Shown: piece after piece, positions 1 to 64,000 of the stretch
Numbering within the stretch: the stretch's first letter is position 1
Layout of the letters: every line of letters starts with the position of its first letter
NCBI GenBank assembly: GCA_026545225.1
Contig: CM048852.1
Span: forward strand, 53,637,146-53,701,145
Source: Cornus controversa
Taxonomy: Eukaryota; Streptophyta; Magnoliopsida; Cornales; Cornaceae
Length of the DNA stretch: 64,000 nt
Direction of reading: 5' to 3'
Notes under the pieces: generated by a model
Database searches by the model: none
What the model saw: the letters and a program-made list of their open reading frames with translations, nothing else
What the model was told of the DNA's origin: nothing
Program-made: the position numbers and the translations under genes

Positions 1-650
1 AGAGAAAATGAGAAAGGTATGGTGTTAAGTCACTATACAAATTTGATCAAATAAACGACCTTGATTGGGTTTTTGTCACGCATATATGCACTCTCTCTAA
101 GTAGTGCATGTGTGAATATATATGTATATGTATATAGAAATAAAGTTTGTATTAGTTCAATTTGGTAATTAAGTGGTTTCGTGTGGTGATGATGTTGGAC
201 TGTTATTAGTATATATCATGCATGAGTAGTTGAAAATTGTTGCACTGCTTTCTACTGGTTGTGGATATCAACTATGTACCAAGTCTTTTACATCAAGGGC
301 TCTACAGTCCTACTACCAAGTCTACCAACATGAGGTTTCTTGTGGACAACATGTTCAGCGACTTGCCAATAAAATTATACCATTTAAGAAATCAAATGAA
401 AAGAAGGATTGACTACTAATGGACCTTATCAAATTGCCATTTAATTGGACTGCTCTCTTCTTTAGTCATATATATATATATACACACACTATATATATAT
501 CTAGAACATATATATACACATATATGTGCGTTTGTTTATGTCAAACGCAAATGGAGTCTTAAGACTCTAAATAATCAAATGGTTCTCACATATATTAATT
601 ATGGACTCTAATATAAGAGGAACTAACATATATATATATATATATATATA
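1..650. other. AT-rich intergenic, no gene seen
   Basis: I see no coding signal longer than chance here. The sequence is rich in TA and CA dinucleotide runs (about 468-525 and 628-650). The right-hand TA run forms the flank of the miniature element that follows. Confidence 0.6.
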
Positions 651-863
651 GAGCAATACTACACGTCATGAAATTATTTCATGAATTTGTATCATGAATG
701 ATGTAACAGGTAACGTGGAGAGTTAGTATTAGTGGGATTCCCCCCATACACAGAGTCCCATGATATTATCACTGAATCCCTCCAATACTAACTCTCCATG
801 TTACCTGTCACATCATTCATGATACAAATTCATGAAATAATTTCATGACGTTTAGCATTTCTC
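651..863. mobile_element. MULE-type MITE, copy 1 (hairpin)
   Basis: This is a 213-bp near-perfect inverted repeat. It opens with GAGCAATACTACACGTCATG and closes with CATGACGTTTAGCATTTCTC, which read as imperfect terminal inverted repeats. The arms run about 90 bp each around a short loop near 735-770. Both flanks are TA repeats, so the target duplication cannot be delimited. A second copy at 15904-16083 has a clean 9-bp duplication, which points to a Mutator-like (MULE) origin for the family. Confidence 0.85.
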
Positions 864-1676
864 ATATATATATATATATATATATATAGCTTGCAGAATA
901 GGAGGAAAATATACGCTTTTAATAGCTTCTTTCTTATTAACAGAGTAGAGTACATCAAATATGTTAAGAGACACATGAAATGATGAAAGAATATTATTCA
1001 ATCTTATAATATCATTCCCTTTGTTTTAGAATCACAAGATGTCGAATTGACCAAAAATATCAAATATATGTGTTTTGATACACATAAATCAAGTCTATCA
1101 TATATGCATGGTCATTCCCACTAAGCTCGCGTCTTCGCAATTGTTAAAATCAAATTTTCGTGCGAGTTTATTGCATAATACATGTTGGTTATGGCTTGCT
1201 TTAATTTTTATAAAAAAAAGATATTTATAATCACAAGAATGAGAAATTATTCTCCTACATATATGCATCCAAAAAAAAAAAAGCTAATATAGGATTAATA
1301 ACATATATAAGAACCAAGAATTTTTGGGGGTACGTTAAAATATTGATTAATTACATGCGTGTCGTGTATTGTGATTTCAATGAGTTGTATATTGATTAAT
1401 TAATTAATTAATAATTATATATTTGCTGATAGCTGAGTGGTGACCAACGCCTCCTAATCTCTTTTCCACACGAATTCATTCCTTCACGAAATATAATTTC
1501 AGACGCCAGTTGCATGTTTCTGTTGATGGAACGTATATTGCCCAATTGTTTGTTTTCTAGCCATACTTAAATATCTTTCTTCATCATCTAGGCTTACAGT
1601 AGGTATGGGTGTTCATCTAATGTTGACTCAGAGAGATATCTAAAGCATCAACTAAAAGTCTAATGTGTGAGATTTG

Positions 1677-1732
<56 letters not shown>

Positions 1733-2288
1733 TTTGTGTTGTACAAAAGTTTTTCTTCTGTATGATTTTCACTGAATTCATCAATTCTCCAAATGAATTG
1801 AGTGGTAATGCCCTTTTCAAGTTATGATAGAAAAAATAAAAATAAAAAATAAAGATTAAGGATATATATGCAACAACACACAAGGCCTGACCAAATTTCT
1901 CAATTACCAGAGATATAGAACAATAAAGTTACCTACAGCCTCTCACAGTTAAAAAGATAGCAAGAACTATTATGTGTGTTTGTGTGTGTGTGTGTGTGTA
2001 TATATATTCATTTAAAAAAAAGCCTCGTGTGGTATGACTCTAAGGTTTGACTAATTCTGGTTTTGTGTTTGTCGCAGCTAGCTTCCTGCTTCTGGAACAA
2101 ATTGGCAATATATGAATCATAAAAATTCATATATTTTAATTGAAAAACGATTTATGCCTTCAACCACTTTTTTTTTTATCATATTACACTCATCACCATA
2201 ACCGTCCAATGAATGGTTTGACTTCATATAAGACTAGATGGTCAAAAGCATATCAACATAAATTAAGCACCAAATATAATTTTGGCAA
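864..2288. repeat. Intergenic with microsatellites
   Basis: No gene is supported. A compound (TA)n-(GA)n microsatellite lies at 1677-1729 and a (TG)n run at about 1976-2000. Short ORFs across these runs are by-products of the repeats. Confidence 0.6.
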
Positions 2289-2291
2289 TTA

Positions 2292-3014
2292 GGCACCGTT
2301 TGGAAGCTTCCTAAGGACTTTTAATAAGGTATTTATAAAAGAAATTTTGTTAAAAGGAATTTAGGAGAAAAAAGATGTTTGGCGAATGCATTTTTTAAAT
2401 ATACTTTAACTTTTAAATTATATTTCTTTGACAATATTATCCCTTATCAACGTTTGCAACCTTTAGAAAGGACGAAGTTCGCAATAGAGGTGGAGATGAT
2501 GGTAGTGGAAGGCAGTAGTGGAGGTGACAGTAGAGGTAGTGGTGGTGGTGATAATGGTGGTGGAAGGCAGCGATAGCAGTGGCAGTGATAGTAGTGGTGG
2601 TGAAAGGTGGAGGTGGAGGTGGAGGTGGTGGTGCTGGTGGCAATGGCGGTGGTGGTGTTGATGAAGGTGGCAATAGTGATGGTGGTGGAAGGCAACAGCG
2701 GTGGAGGTGGAAGGCAACATCGGTGGAGGAATGAAGGACATATAAATAATATTACATAATCTTGTTAATATATAAAAAATACATGGACAAAGTAGTAAAA
2801 TAAAAAATTTACTTTTAAAAGAAAATTTGGCTTCCTAAAAGAAGGTTCTAAAATAACATTTTTTTACTTCTCTGAAATAGATTTCTTGACCACCGACTTC
2901 TTCGAAAAAATCTTTACATATGTGTAACCGAACGTCACATTTTAAAAAAAAAAAATGACTTTTAATACTTGGGAGAACTTTTTGGAGGTTTAAGAAGCTC
3001 CCCAAAACACTGCG
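2292..3014. mobile_element. Harbinger/Tourist-like TIR element with GGT/GGA core
   Basis: The 723-bp element begins GGCACCGTTTGGAAGCTTC and ends GGGAGCTTC…CCCAAAACACTGCG, which match as imperfect terminal inverted repeats. Both sides carry the trinucleotide TTA (2289-2291 and 3015-3017), the usual target duplication of PIF/Harbinger elements. The core at about 2485-2730 is an irregular GGT/GGA minisatellite, which yields spurious His/Pro-rich ORFs on the other strand. No transposase is present, so it is non-autonomous. Confidence 0.65.
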
Positions 3015-3017
3015 TTA

Positions 3018-4175
3018 GACAAGTTCACCTTATGCATGTGTTACTAGCTAGATTATTGAATTTGAAAATTTGCATATGGTGCAAAATACATTTACAGACG
3101 GTATGATTTGTCCAAATTGGAGTATTTGAAACTTCATAAATTGTGTCGAATTGGTTGTGTCATGTGTAACATTGATCAATGATAGTTCGAATCGTGGACT
3201 AATAGATTTTAATAATTGAGGAGTAGCAATAACATGGTATCAAATACTAATTAAATGCTTAGTAACATGACACACCCATAGAGATAAATATATTTTTAAT
3301 TATGTTACAAGATATAATTAATTGAAAACACATGAAATTGTACCCTAACACAAGAAAGATTTTTTTCGAAAAGAACAAGGGGACAATGAAATCCCCTCCA
3401 CCCCAAATTATATATATAAATTCCAAGTAGGGCCCCCTTTAGGTATTAAGTCTCTCCAGCTATTTGACTTTTGGCCCAACCCACATGATAAATTAATAAT
3501 AGGCCCTCTAAAATCCACATACTTGTGAAACTTATATACATAGCTAAAGCAATGTATATTCATAGAAGACTGGACTTAGTTTACCGTTCAGATAAACACT
3601 ACACTGGATCATTTTCCTTCAATTTGCAAGGAGCAACCAGTTGGCCCATTGTCCAGCTAAGTTTTTTCTAAGGTTATACTCAAGAATGGATTAAAATATT
3701 TTTTTTATTTATAAGCAATCTTATCTTGAATCTTCTTTTACATTAAAAATATATGTTATACTTTCTATTGTGGAAAAAAAATATAAATTTTAATGTTATT
3801 AAATATTATATTCATTCTATTAGTTTGTCGATCGATTTAGACTCCTTAACTAAATGTACATTCGGACATTCCATAGAGCTAGATTAAATGGATTTAATTA
3901 TTTATGTTTAATTCAAGATTCTCTTCAATTTTATCAACTTAAATAGTCAATCTCAAATAATTAAAATAAAGTTGATTTGAGTTGGTTCGTAGTCCTCTAA
4001 TGCATATGTATACCTTTTTTTTCCCCCTGAATATATGCATTGAGTGTAAGTGATATACTGATATGTTATAGAGTTCTTGATTTGTTTGTGTGGGATTAAT
4101 TAACTAGCTTGGAGTACGTAGTCATAAGCTTTTTGCTTCTGGTATTTTGTTTTGGTCAGGGTCATTTCCTGTTTT

Positions 4176-4207
<32 letters not shown>

Positions 4208-5733
4208 CAACTTACTTGCTGAGAAAAATAAAATGAAAATAAAAAATCAAACAAAGACCAGTACGTCCATTGTGGGTAATGATACATAAATCCCATTTTG
4301 TAGTTTGAATCCTCAATCCGTATAATTACCATTGAATTTCTCTGACATAAGCCCATTGGCATCTTCACCACGAGCCAAACCACGTCAATAGCTCATTTTC
4401 ATCGAATGCACGTACACTCTCTGCTCTTGTAAATGCTAGACATTTCTCTAGTTATCATACAAATAGGTAAATGTTTACATTCTTTCTGCAGAAGTTGTTA
4501 GTTAATTTAATCTCAACCACAAGCTTCATTGCATATGGGGATCAATCTGACAGTCCCTAGTCAAATGGAATGGCCTAGAGCAGATGGCATGTAGGCGTCA
4601 CGTACGTGTGCCCTTGTTTATATATATATATATATATATACACACATGCATGCATGTTGTTATCTCACAACTGACGTACATATACTCTTTATTCACTCTA
4701 CCCATTCCAAATGATCAGAATAACTTAATTGTATGTTGCATGCGAGTGTTCAATCCTCCTTATTCACTGTATCAATACGACTTCTTTGAGGGACTTGAAT
4801 TCTTTGGCGTCAGAGAGAGTTCTGTGCTCCACCTAGAATTAATGAAGATTGCATCATCAGAGATCGATCTTCAGGCGGAGACTAGTGATTGCTTGGTTTA
4901 AAAGTGAAATTTTGAATCGACAACTTAATTTTATAATTTTTTTTTTTATACATGTAATAATATAATTTTTTAAGGTTTAGAACTGGGAGAACCTCCTATT
5001 AAGGCCCAGTGATATACCCACTGAATTTTATAAAACAAATTATACATATTGTATTATATAAAATTATTTTTTACGTTTACACTTTAGATGCTTTCCAGCT
5101 AGGATTTTTTTGGTTCAACCGTTCGGCACGTTATTCCATTTTCTCGATCTTCTTCTTTCCTCTATTACTAAATATCTCGATTTCTTTCTATTTTCTCTGT
5201 TGTTCTGCAATTGCAAGTTTCATCTATTTCTTTCATTCACTCTCTCAAAATATATTATCCAACGTTTTCAGAATATGAAGTCTCGAAGAGAATTATTATA
5301 AACAATATTTACAATATCATGTTATTTTTGTATTTTGTTGCGTAAAAAATTTTAAATTTTCATATGTTCTATTTTATTTTGTCAAATTTTTATACTTTAA
5401 ACAAAAATTTATTTTACTTGAACTCTTATGTTACTACTCACTTGTATAAATCTCCGGTTACTCGCCTAATTACTAGCATGCAAGTATGCAATTGGATTTC
5501 TTTAATAGGAGCGCGCGTATCCACTATCCAAGAGGTTTCTCATCATTCTGATCTATTTTTGTATATAGAATTAGAAGCAGTGTGAATGTCAAAGGTGACA
5601 TAATATTCACGAGGCCTCCCATACTTAAAACGTGAGGCATAGTTAATTATAAGCCATGTACACACAAAGAGGATCCTCTCCTGTGTGGAGGAGATTCTGT
5701 GTGTATGCTGTCGCAACCCAATGCAGACCCAGT
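3018..5733. other. Intergenic, no gene seen
   Basis: AT-rich sequence with (TA)n runs near 4180-4206 and 4619-4640. An open stretch ending at 4901 has no recognisable family and starts inside a TA repeat, so I do not call it a gene. Confidence 0.5.
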
Positions 5734-5741
5734 GTTCTGCT

Positions 5742-6306
5742 TAGGGATGGTAACGGGACGGGTTTTGTCTTTTTTATAATCGAAATTGTTTAACTTTTTT
5801 CGTCCCGCAACCGTATATAAAAGGGGCGGGGCGGGGCGGATTTTGATTTCCCCATTCCTATAACCATTTAACTTTTCCCACCCCGTTCCGTTTATACATT
5901 TTTTTTTAATACAAATTTTTTTATAATAATAAATCTGATATTTTGATACATATACACAAAAAACACACATTTAGGTACTTGCAACACAATGGATAATATT
6001 GAGTCATCCATTACTAATATAATAAACTTGTATAGTTGTATGATATATATAATATTAATATTTTCTTTATACATTATTAATATTTTCTCTATATATTATA
6101 TATATAAGTATAAATATATATATACACTTAAACGGGGCGGGTACTTGTCGGGATAGGGTCTTACCCCCGTCCCCACCCCGTTTAAACACGGATTATTTTC
6201 TCTAACCTCATTCTCACCCCGTTTCTTTAAATAGTTTCGTAAACGGGTTTTAAACAGGACGGAGCGGGGCGGGTACCCGACGAAGCGGGGCAAATTGCCA
6301 TCCCTA
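5742..6306. mobile_element. hAT-like non-autonomous TIR element
   Basis: The 565-bp element begins TAGGGATGGTAACGGGACGG and ends GGGGCAAATTGCCATCCCTA, giving inverted termini TAGGGATGG. GC-rich subterminal blocks (GGGGCGGGG type) contrast with an AT-rich core. The flanking octamers GTTCTGCT (5734-5741) and ATTGTGCT (6307-6314) agree at 6 of 8 positions, compatible with an old 8-bp hAT duplication. No transposase ORF is present. Confidence 0.7.
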
Positions 6307-6644
6307 ATTGTGCTCACTTCAATCAGGGCAAAGTAAGAGAAGAGTTAGTGTGAGATTTTGGAGTTCCGAAGCCACAAATTTTATATCATATAAAGAGAGA
6401 GTATGACAAAATAAAAGCAAGTACGGAGAACAAGTGCATACGAGGAACAAAAAACGACACTTACTTAAAAGAATTATATGAATGCATATGCACCAAACAG
6501 CGGAATAAATTTTCTCTCCGAAGAGATTTCGGTTGTTTCATGATTGTTGGACGATTTTGTCAAAAATCGTTAGTTATTGAATGAAAAATTGATTATTAAA
6601 ATCTTCCAACCAAACATGACCTTAAGTGGTGGTTGGTTGAAGAA

Positions 6645-6830
6645 TAGACATGACTATTCTAGAAGAGTTATGATTTTTCATGAACAAATATGTCTATTCT
6701 GGAATAGATATGACTATTCACGAACAAACACGTCTATTCTAGAATAGATATGACTCTGCACGAACAGACATGTCTATTCGTGAATAGGTATGACTCTTCA
6801 CTAATAGATATGTCTGTTCACCATTGACTC
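6645..6830. repeat. 40-bp minisatellite, about 4.5 units
   Basis: Units start near 6669, 6709, 6749 and 6789, exactly 40 bp apart. Each unit contains TATGACTATTCACGAACA followed by a dyad of the type TCTATTCTAGAATAGA, so single units can fold. Units differ at a few positions. No coding sense is evident. Confidence 0.85.
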
Positions 6831-7527
6831 TATATATAGCCACACATGCATAACAAAACGGAAACAATGAATTTTCATATCATCTATCTCTGCATATATT
6901 TATATTTCGAGTACTGCACAAGTTGTGTTCGAAGGATTCTAGAGATTGAAGTGCTGCCTCTTTAGAATCGTAAATCCGTTCTATCTTGGGAGACAATTGT
7001 TCATCACCTTGAGCACTATAAGGGAACAAATTTGTTTTAAGGAAATTGTGTTTATACAAGGCTCGGATTCAATTTAATTCATTTTCAATCATTCTGTAAG
7101 TTGGTTGATAATTGTTTATTTTATTTAACTTTTTACTCCTGTTTATTTTTTCTAAGTATAATTATACTTTAGTTTGCCTGTTTGGCGTACAAAGAGATAT
7201 TTTCCTACAAATGATGTGCACCCAAAATTAAGACATTTCAAGATTTTCTAATTTAAGACGTTTGCACCGTTAAGATTGAAAAAGAAGGAAAGAGAAAGTG
7301 TATGTGCTTCAGACTATTTTTTAAAAGTTAAGAGAGAATGTCAAATCACATTTCTTGAGAAGTTCTCTACTCTTGGACACAATCTCTTTTTTTTTATATG
7401 CAAATCAATTCTCTCTTCCTATCACTTCTCACAATGTTTTTATAGCAGGTTTATGACATTATATCAGGTTGTGACTGGATTTCAGTTGGATTATTTTAAG
7501 GACATTATTTACTTATTCATTGATTTG

Positions 7528-7760
7528 TAGGTGGATTCTCCTGATCGCTGATGTGTTCCAATAAAAAATCAATACATCATCTTTAATTACAAAATTAAAT
7601 TTAAAATGTAATAAATAAGTATAATAAATGAGGTTTAAAATGTAATAAATAAGTATAATAAATGAGATTGACCTCATTTATTATACTTATTTATTACACT
7701 TTAAAACTAAAGTGTTCAATTTTTATTGGGACACATCAGTGATCAAGAGGGCTCACCTAC
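7528..7760. mobile_element. Palindromic MITE with ~41-bp TIRs
   Basis: The left end, GTAGGTGGATTCTCCTGATC onward, is an inverted match to the right end, …GATCAAGAGGGCTCACCTAC, over about 41 bp (roughly 85% identity by eye). Inside is a second inverted repeat built from ATAATAAATGAG / CTCATTTATTAT. One internal block is also directly duplicated (about 7604-7636 and 7630-7665). No target duplication could be fixed. Confidence 0.75.
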
Positions 7761-8646
7761 ACACTGGTGAGTAGGTAAGTATTATCCTTATTTTAACTGT
7801 CAAAACTTCAAAAGTTTGCTCTCATTGTGTTTTCATTTCTCCCGTTACGTTCTCCAAAACTATGGAATAATTCTTTTTAAATTCCAAGTTTAAGTGTTTA
7901 CAATAAAATTAAAAATGCTTGAAATATGTAGGTGAAAACTCAAAGAAAAATGGTGAATATATTCAACTAAATATGGTAAAATTTTGAAGCACAGTTGGTG
8001 AATACATATAATAAAAATGGTAAAATCTGAATTAGAACACATCCAATTAAAAATGGTAAAGTCTGAACTAGAACAGTTCCCAAAAGCCGAAATGTGATTT
8101 GTAACATTTTGAAACTAAAAATGGTAAAATTTAAGAGAAAGTCAGTGAATACATCTAATTAAAAATGGTGAAGTCAAAACTATCACTGTGAAGTTAGTTA
8201 CTAATATTACTGATTTTAGTAAGAAACGATGACATAAGTATCATTGTTTAGTAAGAAACGATGACATAAGTATCATTGTGAAGTAACGTACTACTATTGG
8301 TGACCATCAATCCAAACATTGGGTTAAGGAATGATGGTAAATGACATCCTTGAAGCAAATAGGGCAAAGTGCAATAATTTGTAAATTGAAGAGAGTTTGT
8401 TCATTTAAAAATAAAAAAAAAAAAAAAAAATTGTGCAACGTTTTAAAATTAGAGGGGAGTTTATTACACTTTGACCAATCTTTTAACTCAATAAAACAAG
8501 GGCATTCAACACTAAATATCAAATTATTTAATATTTTTAGAGAAAAGTTGTGTTTTTATATAATATAATGTGTTTAACGCAGACATCTCAAGCAATATAT
8601 ATATAGTTTTTATATAATATAATGTGTTTAACGCAGGCATCTCAAG

Positions 8647-8677
<31 letters not shown>
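7761..8677. repeat. Intergenic with short tandem duplications
   Basis: The motif AAAAATGGTAAA recurs irregularly between about 7950 and 8170. A 32-bp unit containing AAGAAACGATGACATAAG is duplicated in tandem (about 8219-8282). A unit of about 55 bp ending in CTCAAGCAATATATATA is duplicated at about 8551-8660 and runs into a (TA)n tract. No gene is seen. Confidence 0.7.
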
Positions 8678-8682
<5 letters not shown>

Positions 8683-9351
8683 CCAGTCCTGATATTCTTA
8701 AATTTTTGAGGGGCCCTAAGCGAACTTTCAAATGAGGGGCCCTTTATACAAAAAATTTTACACGAGCATATCAAAGTAAATGTGATTGTCTTGCATTTTG
8801 AGCGGCAAAATTATCAATTAAAGTTCTCCAATCAAGAGAGAGGGAGAGATGTGTGTAATCTGTGCAAATTCTATCAATCATGAACCACTATAGACGAAAG
8901 TTACGAACTTACGAAACTTCTATTACTTCTCTAATCGCAATTGAGCAAAGAGAGAGCGAGAGGTTTGCTAGTTATATAACTTATATTATATATATATATA
9001 ATCAGCTCCTCGACTCCAGAACAGTATATGATATTTTATATATATATAAGTTTAAAGTATAAATAAAGTTATGGGCAGTGACAGCCGCATATATATATAT
9101 ATATAGAGAGAGAGAGAGGGGGGGGTTCAAAGTATATGGGCAAGTGTTTTGGGTTTAAAATTATAAGGCCCAATAAAATATATTATTATGAGCCCAAATT
9201 TAAAGTATATAAATTAAGTGTTTTGAATTAAAATTATAAAAGTCCAATGAAATATATTATTATGGGCCCAATTTATATACTAGTGTAACATATCCAGTCT
9301 AAAATTGAGGGCCCAAAGCGATCGCCTGGGCCGCCTAGGCCAGGGCCGGCC

Positions 9352-9354
<3 letters not shown>
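8678..9354. mobile_element. hAT-like element with GGGCCGGCCC termini
   Basis: The left end TAGGGCCAGTCCTG and the palindromic right end CAGGGCCGGCCCTG match at 11 of 14 positions. Subterminal GGGGCCCTAAGCG (left) and GGGCCCAAAGCGATCGCC (right) are the kind of sequence I associate with widespread plant hAT-type miniature elements. The flanks are TA repeats, so no target duplication can be read. A (GA)n run lies at about 9105-9118. The element is 677 bp and non-coding. Confidence 0.65.
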
Positions 9355-9411
<57 letters not shown>

Positions 9412-9531
9412 TCACACAAAATAATGAATTTGCAAGTTGTAGTACAGCTGCAAGTAGCATTGAGTTCAATCAAATTGATGCCTAAGTTGCAATTTGACAT
9501 GCACTTCTGTATACATGCATGCCAAACAGCA

Positions 9532-9567
<36 letters not shown>

Positions 9568-9939
9568 CCAAACCATGCAGAGTCTGAAAATTAATGCTTT
9601 TCAATTAATTCAACCCTTGTATTCTAATATATATATATATATTAGAAAATCCAAACCATGCAGAGTCTGAAAATTAATGCTTTTCAATTAATTCAACCCT
9701 TGTAAATCCATCAGATAATTTACTCATACTCCATTAATTACTTGGCTGTCAAACCCTTCTTGGCAAGCAACTCATTAATTTCACAAAAGCATGTGGAGCC
9801 AACTTAAGTTACCGCATAAAGCGCAGTGCTCTCTGCTTTTTAAGTCAAACACACACAGTTACTCTCATCATTTTAAGCGTCTTGTCAATCTCTTATAATG
9901 TCCATGTGATACTACCAAGTAATGAATTCTTCATATAAA

Positions 9940-9979
<40 letters not shown>

Positions 9980-10060
9980 GTGTGTGTAGGTATTATTTAT
10001 ATTATATAAAAAATATATGTCTACATAACATAAGGCAGGTAGTGACTTTAAAGAATGATG
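9355..10060. repeat. Microsatellites and a tandem duplication
   Basis: Long (TA)n runs occupy 9355-9410, about 9532-9558 and 9943-9976. A block containing AGAAAATCCAAACCATGCAG and AATTAATTCAACCCTTGTA is present twice in tandem (about 9558-9627 and 9643-9705), each copy preceded by a TA run. No gene is seen. Confidence 0.8.
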
Positions 10061-10359
10061 CACTACAAGGTTTTTTTATTTCACCGGCGGTTTAAACCGC
10101 CGAAAAATACCTCAAAAATTATCGAAAAAAACATCACCAGCAATTCACCGACGATTAAAAAATTTGCCAGTAATTATCAACAGGTTTTTTATAATCGCCG
10201 AAATTATACCGACGATTTTAACCGTCGGTAAATATCTTTAAAGTGCCGATAATGATTAATTTTTACTGACAATTTACTATAAACCGCCGATAATCATTAA
10301 TTTTTACCGACAGTTTATTGTGAACCGTCGAAAATATCCTCTTGACAGGACATCAAACT

Positions 10360-10650
10360 AGTTACACTTAAATAACACCACTTTCCTATCAACATTGTAA
10401 TTCAATTTGATTATGTCAGTTAAAACACCATAGTACTTAACATCTCCTATTACTGGATTTTGGTCAGTCGCTTTTACATAACTAGATGTTTGAGCTTTCA
10501 AAGTAACTCCACTATTTTGGGTCTTCCTTCGTCTCTCACGATCTTTAGTATGAAACTTTAAACCATTAATAACATAGGCCTTAAATCGTTTTGCTACTGC
10601 ATTAGGACCCTGAGCTAGCCACCTTATATCGTTAGGAATAGGGTCATCTT
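10360..10650 (-). pseudogene. CACTA transposon DUF4216 fragment
   Basis: The minus-strand reading frame carries the DUF4216 signature pieces QGPNAVAKRFKAYVINGL, FHTKDRERRRKTQNSG and VIGDVKYYGVLTDIIKLNY, ending VVLFKC before a stop at about 10358. The family normally continues past this cysteine, so the C-terminus looks cut where the subterminal repeats begin. Upstream coding sequence is broken by the 643-bp MITE. Residues read above 10652 belong to that insert. Confidence 0.8.
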
Positions 10651-10655
10651 CATTA

Positions 10656-11072
10656 GAGCATCCACTATGGGATCTCCAAATTTGAATTTTAGCTAGCCAC
10701 CTCAACATTTTAGCCAGCCACATGATCATGTCAGGATCTTTAAATTTTGACTCCACAACAGGTTCTCCAGATTTGAATTTTAGCCAGCCACATCATAATC
10801 TCTAAATTTTGACTCTACAACAGGTTTTCTAAATTTTCACTACCCACACAATTAAATAATCTTACACAATTAAATTAATCTAAAATTTTATGTATATACA
10901 TATTTATATTAAATTTTTTTATACTTTTTTAACTTGGAAAATTCATAATTTTTTCGTTTTAAGTCAAAAAATAGCTTAAGTGTACTCAAATTAAAGCTCT
11001 CGAAATTATCTTTCTAACAGAATTAGTTTCATCACAGAATTAGTGAAAGTTATTGACATTTAAGTAAATGAT

Positions 11073-11107
<35 letters not shown>

Positions 11108-11298
11108 CATGGCACGCATTTTTATAAAAAAAAGACAAAAAAAAATAAAAAATTATATTTGAATAGCTATGTGGTTGGCCGGATTTAGCCAACCACGCTA
11201 ACCAATGCTGGGTCCCACAATTTTAGCTAACTTGTTGTATTGCTATAGTAAGATTTTGTTGGCCAGATTGGTGTTTGGCTATCCCATTGGTGGTGCTC
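10656..11298. mobile_element. Tourist/Harbinger-like MITE inside the CACTA element
   Basis: The ends GAGCATCCACTATGGG and CCCATTGGTGGTGCTC are inverted matches (13 of 16). TTA occurs directly outside both ends (10653-10655 and 11299-11301), the PIF/Harbinger target duplication. The insert contains a (CA)n-(TA)n run at about 11072-11106. A second copy of GATTTGAATTTTAGCCAGCC-like sequence suggests an internal duplication near the left end. Confidence 0.7.
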
Positions 11299-11593
11299 TT
11301 ACGTAGCTACATGCAAAAAGATTATGAGTTTAGAGTAATGTAAATTTATATCTAACAATATACAACTAGAAAATAATATTATAAATAGATAGTACTTACA
11401 CATTCATTAAACTATTTGTGAAATGATTGATGAGACATTTTTTCTAATTGCTTTGGCCTTAAATTTCGGTGCTTTCTTTTAAGATATTTCTTATGCTTTC
11501 TGTAAAGAAAATAAGATGATGTTACTCACGTAACATGAACAACAAAATAATCGATATAAGAAACAATTGACATATTGAAAATTTTCCTTACTC

Positions 11594-11895
11594 AATAAAT
11601 GGTATTGTTGCCTCATTATTAAATAACACGTAACGATGAGCTTGTACCCAAGTATTGTCATCTAAAACAATCATCTCCTGTTTCCCTAAGGCACGGCCTT
11701 TAGGCCCCAAACCAGGCATCTCATCTCCATCAATTAGATTGTCATTATTCCTCGAGGGCTTGTTAAACCTTGTCTCAACATTCACTAGGTACCTTGAACA
11801 AAATGTCAAGCATTCCTCGGCCAAATAACCTTCAGCAATTGAACCTTTAGGTCGGCTTCTATTACGCACGTAATTTTTTAATGTTAGGAGATACC
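11594..11895 (-). pseudogene. CACTA transposon DUF4218 exon remnant
   Basis: After a plausible acceptor (TTTTTGTTAG on the minus strand, ending at 11896), the frame reads YLLTLKNYVRNRSRPKGSIA, then EGYLAEECLTFCSRYLVNVE, NDNLIDGDEMPGLGPKG and WVQAHRYVLFNN. This is the cysteine-containing DUF4218 domain found beside Tnp2 in CACTA transposases. A GTAAGG donor sits at its lower end (about 11594). It is a relic of the same element as the DUF4216 piece. Confidence 0.8.
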
Positions 11896-14284
11896 TAACA
11901 AAAAATTCATTGGGAAATACTTCAAATTAAATGAAATTTAATTTAATACCAAATGTAATTGGTAGGACGCTTACCAATAATCCAAAAGTCTAAATTATTG
12001 GATAGTGTTGTTTATCCGCTCATTTATACTCATTTACTTTTCTATTCAAATCTAATGTGAAACAAAGAAGATTCATCTAACACATTTTAATAGTAAAAAA
12101 GAAAAAATATATTGCCTAAACAAATAAGGCCTTAGATAAAGCATGGTTATGTAAAAAGATTGGTTTATTTATTTATTTTTTATCCTAGAACAAGAGAGAG
12201 AGAGATATAGGTGTCTAATTTGTTGAGCTGAATAATTGTATGAATGATTTGTACCCAGGAGTAGCGAGAACATAATATCCCACTTACATGAATGTTGGGA
12301 GAAGTATAGAAATATTAATTTCTACGATGTTATATTATTTTGCACAAAGTGACTGATATTACATAATATATAAAAATCAATAATTATTTCGCTAATTCAA
12401 AATGAAAAACAGACTATTTGTATGTAAAAATAAAGTTGCATCCATCTAATCTCTACAAATTTGGCAATGGCAGGAACTAACCTCGTGTAATAGCCGAACC
12501 CGTGGTTATAAGCAAAACCAATAGAAACTCATTGAAGTTGAGGGAACTATACCAAACACTTGGAGCCAGGAATGGCACATAGAGACCGAACAATCTAAAT
12601 GAAGCAGTCATGGAAAGGAGCCAAGGATTGACCCACAACCACAAGGGCATTGTTAAAAAGGCTTGAGTGTTCATGTAGGGAATTAAGGGAATTGAATAAT
12701 GTTGGGCCGAAATTATCAGACTGGGTGTCTGTTCAGGCCCATAAAAACATAGGTATTTACCATTGTTGCGTTGTAACATGAACAAGTTTATGTTTATCCA
12801 ACAACAACGCACTAGCTGGGTAGCTGGTTGTTCATTATTGGGCCAAAACGATTATGCTGGGCCGTTCTCCAGGCCCATAACCCAGGTAAAAAAGGACTGT
12901 GACCCATGTTGGATTGCAATATGGACAAGTTTATCAGAGCCCAGCAACATCCAAGATGGGTAGCCTACAACTGATGTCCATATATATATATATATATATA
13001 TTCCTATGCGGATATAATCTATACACACTTGGGAAGAACTATTGAGATCAAAGGGTTCTATTGCCCCAGCTCTTTCTGTATGGTATACAAGGCTTCAATA
13101 GTTATTCCATTCATACAATAACAGGTAGAAAAAAAGAATCCATGATAACCAACACATGTGCCGTATTAAGTAAAATCATATACAACAGTTTGCTTAATCC
13201 AAGACATGAAGTAATCTATATAATGGTACATTTACTATTATACTTGTATGTAAAATGATATTTTAAATGATTTTATAGGTGAAAAAAAATTAATCGACTG
13301 AATAAATTGAAAAAATAAAATTAAAAAACATCTCTAAAGTCACAATTGAGTTAGTTGTGAGAAGACACTTCATTTAATTGTAATAGAAAGAAAAGGACAC
13401 CACCACCCTTCTCAACACCACATGGATTCCACCAGGTGGAAAAGGGAAAGCCGCTAACGGAAAATTCTACAAGTTCAAACGTAAAAAATAAGGGCGGAAT
13501 TGGGTGGTGAAATGTCAAAATTGCCTTTTCTATTGCAGGTAACATAAGATGGACTACGAGGACAATAGTGTCTTTTAGTTACGCCATCAAAATCAATGGA
13601 TTAAGAGGGCCAACCATAAAATTAGGTATGTTTCAGTATGAAACGACAAAGCATTAAGTGCAATTGGTCTCAATGTGATGCACGGCTTGGTACAAATATG
13701 AAAAATTAGGCAGAAAATTAATATTAAATAAATAAATAAACATGAAGGAAGAGGTATTGAATTGAGCCTTTTCATGTAGACCTAAACTTATAATTAAAAT
13801 TCTTAAACGTAAATTTATTAAATATACCTATAATTTTGTTTAACTTTTAAAAATACTCCCAATAAAATATGAGAAAATCCTAATATATATACTACTTTTT
13901 TGTATTGTTTCTTGGACACACAACACATTTTAGTATTATGTAAAGAATGTTAAACATTTTTTATGAAAACACTTATATTTATTTATTTATTTTTATTCAA
14001 AGAGAATGTTATTTCGATCAATTAAGAAGTTAGCTGAGCACAAACAAACAAACGAACAACTGTAAAAACAGAGTCATTGCTAATGATACTAAATCATTCC
14101 ACATATACCACAAAACCATGATAAATTCTCTTTTAGAGAGTACTGAGTACCCCTTTCCTCTCTCTCTCTCTCTCTGCATATCTTTTCTTACAATCTAAGC
14201 CCTTCTCACAATTTATAATTGACCAAAACCGATCTCCACAAAAATCTGACACACTCACTAGGAAAGTCGGAAACCACCCAAAGA
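11896..14284. other. Intergenic with a degenerate direct repeat
   Basis: A block of about 130 bp is repeated twice (about 12696-12828 and 12830-12970). Each copy has a TTGGGCC…CAGGCCCATAA motif pair, then TGGACAAGTTTAT or TGAACAAGTTTAT and a GGGTAGC box. Short ORFs across it show no recognisable family. The last few hundred bases form the upstream region of the small gene at 14285, including a (TC)n tract at about 14157-14175. Confidence 0.6.
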
Positions 14285-14713
14285 ATGACCTCAGTCTGCG
14301 TATCAAAGTGTGTGGATGACGCCCGAGTCCCAGTCAGAGCCAGCTACGTCAACCTCTACAAGTGGCCGGAATCTGACGCCGAGTTCGTGAGGACGGTGGC
14401 GACTGCTAACGTGGACGGGCGGGGTGGAAGGCAGCACCCCAGGGTGGTGGACAGTATCTCCTGCAGGCAGGTGTACCTTAGGAGCTACACCTTTTCGAGG
14501 AAAGAGACGGTGCCGGAGCGGACCAAGAAGTGCCTGGGTCGGGTCAGAGAGAGGGTGTCACGTGAGAGTAGGAAGAGAAAGGGCGGAAGAGTACGTGGAA
14601 GGAGGTGCGTGGTGGTGAGGAGGGCCAGGGAGGTATCGTGCGCCGCCTTGTGTGTCATTTTCCGGAGGCTGCTATCTTGCACCGCCACCGTAGACGTTGT
14701 GGACCATATATAG
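14285..14713 (+). CDS. Small basic conserved plant protein, unknown function
   Basis: This is an intronless 142-residue ORF. I start it at the ATG at 14285 because the protein beginning MTSVCVSKCVDDARVPVRAS resembles, from memory, uncharacterised predicted proteins in other angiosperms; the in-frame ATG 66 bases upstream adds residues I do not recognise. Visible blocks are SYVNLYKWPESDAEFV, HPRVVDSISCRQVYLRSYTF, a lysine/arginine-rich middle (about residues 70-110), and the end LLSCTATVDVVDH. Cysteines recur (C5, C9 and several later), but no zinc-binding spacing is clear. There is no signal peptide or membrane segment. Local GC is far above the surroundings, supporting a real exon. The basic stretch could be a nuclear signal or nucleic-acid contact, which is inference only. 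I cannot name the function. Confidence 0.75.
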   Translation: MTSVCVSKCVDDARVPVRASYVNLYKWPESDAEFVRTVATANVDGRGGRQHPRVVDSISCRQVYLRSYTFSRKETVPERTKKCLGRVRERVSRESRKRKGGRVRGRRCVVVRRAREVSCAALCVIFRRLLSCTATVDVVDHI

Positions 14714-15894
14714 ACTAGCTAGTCATCGAGTGACTACTGTGTGTCGCATAGATATATTAATACTACCTATTATATATACGTTTCTCAGTCATGTATGCAT
14801 TAATTTGAAATTTTTATTTATATATGTTGAGAGACGTGGTGTTGTGTTTTGTTCTTGTTATGTTTTTAAGTGTGGAGAGATAGGGACATGTGATCGATCA
14901 AATGGGTATTAATCTGTATTTCTCTAGTTTTGATGAGTGGCTCTGGTAGATAACAATATCTGTATAACACTCGCACTCACTTCTCATTTATTTGTATATT
15001 TGAATGTCTTTTTTTTCTTTCAAGTGTTTGAGGAATATAGTGTGTGCGCATGAAAGATTCATGACCTTGAATGGGAGAGGAGAGAATGAAGAATGAAAGT
15101 TAAGCAGATTCATGGCCTTGAATGGGAGAGGAGAGATTGAAGAATGAAAGTTAAGCAGCTAGTGTGCATGTTACTACTGTATATGTTTTTGACTCCTATT
15201 TTACTTTTTTATTTTTTTATTTTTTATGTTAAGAGAATGGGTGTTGTGTATTGTTCTTGTTATGCTTTGAGGGTTAAGAGATAAAAACATGTGGCCAAAA
15301 TCCAAATGGGACTTAATTTGTTAATTCTTTCTTGAAGTGTTTATAAGGGGATTAACGTATCTTAAACTTTCTCTCTCCAACAAAATTTACAATATTATAC
15401 TACACCACATGAATTCGTGCATTCTGATCGTAATTGTTGTACACACGCGATTAATTGATCACGCGTACAATAGACGCAGACTGAAAAACACTAGACTCAT
15501 TGTAGATCTCTCCAACAAAATGGTACTGTAGCTGGAATGGGTGGAGAGAGAAGACTCATTTATTTGTGTTTTTTTTGCATTAAGTAAAAGTGTTTTATGA
15601 GAGAGAGAGGGGTACATTGAGCCAGTTGCTACTACCGCAATTAAAGGAGATCAGAGACACAATGATAATCTGGGATTGGAGATTCCTACTATGTTTGACT
15701 TCAAATTTTTGCTTTTAGGTAATCGAATCCTATAAGTTCGTTCAACAAATTTAGTTTAGTGTAGGTAAAAATTCTTTTTCACCAACTATATATACTTGTG
15801 TGTATTGTGAATACATATCAAATCCTACAATATTTATTTTTTATTTTTCTAGGTAAGCAAACACACCCAAGTTACATGTAGTCTTGGTATACAT
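14714..15894. repeat. 3' flank and intergenic; 51-bp tandem duplication
   Basis: A 51-bp unit beginning AGATTCATGACCTTGAATGG is repeated exactly in tandem at 15055-15105 and 15106-15156, with two or three substitutions. The rest is AT-rich without recognisable genes. The first part is likely 3' UTR of the upstream small gene. Confidence 0.7.
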
Positions 15895-15903
15895 ATTTTA
15901 AAT

Positions 15904-16083
15904 GAGCAATGCTACACATCATGAAAATATATCATGAATTTTTATCTTGAATGATGTGGCAATTAAATGGTGAGTTAGTATTGGTGGGATTCCCCCATAC
16001 ACGGAATGTTAATGATATTATCACTTGTCACATCATTCATGAAGGCAATTCATGATAAAATTTCATGACGTTTAGCATTTCTC
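15904..16083. mobile_element. MULE-type MITE, copy 2, with 9-bp TSD
   Basis: This 180-bp relative of the element at 651-863 begins GAGCAATGCTACACATCATG and ends CATGACGTTTAGCATTTCTC. It is flanked on both sides by the exact nonamer ATTTTAAAT (15895-15903 and 16084-16092). A 9-bp duplication is characteristic of Mutator-like elements. Its hairpin is less perfect than copy 1, and it carries a deletion in the right arm. Confidence 0.9.
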
Positions 16084-16092
16084 ATTTTAAAT

Positions 16093-16576
16093 TCATTTCA
16101 GTCACTATCTTGAGTTTTTACATTACAGTAAGTGTATCACGAGAAATTCTCGTGACCGTTAAATGACCTTAATAGCTTTTCGATCCAAACCTTCATATAT
16201 ATGTGTGTGTGTATATATATATAGAGAGAGAGAGAGAGAGGTTAATATATGTACAGGGAGCGATATAAAGACTAGGAGAAACAATTGCTTACTAAGGTAA
16301 ATATCATAAAGTGAAAATCTTTGTCCATATGTAAGTATACAACGATAATTAATTACATGCATAACTGGCATGGTTTTATTGCGACTTTTTGTTGGTTTGT
16401 CCAAATAAGGGAAGAGCTTTGCTCCTTTGTTTAATTTTCTTTAACAGTTTTCCCTTTCTTTTTCTTTTTCTTTTTATTTTTCTTTTCTTCACTATGCAGC
16501 GAACCAAAATTACTGAACTAAACTATATTTAATTAACACGAGGGTTTTGAGGATTGGTCCACAGTACATACAACCC

Positions 16577-16626
<50 letters not shown>

Positions 16627-19600
16627 TCATAACAGCCACCAAAACGGATGAGATAATCATAGCAACCACCAAACACTTATGCTTGCGTTCTATGGAGTTC
16701 ATCAATATGTTTGCTAGAAATTTATATTATATTGGTTTCATCGAGTGCAAAAAATTTCAAAACAGATTTTGAAGAGGACTAATAAGCGTCATATTCATAG
16801 ATGAACTAGTAGAGTCAGTCTATCCAGTGATTAGTTTGTGTTATAGTGGGATTCTTTTTCTTCTTTCTTTCTTTCTTTGGTGTTAGCAAAGAACTTTCGC
16901 AATGTTCTCGTTAAACACTCTGTTTTTTGAACTCTCTACCTTTACTTTCTGAAAAAAAATAAGATACCACTAAGTCACAAATCTTATCCGAAGGATAATT
17001 ACTCAATTCAATTGAATAGTCTAAGTGAGTGAATCGAACTAATTTCTCAAAGAACATTTGTGATCCTCATTTGACCACTAATATGCATTCAATGATTTAA
17101 GTTTAAAGAACATATTCGGATTGAATAGCAGTGCTCTACCCAAATTCATCAGTCCTGGATGGATATGTTCAAAATCAACAATTAACCCTCACATAGTGTA
17201 CCTTGATGTGATTCACAAAACAACAGGGTATACAAAGTAGCTCCGATTAGACTACTCCGGTGTATCGGGTGTATTTTAACTGTGCGTGTTGTGACACGCA
17301 TAGTAACACTCGCAGCACTCATAACGTATATAACCACAAAGTGGTTAACCGTTCTCCTCTTCAAAACTTATCAACTTGAGTTTTTTATTACAACACCAAG
17401 CACTAGCGCTGCTTTAACGTGCTTCAATTGACCATTTAAATTCCAAGTCAACTAGTGAATTACACTCTCTTCCCCTGTTTGTGTGTGTATGTGTGCATGT
17501 GTTGTATATATAATGAATGACCCAAAAACAAAGATAATTTAGATGAGAACATTTGTTCCCTCAATCTCAATGGCATTAATCATTACCCTTTCTCACTATA
17601 TACTACTTTTTTTAACCACCAACATGACAGTTTGGGCTCTTCACATTCTAACTACCAAAAATTGAAGAAGAGTTTGCAATGGGTGACTTTGGCAGCAAGC
17701 TAGGCCACAATGCTCAAGCCAAGTCATATGTCACTTGCTATTCTTTAGATTTTAATGCCACCAAATCCACACCATACACTTCATCCATGATTCATGATGA
17801 TGTAGGTTGGAAGGGTACAGACTAGAGAGATACACAATCATTTCTTCCACCAGACAGTTAAAACACACACAATTTTGTTTACTATCATGAAACTAGTTAA
17901 TATTGCAACTTTACAACTTTCATGCAGCTAAATTTTTTATGATCACCCCAGGATAAATAAATAAATAAATAAATAATCATAAACCATTCTCAAACAAGCA
18001 ATATACCTGAAACCTAGTAATATATGGCATGAATCTTTGTGTATAAGATGCTAGTTAGATCAGAAAATCAAGGACCCGCCGTCTAGAGGGTCCCAGAATT
18101 TAGAAGCTTATTACCATTCATTCTAAGCCACAGTGTCAATTGATATTTGGATGGCCAAGTTTAGCAAATGCAGTTTCTCATGTTAGACACAAACAACTTT
18201 CATAAGCAAACAGAGTAGAATTAGAATAAGAATTAGAGATTTATCTTTAGAATTAAGGTAATGCAAAAGGCAAGAGAAACCCAGCCACGTTTCTACTCAT
18301 TAGTCATTTCTAATACACACACACACACATATATATGTGAGAGAGAGATATTGGATAACTTCCATACAGACAATAAGTTAATTTCTTGCTCTTCATTTAG
18401 CAAGAAACATTGTGGAAGTGACTTCAACAAGTCAGGACAAATTTCTACCCTACCAAACCACTATCTCTTGATCGATAAATATCTGAATTTGCCAATTATT
18501 ATCATTATAACAGCAATAATAATACTTAGGTGTCTAATAATATTCCTAAGTAGTTGCAAGGCAACACAATTATCTCTTCTTACAGACTATGCGTATGCGT
18601 GTCTGTGTGTACAAGAGTTCCCAGACCGACATTAATCCTTTCATTAAGTCCACCAAACTAAATTAACTGAAACTTTTTTCGAATTGCTCACTTTACACAT
18701 TGCACATATACAAACAAACTACAGATTTATGTTTAAGACCCTTGCCAACAAAGAAGAGAGGAGAAACATATACATCCAAAATGTCTCAAAGAACCAAACA
18801 TAAACAGCAAAAGGTTAAAAATTGAAACTTGTGTTAATCATGCAATACCATCAACAAAATGTTGAAAGACCCAACTACCTACTCCTCTTGCTAACTCATT
18901 TTAAATTTGGAAGTGATGCCTAATCAACTTTACTTCAAAGATGGTTTAGAGGAACCGCAAGTACAAAAAACCAGGGGCAAAATTTACACTGGCATGCAAA
19001 CAAGCCTATTTACATGAACTCTTCTAAATGCATGATGTACTTGTATCACATGCGTTCGACAATTGGACATGTGAAGACTTTTGGTTAAACATGAACCTAA
19101 CAACCATATTTATATGATCCCCTTTGTTACATTTTTGCTTCTAATGAGTAAAGTTCCTATGTTGAACACTTTATGTTACATAAAATACAATTTTATCCTA
19201 GAAACTGAAAGGAAAATATTGAAAATATGAATATTTAGTTGTATCCCCTTGTCCTTGGGATCCAGGATTTGATAAGTCCTACACCTAGACACATGCACGC
19301 ACTCGACACATACCCGAGTTCATTTAACAAATGTACAAGCGAATTTTGTCCTGGTCAAAGGCCAATCTACAATGTCCAAATCACAAAGATGCTACTCTAC
19401 AGTGCTCTATAAGGATGGACTGATGGAAAAGATCTGCTGTCTACAAGTACAATGTTGATTAAATAAATCCTTTGAGACATTTAACTTGCAAGAAGGCAAA
19501 ATCTTGTCAACCTTGCTTAACCATATGACACTATAGATAAAGTAGTCTGAAAAAAATGAGGGTTCTAGAAACAAGCAATATTGCCTTGCTTTCAGCCATC

Positions 19601-20120
19601 TGCCCAAAAGATGGTTTGTGCCTCCATACGCAACCCATCCTAGAATAGATGCTTATTGACGTGTAACCAAAGTAAAAGATATCATCATGAACATATATAC
19701 TTGTATAATGTATACTTTGATGAGCAGACCAAAAATTGAGATTATTGCATCGAGCAATTACAAGGGGTGGGTAATATATGTGCAAAGAAACTTATAGCAA
19801 AACTCATGTCGAACCATTTTTGCATGAGTAGGTAGTAATTGTGCCAAAAGAAAAATTAAAAAATTGTTGTGTAATGATCCAGGAAATGCAGTGACAGTTT
19901 CTGAATGTACTCAAGTATTTCCTGTGGACTACTTCATTAGGAGGCTGAACTTAAAATTGTACAAGGAGATCAGAGTTTGCTATGATATACATCTACAACA
20001 CAACGAATTGGGGAATGGAGTAAACTGAAAACAATTTCAATTGTGCGAAAGATGATAAATCAATGTAATTGTGACATTATTGATACTAAGTAAGTGGGTT
20101 ATTTAGCACATGGCCTTCAT
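16093..20120. other. Intergenic, no gene recognised
   Basis: Microsatellites lie at about 16196-16240 ((TG)n-(TA)n-(GA)n), 16578-16622 ((TA)n-(GA)n), 17953-17975 (AAAT repeats) and 18315-18348. Open frames through these are repeat-derived. I found no RNA gene or protein family here. Untranslated or non-coding transcripts cannot be excluded from sequence alone. Confidence 0.5.
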
Positions 20121-20448
20121 CCAGCTAAGTATTGCCCTGATTTGATTATTCAATGATGCTCACATATTGCTAATAGTCTAATCTCAAATCATGTTAGAAA
20201 TTTCTAATTATAGGTTTCAATAAGCTCCTGTTTCAAGCCTTATTAATATCAAATTAAGTTACAAACAAAAAGGTAGCAGAGATAGGTCATTCAACTAAAT
20301 TATGCACTAAAGTCTAAAGATGAAAACCACAAAACTGGAGCAATTTTGGAAAGTGAAAAAACATATGCGACGGCAGTTGACAAAAATAAAAATCAACCAT
20401 TTAATTATTCATAGATTGAAAATTCCAGATACAAGTATGTCTTTCTTT

Positions 20449-20498
<50 letters not shown>

Positions 20499-22480
20499 GT
20501 CATGGCTATGTCAAATCTATATATAAAGATGCTTTTAGTAGAGACTTGCCAAGAGATGTATGAGGAAGTACGAACACGGACACGGGTATGACACGACACG
20601 TACACGGCGATATGAGAAATTCTAAAAAACCAGGATACGGAAATGACAAGGATACGGCTACAAATTAATAATATAATATATTAATATATATTCATTATTC
20701 AACAAAAAATATTACATTACAGAAATACTTCAATTCATCATCAAGCAATTAAGAATCAAACAAACTTATAAACAAATAGATTAAAAAATCAAACTTATTT
20801 AGTCATCTACATATATTTAACTCAGATTGTTAATTGTAACTCAGTCACATATAAATTTCTTTTGAAATATTTGAATACACATCACCGCTACTTAGTGTCT
20901 GACACATATCAGAGGAGTGTCCAAGAAGTGTTCGACACGCATCCGAGGAGTGTCCAAGAAGTGTCCGACACGGCGTCTGAGTGTCCGATACGGGTTTAGC
21001 ACCCTCAGTGAAGTACCTGTGCTTCCTAGGCATGTATCTATGACATAAGAGACCGTTGTCGGACTTGATGAATTCCTTTACCAAAACTGGTAGGAGGACA
21101 CTATTCTCTAATTTTACAAGCAAACTATTGGAAGAAAAAATTACTCAAGATATGAAGAAGAATTATATAAGTGGACCTAAGCCCAAAAACAATATTTCAA
21201 ATAAAAAAGAATTGAACTATTTATCAGCAGCTTAGACTCAACTCACTAAGGGCTTGGCTTGTACTTATGTATTAAGTAACCTAGCCAAAATAAAAAAGAT
21301 TCATATGTTAAGAAAGTTTCATACAAACAATCCCTGACTCAGCTGATCATGCTTGTAAACATGATCATCAATAAGCTCATTGACACTCATGAACATGACT
21401 TGTTTCTTAGTGATTGTTAGGACTCATAACTAATTTTTAATCAATTTTGATCTCAAACTAGAGTTTTGAGATCGAGACTGGGTAAGAGAACCAAAGAAGC
21501 CAAGCTCAAACACTTATTTCAAGTGAGCTCAAAAACACATTTGATTTGACCAAGCTGAGCATGAACAACCAGCTAAGTATTGCCTTGATTTGATTATTCA
21601 ATGACGCTCCCATAGTGCTACTAGTCTAATCTCAATGCATGTTACAAATTTCCAAATCTAGATTTCAATAGGCTCCTATTTCTAGTCTTTACTAAAATCA
21701 AATTAAGTTGCACATAAAAAGGTACTCGTAGCAGAGATGGGTCATTCAACTGAATTATGCACTAAAGTCAAAAGATGAAAACCAAAAAACTGTAGCAATT
21801 TCGAAAAGTGAAAAAATATATGCGAGTGCAATTGACAAGAACAAAAGTCAGCCATTTAATTATTCATAGATTGTAAATTCTGGATACAAGTATGTCTTTC
21901 TTTTATTATATATATATATTAAAAAAAAAAGGGTCATGGCTATGTCCAATCTATATATAAAGATGCTTTTACTAGAGACTTGCCAAGAGATGTATCTACG
22001 ACATTAAGAGACTTTGTCTGCCTTAATAACTTCCTCAACCAAAACTGGTAGAAGGACGCCATTCTCTAATTTTTCAAGCAAACTATTGGAAGAAAAACTT
22101 ATTCTCAAGTTATGAACAAGAATTACATGAGTGCACCTGAGCCCAAAAACAATGTTTTAAATAAAAAAGAACTGAACTATTCATCAACAACTTAGACTCA
22201 GCTTGCTAAGGGCTTGGCTTGTACTTATGTATTAAGAAAACTACCCAAAATCAAAAAGAAAAAAAAAATCACGTTCATATATTAAGCAAGTCTAGTCCAG
22301 ACAATCCTGACTCGACTCATCATGCTTGTAAACATGATCACGAATAAGCTCATTGACACTCATGAACATGACTTGTTTCTTAGTGATTGTTAGGACTCAC
22401 AACTAACTTCTAATCAATTTTGATCTCAAACTTGAGTTTTGAGATTGAGAATGGCAAAGAGAACCAAACAAACTCAGCTT
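20121..22480. repeat. Tandem duplication of a ~1-kb block
   Basis: Copy A (20121 to about 21510) and copy B (21569 to about 22480) start with the same CCAGCTAAGTATTGCC. They stay collinear through TATGTCTTTCTTTTATTATA, TAAAGATGCTTTTA, CCAAAACTGGTAGAAGGAC-like and AAGGGCTTGGCTTGTACTTA. Identity looks to be around 85-90% by eye. Copy A is longer mainly because of a 467-bp mobile element at 20562-21028 and a longer (TA)n run (about 20452-20493). No coding potential is seen. Confidence 0.9.
20562..21028. mobile_element. MULE-type MITE, ACGGACACGG family, copy 1
   Basis: The insert starts GAGGAAGTACGAACACGG and ends CCTGTGCTTCCTA, forming imperfect inverted ends. The flanking nonamers are GAGATGTAT (20553-20561) and GGCATGTAT (21029-21037), 7 of 9 identical. 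The paralogous block at about 21987-21995 has the uninterrupted sequence GAGATGTAT followed by CTACGACAT, so it preserves the empty site. The right part contains CGTGTCCGA/GTGTCCAAG-type repeats. A relative lies at 36063-36651. Confidence 0.85.
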
Positions 22481-23070
22481 GAAGAGACAGAAAGCAGTTC
22501 AGTTTGATTGCAGCCATACTCATATGAATGAGCTAATACTTTTGCATTAACATATAGTTTCTCTACATTTAGAACATAACTTCAATATACAAACAGTTCA
22601 AACAAGAAATCACTTCCAGCTTCCAGATGCCAAGCATTAGGCAAGTGTCAAAAAGAAAATAAAGAAAAAAACTCAAGCATTGACTTTCCATTATGATTAA
22701 GAAGACCATCAACAGATCACACATAAAAGTAAAGATCCTCAAAGAAATAAGAAAGAGATAGCAACAACAACAAAAAAAATGATGGAGGAACCAATTGACA
22801 GAGATAACTGTGAACTGAATATGTAGAATAGAATCAATAGCAACAAATTCTCATGATACTCATCAGCAGGAAATACAAAACAGTATTCTGTAAATACCAA
22901 AGTTATTATAACCAAAAAGAGGGAGGAGAGAAAAAAAAAAAAAAAAAGACAAAGCAGTATTGTTCTGTAAAATCTACTTTTAATTTTACTAGACAACTCA
23001 CAGTGTTTCACTGCGAGAGCATAAAAGTACACGAAGTGTAGCAACCAATCACCAATCTTCCCCAAGGGTT
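22481..23070. other. 3' flank of the 7TM gene
   Basis: This stretch lies downstream of the minus-strand 7TM gene and probably contains its 3' UTR near 22700-23070, including a poly-A/T tract at about 22929-22949. Nothing else is recognisable. Confidence 0.5.
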
Positions 23071-24390
23071 TCAAAGCTCAAATTCCTCATCCCGGAGGGC
23101 CATCTCTGCCGCCTCTTCTTCCTCATCATCAAGAACTAAGTACTCGTTCTTCTCAACCGGCCTGAACATATAAAACATCACCATATAAAACGCAAGACTT
23201 GCAATCTCCTCTGCCAAATTACTCACCCACTGGTACTTATACGCAGCAATGGTCCTGAGTGCAAACACCACAATTCTCGTGAAATACAAGTACCCAATCA
23301 CCACAATATAGAACTGCCTAAAAAGGGTCAACTTTGACAAGTTCCTCGCCGCCTTCCCGTCCGTCTTCGACGTCTCCCTCAACGACCTGATCGACCACAC
23401 AATGGGGAAAATGATGGCACAGCAACACACAATGTCAACCAGCAAGAACACCTGATTCCAAGTCACCCAATCCTTGATAAAGGGTCCGGTCTCGCCGATC
23501 ACGATAGAAGCCACATTGGCCAAGACCTGAAGCGGAACCACAATCATCAACACCTTCTTCTCCTTCTCTTGCAGAAACGGCTTCAAGAACGACCAACCAG
23601 TCCCGATCAAAACAATCACCGTGAACAACAACACAACCCTTATGAACTGAAATATGTAGAACAACACGTCCCAACCATGAGGCGTACCGGTCACCTTCAC
23701 GTAGTGTTTGTCTTCGGCAGCGCAGATCAGGTTCAGTGCCTTCATGAGGAGTAATCCGGCCATCAGAATGTGAATCCGGTGAACGGATTGCTTATTTTTG
23801 TAACAGATTTGGAACCAAAACCCTAGAAAAACGAAATAGATGATGGAGAATAGGAAGAAGATGCTAGGGAGCTGAGTGAGGCCGGCGGGGAGGTAGTCCT
23901 TAACGCCGCTGTCAAGATTGTAGACCTCGGTGCGAACGTTCATGGTGACTCGGCTTTCGGGTGCGCAATTGGCGAAGAATAGGCTGTATTCATTGGGAGA
24001 AGAGACGGGGTAGGATTGGTTAAAGGAGGAGTGAGGGGGTGGAGAGAGGTCGCGGAAGGTGAAGAGGAGGTTGATGTTGTGGCTGTCGAGGACGCAGAAG
24101 TTAGGGTTTTGTTGGAGCTCGAGGAGGACTTGGATGAGGGATTCTTCGGAGAGGAGGAAGAAGCCGAGGCGGGAGGAGATGGGGCTGGAGCTGGAGATGG
24201 AGGAGGTGACGGAGACGGCGGAGACGGCGATGGAGACGTGGCCGGTGTGGGTGAAGCCGAATTTCTCGAAAAGGATCATGGGGCGAGGATCGGCCGAGAT
24301 TTTCAGGGTTTTGATCTCGGCGGTGGTGGGAGGGAGGAGGAGAGAGAGGAGGAGGGAGAGGAGGAGTAGAGGGAGGGGCAGTTTCGTCAT
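23071..24390 (-). CDS. Seven-transmembrane GOST/lung-7TM protein, CAND6/7-like
   Basis: This intronless gene encodes 439 residues. A leucine-rich signal peptide (about 1-24) precedes a lumenal or extracellular domain (about 25-172) containing ADPRPMILFEKFGFTHTGHV, the conserved opening of the plant family. Seven hydrophobic segments follow at about 174-196, 204-224, 241-264, 279-298, 312-334, 357-380 and 393-409. The tail is acidic (LVLDDEEEEAAEMALRDEEF). Length and layout match the plant lung-seven-transmembrane receptor family, which includes Arabidopsis CAND6 and CAND7 and is related to animal GPR107/GPR108/TMEM87. Animal members work in Golgi and endosome trafficking; a G-protein role in plants is only proposed. 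The ATG precedes the signal peptide directly. The gene is GC-rich relative to its surroundings and shows no damage. The exact paralogue assignment is uncertain. Confidence 0.94.
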   Translation of the reverse strand: MTKLPLPLLLLSLLLSLLLPPTTAEIKTLKISADPRPMILFEKFGFTHTGHVSIAVSAVSVTSSISSSSPISSRLGFFLLSEESLIQVLLELQQNPNFCVLDSHNINLLFTFRDLSPPPHSSFNQSYPVSSPNEYSLFFANCAPESRVTMNVRTEVYNLDSGVKDYLPAGLTQLPSIFFLFSIIYFVFLGFWFQICYKNKQSVHRIHILMAGLLLMKALNLICAAEDKHYVKVTGTPHGWDVLFYIFQFIRVVLLFTVIVLIGTGWSFLKPFLQEKEKKVLMIVVPLQVLANVASIVIGETGPFIKDWVTWNQVFLLVDIVCCCAIIFPIVWSIRSLRETSKTDGKAARNLSKLTLFRQFYIVVIGYLYFTRIVVFALRTIAAYKYQWVSNLAEEIASLAFYMVMFYMFRPVEKNEYLVLDDEEEEAAEMALRDEEFEL

Positions 24391-25040
24391 TCTCTTACGG
24401 TGGGACGGAGTGGTGGTGTGGAGGTGGCGGTGGTGGTGGCGGAGGGGGCGATGAGAGGAGTTATTTGGATTGGTGGTTGGTCACTTGGTCAACAACTGCA
24501 TGGAGGGTTAAAAATACTTTAAAATGTAGTGTTTTTAAACTACTCTTCTAATGCCGAAAATGCCCTGATTGTTTTTGTTAGGTGAAAGTGGCCTCTCGCA
24601 TTGTTGGGGTTGGGAGTTGGGAGGTCGCGTTTCACACTTCATTGGTATATTTTAAATTAAAAAACAGAGATCGGACAAATTATACTTTAACGGAGAGTTT
24701 GAGGTTTATAAATTACTTTCAGGCTAAACCGACACGCCATGAATAAAATAGAATTGGAATAGAATGAAGTTAGAGAATAAAATGAGAATATAATAAAATG
24801 ATTATTTTTTATTTTAATATTTGATTGCAGATAGAGAATGATTTAAGAATAAAATGGTAGTACTTTTCAACATGTTATACTTTTATATATAAATGAGAAT
24901 CAATTTTAAAAATCTTGACTATCCCCGCCCCATGATTATCTTCAAAAAATTGAAAAGTACACCTCTAATGTGTTCTTTTTCTTAGAACCGATAACTAAAT
25001 TTTAAAAATAACTATTTTGTCCTTCCCTTCAATCATATTT
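24391..25040. other. Upstream region of the 7TM gene
   Basis: The first ~90 bases on the minus-strand 5' side are a GGT/CCACC-rich stretch (about 24405-24450), probably 5' UTR or core promoter. The remainder is AT-rich without recognisable features. Confidence 0.4.
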
Positions 25041-26294
25041 AGGTAAATTAGATTGATATTCCCTGAAGTTTTATCAAAATACACACGAGTATAACATTTG
25101 ATGGTTATTACTTCGACCCCTAAACTCGTTAGTGTGACAGACATTACAATTGAGTGTGAAAAGTCAGTAATGCCCTTAAATTATAATAATATATTATAAC
25201 AAAAATATTTATTAAATTGAAAAGTCTTTTATATTCTTCAATCAAATATAGGGTTAAATACACTGATCTCCCTTAAGATTTGATCTAATTACGCTCAAAT
25301 AAAACTTTTTTAAAGTATTGCAATGGTTTTCCTTTAATAAAATAACATTAATTTGTAGGATGAAATTACATTTGTACTCCAAAATTTTTAAAATAAAAAA
25401 TACCAAATTATCTCTTATAATGAAAAGACGAAATTGCCCATCACGAACACTTGGGTCTTGTGTTCACAACCTACCCACCCTTCTCTCTCTACTCAACCGC
25501 CATAACCACCATCCCTCTCCTCTCTCTTCTTCCTTTCTCTCTTCTTTTTCCCTTGCTCTATTATACAAATCTCACAGAAGAAATTGCCCTTCAAACACTT
25601 GGGTCTTGTGTTCACAACCTACCCACCCTTCTCACTTTCACTCGTAGAAGTAGACCAACCAGATATGGGTTCTATTTCTATGAAAATAGGGGATAGAACA
25701 GCCAGATTCAAAAGGGCTATACTGTGTTATTCGATTGTGAATGTTCTCATGCTATTCTCTATTGTCACTACAAATCTTTTTGTTTTGTATGCTTTCACAT
25801 ACTCTCCCAATGATCACCTAGCCCACCCATTTTCACCACGCTCAGTGGAACTTCCCTTATCTCGTAACAAGTGTCACAAATCCTCAGAGACATTGATTCG
25901 TCTCAGGGTGATTATTATTGTCTTTTTATACAAATAAAAGGGTAATACGGTCATTTTTTATAATTTCATTCATGATTTTGACCGACTATAAAACAACAAA
26001 GGCATCATTGAGCACACACATTAAATCTTAGGAGAGGTAAAAGTAATAAATCTCAAACGCTCTATCTATGTATAAATAAATTGACAGAACCTCAGAGAAG
26101 GTCAGTATAATTTACCTTCATATTTAGTATTAGAATATATTAATATATTGAGGGTAAAAATGATATTTTGTACTAAAACTTAACATCTGTTAAATATTTA
26201 AAGTTCAGAGGAGAGGTTAGAGTAATAACGGTCAAACACTTCATCTTTGTGTAATTTGTTCAAATCTCAGAGGAAGTCAATATAATTTATCCTA
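25041..26294. mobile_element. TIR element carrying a methyltransferase gene fragment
   Basis: The left part has AGGTAAATTAGATTGATATT (25041) and a related block AGGGTTAAATACACTGATCT (25251). The right part has the inverted counterparts, ending near 26125 (CAGTATAATTTACCT) and 26293 (CAATATAATTTATCCT). The two pairs suggest nested or duplicated terminal repeats of one family. Between them are a duplicated block (25430-25492 and 25579-25645, both with CACTTGGGTCTTGTGTTCAC) and a coding fragment at 25665. Class and exact ends are uncertain. Confidence 0.6.
25665..25850 (+). pseudogene. Captured N-terminal fragment of a putative SAM methyltransferase
   Basis: From the ATG at 25665 the frame reads MGSISMKIGDRTARFKR, then a hydrophobic segment ending MLFSIVTTNLFVLYAFTYS. 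This closely resembles, from memory, the N-terminus (short cytosolic start plus one membrane anchor) of the Arabidopsis At5g40830/At3g27230 group of putative SAM-dependent methyltransferases. After about residue 60 the match fades and the frame ends at 25937 without any methyltransferase domain. A fragment of roughly 180 bp therefore survives, inside a terminal-inverted-repeat element. It is not expected to be functional. The family assignment needs a search to confirm. Confidence 0.65.
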
Positions 26295-27149
26295 GAAATT
26301 ATATTTGGTTTAATTTTTAGAGCAACAATTTATTTTATTTTAAAAGAAATAAGTGTAATATAAGGTTAATTTTGGAGCAAAGAATTAAAAATGAACACAA
26401 GGATTATATTTTAATTTAATTTAATTAATTTATTTATTTTAAAACGTTACCTTTTTTGTCATGAAATTTCATAACTTTACAGTGATTTATATGTATTTCA
26501 TTTAATGTGGAATTATACAGTTTAAAAATATGAACACAAGTTACAAAAGAAGAAGAAAATTTATTTTAATAAGTTTTTTTAACCAGTTTTAATAAGTTCA
26601 AAGTCTTGTTTAATTATGCATATGTTCATTAATGGGCCCAAAACCCATAAGAAAATTCCAATTTAGGTTTTATTTGTTTTTTTTTTTATAGAAAATCTAG
26701 TAAATCAAATCCAAAAATAAATATCACTTAAAATGAGATAAAATTTTAAGTAATAATAACTTCTCTTATCACTTAATCTTAAAACTTAAAATCCAAAAAA
26801 ATATAAAATATATATAATTACGGCTTAAAACTTCAACACGAGGTTCTTAAATTCTTAATACTTATATTCAAGTTTCAAGATGAAAAAATTCTTAATACTT
26901 CTTTATAAAAAAAATTCTTAATACTTTTTGTTTTTTATCAAACTCTTTGGACCAAAATTTCTTTCATTTCAACTTTCAAGATGAGATTTTATGAGATAAG
27001 GATGCAATTTTTCGACGGACTAACCTTTACATAATGTAAATCTCTTCATTTGATGACATATTTTTCATCACTTCAAGATGATACCTACAAGTTGATCAAG
27101 ATGCAATTTGGATGGACCGGGTTTAGATAAGGATGGCAATCCTGGTTGT
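26295..27149. other. AT-rich intergenic, no gene seen
   Basis: Very AT-rich sequence with ATTTAATTT and CTTAATACTT-type short repeats. No coding or structural feature is supported. Confidence 0.5.
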
Positions 27150-28340
27150 GCCGGGTTGAAATTCAATCACAAATTCACAATAAGTGTGAAGTGTTTCAAC
27201 CAATCACAACATAAATAATAAAAAATAGTATTTCAATCAATTATGGCAACTGTGAAATAATATATATATAAAAAAGTCAATTTCGGAAACACTCTGTCTC
27301 AACCAAGTATAACAATTAGGATAATCTGAAAAAGAAAAAAAAAAACCTCTGGACTATCTCTCATTGACAAAAAAAATTCCTTTTGTAATTTTGTTTTTTT
27401 TTTGGACAAAAAACCCCCTTTCAACTAATGAAAATCTCGAGAGGAGGTAATTGCGACACATATAGAAAATGCGAAAAAGAAAAAATAAAAGTGAACCAAT
27501 CTGTTCACAATAAAAAATAATTTTTTTTAATAAATATTACTTTATTCTTTGAATAATCATGTTATCAAATTTCAATAATACCATTAATCCGTATATTTTG
27601 ATAAATATTTTTATGTTAATTTTAAATCTCTCAAACTTTTAACTTTATCTTTTATAATTGTAAATTTTTACAATTGTTGAATGTTAATGTTCATTTTTAA
27701 TTTTCTCTAAAGAAATTTTATTTATCCTCTAATATTGTATTTTTTTTTTTGAAAAAACATTGAATATTATTATCCTCTAAGAAGTTATTCAATGTTTATT
27801 TTTCAAATAAAAAATAATATTACAATATTAGAGGATAAATAAAATTTCTTTAGAGAAAATTAAAAATAAGCATTAACATTCAACAAATTGCAAAAATATA
27901 CAATTACAAATTATAAGGGATAAAATTAAAAGTTTGGGAGATTTATAATTAACATAAAAATATTTATCAAAATGTATGAATTAATGATATTATTGAATTT
28001 TGATAACATTGTCGTTAAAAGGAAAAAAAAGTAATATTTATTAAATTTTTTATTGTAAAGAGATTGACCCACTTGTTTTTATTTTTTATTTTTCATTTTC
28101 TCTCTTTTTTATATTTGAAGGGACATTTTTGTCATAATTACAAACGAGGTAGGGTTTTCTTGTTAAAAAAAAAAAATACACGAGAGATAGTCCAGAATTT
28201 TTTACAGCTTGCCCAAACAATTATGAAATTAAAAAATTTAATTTGTAGTAATTTTTTAATTTCACAGCGGCTGTGATTGATTGAAACACTTTTATCAACT
28301 CGAGATTATATTTTAACCAATCACAAGAAGTGCGCAGTTT
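27150..28340. mobile_element. ~1.2-kb fold-back (palindromic) element
   Basis: Two arms of roughly 500 bp are inverted copies around a centre near 27775. Matching pairs are: GTGTTTCAACCAATCACA (left, about 27188) with TGTGATTGATTGAAACAC (right, about 28273); CTGGACTATCTCTC (left, about 27350) with GAGAGATAGTCCAG (right, about 28182); and CCTCTAATATTG (about 27725) with CAATATTAGAGG (about 27823). It lies just upstream of the lipin 5' UTR. No coding sequence and no clear target duplication are seen. The central arms (27560-27990) are the best preserved. Confidence 0.8.
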
Positions 28341-28449
28341 CTTTGTCATCCAATCTTCGAAGACAAAAAGCACAAAGGCCAAGAAATTTTACCGAGGAAT
28401 TGAGTATTGACACAAGCCAACGTTAAGATTAGAAAATCCAACATAAGGA

Positions 28450-28667
28450 ACACTACAACACCAGTTTTCTACTTCTAGAGAGAGAGAGTGAGACAAATAT
28501 CAGGAAATTTTATGTATACATTAGTTTCTATATAGAGAGAGAAGACAGAAAAAGAAGAAACAGTAAGAGAGATAATCATATTAGTTTACGGCTGTCAGAT
28601 TCCTCCGTCTTCGTCTATGATCGCTCGAGCACAAAGAGTTTTCTTGGGATTGGCAAAGTTCGATTCT
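28450..28667 (+). other. Lipin 5' UTR exon (predicted)
   Basis: A GTAAGT donor at 28668 and a TTTTTTTTAG acceptor ending at 29025 define a 358-bp 5' UTR intron placed 22 bases before the lipin start codon. The upstream end of the exon is a guess; GAGA-rich sequence at about 28480-28560 suggests the transcription start lies close by. An ATG at 28617 opens a reading frame of 29 codons across the splice that overlaps the lipin start in another frame. Confidence 0.55.
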
Positions 28668-29064
28668 GTAAGTCTTGAAGGGTTCGAATTTCTCATTTAT
28701 TTATCATAATTTAAATTCAGTTCTCATTTTAGTGTAGTTCTTATTTCACATTTTAAGAATTTCTTGCTGTGGACTCATGTTTAAGGGTCGCAGTTCACCT
28801 TGCATGACTTTTAGTTTCTTTGTAAATGCAATCTGCATATGATCACAATATTCATTTTGAATTTCAAATTGCATACAGATATCAAGAAAAGGGACTGAGG
28901 AAATTGAAGAACTCATTATGTTTGATAGAATAATCACTGTTGATATTTTCTTCAGGATATTTCACTGACAATTTATTGGATTCTAAAACACATTAGGGTT
29001 TGGTGGAATTTCCCATTTTTTTTAGGTGAATATTGGTAGATTGACAGATGAATGTGGTTGGTAA
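28617..29064 (+). promoter_or_regulatory. Predicted spliced uORF overlapping the lipin start
   Basis: Joining 28617-28667 (17 codons, MIARAQRVFLGLAKFDS) to 29026-29064 gives 12 more codons and a TAA at 29062-29064. The uORF therefore runs through the lipin ATG at 29048 in a different frame. If the transcript starts upstream of 28617 and uses this splice, ribosomes that initiate here would miss the lipin start, lowering translation. The uATG context is not strong (T at -3). This is inference from predicted splice sites. Confidence 0.4.
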
Positions 29065-32000
29065 ATTTGGGAGCATAATATCTCAAGGTGTATACTCTGT
29101 TGCCACCCCATTTCATCCCTTTGGTGGGGCTGTTGATATAATTGTTGTTCAGCAGCAGGATGGGACGTTTCGCAGCACACCTTGGTACGTTCGGTTCGGT
29201 AAATTTCAGGGTGTTATAAAAGGGGCGGAAAAAATTGTTCGCATAAGTGTTAACGGCGTTGAAGCCAATTTCCATATGTATCTTGATAATTCAGGGGAAG
29301 CATATTTCGTAAAGGAGGTTGTTTCTGGTAAAGACAGTGAAGTGAATGGGATTTTGAAGAATTCAGATAGTCCAGGAGGTATACAAGAGGATAGTATCAT
29401 AAGTGAAACGAATAATATCAATCTTTGTAGACATGAGGATAGTGTTTCTTGTACTGGTGATGTTCAATTGCAAGATGATTGTGTTTCTTTGAGTGTGGAC
29501 AGAATTGAGAGTATGGAATCTGATAGTGAAAGGAGGTTCTATGAATTTCAAGATGCGCAATCCTCACTTGAGGGTTCAATTGAGTTATCAGAATATGGGT
29601 CTAATCTATACGAGAATATAGACAATATGGAGCATTTTGTGGAATCGCAGAATTCTAATTCAGAGGTGATTTTGGTGAGTATAGATGGTCATATACTGAC
29701 AGCTCCCTTCTCCTCATCAGAAAGGAATAATGAGGACGTGCAATTAAGCACACCCCAGTTTCATTTGGGTCCAGGTCAAGGGACTGAATTCTGTGAAGGC
29801 AACACGGAGTTTAGCATGGAAGAAGAGGCATGGACTGCCGATTACTTAGGTGATTTGCACACATCAACACATGAAATTGCTTCCGAAAGTGTTTGTAACA
29901 TAAACAAAGGTAGTAATGCTTCTGGGTTCCAGTTGGAAGTTCGTGAAGGAGACGGGAAACATGTTTATCAAGCTCAAGAAACTTGTAACATTGTAAATCA
30001 GGAAAGAGAGTTCTCCATACATTGCAAATTGGTAGAAGTTTCGGGTAGTATTAAGAGGGAAGATGCTTTTAAGCGCTGTTTGGAGCTATCGGAATTAGCC
30101 ATGCCGTTTGGAAATGCTGATCACCAAGATATGGATATTCCATTGGGGATTCACAAGGATGCAGAAGATTCACAAGAGAAGTCTCCTCTCAGCCTTCTAG
30201 AAGCCAATGAAACTGCAGATGGAGTTCGAATTCATGGCGGGTCATCTCCTTCCAGTTCTGATCCTCATGGCGGCATTTCTCCAGATTTGCAGGTTGAAGT
30301 TGAAGTCACCGAAGAAGTTGCATCAGGTACAGATCATATAGGTTCTTATGGCGTGTCTGTTCATTCTGTTAATAATGATCAAGAACTGGAAGAACAGACT
30401 AGTGTAGCATTAGCAGTCGAAGGGGTACAAAGTAGTGAACGAAGACCTGCTCCTGAAGATGAACATAGCAAAAGTGAGACTGTGGAACCTCTGACCATGC
30501 CTACCAGTGAAGAGGTGAAAAGTGATCCAAGCATAAGTAAGGGCTACCAACTGTCTTTAGTTGTGATCATGGACTTTTGTTGTGTTTCTTACTTTAAAAA
30601 AAAAACTCTTATTTTTCATCTTTCTTATATTTAAAGGGTTTGAGATTTCTCTTTGTGGGAACTTACTTCATGCTGGTATGGGTTTGAGTGCGGCTGCTGA
30701 AGCCTTTGATGCACACCGCATATCTGAGGAAAAATTCAAACTTTCTGCAGCATCAGTGATTAAGAATGAAAACTTAGTTATAAGATCCCAAGAGAGGTAC
30801 TTGCCATGGGATAAAGCTGCTCCTATTGTTCTCGGAGTAGCTGCATTTGGTTTACATTTACCTGTTGAGCCTAAAGATGCAATTCCTGTGGAACAGGAAG
30901 AAACTCCAAATTCCAGGGATGATGATTCGGGAATCACTTCCACTCCTTCTGGGCGTAAATGGAGGCTCTGGCCAATTCCATTCAGAAGGGTTAAAACACT
31001 TGATCATACTAGCAATAATTCGTCTACTGAAGAGGTGTTTGTTGATTCTGAATCTGGCTCACAGAACCAACCTGTAGAACCAACTTTAACATCCCACGGT
31101 AGCAGTGATTCTCCCCACAAGCAACTTAAAAGGACAAATGTCCCCACTACTGAGCAAATAGCATCTTTGAAGCTCAAAGAAGGGCAAAATATGGTGACTT
31201 TCAATTTCTCCACCAGGGTCTTAGGAAGGCAAAAGGTTTATCATTCATTCTACCTATTTAATGCTTGCAGTATGAAGATGATAACCAGCTGATCCGATTC
31301 TCTTCTATTATGATTGCTAAGCCGCATTCTCCTTCAACAGGTCGATGCTCATATTTACTTGTGGAAATGGAACACGCGAATTGTAATTTCAGATGTCGAT
31401 GGAACAATCACCAAGTAAGATATATGACTTTCTCATATGGACTAGGCTGCTAAATATGTTCATTGCAACATGATAGATGAAATAGAAGATACTGCCAATA
31501 GATTAATTTAACACTTCAGTGGGTTTTTTGTACTGCTGTAATACAATATTTAGAAAGATGAATCACCATAGTAGACAGAGGAAGAATGAGTGTGAATCTG
31601 CTACTTATCTGGTAGGCTCGTTTGGATCACGATTGAGATCCCTCAGCTGGAATGTAGTAAGCTAGTTTCAATTTTTTTAAACTCCAGGAAGAGGACAGAT
31701 AGAATAATATCCTTAGAATGCAACTCTTTGTACCATGAGGTTTTTTCTTTCTTTTTTTTATTTTTATTTTTTACTTCACACAAAAAAGAAAAAAAGAGCA
31801 TGGGGGGTATAATAAATCATTTTCCGAATCACCATTTTAACTGAAATTATCATCATTATTTTGGTATTTGGACTGATGCATACCTCATCTTGAATTGTGA
31901 GACTAGCAAAAGTTCCATATTAATGCTTATGATGATTTTTTTACGCTAGTGTTGAGGTGCAGTCGAGATCAGTCTTGGTAGAGTAGTGTAACTTGTCAAG

Positions 32001-35000
32001 ACATGTAGATCAAATGATGCATGTATCATTATTCATTAGCAACAAAGATGGACTTAACAATGAATGACATTGTTGTATAAGATGTAAATGAACTACAACT
32101 TAAAAATAAAAGACACATCCCTTATGGCCATTCTTAGTCTCGAAGCAAGTATGTGCATTCCTGAGCAATACATATTATGGCTGTGAACCTGCAACAATAT
32201 TTGACTTTGCCTTTGTGACTCCCTGTCAAATAGGATTTAATATGACTTGTTCATTATGTTAATGCTTGTTTTTCAGGTCTGATGTTCTTGGTCAGTTCAT
32301 GCCCTTAGTTGGAAAGGATTGGACACAATCTGGGGTAGCTCGACTTTTCTCTGCAATTAAGGTACGTCCTCCCTGTTTCTAATCTTTTGAGGTCCAGAAT
32401 CATGATTGACTTAAATTAATGTTTATAATTGCAATTTATTTCTTCTCTTTTTGCTATTAGGATAAACTAGATCCAGGTGATGCTTCTATCACTATTGTAA
32501 TTGATATATTCTTGTAGAAAGACAAACTATAAGTCCAGCTATGGTTTCTTGAGTAGGATTTTTGGCACAGCTAAGAAGAAAGGATAAATGAGGAAAAACT
32601 TTGTAGGACATTAGAAGTTGCACCAATTAGAGATAGTATGAGGGAGAACCATATAAAATGGTTTGGCCATGTACATGGATGACACCCTCCTTCTAGAATG
32701 AAGGAAAATCACATGGATTGAGATAATGAGAAAAGACAGTGGCGGGTGGTGAGCAGAATGCCGAATGATCATGTGGCTGACCTCAAATAGTTGGTACATG
32801 GCTTGTTATGTGTATATATTTTTTCCAAATTGAAGGAAAGTTGTTTTTTTTTTCTTATTTGGTGATTGCTATCTTAGAAAAAAAGCTTGAAAGAACTTAG
32901 TTTTCATGTCTTATTTCTTATCATGCAAAGTGTTTTTTTCAGATAAGATTATCATGCAAAGAAACAACAAAGCCATTACATTATAGTGAGCAGATTTGTA
33001 CTTTCCTCTTCTTAGTCCCCTCATTGAGTTAGGGGGGCTTAGGAGGCCAAGTGAGTCCCCATTTCACCCTTTAAAAAGTAAGGGTTAGCCAGCTAGTGCC
33101 CTTTGCCTCATCTTTTTCAATATTCCATTTATGTCGTACTAAATTAAACCTGATAAGTTATTTCATGTTATTGCCTATAAAAGGCCGTATGTAAGTGTAT
33201 TATGTAGATTTTGATTATTGATTATCATGATTTTCAGATTTCTCTCCCTTTTCTTCTCCCTAAATATTTCTTGCTTTCTCACCCCCTTTGCCTGTCTGGT
33301 ACATCTATTCTCTCTCTTTTCTCAACCCCTTCTTCTAGCCTCATCTCATCCCCTGCTTTCTTTCTTAACCTGCATCGACTTGGTATCAGAGAAATAGACA
33401 ATGCAGCCCTTTTTTCCCATAGCAGAAGATTCAAACATTAAACAATGCAGCCCTTTTTTCCTAGCAGAAGATTCAAACAGAAGTAGTGGGAATTAAATTA
33501 ACTCTATATAGAGGTGGACAAAATTTTCCACCTATATGACCATTGGAAACGTTATTTCTTTTAGATGAATTGGTTAAAGTATAACATTATGTTCAATTAG
33601 CACCAGTGCTTTTATGTTATTCTATTGCTTATTGATTGGAAAAAATTTCAACAGAAATTAACATAACTGTCTTTTCTCCAACATACAACATAATTCTGTA
33701 GTTTGTACCAATTATTTATTTATTTATTATTTTTTATAGGGTCCATTAGAAAAATAAAAAGTATAGAGAACTTTTCTGAAAGGGTTAATTTGAAATATTT
33801 AAGTGTACACTTGAGATCAAAATGGTCAGGGAGATGCTTGGCTCCGAGATCAAACCAACATTTTGACCTTTGATGAATGAATGATATTACCAACACATAT
33901 ATCATAAACCATACAAAACAACAAAAGAAAAACAAGGTTTTAATTTATTCTTCTCTTCTTCTCCATCATTTGTGAATCCATACCAAACCAATCTCTTCAC
34001 TTAGTGCCCATATTAGTTTTGGAGGGTTTAGAAACACATTTTAAATTTTATTAGCAGTGAGGTTTTGAAACACTTTTAAGTTGAATAAGCAGCAAGGTTA
34101 CTTTTTTCAAATGACTGTGGTATTAAGTTTGCCGCCTAATAGATGAACTACGACTGAATTTATTTAGGAAGCAAATCCAAACTTTGTTATGAAGATCCTA
34201 TTTATGATAAAGAATATCTAGTCACACTTACATCCCAGTATCCCCTATCTCTTGGTGGTTCATGAAGCAGTTAGTTCTATGATCTGGAGAGTTAGAAAAT
34301 TGTCAATATTGCATTTTCTCTTTTCAATACTATTACATAATGCTGAAGAATTGTCTCACCTTTCCTAGAGGTCCATTAATGCAACATTTACCATTAACTT
34401 TAGTACAGATGGACAGAATTCTCAAAATTAGAGTGAATATTAAACCATTCAATGATGTTGGCAGGTTCAGTTTATCAATTAAGCAGTTTGACCTCGGTTT
34501 GGATGGTTCAATACTTCAATACCAATCCGATCATTCCAATCAGTGCCCATATTACTTTTGGAGGCTGTTTAGGGTTTAGAAGCACATCTTAAATTTTATG
34601 AGCAGTAAGGTTAGTGTATCCTGATGACTAAGGTGATAGGTTTGCCACATCATAGAAGAACGGGGATTGGATTTATTGAGTCCAAATTTTGTGATGGAGT
34701 TCCAGCTTCTGATAAAAAATTTCTAGTCACACTTCATCCTGTGGGTACTAGGTATGTGTCAGCACTAATGTTGAGCAAATTTAGTAGTGTAGTAGAAGCC
34801 TGAGGAACTCTTCGAGGAGTCACCATTGTCACCCTCCATCCCTCTCAAGTTTTCCCTGGATCCCCACCTAGGACTACCCCCTTTGATCTCACTTTGTTAT
34901 GATGTGGCCTGAATTTTGTCTTGGCCCGGGTTGCGTTGCGACCCGATTTTGACCCGAAAAATGGAAAAAAATTTATGACCTATTTTTCGCTTACGGGTTT

Positions 35001-35756
35001 TGGACCCTGATTAGGACTCTTGTAGCCCAGTGTATAATGGCATCTAGGGTTTGGAGGGAGAAAGAGAGAGAACACTATAAATCCTTGAAAGAGAGTGAGA
35101 GAACGAGAGCTAGGGTTTAGGGTTGAAACTTGTAATATCCTGATTTTTGCATAGTGAAAACTTTTGCGGGATCTTCGCCGTGGACGTAAGCACATCGCTG
35201 AATCACGTCAAATTCTTGTTTTATGTGTGTGGTGCTTGTTTCGTTTTCTATTGTGTTTCGTGATTGTGCTTGGTTTGTGGCTGTTAGTCGTAACACTCTT
35301 CAATTGGATTAACCCCACCGAATCTTACCTTGGTGTGAAGAACCTGATACCCACACATCCCACTATCTCGTGGTTAGTGATGCAGTTAGTTTTATGATCT
35401 GGAGCGTTAGAAAATTTTCAAGATTGCACTTTTTCTTCTACATTATAACGTAATGCTGAAGAAGTGCTCACCTAATCTAGATGTCCAATTAAAATGACAT
35501 TTACCGCACAGCCTACATTTAAATAAAGATTGATAAAATCATCAATATTACAGTGAATATTAAACCGTTAAATGACAGAGAGATGGAAATATGGATATGG
35601 AGGTTCCTTTCCTTCCTTGCTAGTTGCCAGCATTTTTTCACTTCCTTCTCAATATTTTAATTCTCTTGCAGCAGTTGTAGCATTTACCTGCGGTATTTCT
35701 TCTCAAACAAACATATCCTTCTCTAACGTATGATATTGCTGTAATTTGGTAACCAT

Positions 35757-35793
<37 letters not shown>

Positions 35794-38245
35794 GTGTGCG
35801 CGCATTGATCTTGACAGTTTGATGAGTCAAGAAAGTGGATTGCTCCTGCTAAAACATTTCAGTTTGTTCATTCCCGGTCTGCTCACAGCCTGTATAGTGT
35901 GATATTCCATCAAGTTGTCCACTTATGTTGTCCATTCATTTATCCAGGACATAAGCAGCTAGTACAGATTCATTTTTCTTTTCCTCTATTTTCTTTTTAA
36001 GAAATACACGCACATTGCACACCCATATCTTATCCAGGACCTCCCTCTTGGAGGGTGGTAGGCAAGGAAGCACGGACATGGACACGGGATACAGGTACGA
36101 CACGATACGGATATGGCGATACGAGACATCTCAAAAAAATAGGATACGGACACGGCAATGATACGTCAAATAAATAAATAAATAAAAATATAATATTATA
36201 CATAAAATATTAATTTTTATTCTTCAACCATACAATAAATATAGTTAAAGTAATTATACAAAATATAACAAGTTAAATCCTAGAAATTCACTATTTTTTC
36301 TAATATTCTTTATAATGACCCACTTACTTGAGGGTTTTAAAAATATTTTTGTTTTATTATAAAATGATTCTTATTTTCTAATCTATAAAAATTTTAATAT
36401 TACAATCTCAACCTCATTTTATAGAACAAAAAATTACAAATTTGTCCCAAAAAGTATCCCAGCCGTATTCCAGACGTATCCTGGCGTATCCCAGCCGTAT
36501 CCCCCGCGTATCCTAGCCGTATCCGATATTCAAAAAATAATTTAAAAAAATTAGATACTTAGCCATATCGGACACGTATCCTGGCCGTATTCATATCGGA
36601 TACGTGTCCGATACGGCCACAGGGCTCTTTTTGGAGTATCCATGCTTCATTGGTGGTAGGAGATACCACTCAAACAAATATGCTTTTTTGCCTTAAGGTC
36701 CCCTACTTCGCCAAATCATTGCCACCTTATGCATCCAAAAGAAGGGCCGTCTTCCTTCATACCGTAATCTGCCAGAAATGTTTAATTTTTTTTGCCATCT
36801 ATAGATGTGTCTACTTCCTTAGAGTGGTGTGAGTAACAAATTATGACGTAGTTTAATAATTAGATAATTATGGACACTAATTGTTTTTTATTTTGGATAT
36901 TCCAATTTGCTTCAGTAACATGGTATTGAATATTGAATTCTTCTTTAATGCAGGAGAATGGATATCAGCTTCTGTTTCTGAGTGCACGTGCAATTGTACA
37001 GGCATATCTAACTAGAAGCTTTCTACTCAATCTCAAACAGGTATTAACATTCACCATTCTTTGGAACATAATTATATTGGGCCTATTTTTCCTTGGTTTT
37101 TTTTATAATGATTGAAAATTGTCGGATGTGAACAATAAGGGAACCACTCTATCAATACTTTCTAGCTTAATAAATGAGTAATGGTTGGAATGTAGTTTTT
37201 GATGCAGTGGCATCAATGGTAGTATGGTCTTTTATTTTGAGTTTGGTTTTAGGTCTTTTTAGTTTTTGCTACATTTGGGACAATGTTTATGAGTTGTCTA
37301 TGTTTCACCCTCTACACACAAATTTCGTGGTTAAAAACAATACTAAAATAAGGTGGACAAATCAACAATTTTATTAATTTTGATAGAAAATGGGCACAAT
37401 CCTCTGAAACTCGTTACAAAAAGAAAATATCCTCTGATTCAATCTCCTTTGCAGTTTGGATCCAAGGGTTGCTCGAGCTTGATCTTGAATCAGATTAGAA
37501 CTTCAATGAAGAACGTCACGATTGTGATGTGCTTAGTATTCTTCTTCTTCAGAGCTTTGGAAGTTGGATGAATGTAGAGAGTCCGACAGAGTTTCAGTAT
37601 TCTGTCAGAATCTTCTCCCATTCTCCACCTCTTTACCTCTATTTATAGGCTTCGTAGAGGGGTAAAATTGTAACTTATATCATCCTTGATAATTATCTCA
37701 TTTTTTTATGATAATTATCCTTTATGGTAATTATACATGATTATCCCACGAGCATCCTATCCATTCTCATTCAATCATGGCGGGGGAGCAAGTCAAAATA
37801 GAAAAACTCACATTAGGTTTAGGGAATAAGTGTCAGTGTCGACCTAGCAGAGTGTTTTTGTCGTTGGTGTTCTTTTTGATCTCTACACATTTCACCGCTC
37901 CACCAGAAATTCCCTTTGCCCCTACCATACTCCAGCTTGGCAGTTTCCACCGCCTGTCCAAGGTTGAGCCTTGGGATTTCACAGCGGACTTAAAAAGCCA
38001 CCTACAAACGCTTTACGCCCAATCATTCCGGATAACGCTTGCATCCTTGTATTACCGCGGCTGCTGGCACAGAGTTAGCCGATGCTTATTCCCTGTGGGC
38101 CTTCTAGCCAGATACCGTCATTGCTTTTTCTTTGGGAAAAGAAGTTCACGACCCGTGGGCCTTCTACCTCCATGCGGCATTGCTCAGTCAAGCTTTTGCC
38201 CACTGCGGAAAATTCCCCACTGCTGCCTCCCGTAGGAGTTTGGGT

Positions 38246-38280
<35 letters not shown>

Positions 38281-41200
38281 GGACCAGCTACTGATCATCG
38301 CCTTGGTAAGCTATTGCCTCACCAATTAGCTAATCAGACGTGAGCCCCTCCTCGAGCGGATTCCTCCTTTTGCTCCTTAGCCTACAGGGTATTAGCAGTC
38401 GTTTCCAACTTTTGTTCCCTTCCCAAGGGCAGGTTCTTACGCGTTACTCACCGTCCGCCACTGGAAATGCCATTTCCCGTTCGATTTACATGTGTTAAGC
38501 ATGTCGCCATTGTTCATCCTAAGCTAGGATCAAAGTCTCCATGAGATTCATAGTTGCATTACTTATAGCTTCCTTGTTAGTAGACAAAGCGGATTCAGAG
38601 TTGGCTTTCATTCTAAGGCATAACTTGTATCCATACGCTTCATATTTGCCCCAGAAATATAGCCATCCTTGCCACCGTACATTAATCCCACGAGCCTCTT
38701 ATCCATTCTCATTCAATCACGGCGGGGCAGCAAGTCAAAATGCCTTTGCCCTTCCATCCTGTGGATAGATAGAGAAGGAGGGCAGAGCTTTTGGTTTTTT
38801 CATGTTGTTTAAGAGTTGAACAATGGTTTTTTAATGTTATCAAAAAGTTGAACAATGAAAATAGATGGCAAAAATTGATCAGGTCATCTAGGAACAAGGC
38901 TTAAGTTTACCGGTCTTTTAGGATGCCTCAGTTGCATACATCATTGTACTTCCATTTGACACCTATCGTAATGATAAATGGCTCGTCTCATCTTGACCTT
39001 CTCTTGAATTTTCAAAACTTCTGTCACTCCATCCCTGCAAGGGTAGAGAACCCATCGCTGTCCCGGTTGTGCTACTGGAGGCTCTTGGGAAGTCAGAATA
39101 GGAGAGCACTCATCTTGGGGTGGGCTTACTACTTTGATGCTTTCAGCAGTTATCCGCTCCGCACTTGGCTACCCAGGGTTTACCATGGGCACGATAACTG
39201 GTACACCAGAGGTGCGTCCTTCCCAGTCCTCTCGTACTAGGGAAAGGTCATCTCAATGCTTTAACTCCCACACTGGATATGGACCGAACTGTCTCACGAT
39301 GTTTTAAAACCAACTCATGTATCGCTTTAATGGGCGAATAGCTAACATTTGGAACATACTACAGCCCCAGGTGGCGAAGAGCCGACATCGAGGTGCCAAA
39401 CTTTCCTGTCGATGTGAGCTCTTGGGGATGATCAGCCTGTTATCTCTATAGTAACTTTTATCCGTTGAGTGACGACCCTTCCACTCAGCACTGTCGGATC
39501 ACTAAGGCCGACTTTCGTCCCTGCTCGATGGGTGGGTCTTGCAGTCAAGCTCCCTTCTGCTTTTCCACTCGTGGGCCAATCTCTGTCTGGCCCAAGGAAA
39601 CCATTGCACGCCTCCATTATCTTTTGGGAGGCCTATGCCCCATAGAAACTGTATGCCTAAGACTGTCCCTTCGCCCGTAGGTCCTGACATTGATGGTTCA
39701 GCACCCCCCCCCCCCCCGCCCCGCGGAAGGAGGCCTTTTTTGCCCCACCTAAGTTGCTTAAGAAAGGCCCAAAGCCAATCCCAGGGAACAGTAAAGCTTC
39801 ATAGGATTTTTCTGTCCAGTGCCTAGATCATTACGCCTTTCGTGTGGGTCGGAACTTACCCAACAAGGAATTTCGCTACCTTAGGATTGTTATAGTTATA
39901 GCCGCCGTTCACAGGGACTTCAGTCGCTGACTCCTCTGTCATCAGGTCACCAACTTCCTTGACCTTCTGGCACTCAGTAGATGTTAGCTCCCAGACATGG
40001 TCTTACGACTGCGGAGATCTGGGTTTTTGGTAAACAGTCGCCCAGACTTGATCACTGCGACTCCCTTTGTGCGGGGCACCCCTTCTTTAGAAATTGCGGG
40101 GCTATTTTGCTTCCTTAGAGAGAGTTGTCTCGCGCCCCTAGGTATTCTCTACCTACCCACCGGTGTCGGTTTTGGGTACATACCCTTTTGTTGAAGGTCA
40201 TTTGAGCTTTTCATGGGAGTATGGCATGGGTTACTTTAGCGCCGTAGCACCTGGTTATGTTGTTTTAAAAATGTATAACTCGCAAGTGTTTAAATCTATT
40301 GAAATATAGATTGACAAGAACAAGGTCAAACCCAAGGGAACACTTTGAGAAAAAAAACTAACACAAATTCAAATTAATTTAAAACTAATCTAGTTGAACA
40401 AAATTGGTTGATTTGAGAAATTAAAGTAACATGCAAATAAAATAACACGATTGAAATCAAATAGAGAAAATTATTAAGGTGTCAGATTCCATCACCATTA
40501 AATCCATAAAGCTTCTAATATTCATTTGCTAATTCTCAAACTTAGAGTAGCAATCAAGAAATCAATTTATTGCTTACTCAAGATTTAACAATAAAACACT
40601 ATAAAAATATATTAAAAAGGTAGATTTTCCTTCGCTTAAATAATGTAAGATTGTAAGCATTTTATATATCCAATTTAATGAAAGACAAAAGATCAAAGAT
40701 TTTCACTTTTAAGAAATACAAACCCAAGCTTTGATTAATTATAATACTTTCTAACTACCACATATACATGATATAAATGGTGAAAGAATTATAAAATAAT
40801 TAATCACAAGAAGCGAAAATCATAAGCATTTAAATCATACACATGAGAATCAATTAATGAACAAAATAACTTCACTTCATTAATGGAGGTTTCCTCCTCA
40901 ACCTTAGTTTCACATGGTAGAAGAAGATAACGAATAAATAAAATACATAATGAAATAAAATAAACAAATAAAACCCGGATTGTCTCTGTCTTCTCAACCC
41001 TGGCCTCCACTCGATTTTCCCTCTTTTTATTATACAGAGGTATTCTAGTGTTCCCCAAGTAGAAGAAAATAGGAAAGTGCTGAGAATAAAATATGCCAGA
41101 ATAATTTCATGAAATACAAATATCTTGGGTTTCATGCTAGCTTTTCATAGCCGCTGAGTTTGCTCAATTCCGATATCCGAGTCGAGAATATGGTTAAATT

Positions 41201-44200
41201 ACCATAATTGGTGTAATGTTTGCACATAATATTATGACTACTTTGACACGCGATTTTCACCCCTTAAATGTCAGAATTTGGGCTTCTTTGTGAAATACAA
41301 ATTTGTTCTCCTATGAATAAGCTTTCTGAAAACTTTGGGCTTGCATTAATCCGATACTCGAGTTGAAAGTTATGGCCCAAATAGTAAGGCTGTGCAGAGA
41401 AGTCGTGGGCTTTATATATGTTGAATTTGGGTCTTTTTCCACAAACATCTCCATAAACCTAAAAAGACACAAAACAACATTTATTAAATAAAATAATATA
41501 AAATAAATTACTAACAAATATAATTTTGAAGGTTTATTGTGCCAGAATTATGCACTTTTCACCTGGTACTCGAACATTGGCTCAAGGCATTTTCTCTACC
41601 CCTTCTCACCTTGAAAAAGCAGGGTCACCTTACGTCCTTGAACCGATAACCATCTTTCGGCTAACCTAGCCTCCTCCATCCCTAGGGACCAACAAGGGGT
41701 AGTACCGGAATATTCACTTGTCCATCGACCACACCTTTTGGCCTGATCTTAGGCCCTGACTCACCGTCCATGGACAAAGCTTGCAGAGGAACTTTAGGTT
41801 TTCGGGGCATTGGATTCTCACTAGTGTCCATTTAAAATTTGAATGTTGGGAGATTTTCTCTCTTAAAAAAATGTGATAAATTAAATTGGACCCACTACAA
41901 AATATGAGTCATGGGTTAACTTAAATTATCCAATTGGCCTAAGTCTATTTTCATGGATCAACTCAAATTATCCAACTAGTCCAAACCCACTTTCATGGGT
42001 TAAATTAAATTACTCAATAAGCCCCGACTCACTTAAAAAAAGGGTCAAAGAATAATTATGTATAATTATCATGAAGGATAATTATCATAAATAAATGAGA
42101 TAATTATCAAGGATGATATAATTTACAATTTTACCCCTCTATGAGCCTATAAATAGAGGTAGAGAGGTGAAGAATGGGAGAGGACTTCTGATTTAGTACT
42201 GAAGTTTTGTCGGACTTTACATTCATCCAACTTCCAAATCTCTGAAAAAGAACACTTAGCTCATCACAATGGTGCCATTCTTCGTTGAAGTTCTAACCCG
42301 ATTCATGATCAAGCTCGAGCAAACCCTTGGATCCAAACCGCAAAGGAGATTAAATAAGAAGATATTTTCTTTTTTAAAGAGTTACAGATTTGCTATCTAA
42401 ATTAATAAAATTGTTGATTTGTCCACCTTATTTTAGTTTTTTTTTTCACCCAAAATTTGTGTGTACAAATTTCTAGCACGCCCGGTGGGACCCCTCCGCC
42501 TCTTATCTCTTTCTCCTACATCATACCTTCAGGACTTCTTGTCGTCAGAATCTATGGCTCCTCCCAAACTACAAGCAAGAAAGCTCCAAAAGACATGGCT
42601 GCCGCAATCCTCCGGTGTTGGACCATTTGAAGAATGCCCCATTTGAGTGGGACCAAGCTTGTCAAAATGCTTTTGATAGTATCAAGAAATACCGTCTCAA
42701 TCCTCCGGTGTTGGGAGTATTGAAAAGCTGCTTATACTTTACATTGTTGTGCAAGAAGAATCACTTGGTGCCCCTCTTGCACAAAATAATGAAAAACTCA
42801 AAGAGGTGGCCTTATACTGCTTAAGTTGTAGGCTTACGGTAACTGAGCTGAAGTACCCTCCAATTGAAAAAACATGTCTCATATTAGTTTTCGCCTCTAA
42901 GAAATTGAGGCATTATTTTCTGGCTCATTCAATACATCCTTCTCCTTGCAAACCCTAGGCCATTATGATCACTCTCTATGATTCCCTAGTGGTGCAGTTG
43001 GTCTAAGCTCCTGCATTCACTTTTTTTTTTTCTTCTTTTCAGTCTTGATGGTGACACTACCATCCTAAGAGAACAACATGAGCTAAAACACAACTGGTTA
43101 ATTGCTGCAGGATGGGAAAGCTTTACCCAATGGACCTGTTGTTATTTCACCTGATGGTCTATTTCCCTCATTGTACCGCGAAGGTGAGGTCCTAATCTAC
43201 ATTAAATTGCTTTAGCTTGTATAAATAATCATGCATAACGGTTGTTTATGCTTCTAAGGAAAAATCATGATTTCTTTCTGATTGTTAATCGATCATCATG
43301 TGATCTTTTTCTTTTGTTATGCTATTAATACATATCAAAGAGAAATAGGGATGCTGAAACATTTTTGATAAAATGCACAAATCTCAGGCAGATCGAAAAA
43401 ACTTGCACTGCTACTAAGTTAACTTTGAATTAACTTTATCATCATTTGTTGTCTCTAATGACAAGTTTGTATATGCATATGATAGATTTACATTAATTAA
43501 TATTTGAAAACCCTATGAGAAATGGGTTTGAATTTAATGTGTACATTTGTTATGTTAAGCATGACTGCATATTGGTCTCAGGTCTCTCCATTAGTGAAAT
43601 TGGGTTCTATTACATGAATCATTTTCTAAGTTCTGCTCTATCGAAAGCTGTAACTTAAGTTAAATCACACACTATGTTCTTTCCTTGCTATCTCGATTCT
43701 TCTCCTTCCCACACAACTTCCTCATTGATGCAGTTGCTTAAATTCGTTAAAGATGACCAACTTCCTCATTGATACAGTTGCTTAGATTCGTTAAATATGG
43801 TCAAACCATCTTAGTTGCGTACTTCAACTCTCATAAAGTCGTAATTATTCATAATTTATATTTCTCTTTCTATCACACATCCATGCTAACATCCTGAATT
43901 TGACCACACATTTTATAAATATGCTGTTTCTAAGGCAGCGTTCACTAACGGAAAACACTTTGTGTTTTTTGTTGTCAACCTCTAAAGAGGTAAAAATAAA
44001 AATAAAAATGATGTTTATTAATTTGTTTTTGTTTTTTCATTATAGAAAATACTTTTCCTTTTTGTAAAGAAAAGAATAAACATAAAAAAGATGTTTTCAC
44101 CATTTTTTTACTGTAGCGGCAGAAGTGTTTTTCGACTACTGCAGCGGAACTATCGGATAAGATTTCAAGTGATTGCCTTCAGATAGCGCCTTGCCCATCT

Positions 44201-45845
44201 CTCTCTCTCTCTCTCTCTGCTCTCTTCATCTGTTCTCTCTTCACAGTGACAATTAGCGGATTGTGATGCAAAATTGGATCAGATAATCGAGTTGAGAGAA
44301 GATATAGATTAAAGAACGAGAGATAACTAACAGTAACTAGCAAAAACAAAATTAGGAACTCTAGTATATACAAATACATATATAGATATATATGACTATA
44401 TGTAGTAGAGATCGAGCCAGATCTTGAAGTAGTAGGTGAAATTTGGATCATCGCCGCCACCTTGAGGCTGCAGATTGGTGAGGTTCTCGAGCTCTGCACT
44501 GATCATCAACATGTAGTTCACCATTTCTCTCACTTAGTGTGAAAATGGAACTCTCTCTCTCTACAAGGCCACAAACAGGGGGAAAAAAAAAACGTGGTCC
44601 TCTGTCATGAGAAAAATATAAATAGAATAGTATATACAAGCCTTCTTTTTTCTTTAAAAAAAAAAAAAAAAATGAGGCATTAACCTTGAATGGCCAGGGG
44701 GCTTGATTGTCCGAATATTCAATGAGGGAAAGAACAGACAGAGAGAGAGAGTAATAAATAATAATTCACAGAATCACATTACTAAACACTGTTATTTGTT
44801 TTTGCTTTTAAAATTCTTACAACAACAAGTTTTAATAAACAATATTTTTTGCTTTCTCTTTTCACTTAGAAAAGTAAAATATATTTTTGTTTTTTTCTGA
44901 CTGTAAAAAAAAAAAACAAAAAGGTTACTAAATGCACCCTAAGTTACCTAATATTTTATCCCATAGAGTATAATTGGTAATAACTGTTTTATAGAATTTA
45001 CTTTTAGTTATAGATGTATGTGCTCACCACAGTTATGCCAAACCCAAAAGGTTCCTTAATTTAACACAATTGCTTTAATTCTATAAAAAAACATCATCTC
45101 TAATTCTTTGCGATGACAGTGATAAGAAGAGCGCCTCATGAATTCAAGATTGCTTGTTTAGAGGTAATTACTGAAGGCCAAACAAAATTTGTAAACACAG
45201 AACATCACAATCCCAGTATGCATTGCTTTTTTTTCCCCTCTAAAAAAGTGATATATCGTGCAGGATATTAAAGCACTCTTTCCTTCGGACTACAATCCAT
45301 TTTATGCGGGTTTTGGGAATAGAGACACTGATGAACTCAGTTACAGGAAGATTGGTATTCCAAAGGGCAAAATCTTTATCATTAATCCTAAGGTATTCAT
45401 CTTCTACTAGTATGTTTCAAGGCCAACAATCAGGGAATCCAAGAGCTTTTTTCCTGTTTTCTAATAAATTCATATAAACTGACAGGGTGAGGTGGCCATT
45501 AACCATCGTGTTGATTTGAAGTCATACACTTCTTTACACACTCTAGTCCATGACATGTTCCCACCAACATCACTGGTTGAGCAGGTAAATGCATGTGGGA
45601 CACATTTACCTATTTCGGAATGGAAAGGAGAACAAAGAGGGAAAAAATAATATATATATATATATACACACACATATATAAAGAGGAGAATTTCAAGGCA
45701 CAACAGATGAGAAATTCTCTATTACAATTGATCCTTGTTGTATCTTCTAACCATTTGATGACAGTCCGGATGTGCAATGGCCATGCAGGAAGATTTCAAT
45801 TCATGGAATTACTGGAAAATGCCGTTGCCAGATGTTGATTTCTAG
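29048..45845 (+). CDS. PAH: Phosphatidate phosphohydrolase (lipin), PAH1/PAH2 type
   Basis: Coding exons: 29048-30536, 30637-31235, 31341-31414, 32277-32361, 36954-37040, 43111-43183, 45120-45163, 45264-45392, 45486-45584 and 45789-45845. Joined they give 911 residues with every phase compatible and GT-AG at all nine introns. The N-lipin domain (about 1-91) begins [21 protein letters not shown] long acidic, serine-rich linker follows. The C-lipin/LNS2 domain (about 690-870) has DVDGT at 714-718, the Mg-dependent DxDxT catalytic motif, followed by [41 protein letters not shown] and [12 protein letters not shown]. The enzyme dephosphorylates phosphatidate to diacylglycerol at the endoplasmic reticulum; in Arabidopsis, PAH1 and PAH2 restrain phospholipid synthesis and support galactolipid remodelling under phosphate starvation. 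Length is normal for the family. Introns 4 (4.6 kb) and 5 (6.1 kb) are swollen by insertions. PAH1 versus PAH2 is unresolved. Confidence 0.96.
32590..32780 (+). pseudogene. LINE reverse-transcriptase C-terminal relic (lipin intron 4)
   Basis: Read on the + strand, the sequence gives [18 protein letters not shown] followed by [13 protein letters not shown], then a stop and PPSRMK. The core VAPI..KMREN.LRWFGHV is a hallmark of the C-terminal part of plant LINE polyproteins. Stops and the short length show it is dead. It lies in the same orientation as the lipin gene. Confidence 0.75.
34740..35355. mobile_element. 616-bp TG…CA element with CATCC duplication
   Basis: The insert begins TGTGGGTACTAGG and ends CCTGATACCCACA (inverted, 11 of 13). 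It is bordered by CATCC at 34735-34739 and 35356-35360. Terminal TG/CA and a 5-bp duplication are typical of LTRs, so a solo LTR or a small LTR-type element is likely. A second LTR-like unit sits inside it (34895-35295). Confidence 0.65.
34895..35295. mobile_element. Putative nested solo LTR
   Basis: The 401-bp unit begins TGTTATGATGTGG and ends GTTAGTCGTAACA, with inverted TGTTA/TAACA ends. The flanking pentamers CACTT (34890-34894) and CTCTT (35296-35300) differ at one position. The interior shows CCCGGGTTGCGTTGCGACCC, a CTATAAATCC TATA-like box at about 35074, and TCTTCGCCGTGGACGTAAGC, a style I associate with plant Ty1/copia LTRs. An alternative is that it is simply part of the surrounding 616-bp LTR. 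Confidence 0.5.
35760..35791. repeat. (CT)n microsatellite
   Basis: An uninterrupted CT run in lipin intron 4, followed by CGCGTGTGCGCGC. Confidence 0.95.
36063..36651. mobile_element. MULE-type MITE, ACGGACACGG family, copy 2
   Basis: The 589-bp element lies between perfect 9-bp direct repeats GGTGGTAGG (36054-36062 and 36652-36660). It starts with AGGAAGCACGGACATGG within the first bases and ends TATCCATGCTTCATT, an inverted match of about 14 bp. GC-rich blocks with repeated CGTATCC and GCCGTATCC (about 36458-36525 and 36555-36625) surround an AT-rich core. It is the same family as the element at 20562-21028. It lies in lipin intron 4. Confidence 0.88.
37312..37745 (-). mobile_element. Truncated gypsy-type LTR, inverted orientation
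   Basis: This stretch is the reverse complement of the last ~430 bp of the LTR at 41844-42467. Shared landmarks are ACTAAAATAAGGTGGACAAA, TTGGATCCAAGGGTT, CTCTATTTATAGGC and GATAATTATCCTT. It ends abruptly at about 37745, where plastid DNA begins. No primer-binding site follows on its outer side, so no internal retrotransposon region is attached. Confidence 0.88.
37744..37827. pseudogene. NUPT block: plastid 16S leader spacer, extra copy
   Basis: CACGAGCATCCTATCCATTC to GTTTAGGG matches, from memory, the plastid trnV-rrn16 spacer just upstream of 16S rRNA, in reverse orientation. The same sequence recurs at about 38687-38740 in the next block, so this is a separate, partly duplicated piece. 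trnV itself is not included. Confidence 0.75.
37828..38740 (-). pseudogene. rrn16: NUPT block: plastid 16S rRNA 5' half and leader
   Basis: The minus strand carries roughly the first 720 nt of plastid 16S rRNA. The gene's 5' end is near 38546 (CTCATGGAGA) and it is cut at about 37828. Landmarks on the + strand are TTACCGCGGCTGCTGGCAC and ACTGCTGCCTCCCGTAGGAG. The leader spacer continues to about 38740. Many substitutions and small indels relative to the conserved plastid sequence show decay. It is a nuclear plastid-DNA insertion, not a working rRNA gene. Confidence 0.92.
38741..39110 (-). pseudogene. rrn4.5: NUPT block: plastid 4.5S rRNA and flanking spacers
   Basis: From about 38741 the sequence switches to the spacer 3' of plastid 4.5S (GGGCAGAGCTTTTGGTTTTT). 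The reverse complement of 4.5S rRNA follows at about 38900-39005 (ATGCCTCAGTTGCATACATC, ACACCTATCGTAATGATAAA), and then the 4.5S-23S spacer. In a plastome this block does not adjoin the 16S leader, so the join near 38740 is a rearrangement. Confidence 0.88.
39090..40255 (-). pseudogene. rrn23: NUPT block: plastid 23S rRNA 3' part
   Basis: This is the reverse complement of plastid 23S rRNA, 3' end first. Landmarks are GGCACGATAACTGGTACACC, CTACAGCCCCAGGTGGCGAA, CACTAAGGCCGACTTTCGTC, AACAGTAAAGCTTCATAGG and GGTAAACAGTCGCCCAGAC. There are small internal deletions, for example near a poly-C run at 39702-39720 and near 39825. The rRNA continues at 41568 beyond a 1304-bp insertion. Confidence 0.93.
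40256..41559. mobile_element. 1304-bp insertion in the plastid 23S copy, 8-bp TSD
   Basis: The 23S sequence breaks after CACCTGGT (40248-40255) and resumes with a second CACCTGGT (41560-41567) followed by the expected ACTCG.ACATTGGCTC. The 8-bp direct repeat marks a transposition event. The insert is AT-rich and non-coding; it includes ACTCGCAAGTGTTTAAATC and GTCAGATTCCATCACCATTA. No long terminal inverted repeats, poly-A tail or transposase is seen. An 8-bp duplication would suit a hAT-like element, but the class is not established. Confidence 0.8.
41568..41826 (-). pseudogene. rrn23: NUPT block: plastid 23S rRNA, continuation
   Basis: This continues plastid 23S rRNA in reverse (CTTACGTCCTTGAACCGATA, AACAAGGGGTAGTACCGGAA, TTTTCGGGGCATTGGATTCT). 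Homology stops at about 41826, short of the 23S 5' end and 18 bases before an LTR start. Confidence 0.9.
41844..42467 (+). mobile_element. Gypsy-type LTR, direct orientation
   Basis: The 624-bp LTR begins TGTTGGGAGATTTTCTC and ends TTGTGTGTACA. It contains a CCTATAAATAGAGG TATA-like box at about 42149. Six bases after its end lies TAGCACGCCCGGTGGGAC, placed where a tRNA primer-binding site belongs. Its last ~430 bp are repeated in inverted orientation at 37312-37745. Confidence 0.85.
42468..42957 (+). pseudogene. Ty3/gypsy (Tat-like) RT-RNase H relic
   Basis: After the putative primer-binding site, a deleted internal region retains frames reading [17 protein letters not shown] and, after a frameshift, [32 protein letters not shown] and [13 protein letters not shown]. 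These match the reverse-transcriptase/RNase H junction of Ty3/gypsy polyproteins. Gag, protease, most of RT and integrase are missing, and no 3' LTR in the expected place is seen. It is inactive. Confidence 0.88.
43934..44939. mobile_element. Harbinger-like element in lipin intron 6, carries gene fragment
   Basis: The 1006-bp element begins GGCAGCGTTCACTAACGG and ends GGTTACTAAATGCACCC, giving imperfect inverted termini (about 13 of 17). TAA occurs immediately outside both ends (43931-43933 and 44940-44942), the PIF/Harbinger 3-bp duplication. It contains a CZIB-type exon in antisense (44423-44524) and no transposase. Confidence 0.75.
44423..44524 (-). pseudogene. Captured first exon of a CZIB/UPF0587-type gene
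   Basis: The minus strand reads [20 protein letters not shown] then [14 protein letters not shown] (34 residues). It then departs into IWLDLYYI and a stop. This matches the N-terminus of plant CXXC-motif zinc-binding proteins (CZIB, UPF0587/DUF866), whose next residues should begin the CxxC zinc site. The departure point looks like an exon end. The metal-binding remainder is absent. A short stretch of 5' leader seems to have come along with the exon. The frame is undamaged, suggesting recent capture. Confidence 0.8.
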
Positions 45846-46100
45846 TTGTCTTCGGAACATCTTCTCCTAGAAACAAGTGGCTTGGGAGCATTTTAGAGAT
45901 TGCATTCATCCCTAGCATTCTTCCAATCATCCCGTATTTCATCCAAGAAAGAACCAATGCAGGCAGGCTCATTGTTATATAAGCACTGATGTTGAATTGT
46001 AAATGATTGATTTTGTATTCTAACAATTGATCTTGTACTGAATAATAGTTCTTATAATGTATCAAGCCAGGATTTTTCTTTCCATGTCTCATCTTTTGGA
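45846..46100 (+). other. Probable lipin 3' UTR
   Basis: Unique, non-repetitive sequence follows the TAG at 45843-45845, with AT-rich stretches such as TACTGAATAATAG (about 46036) that could support polyadenylation. The exact cleavage site cannot be read. Confidence 0.5.
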
Positions 46101-48051
46101 TTTTAAATTATTAAAAAAAAAAATTGATTAACCTTTGTAGGGGTTCTTTATTAATCAACAATAACATTAGTGGTAAATGACGTATTCAATACAATTATGA
46201 GGAAAGTGTATCCGGATGAAGGAGGAGAAGTATGGCTAATTAATGATAGTCATAGTGAAGGTAGGGATATTTTGCCTTGTGACAGATCCTTGTTGTCTTG
46301 CCTTAATCTTTACTAAAGCTTTCATTTTTATAGTAAGGTGTTTAGGTAATGATTTCCTGAACACTAAAGGAGTCAAGTCATTCACATTGCTGCCCCTTCC
46401 GGTGGTGTGGCGTGTTAGCTCTTGTGGTGATAAATGCATTTGGCCAAACTGCAACGGCGGTAATTGGGAACATTAATGATTTTTATCAGAGCATTAATGG
46501 TGATTGTAAGGGTCTCTGTCATGACATGTGTTTACTATCCCATTAACTAGGCCTATTTGCTGTGTTGGGCCTCCTTACTTCTCATTTACCAATCTAAATT
46601 CCTTCTAAGTATTTCAAAGAGATTAGTTATGGTAATGAAAAGGGATTTTCTAGATCCCGCTCATCATTTAATGAACCAGATAGCGCTCGAAGAAATATCC
46701 TCAAAGTTTAGGTAGTTTGGCATGACATTGGTGTTTGTAGCGAAGCTCTAAGATGTTGCTCGTGGCTTGATGGAGCTCGAGATGTCACTCGAGGCTCGAA
46801 TGGCCTGACATGTGTCAAGGCTTGTAGTGGGGCTTAAAATGTCACTCGAGGCTCGAATGGCCTGACATATGTTAGGGCTTGTAGTGGGGCTCGAGATGTC
46901 AGTCGAGGCTGCAATGGCTTGACATGTGTCAGGGCTTGTGGTGGAGCTCAAGATGTCACTTGAGATTTGAATGGCCTAACATGTATTAGGGCTTCTAGTG
47001 GAGCTCAAGGCGTGAATGTGGTTTGTCATGGTGCTTGATGAAAGATTTTCAAAGTCTAAAGATTTTGGTGGCCAATAGGCCTTGATATTTTGACTTTTCA
47101 ACATCCTATTTGACTGCCACGCTGATCAATCTTTGATTGACTTTTCAATGTCCTATGTGGCAAGAGAGAGACCTAAATTGACCCCTACAATCTTTCCTGA
47201 ATGATGTCGAAACTTGAGCTTTAAGATTTCTGCAACTATTTCATGGACTTTATCAGAATTTTGGTCTTGCCTATGAGCAATACAAGAAGAATTATACCAG
47301 TAGCTAAATTTTGTTATCCACTTTAATTATAATGTCAAACAGTGACAGTTTAGGCTACGTTCACCTGCACGGAATTGGAACCTTGAATTTGGAATTGGTG
47401 GAATTGGAAAAAATTTTGTTTTCAAATTATGAACAATTTTTTTACCAATTCGAGGACTCCAATTCCATGAAAACGAACATAACGGTGCTTTCATAGACAA
47501 ATGATGAAAAGAAGATGAACGATCCTAATAAATGAAAAAGATTTCATGGGCTAGTAGATTTTACTGCCATCAAAACAACTTGCATAGAAGTAGGGATCTA
47601 TCCTATGGTGTTCCAGTGAGGTGGTCTCTTCTTTCTTGCCTATGCTCAACTTATATGATTTGATCATCTTTTATAATCTTCCCCAAGGTCTAGTAGGACT
47701 AGAGATCTTCATCTTTTACTTACCACTACTGACTACACAACTAATTGTTGAAGTATAGCCGAGTAAAAATGGAAACATTAGTGAACAAGGATTAGAACAC
47801 TCAATGGGTTAAAGAGAAACTAAAACCAGAGTGGGAAAAGCTTAAAAATAAAAAATGAGCCCCTTTGGGAGCTCATCCAAGTAGTACTTTGAATGAATAA
47901 CTTGAAATCTTGAAAAATTATAATGAGCCCATTCAATTTTGAGAAGTCACCTTTTCTTCCTTTCCTTTGAAGGGAAAGTAGCATGTTCAATGATCCATGA
48001 AAGTGTAACGCAAGTTTTGAATATATTTTGAAATAATGTTTTCTATATATA
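46101..48051. repeat. Intergenic with a 57-bp minisatellite and a small MITE
   Basis: At about 46745-47010 a 57-bp unit (GATGTCACTCGAGGCTCGAA, then TGGCCTGACATGTGTCAGG and CTTGTAGTGG) repeats about 4.5 times; anchors are at 46791, 46848, 46905 and 46962. At about 47351-47492 lies a short inverted-repeat element (GGCTACGTTC…GGAATTGGA against TCCAATTCCATG…AACGGTGCT). No gene is recognised. Confidence 0.75.
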
Positions 48052-49865
48052 TCTATACTACCATTAAAAGTACAAAGAGGTTTTTTAGTTTCAGTACACT
48101 ATATTTTTATTTTTAAATTAAAAAAATAAAATTACTCAAGCAAAATCCTTTCCTTTTTTATTTAAATTATTTCTCAAGCAAAACCCTTTCCTTTTTTTAT
48201 TAACCCTTTCTTTTTATTTCTAATTTTTAAATTATTTTTTTATGTACAAAGAGGTTTTCATTTAAATTATTTTTCAAGCAAAACCCTTTCTTTTTTTATT
48301 AACCCTTTTTTTATTTCTAAAATTTTTTAAGCAAAACCCTTTTCCTTTTTTATTAACCCTTTCTTTTTATTTCTAATTTCTAAATTTAAAAAAGCAAAAC
48401 CCTTTCCCGCAGGAAAAAGTGTACAATGAGGCCCTAAAAACTTATAAAATCACTCTTCCTCTCGGTTACGACTCTCCATTCTTCCTCTCAAGCTATCATC
48501 AACACGACTCTCAACTTTTTCTCGGATCTCATCAACAAACATTCGATTCAGTTTTATCTCGGCTTACATGTGAGTTCTTTTCTTTGGCTTCTTTTTTTTT
48601 TTTTTGTTCCTCCTGATTGTTTGCTATTAGCTTTTTAATAAAAAGTTACGTCTGTCCACCTAAATCTGCAATCGATACAGAAACCTAAAAAATAAATCAA
48701 GAGACTAATTTAGAGAAGTGATTTAAGGCTTTCGATAAAAACTAAACCCTACAAGGTAGGATATAGAGGTCAAGAATTGGATCAGTTGGACATAAATATG
48801 ATTGAATAATTTATGTTTATTTGATTAAGATCAATAAATTTCTTCAAACATAATTAAAACTCTATTTTGATGAAATAGACTGTTACCTCTTCCCAATCTT
48901 GAAGCACTGAAAAAAGGTATGAGATAATTGGACTCCATCCAACACCATGTCCTGCAGACTTCTCATTTGGTCTGCGATATGTGCACCAACCTATCTGATT
49001 ATTTTATTTCTAATGAGTGGTGACAGTTCACTTAAAAAATAAAATTAAATCAAATGGTGATCAGTGTGATCCAATTTCTTTGGTCTCCCTAAAAGTTTAA
49101 GATTAGGAACTTTATGCATACATGGTTGAGGCAAATTGTGGTTTTGTTTGTTATTCATGGAATTATGTGTAAAAAGATTCTATCTTAATTGTCTTAATGT
49201 TATTTCTGGTCTGAAAGTTATTTGCGAAGAATTATGTTAAGTTGTTGTATGGTTGGTTTGATGAAAGCTATGCCATCCAATTCATTGCTATCAAGCATTT
49301 GAAGCTAAAGTTGGAGATGGTGTCTATATTCTTAGTCTTTTGGCTTTTTCCTTTCAGCAAGTTTGGTTGAGCTTTGAGAATATCTTCAGCAGCTTTTATA
49401 TCTGTTATTCTCCAATTTATATGGTTTATTTTGTTGTTTTAATTATGTATACCCATGTAGCTTGGTTTTATGGTCTGTATCAGCTTACATGTGAATTTTA
49501 CGACAAAAAGACAAGTTACAAAGGAAAACAACAATAAAAATGACGTAGTAAAAAATAGTAGAAATATAATAAAAAGGATAGAATGTTGAGAATTTCTAAA
49601 AGAATAGTAATAAATTGTTTAAGAATGGTTAGAATTATACATTTGATTTCTTATAGTTTATAGTTGATTTCTTTCATGTGAATAATAGTTAAGTTATAGT
49701 TTTTTTTTTTTCCGAACAAGTGAGTTTATATTACTAAAGTTACATAATGAAAATAGTTTTGGGTGTTTTAATTAATATGTTATAATAGTTTTGAATATTT
49801 TGAATGTTATAATAAAATTTTAATTTATTTTTTATTCGCGTGCATTGCACATGGTTTAAACTAGT
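48052..49865 (+). mobile_element. Helitron-like element, non-autonomous
   Basis: The 5' end ATCTATACTACCATTAAAAG and the 3' end GCGTGCATTGCACATGG…CTAGT fit plant Helitrons: TC start, short 3' hairpin (GTGCA-T-TGCAC), CTRRT end, no inverted termini and no target duplication. The 5' flank base is A as expected, but the base after CTAGT is G rather than T, so the 3' border is less certain. Inside are repeated AAGCAAAACCCTTTCC blocks (48137-48412). No Rep/helicase is present. An open frame at 48419-48616 is unrecognised. Confidence 0.6.
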
Positions 49866-49921
49866 GTGTATATATATATTGATCCTGTTGCTTTGTCATT
49901 GGATGCTCTTCCTTGTAAACT

Positions 49922-49960
<39 letters not shown>

Positions 49961-50013
49961 GTGTGTGTGGTATAAGCCACTACTCATCATATACTATTTT
50001 CAGTATTAAAATT

Positions 50014-50587
50014 TAGGGTTAAATTCATAAAACCCCCTTCTAATATCAAAAATTCTCATAAAACCCCCTGAATTTTCAAAAACCCCTATTTACTATCAAT
50101 TTCTCTCATACAAGGACAAAATTAAACGGCTCCGTCAATTTGATAACGAAATTACCAAAATATCCTTCCTTTATTTAATACAATAACTTTATAAAAAAAA
50201 GGTTATTTGTAAATGACAGATGTACCCTTTACGAAGGGGCGATTTGAGAAAATTAAAAAGTAGAAGGGGGTTTCTTGATTGGGTTAAAATCATAAAACCC
50301 CCTCTACTATAAAAAAATTCTCATAAAACCCCTCTCTACTATAAAAAAATTCTCATAAAACCCCCCTTACTATGAGGGTATTTTAGTCCTTTTAATTTCA
50401 ACAAATGCGTCAAGGGTAATTTAGTCATTTACACACCACTTAATAGGTCACGTGAGATGCACGTGCGGTTTCTCCGTTAATTTCAACGGAAAACTAACGG
50501 GAGGGGGCAAATTGATTGATTTTTTAATATAGGGGGGTTTTGTGAGAATTTTTGGTAAAAAAAGGGGGTTTTATGAATTTAACCCTA
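50014..50587. mobile_element. TIR MITE, AACCCCC-rich
   Basis: The termini TAGGGTTAAATTCATAAAAC and GTTTTATGAATTTAACCCTA are perfect inverted repeats, extended by CCCCC/GGGGG. The 574-bp element contains several CTCATAAAACCCC repeats. Flanks are AAATT-like on both sides, too simple to define the duplication. An internal inverted piece (CCGTTAATTTCAACGG) lies near 50476. Confidence 0.85.
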
Positions 50588-52011
50588 AAATTTAAAAGGA
50601 ATCATGTTGCATGCTCTTCTAACTGGGGAAAAAACAGGAAATTTGTGGCATTGGCAGGACCAGACAGCTAAGTAGAGCATGTGGGTAATGTCAGGACTTA
50701 GGAGAGTGACAAAGTACCAGCATTATTTTCTTGTAGACATTAATTAATATTGTTGTGATTTTTCTTTCACTAACTTGTCATTTTCTTACACTTAATTCTG
50801 ATGTTGTCGCCAACTTATGTAGCCATCTATAGAATGAGCCAAAAGAAAGCTAAGTGAGAAAATACATCTTTCTTTCGTATGTTCACTTTTTCCAATTTGT
50901 TCCTTCCACAAATGTCAAATTGTTTGTGTCACTCGAATCATATTTCATTCAGTACCCTATTAGCTTACTCCAATAATGTGTTCCAACATATTAAGTCAAG
51001 CATTTAACCTCCACATATAAAGATAACTGGTGTTAGCAAATCAGCCAGATAAAAATCAAATCTACATACATATAGAGATTACGCTGACCAGGTGTTTTCC
51101 AAAATCAGCTAAGAAAAATCTGATCAATACTTTCAATAGTCGGATAACATACTTCCAATAGTCGGATGAGACAAATCAAAGCGTCGGATTCAGAAGAGTC
51201 CTACTTCATGTCAACTAGAACTCAATCTCCATAAATAAGCAAGCAAGCAACCAACCAACCAACCAACCGGTCAGGTACGCAACATTTAATATTGTACTCT
51301 CTCAAATGATGAACTCCAATCACTGACTTGACTTGAGTGTCATCTCCTTTCTGTCTTGCAAGAGTGCTGCGCCTAACCAGATCGCGAAGGACCGTGAAGA
51401 AAATTGCAACATCATCTGCAAACCTTAAATCTCTAGTTTAAGATTTACAGCCTCCATATTCAGTCTATGATTTTTGCACAATGATATATAATACGACACT
51501 TGGATGCTGAAAACAGGCCAATATAAGCTATCTGGGATTGTTATATCATGCTCTAGTGGGATAATATAAACTCATGGGAGGTGTGAGATTAATTCTTCAG
51601 ATAAAGGAAAGTGCTTGCTGATTGTGTTGAAGGACCTGAAAAAAGGACTTAGAGTACGAAGCCATGGAATCAGAAGGGTAGAAAGTATAAATTTAACTAA
51701 TACACAATCATATAAACGTTAAGTATAGTGAGAATCACATGTTAAAATCCAGAATCTAGCCAAGAAAAATAACTAAATTTTTAGAGATAGATTATGATTC
51801 TCCGCTATTTATCACATTCTCATAGAGTTCATCTTCCCGGAAGGGCAATTACTAGCTACTTTATTTAATGGAAGTGGATAGGATGATGTTATATAATATA
51901 TTACATTGGTATATACATGCAAAGGGAAAATCTATTAAAAAGTTAAGAAGGGGAAGATATCAGAAATGCCAAGTGAGGGGGTAAAAAAAAGGATACAATG
52001 GCATTTCAAAC
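50588..52011. other. Intergenic, 3' side of the ANK1-type gene
   Basis: No gene is seen. A short (AAGC)n-(AACC)n run lies at about 51237-51270. The last few hundred bases are likely 3' UTR of the minus-strand ankyrin gene. Confidence 0.5.
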
Positions 52012-55000
52012 TCAAATTGCATAGAATTTCTTATACTCATTGTCTAGAATCTCTGAATCTGACAATATTCTTGACACAGACCCCGACTGCGACTTGCTAC
52101 TCCTTGCCGACCTGCGAATGCTCCTCAAATTGGAATCCTCAATTCGATGCATAATTACCCAATAACACAATGTCCCCAGTGTCGTAGCCAAGATCACTGT
52201 TCCTATAACTGTCACTCCAACAGCCAACCACTTCTCATGACTTCCCACAATGATATAGGACAGTGAAAGAAAAGCAACAGCTACACACACACAAGCCAAC
52301 CACATTAGCTTGTTAATGACTGCCATCATTTGCTTCTTTGCGTTCCTCTCTACGGCTACAACCGATGTCTGAACCACCACAACAGCCAAAGATATGAAGA
52401 GCGCAAGTGAGTCAGATATGAAGAAAATCATAAAAGAGGCTTTTGGAGCAATGTTTGCTTCTCCAACAGAGAGTCCAGGTGGAACATTGTTAGGGTCATC
52501 GGCGTACTGGCCAGGGACAGTAAAAATTGCAGCAAAAGTAACGGTGGCTATGAGAACGGAAACAACTGTGGTGGAGGTGATAGCATTGTTAAGCCCTTCC
52601 TCATGCATTTTGTTGATCTGCTTGGCTATACCTCGGACACGCTTTCGTGTTTGGCGTGTGTGCTCAAGCTGGTTGTGAACCTCATGTTTTATGTCACTTA
52701 CTGTTTGTTTCAATTCCCTGGCTGTATTTGTTGTTGGTGGCTTTATGGATTTTGCACTCCGGACTCCATGCTCCTGTAGAATAGTTGCAACTTCTGGGTG
52801 CCCGGTTTTCTCAGCAGTGTCAAGAGCAGTTTCTCCAGATTTGTTAATGACTTCTGTATCAATCTCCTTGTGAATGAGTAGTGCCCGAACGATCTGCAGA
52901 GTAGCATGATGTTTATATTAAGGAATTTTGACTTTGTAACAAGTAATAAGCTTCCTGATTATGCACGACTTATCGTATCAAATAATGCTGGACTTATTGA
53001 ACTCTTAGGGAATACATGCAGTACAAAGGATGAGTTGCTCAAAATGCAGGACTTTTCCTGATTCTGATCCTGAAAATGTATGCATATGTAGGATCTGTCA
53101 AAACCCTCTTACCTGATACTTCTCGAGCTCTCATGTTCCAGAATCCTGACAGAACAGATAGTATTGCACTATATGCATTACATGGTTAATATGCCATGCA
53201 CATTGCAGAAACAACTATTCTACAGGAAAGTCGAGATAAAAAATATTTAAGTAGTTTAAGAAGGGTGAAGATAAATTTGGACGAAAAGTAACAAGAACAC
53301 TTTTTGAAGGAAACCATTTGCTTTTGCTTCAGAGTCTAAGACTCCATATATTGAACAGAGAAACTTTCATCAAAGTGACATGTAGATTAAAGATCACTCA
53401 TCTTAGAATTACATTTAATCTAAAGAGTTCACAATTAGTGTTGGTCCTGCCTATGCAGAATTTTGGGAGGAAAAGACTAAAGAAAAACCTAACTTTAACA
53501 TTGTTGGTGCGAGTTTCCATACAATGATTTGAAAGATTGGAACAGAACAAGGGACATATACTGTTCTCAGTTGCCTGAAGATTAACCTGAGACGTGACGT
53601 GATATTCTAAATGCTTCCTTGACACTAGAAACAGCTGAAAAGAATTCCATTGGATTTATTTCAATAGAATAAGAATCCAGTGTTTTAAATCTTGAACAGA
53701 GGTCATTATCATCATCATCATCCTTGCCTTAATCCCATATAATGAGGTCGGCCAATTCTCGAACATAGGATGAGGCACGGTTAATGTGAGGCAGGTATAA
53801 TGAAAAGTTGCATAATAAAAGGCAGATTTCCAAACATGAAACAGAACAATTAAGTTGACATGAAAGCAGTAAAATTAAAGAAATCCCATATTGATGCATC
53901 CATAATCTAGCTATTACCAATTCATACGGAAAAGGTCCGAATCCAAGTTTACTATCATATGCAAGTGACTTCTTACTACCCATTAGAAAAGTGTATCTTC
54001 CATTTTCTGGGAAAACTAGGACTACATGGCAGAAATCAGATTGAACATATAGGGAAAAAAAAACTTTATTTACCTGTGCACGGCCCTTTCGGGCTGCTAT
54101 ATGCAGTGCAGTGTTTCCCTTGTTGTCAACCATGTTAATGAGAGCAGCATCTGACTCAATAAGTTCATCAACCACCTCAATCCTGTGCCCCTTAACTGCC
54201 ATATGAAGAGCTGTCTGCCCCTTCCTATCCGTCCTCGTTGCTATTCCTAATTCTTTGCTCGCAAGGGCCCTTACAATCTCCAAATGCCCATTCCTTGCAG
54301 ACGAATGCAAAGCAGTTTTCGCATTGCTTCTTGCTATGGTTGCTAGGTTGCTGTTTTTCTCCAAGAGGAAATTCACCACTTCAACATGGCCTTGTGCAGC
54401 AGCTGTATGCAATGCTGTGGTGTTTGTTTGATCAGACGTCATCGAAAGTCCAGGAAACGCTTCCATGAGGACCTTCAATATCTCTGTAACATCATGAAAT
54501 TAATTTTTCAATAACCTTTCAACCCCAAGGATCGCTGATACATTTGGAATGACTAGTAAGAAGTTCTAAAAAAGCTAGCAGTCATGATGAATATTGGTAA
54601 AAAAAACCAACAAATCACTAGTAACAAGGTCCAAAACAATTTGGTATACAATTGAATCATATCTTGGACTATCCAATACCATCAAATGGAAATTCCCAAA
54701 TAATTTATAAAGTCTTGAAATGAATGCAATTAAATTGATACCTATTTGTTTTAACTTGTGTTACAAAGCTCTGCAACATGTTCTAAAGAGTTTCATATTG
54801 ACAACTATATGCAGATGAGGAAAATAGAAACAAAATTTCTATAGAGACTCACCCAAGTCCCCTTGCTTGGCAGCAATGTGGAAGGCATCATACTGATTTG
54901 TAGCTTTGATTCCAGCCGACCCGATATCATAATACTGTATTATCTCCTTCACCAAATCAACATAGCCATATTCAGCAGCAACATAAAGGGCGGTTTCGCC

Positions 55001-55186
55001 GGATCGATTTTGCTTAGACAACAATTCCTTCAACTCTTCCTCACCACTATTAGTCAGTATTTCCAAAGCATCTTCCAAATTCCCTGCTCTTGCAGCTGAA
55101 TGCAACCGTGTATCATCTCGTTTTCCGGTCAGTTGCTTCACAATCTTCTTCCTACGGAAGCTTTGCTGCCTCGCCGGAGCTTCCAT
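52012..55186 (-). CDS. Ankyrin-repeat membrane protein with PGG domain, At5g02620-like
   Basis: Minus-strand coding exons are 54853-55186, 54074-54483 and 52012-52893, joined in phase to 541 residues. The start MEAPARQQSFRRKKIVKQLT is the first in-frame ATG. The region about 30-290 is a run of ankyrin repeats (TRLHSAARAGN, ETALYVAAEYGY, TALHTAAAQGH, TALHSSARNGH, QTALHMAVKGH, NTALHIAARKG). The PGG-type domain follows with four membrane segments at about 353-374, 402-424, 444-464 and 471-494; the usual FTVPGG reads FTVPGQ, as I recall for this subgroup. The tail is serine/arginine-rich and ends FYAI. The nearest relatives are Arabidopsis At5g02620 (ANK1) and At1g07710. Relatives such as ITN1 act at the plasma membrane in salt and abscisic-acid responses; the role of this one is inferred only. 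A second ITN1-type gene lies ~8 kb away on the same strand. Confidence 0.95.
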
Positions 55187-55266
55187 CAATACCAAATTCA
55201 ATAGAAATGAAAGCTTTTCTTCCCTGATTATTCTTAAACTTCCACTCTTTTCCCCCAAAGCCCAGA

Positions 55267-55281
55267 TCAATAATCACCCAT
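55267..55281 (-). promoter_or_regulatory. Four-codon uORF in the ankyrin gene leader
   Basis: On the minus strand, 14 bases after a predicted leader acceptor (GATCTTTTTAG), ATGGGTGATTATTGA encodes four residues and a stop. It ends about 80 bases before the main start. It would be in the mature mRNA if the predicted leader splice is used. Confidence 0.4.
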
Positions 55282-55763
55282 CACACCCCTAAAAAGATCA
55301 ATTTTTTTTTTCTAAATCAAAATCATGATAGATCATGATTTCTGGCTGATTCACACGAGAAACATGGGAGTTTTCAGTTATGACACCATAGCATATTCTG
55401 ACATCATCTGCACACCAATCTATATGTTCACATATATTTATATGTATAAATATATAAATATAATATATCCTTTTCACATTAGAACAGTGGATCCGTTCTT
55501 TTAACTTTAAATAATATCCACTTGTTTCTATATCATCTTATCTACCCACTTTCTTCATCCTTGTCACTGTGAAAAACAGGAACAAGAAACAACAACTGCA
55601 GAAATTTAAGGAAAAAATAAATAAATTTGTTAGTCTTCCCAAATTGGAATATTTAAATCCAATCAAGAAAACAAGAACAAAAATGGGTAATTGGGTTATG
55701 TCCATATGATCACAAATTGGTAACAAAATTCATTGAATTCATAAGAAACTAATTGATTATTCA

Positions 55764-55850
55764 CCTGAGTTCTGAAGAACACAGCTTCTCAATCTCTATC
55801 CGTCTTAGAAAGTAGAAAGGCAAGAGTTAGCTAGAGAGAGAGCGCGCAAT
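55764..55850 (-). other. Predicted 5' UTR exon of the ANK1-type gene
   Basis: On the minus strand, GAAGAACTCAG followed by GTGAATAATC gives a donor at 55763. The acceptor TTGATCTTTTTAG lies near 55292. This defines a leader intron of about 470 bp. The exon contains CT-rich leader sequence (CTCTCTCTCTAGCTAACTC). The transcription start is not determined. Confidence 0.5.
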
Positions 55851-58800
55851 GAGTTTTAAAGGAAGAGCAAGACAGATATCAAAACAAAGATTGAAGGTAT
55901 CTAATTTTGTTAGTCAGTATACAGAATCACGACTTCCAAAATCTGAAGCAGACATTGAAAACCTTAGTGGTTTCTAATATTAGCAGAGGAAAATGAGTTG
56001 AAAGGAAAGGCAACACATGGGTTGATGTAAACTGGATGTGGCAACCTTGCAAGTAACCATTATTTTATATATTGTGTTATACTCATTATATATATCATTG
56101 AGAGTATAATGTGTGTAATACATATATAATAATTATAATTGAATTTTTAAAGTTTCAGGTACAAACATATATGTGTTTTGTCTCTCATCCACATGATCTT
56201 TTTTACAAACAAGCCCCACTAATAATAAGTTGAGTTTTGTTTCAAACATTGAATGGACGGCATGAATGAGACATTTCATTGATAACACCAATGGACTCAC
56301 ACTTTGTGTTTTACTAGTTCAACTTTTAAACTTTCCCATTTAACTTTATTAAATCAAAATGAGTAGTTTGGAACTGCATTGTCCATACTCAATTGCCTTC
56401 AAGACCAGGTCAATAATATTGTAAAAGAAAAATCACTGTACCAACCAGCTCTGATTCTCTGAAAAGTGCCATCACTAGAATGTGTGCTAATGTGGTTTTA
56501 TAAAATGATTAGAATAATTATAAACAGTATAACTTAATATTTAGTCTTGAGAATTTCAATATGATACTATAATTACAATAAGAAATTTAATAAATTGAAT
56601 ATTATGATAAACAAACCATGGTATTAACAACAAAAGAAACAAAAGAATATAACAATTTTTTATATAAAGAAAGGAATAAGCATAAATAAACAAAATAAAA
56701 TAAGTGAAATAATAATAGATTAAAGTCATATGACCTCTATATGCGCATATATATTAATAGTGATTCAAGATACAACTCGTACAAATAATTTTTTTTTGGA
56801 TAGGTTAAAAAGGTGACAAAGTGCCTTTGAAAGTATATATGCATGATGGAATTTGACTGAGTAGGTGAAGAAGTATTTCAAGAGAAACATATAATAATAA
56901 GGGTAATATAGAATAATAATTAAAATTCGTAGTTCTGATTTTGAATGTTTTGTTAAAATATATGGAGCAAAGTGTGTGTATGCTGACTTGGGTATAGTCT
57001 TTTAAATATTCTGGTTCTGCAATTTACATACGTTCCCAGAATCAAATTGACTAATTGGAATTGAATTCACATGATTGCCTTTAGAAAGAGAGATCAGTGC
57101 TATACTGTGGAAAAAAAACAAGATTACAAAAAAATTCATTCAACCACCAGTTGAATTAATTTGTTAAAAAAAGTTATCTTTTCAGAACGTTGTGTACTTG
57201 TCAATAACTTCTTATATAGTAAAAAATATTTAATATCGAAATATTCTGTCAAGGGAAGTCTTATTTTCACAATCAATATGGCTACATTTATGGTCCTATA
57301 TCATACTTGGAACTATCATTGCCTTAGTCTCGTACGAAGAGTTGCATTATATGCATGATATATAATTATTGTGAGGATACTATAAAAAAAAAATTATTTG
57401 ATTGAATTATTTTTGGGGTGTGAGGGTAGATGAATATATATCTGAATTTAGGTGTGAATGAAGTGGGTAAATCGTGACCGTTAGATCGACAATAGAGAGT
57501 TATTTTAAACCGTAGATAAATATAGATATTTTGAACTATAAGATTAATTTTTTAAACTTGTTTTACTGTTAAATTATGATTTCGTTTTTGTAAAAGAAAA
57601 TTCAAACACAATACTTAAATGTAATATAGACATATTCTTTAGGGTAAATATCACTGACACCCCTGTGATTTGAATTTATTTCACATAGAGAAAAAGTTTG
57701 ATTAAAGTGACTGCATAAACCTAAACGTTTTACACCGTCTATCAGAGAGACTCCAATCCATGTATAGGTAAGTCAGACACATGCAAAAAGACTTTTATGT
57801 CCTTTAACTTTGTCAAATGATCTATTTAATTTTTAAAATTACATAAAAAGACCAAAATACCCTAACTCTTTTTTTTTTATTTTCTTTTTCATTCTCTATC
57901 TTCTTTCTCCTTCTCTTTCCCCTCTCTCTCCATCGAGCGACGCCAGTTATATATATATATATTCTATCTTTATATTTTTATATATTATTTATATATATTA
58001 TATTTACTATTTTGTGTGTGTGTGTGTTTTTTTTTTCTTTGTGGTTTCTTTCGGCACTATCAATCGAAGTTCCATGCACCATCTTCCATGGAAGACAACC
58101 ACCAAACAGACCCAACTCCACCTCCTTAAAACTCTGATGCCAAAGACGCAGTCGAGCCTCACCAATCATCATCTTTTTCACCTGCTCCGAGTTGAAAGAC
58201 CCACTTCACCATGAAGTCCTCTCGACCCCATTGCCCAAGTCAAGCACAACGCACGACCACTGTGAAAGACCTATCTCAGCCCCATTATCGAATCTAACAA
58301 CCATCATCTAGTGCAAAACACTAACACCATGGCCATGCATGCACAAACCACAATCTCCAATATCTTCTATGACTTCAAAGGCAAACATTACCATATGCAT
58401 AATAGCACACCCAAGAAGACCCATTATGCAGTATGATATGGGTGACAAGAAGTTGTCGAGTGAGAGCATAGAAGAATAATTTTCAATAGAAAGATTGAAG
58501 AGAAAGACCCATTTCCGCTGAAAGTCCCACCGTAGAAGCTTTAGCAGCATACACCATCGACCAAGGCCATCGCCAGTTGGCCATTGAACTCCATAGCCGA
58601 AGCTTGACAATCAAGCATCCAAAGCTACCCATTGCCATCATCTTCACTGACCAGATGATCGAGTCTCCATCTTTAACCACCATAACACAACATTCCACCG
58701 CCTTCACGAAACACCACCGTCTGGGTCCTTTCTGTAAAAGCTCAAAACAACCATCCATGGCTTTCACCGTCGTCGGCGAAGACCCATCTTCAACAACCCG

Positions 58801-59564
58801 AATCACCCACGACCACTGCCGAACCACCAAACACCATCAACATCTCTCCACCATTGAAGCACTCAATTTAAGTTATGACATATAACATTATTCTCTCTCT
58901 AACTACTTTGCTAACTTGACTAAATTGTGAAGGTAATTAAATGAAGTTCAAATGCAGAAGGTAAAAGAACTACTCAATACCTTGACAAAAAAAAATCAAC
59001 AAATTAGTCATCAAAATAATATCATATCCCACAGTTGCGTGATGGTGACGCTAGATCAGTAATTTAATTGTGGTCGTGAATGGTATTAAACAATAAGGTT
59101 TATTTGTTGGTATTTGTGCATTAGGTTAGAGAGAGAAAAAGAAGTGGGTTTTCAGAGATAAGGTCTTGGGTTTGGCTCTTTGAGGGTGAATGATGTTGTA
59201 GTAGATTTTCGCTAGGTGGTAGTTGGCATTTGTTGAGTTTCAACTGATGGTTATTGGCCTGCAGAATTTTGAATTTTTGGCGACAATTTGGTTTCGGATG
59301 GATTGGGTTTGGGTGATTGTGTGTGATATGGGGATGATGGTGGCGTATGGTGGTTGCTTAGGTTGAGAGAAAAAGAAAGATGCGTGTGTGCTAGGGTGTG
59401 CATGCATACGTGGGTGCCTATGTTTTTATGTGTTGGTGCATGTGTTTCTATGCGTGTTACAGCATGTGGATGGATGTATGTGTGTGGGTTTGTGTGTGTT
59501 TTGTGAAATTTTCAAAGCTCTTTAAAATCATATATATAATTTTAATTAGTTAGTTAAATTAATT

Positions 59565-59612
<48 letters not shown>

Positions 59613-61490
59613 GCTTGGATAGAAAGCAAGAGGAGAGAGAGGGTTGTAAGTCGAGAGAGATAGAAGAGAGAGAAAGGGGAGAGAGGGCTCTTAGAGAAAG
59701 TCAAGAGAGAGAAACTGATAGCAACTATTTATTTATTATTAGGGACAAAGTTGTCTTTTTGACAACTTTTAGATTTTTATTAAATTCAATTAAAAAATTT
59801 AGGATATATTAGACATTTTATACTTAAACTAACGAAGTTATGAACAAAAATATCGATTGGAGTTTATATGATAGTTATAAAATAATGAAATTATAAACAA
59901 AAATATCGATTGAAGTTTATCTGATAGTTATAAGAAAACTTATTTGTGTGTCTAATAAGTTCAAACTACTAATACTATCTACGATCTTTACCCCATTCTT
60001 TAAAGGAAGGTCTGTAAGGAATTTGCGGTGGCCAAAATGACAGGCCAGGTTATTATAATTCTTCCCATGCCGACGGGGAGTGGATGTGTAAGAAAGATGG
60101 TAATAAATTTTGTAGTTAGTAAAGTGTGATACATGATTGAGTATTTTAGGGACCGTTGACTTGAAGCCATTGCTTGAAGTTGGGTCAAGCCACCACTTAT
60201 TTAGGACCCTACGTGGGTTTCGGCAATAGGTGAGGTGTGAATGGACGTGTTGACACTAAATTTGTTATTTAGTGGCAAGTCAGATATCAAGACAAATGAG
60301 TAGATGACGTCCCAATCCTTTGCATTTTCACTATTAATCTCGAAATTCGTGAATCCGATTCATGATCGGATTTTTAATCCAACCAATTACTGACAATTTC
60401 ACGAATTAGATTGGTGTCTCATAAATTTCATCTAATTCATAAATTTGATTCGTTAAAATATAATATAACTGTTTTGTTCATTAGTTTGATATTCTAATAA
60501 TTAATTGAACTATTGTTTTATTGGTTGACATTTTAATGATTAGTGCTATTGTTTTATTGGTTTTTGATGGTTTTATTGACTATATTATATTGACTGCTCA
60601 TTTGACTAAAAATTTGAAAATTGATTATATTTAAATCATCATTTTAAATTATAGATTAGGTCATGATTAAAAAAAAATAATAGTGGGTCCAATTCATAAA
60701 TTTAATCTGATGTATCATGTATCAGATCGAATCAAATTTTATTTTTAACAATTCGTAGAACGCAAATCAAATTAAAATTAATACCTAATCTGATCTGATA
60801 TGATCCCATACGTGATCACTTTTAATTTTCACACAACAATTTTAATTTTTATCATTACGCTATTAAACCATCATAAACTCACTTGACATAAATATTAGTT
60901 GCATTCACAAAAGGGAATGCAATGTGAGATGAGTGACAAATGTTCATAAATTGATAAATGATACATTTTCTATCATAATTACACCATTCTAGAAATGTTC
61001 ATTTAAATGATCTCTTTTACTTTAGGAAAAATAAAATAAAAATTGATCTCTTTTATTATTGTTTTATTGTTAATCTCACAAAAAAATTAGTTAATTACAG
61101 GTGTGATCATCAATATTGATGGCTTTATTATAGAATCTCTTGAACTATTTAAAGAATTTAAATGTAAGTATATTTTTTTACCGACAATGCATTTGTATAA
61201 TATAGTTAAAGGGAAGTCATCATTGAGAGCCACAATTAGTCAATATATCTAATACTTGGTGAGTTGGTCATCAGATGACATAAACCTAAAAGAATATGAA
61301 ACGCTATATATGTAACAATTAATTTCTATTCATGAAAGGATTGACAAAAAGTGTGTCACGTGTAGGCTGTTGTTGGCCTTCTAGAAAATGTTACAAACAC
61401 AACCATGTGAGATCTTACGTGGCAGAATATCGAACCCATGATTAACTCAATCAGATTATAAAATTCAAAACAATATATATATATATATAC
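55851..61490. other. Long intergenic stretch, no gene recognised
   Basis: AT-rich with scattered repeats. AGGGTAAATATCACTGACAC at 57641 resembles the ends of the element at 25041-26294. A locally GC-richer block (58060-58880) has open frames on both strands with CACCATC-type composition and no recognisable domain. Other repeats are a (TG)n run at 58013-58028, (TA)n at 59569-59600, (GA)-rich sequence at 59630-59720, and a ~59-bp tandem duplication (AACAAAAATATCGATTG) at about 59828-59935. Confidence 0.5.
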
Positions 61491-61610
61491 TACTATCAAA
61501 ATATCAATAGCATTTTTATATATTTTTAATAAATAATTATATATCTTTATTACTATCAAAATATCAATAGCATTTTTATATATTTTTAATAAATAATTAA
61601 TCACATATTC
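61491..61610. repeat. 60-bp tandem duplication
   Basis: Two copies of a 60-bp unit beginning TACTATCAAAATATCAATAG (61491 and 61551) are nearly identical, suggesting a recent duplication. Confidence 0.9.
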
Positions 61611-61970
61611 ACTTTCTTTCAATACTATTACTTTATACTATTTATTATTTGCATTTATGTGGCAGAATATTGAACCCACGTCCGGATTATATTTGGAAAC
61701 TGATCCTTTTTAGTTTATTTTTATTTTTTTAATAAATAATTAATTTATTGATTCTCCGACCATATTGTTGAAACACTATAAAATTATGACATCTCGACAG
61801 ACGTAAACAGTGGCATTAATTAGAACCAATATGGATCATCTCTTTGAAGACGTGGATGGGTTGAGATCAATTTCCCGAGTTCCCACTGTATTACATTTAC
61901 TTTGATGGACCATTGACATACACACACACATATGTATATACACACACACATATATATATATATATATATT

Positions 61971-62228
61971 TTTTATGTCAGTAAAATGGACCATTGACCT
62001 CACATGTACCATTGACTTCACATATAGGCACATTATTGTAGTGACAAAAGTAGCACAGATCAATGAACAATCTAAGAACATCTGATTTGGGTTGGAATTC
62101 ACATTTCTGAAACTACCGTGCCCTAAGTTCTAACTTAAAGTCCACTTAAAGGAGATATATGAATAATGTGCATATATGTGAAGTCAATGGTACATGTGAG
62201 GTCAATGGTCCATTTTACTGACATAAAA
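61971..62228. repeat. Long inverted repeat, 64-bp arms
   Basis: The arms 61971-62034 and 62165-62228 are reverse complements with about two differences. They contain ATGGACCATTGACCTCACAT and ACATGTGAGGTCAATGGTCC. The 130-bp spacer is unique sequence and TA/CA runs flank both outer ends. It could fold into a stable hairpin or be the remnant of a fold-back element. Confidence 0.9.
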
Positions 62229-63389
62229 TATCTATATATATATATATATATATATAAAGGAAAATTGCACAAGTAGATGCCATCTTTCAAACTTGCTTAA
62301 TAAGTAGAAAGGCTAGCAAAGATCACTCTTGTTACAATTGAAATCCATTCTTCTTTCAAAATGCTGCCAAACAAATCCTTAAAAACTTCTATATCCTTTT
62401 CAACATAACCACCGAAACAAAAAATTCAATTGCCAACTTTGACTATTTCTGCACCAATTAATTATACCAGCTAGTTAATGTCATGAAGCTTTCGCAAATG
62501 CCAAACATTATCTTCTGGAAATCTAAAGTCTAACCTTGACTTTACAACTTCGATCTGGTATATGAGAGAAAACCAGTGAAAATAAGAATGACAGAGACCT
62601 GTGCACTGCACAATCATGACTTTAAACCTATAAATGAATGGACCATCCACTATATCGGTTGACTTTTGGATGGGTAAAAGAGGCATAATTGACAATTTAA
62701 GGTGATCAAATGACCTTATATTTCTTCATTCAATGCATAAGTTCTTATAGCAGATGATAATCACCAAAAGAAGTTAGACATCTGCCAGTGAATCAAAGGT
62801 GAATTTTTATTCAACGGTTGGTTTTAAAAAAAAAACAATGTACGAAAATGTGTCACATGAGAAAGAATTAAACTGGGTGACACACAAGATGAGAACAAAA
62901 AATCACAAAATTAGAGCATTATATGGATTGACATAGATCCAGTCTTTATCAATGAAGCAGATCATATGCTTCTTGCATCTCCACCAAATGAAATTTACAG
63001 ATTCTGCATAATTAGGTTCAGCTTCAAATTTCATTCACAGATAATTCACATCCACGAGTCTAATTGGACATTCAGAAACCTCACTATCTTTTCTTCATTG
63101 AGAGAGAAATCACTCTCACCTATATCTATATCTATATATATATACATAAGGTGAAAATTCAGATCACAACACTCACAAGTATATGTACAATAAATATATG
63201 ATATTCTGATTTTGTGCCATTAAAGATTCCCAGTAATCAACAATTCTGCTGTGCAATTGATTCTTATTACACCATGCAATATCTCAGCACGCCAAAACTT
63301 AATCATTTCCAAGAAATCCATCACTTCAAATGCTACTCATCTGCAGATCTAATATTTACTTCATTTCTTCTGATTTTTTCCTTTATACA
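62229..63389. other. 3' flank of the ITN1-type gene
   Basis: No gene is seen. There is a (TA)n run at 62233-62257 and a TATATC repeat at about 63118-63145. The 3' UTR of the minus-strand ITN1-type gene probably occupies the right-hand part. Confidence 0.5.
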
Positions 63390-64000
63390 TCAAATCGCAT
63401 AAATTGAGTTTACTTCTGTATCAGACATTTCTGAGTGACGCCATGAATTGATTGCAGTCCTCGAATACTTCTCTCTCTTCCTTACCTTCCGAGTCCGTTT
63501 AGACTTCACCACATAATAAGTCATGGCAACAAGAACTACAAACATTATAACTGTCCCTCCAACTGTGACGAAAATTGCAGCCCATATATTTTGCCGGCCG
63601 AGCACAATATAAGATGAAGCAATAAATGCCACTGTAGTGCAAACAGACGCCAACCACATCAGCTTATTGATCACTGTCACAACCCTCCTCTCAGAATTTA
63701 TCTCCCCCCTAACCACCGTAATCTGTACCACTACAACAGCCAATGATGTGAAGAGAGCAATGGCATTAGAGATGAAGTAGATCTTAAAAAATGGTGTGTC
63801 TATTGTTGAAGCAATCCCGTCCTCATTAGCACCTCCTGGAACTGTGAAAATAGATGCAAATGTAATTGTTGCAAAGAGAGAAGCCACCACAGTGACTGAA
63901 TTAGTAGCGTTGTTGATTCCTTTTAAGTGGAGCTTTCGTAGCTCATTGGCAATCCCATTCATGTTCTTGCAGGTTTTCCGGGCTTGTTCAAGCTGGGTGT
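63390..64000 (-). CDS. ITN1-like ankyrin/PGG membrane protein, last exon, partial
   Basis: The minus strand gives the last 202 residues; the ankyrin repeats lie beyond the window end. The visible part runs from TQLEQARKTCKN through ELRKLHLKGINNATNSVTVV to the diagnostic FTVPGG, then four membrane segments around VASLFATITFASIF, NAIALFTSLAVVVVQI, VINKLMWLASVCTTVAFIAS and AIFVTVGGTVIMFVVLV. The tail is TYYVVKSKRTRK…SWRHSEMSDTE, ending IYAI. This tail, with the YYVVKSKRTR motif and Ser-Trp-Arg/His-His-Ser, is very close to Arabidopsis ITN1 (At3g12360), a plasma-membrane protein affecting salt tolerance through abscisic-acid and reactive-oxygen signalling. The reading frame is intact. The start and upstream exons cannot be seen. 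Confidence 0.93.
   Translation of the reverse strand, partial: TQLEQARKTCKNMNGIANELRKLHLKGINNATNSVTVVASLFATITFASIFTVPGGANEDGIASTIDTPFFKIYFISNAIALFTSLAVVVVQITVVRGEINSERRVVTVINKLMWLASVCTTVAFIASSYIVLGRQNIWAAIFVTVGGTVIMFVVLVAMTYYVVKSKRTRKVRKREKYSRTAINSWRHSEMSDTEVNSIYAI

Follow-up and report, generated by a model that had tools for sequence, protein, structure and literature searches.

Rearranged NUPTs, their colocation with transposable elements, their position in introns, end joining at breaks, and later transposon insertions have all been described, as outlined in PMC7037861, and mosaic plastid-mitochondrial insertions carry end-joining signatures, according to the outline given in PMC6215612. 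In the mouse, retrotransposon sequence is captured at double-strand breaks induced in zygotes, as summarized in PMC4516963. The locus reported here, from Cornus controversa, is a complex NUPT in an intron and, as such, a repair scar of a known kind, well resolved in this case. Like the complex NUPTs outlined so far, it consists of several pieces in nonplastid order, is intronic and associated with transposable elements, has few bases in common at its joints, shows C>T-rich decay, and carries a later transposon inside. It departs from that outline in two respects: the break occurred within an older LTR, and the insertion is attached at its far end to another LTR of this subfamily, which is in the opposed orientation. 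The likeness to the mouse case, as summarized in PMC4516963, lies in the ligation of foreign DNA pieces into a break; there, however, the breaks were induced in an animal, whereas here the locus is an old one in a plant, with an element of the same family already at the site.

With the remnant of an LTR retrotransposon, the locus has in common the LTR ends, a primer-binding-site-like sequence, and an RNase H remnant, but the LTRs are opposed and unequal, a target duplication is lacking, the interior is almost gone, and plastid DNA lies in between. Among the titles and abstract openings listed in a literature search, none concerned plastid DNA between opposed LTRs, from which we do not claim absence from print. 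While the general view is unchanged by this finding, the locus documents the entry of plastid DNA through a break in a retrotransposon, as well as a route to opposed LTRs that requires no unusual retrotransposition.

Layout of the insertion in the lipin intron

The window, i.e., the whole 64,000-nucleotide stretch of DNA that was analyzed, corresponds to C8:53637146-53701145 of an assembly of 772 Mb in 61 contigs. A reading of the sequence by itself (the original prediction) had placed plastid rDNA between two LTR copies in an intron of a lipin gene. The intron location was borne out, with the flanking exons (36954-37040 and 43111-43183) joining in frame and, once joined, matching PF08235 (LNS2; E = 8.8e-18). 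From left to right, the complex consists of host sequence, a minus-strand LTR fragment, plastid DNA, a plus-strand LTR, a primer-binding-site-like sequence, an RNase H remnant, and, again, host sequence. The features are as follows (positions are those of the window).

36954-37040, plus strand: lipin exon upstream of the intron (29 residues read, in frame with the next exon; PF08235 LNS2)
37041-43110, plus strand: lipin intron, GT-AG, containing the whole complex (splice sites, in-frame exons)
37306-37310, plus strand: CACCC, host sequence bordering the left LTR where it was inserted (C4 paralog intron aligned exactly to 37310; same junction in C10)
37311-37746, minus strand: left LTR fragment, the 3' part of an LTR with the 5' part missing (alignments with the right LTR and the C10 LTR)
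37743-37828, minus strand: plastid piece P1, repeating the end of P2 (57-nucleotide repeat with 38685-38741, 93%)
~37829-38741, minus strand: plastid piece P2, 5' part of the 16S rRNA and upstream spacer (Rfam SSU; matches to plastid-like fragments and cyanobacterial rDNA)
38739-40255, minus strand: first part of plastid piece P3, 3' half of the 23S rRNA (Rfam LSU; matches to plastid-like fragments)
40256-41559, no strand assigned: later insertion of a high-copy repeat of ~1.3 kb (genome copies; 8-bp duplication)
41560-41824, minus strand: P3 continued, 23S rRNA (plastid-like fragments L035, L043, and L053 run uninterrupted across the insertion point)
41825-42467, plus strand: right LTR, with an inferred 5' end and a firm 3' end (starts and ends of family LTRs; alignment with the left and C10 LTRs)
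42474-42491, plus strand: primer-binding-site-like sequence, TAGCACGCCCGGTGGGAC (also present at this position behind 7 of the 18 related LTR ends listed)
42629-42938, plus strand: remnant of pol (RNase H region), interrupted by stops and changes of frame (genome matches, Pfam)
~42937-43110, plus strand: host intron resumes (alignment with C4, which places the insertion site ~6 bp earlier)
43111-43183, plus strand: next lipin exon (in-frame join; PF08235)

Both host flanks were located with the help of a lipin paralog on C4. On the left, local alignment with the paralog's intron halts exactly at 37310. For the right flank, the C4 flanks were joined around an insertion in that intron before alignment; the resulting alignment begins at 42937, a point 6 bp beyond the insertion site, and its weak first part (59 columns), which was reached by 18 of 2,000 single-base shuffles, continues into a stronger part. 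The C4 insertion, located in the intron of this paralog (L071) that is equivalent to window positions 37041-43110, contains, between TATAT repeats, a primer site (TGGTATCAGAGC) as well as sequence resembling 5S, and it is similar to a Cassandra element.

The predicted opposed orientation of the two LTR copies was confirmed: aligned with the reverse complement of the right copy, the left fragment was matched over its whole length (37313-37744, minus strand, to 42052-42465, plus strand; 434 columns, 85.5% identity, E = 1.9e-136). Also as predicted, plastid sequence begins directly at the inner edge of the left LTR, the two overlapping by 4 bp at the joint (ATCC, 37743-37746), with the LTR read from the C10 copy and the plastid sequence from 38685; in the right LTR, the equivalent bases are ATTC. 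At the point where the left LTR breaks off, the LTR of a duplicate on C10, described below, is continuous.

On the right, the LTR had been thought to start at 41844, 18 bp away from the plastid DNA. From 41825, however, the window reads TGTCCATTTAAAATTTG, resembling the LTR starts in two related copies, L011 and L015 (TGTAGACA(C/T)TAAAATTT), with a looser likeness in L004 and L006. Judging from this resemblance, the right LTR most likely starts at 41825 instead, in a region (its first 58 bp) that aligns poorly with the family. Since the 18 bp are, then, probably the LTR's own start, the plastid DNA would touch the LTR end without a spacer; an origin of these bases as filler was rejected on the basis of the same likeness, although pairwise alignments are weak there. 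Past the 3' end, 18 related LTR ends were listed, of which 7 are followed by the primer-binding-site-like sequence and 11 by unrelated flank; the strict pattern is present in L005 and L016. The pol remnant matched PF17917 (E = 5.6e-10) and PF17919 (E = 6.2e-10) and has 39 other genome matches at 80 to 82%, most of which stop at query base 469 to 472, i.e., window position 42936-42939. On the basis of these ends and the C4 host alignment, we moved the end of the element from 42957, where it had been placed, to ~42938. We take the element to be of the Ty3 type, Pfam giving RNase H only. As for the hallmarks of an LTR retrotransposon, a primer-binding site follows the 5' LTR (42474-42491) and pol with RNase H is represented by the remnant, while the LTRs are opposed instead of direct. 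No target-site duplication was found, the left LTR being flanked by CACCC and the right LTR by plastid DNA.

Plastid DNA and the repeat inside it

The ~2.8 kb of plastid rDNA announced between the LTRs is indeed there. Plastid-type rRNA matches above the Rfam gathering scores were found on the minus strand for SSU (37733-38545) and LSU (38910-40110), and further 23S sequence was found at 41562-41827. The plastid DNA is made up of three pieces, whose order is permuted but whose rRNA operon lies on the minus strand throughout; P1 presumably represents the trnV-16S spacer, and we take the first part of P3 to include, additionally, 4.5S and the 4.5S-5S spacer. Bases common to both sides of the joints are ATCC on the left, TGT on the right, and, possibly, AAT between P2 and P3, all of them so short that they may be due to chance.

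The best matches to the plastid segment in a plasmid collection were cyanobacterial (78 to 79%). No plastome reference was found with an exact 31-base pattern (0 matches in viral contigs and genome contigs), and among the 40 of 172 candidates scored in a plastid search of the same genome, all but the window were fragments. Changes in the window were therefore polarized with 29 plastid-like loci of the same genome (L032 to L060) and two cyanobacterial rDNAs. Of the 2,362 sites that could be assessed, 105 carried changes specific to the window, among them 68 C>T or G>A changes and 29 transversions; this is a conservative count, as any window base present in a polarizing source was left uncounted; sites with fewer than two agreeing sources were excluded. 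With a plastid origin (Rfam SSU and LSU), a nuclear location (a lipin intron on a chromosome-size contig, with flanks aligned to C4), and decay rich in C>T and G>A, the segment has the properties of a NUPT. Elsewhere in the genome, 12 of the listed matches to a piece of plastid 16S (query 547-675) lie at C5:39766653-40204889 in six pairs with a spacing of ~310 bp, a pattern suggestive of local multiplication of this piece.

The plastid segment was originally taken to extend from one LTR to the other, which stands for the ~2.8 kb but not for 40256-41559, a nonplastid repeat of ~1.3 kb flanked by an 8-bp duplication, CACCTGGT (40248-40255 and 41560-41567). At least 12 other near-full-length copies of this repeat, at 82 to 86%, were found in the genome (40 of 2,270 candidates scored). 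An A is present in each copy of the duplication at a position where three plastid-like fragments (L035, L043, and L053) have a G, so that the repeat probably landed after decay had begun.

The C10 duplicate and the order of events

A truncated duplicate of the lipin gene on C10, ~9 kb in length, matches window positions ~28255-37313; at G000:C10:45135500-45162724 (L073 to L076), it stops at the same LTR, and C10 yielded none of the later lipin exons. Close to where the duplicated region starts on the left, the window contains a large imperfect palindrome (27464-28101; 81% over 673 columns), which belongs to a repeat with many copies on both strands. The duplicate shares the window's host-LTR junction, and its LTR, despite a loss of ~300 bp internally, runs on past the point where the window switches to plastid DNA. 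In the 13 kb of C10 examined on the LTR side, no match to the plastid, pol, or right-host sequence of the window was found at an E value of ≤0.001, and only chance-level matches appeared at E values of up to 1. Because the junction is common to both copies and the C10 LTR continues through the break, the sequence comparison places the insertion of the LTR, unbroken at that point, before the duplication and the arrival of the plastid DNA after it, in the window copy.

The C8 and C10 copies of the host intron differ by a K80 distance of 0.068 ± 0.006 over 2,368 sites. Transversions amount to 1.2% in the plastid DNA, on one branch, versus 1.4% per branch in the host (P = 0.59), and this absence of a difference points to capture near or after the duplication. 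The succession of LTR insertion, gene duplication, plastid capture, and later repeat insertion is thus legible from a single genome.

Two scenarios were rejected. Formation of the complex at the original insertion, by one-ended integration with plastid capture, would account for the exact LTR end and the host flank but not for a C10 LTR that is continuous through the break. If, on the other hand, plastid DNA had simply dropped into one LTR, the remainder of that LTR should lie beyond it in the same orientation, which it does not. The original prediction had proposed insertion of plastid DNA at a break in an inverted LTR pair. Of this proposal, the break inside an LTR survives, in view of the continuous C10 LTR and the 4 bp in common at the joint, while a preexisting pair probably never existed, the left LTR being an ordinary insertion that was present before the C10 duplication.

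Origin of the opposed LTRs

The right LTR is either the other LTR of the same element, turned round during repair, or part of a sister element. Among the copies scored (40 of 1,271 and 40 of 2,080 candidates), the left and right LTRs are each other's best nonself matches, at 483 bits; the C10 copy ranks next (right LTR, 254 bits; left LTR, 233 bits and 75%). Over all columns, the K80 distance between left and right was 0.110 ± 0.017, compared to the 0.068 ± 0.006 of the host intron (Fisher P = 0.012 on substitutions and 0.12 on transversions alone), and this higher value fits an origin of both LTRs in a single insertion that preceded the duplication. In the clean columns shared by the left, right, and C10 LTRs, the distances were 0.062, 0.079, and 0.085, with errors of 0.02 to 0.03 that leave their order unsettled. 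A tree of 27 copies, for which 24 of 27 further LTR loci were used (L017, L024, and L027 were left out), grouped the left, right, and C10 LTRs with a UFBoot value of 90 but a FastTree value of only 0.36. Within it, left and right were weakly joined to the exclusion of C10 (UFBoot, 84; FastTree, 0.67), which, at face value, would date their split to after the duplication; in this tree, poorly aligned ends inflate the length of the C10 branch.

In the reading that we favor, at a probability of roughly one in two, a broken retrotransposon took up plastid DNA during end-joining repair, and part of this element was probably flipped in the process. Double-strand breaks at two places, within the left LTR and at the outer edge of the other LTR of this element, would have freed its middle, which would then have been reinserted in reverse by microhomology-mediated end joining. 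Plastid fragments would have been trapped in the left joint, while the 3' part of the element would have been lost at the right joint; most of the interior would have been deleted then or later, and the 1.3-kb repeat would have landed in the plastid DNA. Whereas the order of LTR insertion, duplication, and plastid capture follows from C10, the flip of the element's middle is something that we infer. In its favor are the junction shared with C10 and the continuous LTR there, the mutual best LTR matches among the copies scored (483 versus 254 and 233 bits), and the host flanks, which are intact as far as the insertion site on the left and, on the right, up to ~6 bp from it, where the pol remnant stops. 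The ATCC and TGT at the joints, though short, are as expected of microhomology-mediated end joining, and a single break at the outer edge would explain both the contact between LTR end and plastid DNA and the pol-host joint. Against the flip, a break exactly at the LTR edge is a coincidence that integration does not need, and no target duplication ties the two LTRs together. The transversion result (P = 0.12), the unsettled clean-column distances, and the weak left-right grouping without C10 argue in the same direction. Additionally, the missing 5' part of the left LTR, which a flip would place at the right end, is absent there, so that its loss must be assumed.

Nested insertions are less likely. 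Plastid DNA would have been captured at a break in an old minus-strand LTR, after which a sister element of the same small subfamily would have integrated, in the plus orientation, into that plastid DNA, and a deletion would have removed the sister's 3' end, the remaining plastid DNA, and the rest of the old element. A right LTR that seems complete and is followed by a primer-binding site is what normal integration would leave, and insertion of another repeat shows that this very plastid DNA has served as a target. The deletion, however, would have had to stop within ~6 bp of the old element's edge, and the nearest sister would have landed 4 kb away by chance, as no scored copy (40 of 1,271 and 40 of 2,080 candidates) is as close to either LTR.

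It seems unlikely that a solo LTR was broken and the gap filled by plastid DNA already ligated to a linear retrotransposon cDNA of the same subfamily. Such an event would mean two extrachromosomal invaders in one break, with an LTR terminus fused to plastid 23S sequence. The exact LTR terminus, joined to plastid DNA with TGT in common, is what a cDNA end would give, the loss of host sequence on the right is small, and breaks induced in mouse zygotes have been described to take up retrotransposon sequence, as summarized in PMC4516963. An active family should, however, leave close siblings, of which there were none among the scored copies (40 of 1,271 and 40 of 2,080 candidates); moreover, no target duplication marks the old element as a solo LTR, and the C10 LTR lacks such a flank as well. 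Finally, an assembly chimera of plastid and nuclear reads is hardly credible given the decay of the plastid DNA (105 changes specific to the window in 2,362 assessable sites, with C>T or G>A accounting for 68), the rearranged rDNA, and the repeat inserted within it, both duplication copies of which have an A where the three plastid-like fragments have a G.

Whatever produced the opposed LTRs, we regard the complex as a repair scar carried in an intron rather than a functional device, with no function indicated. Folded together in one calculation, performed without a shuffled control, the two LTR arms gave -535 kcal/mol and could, on paper, pair as a hairpin.
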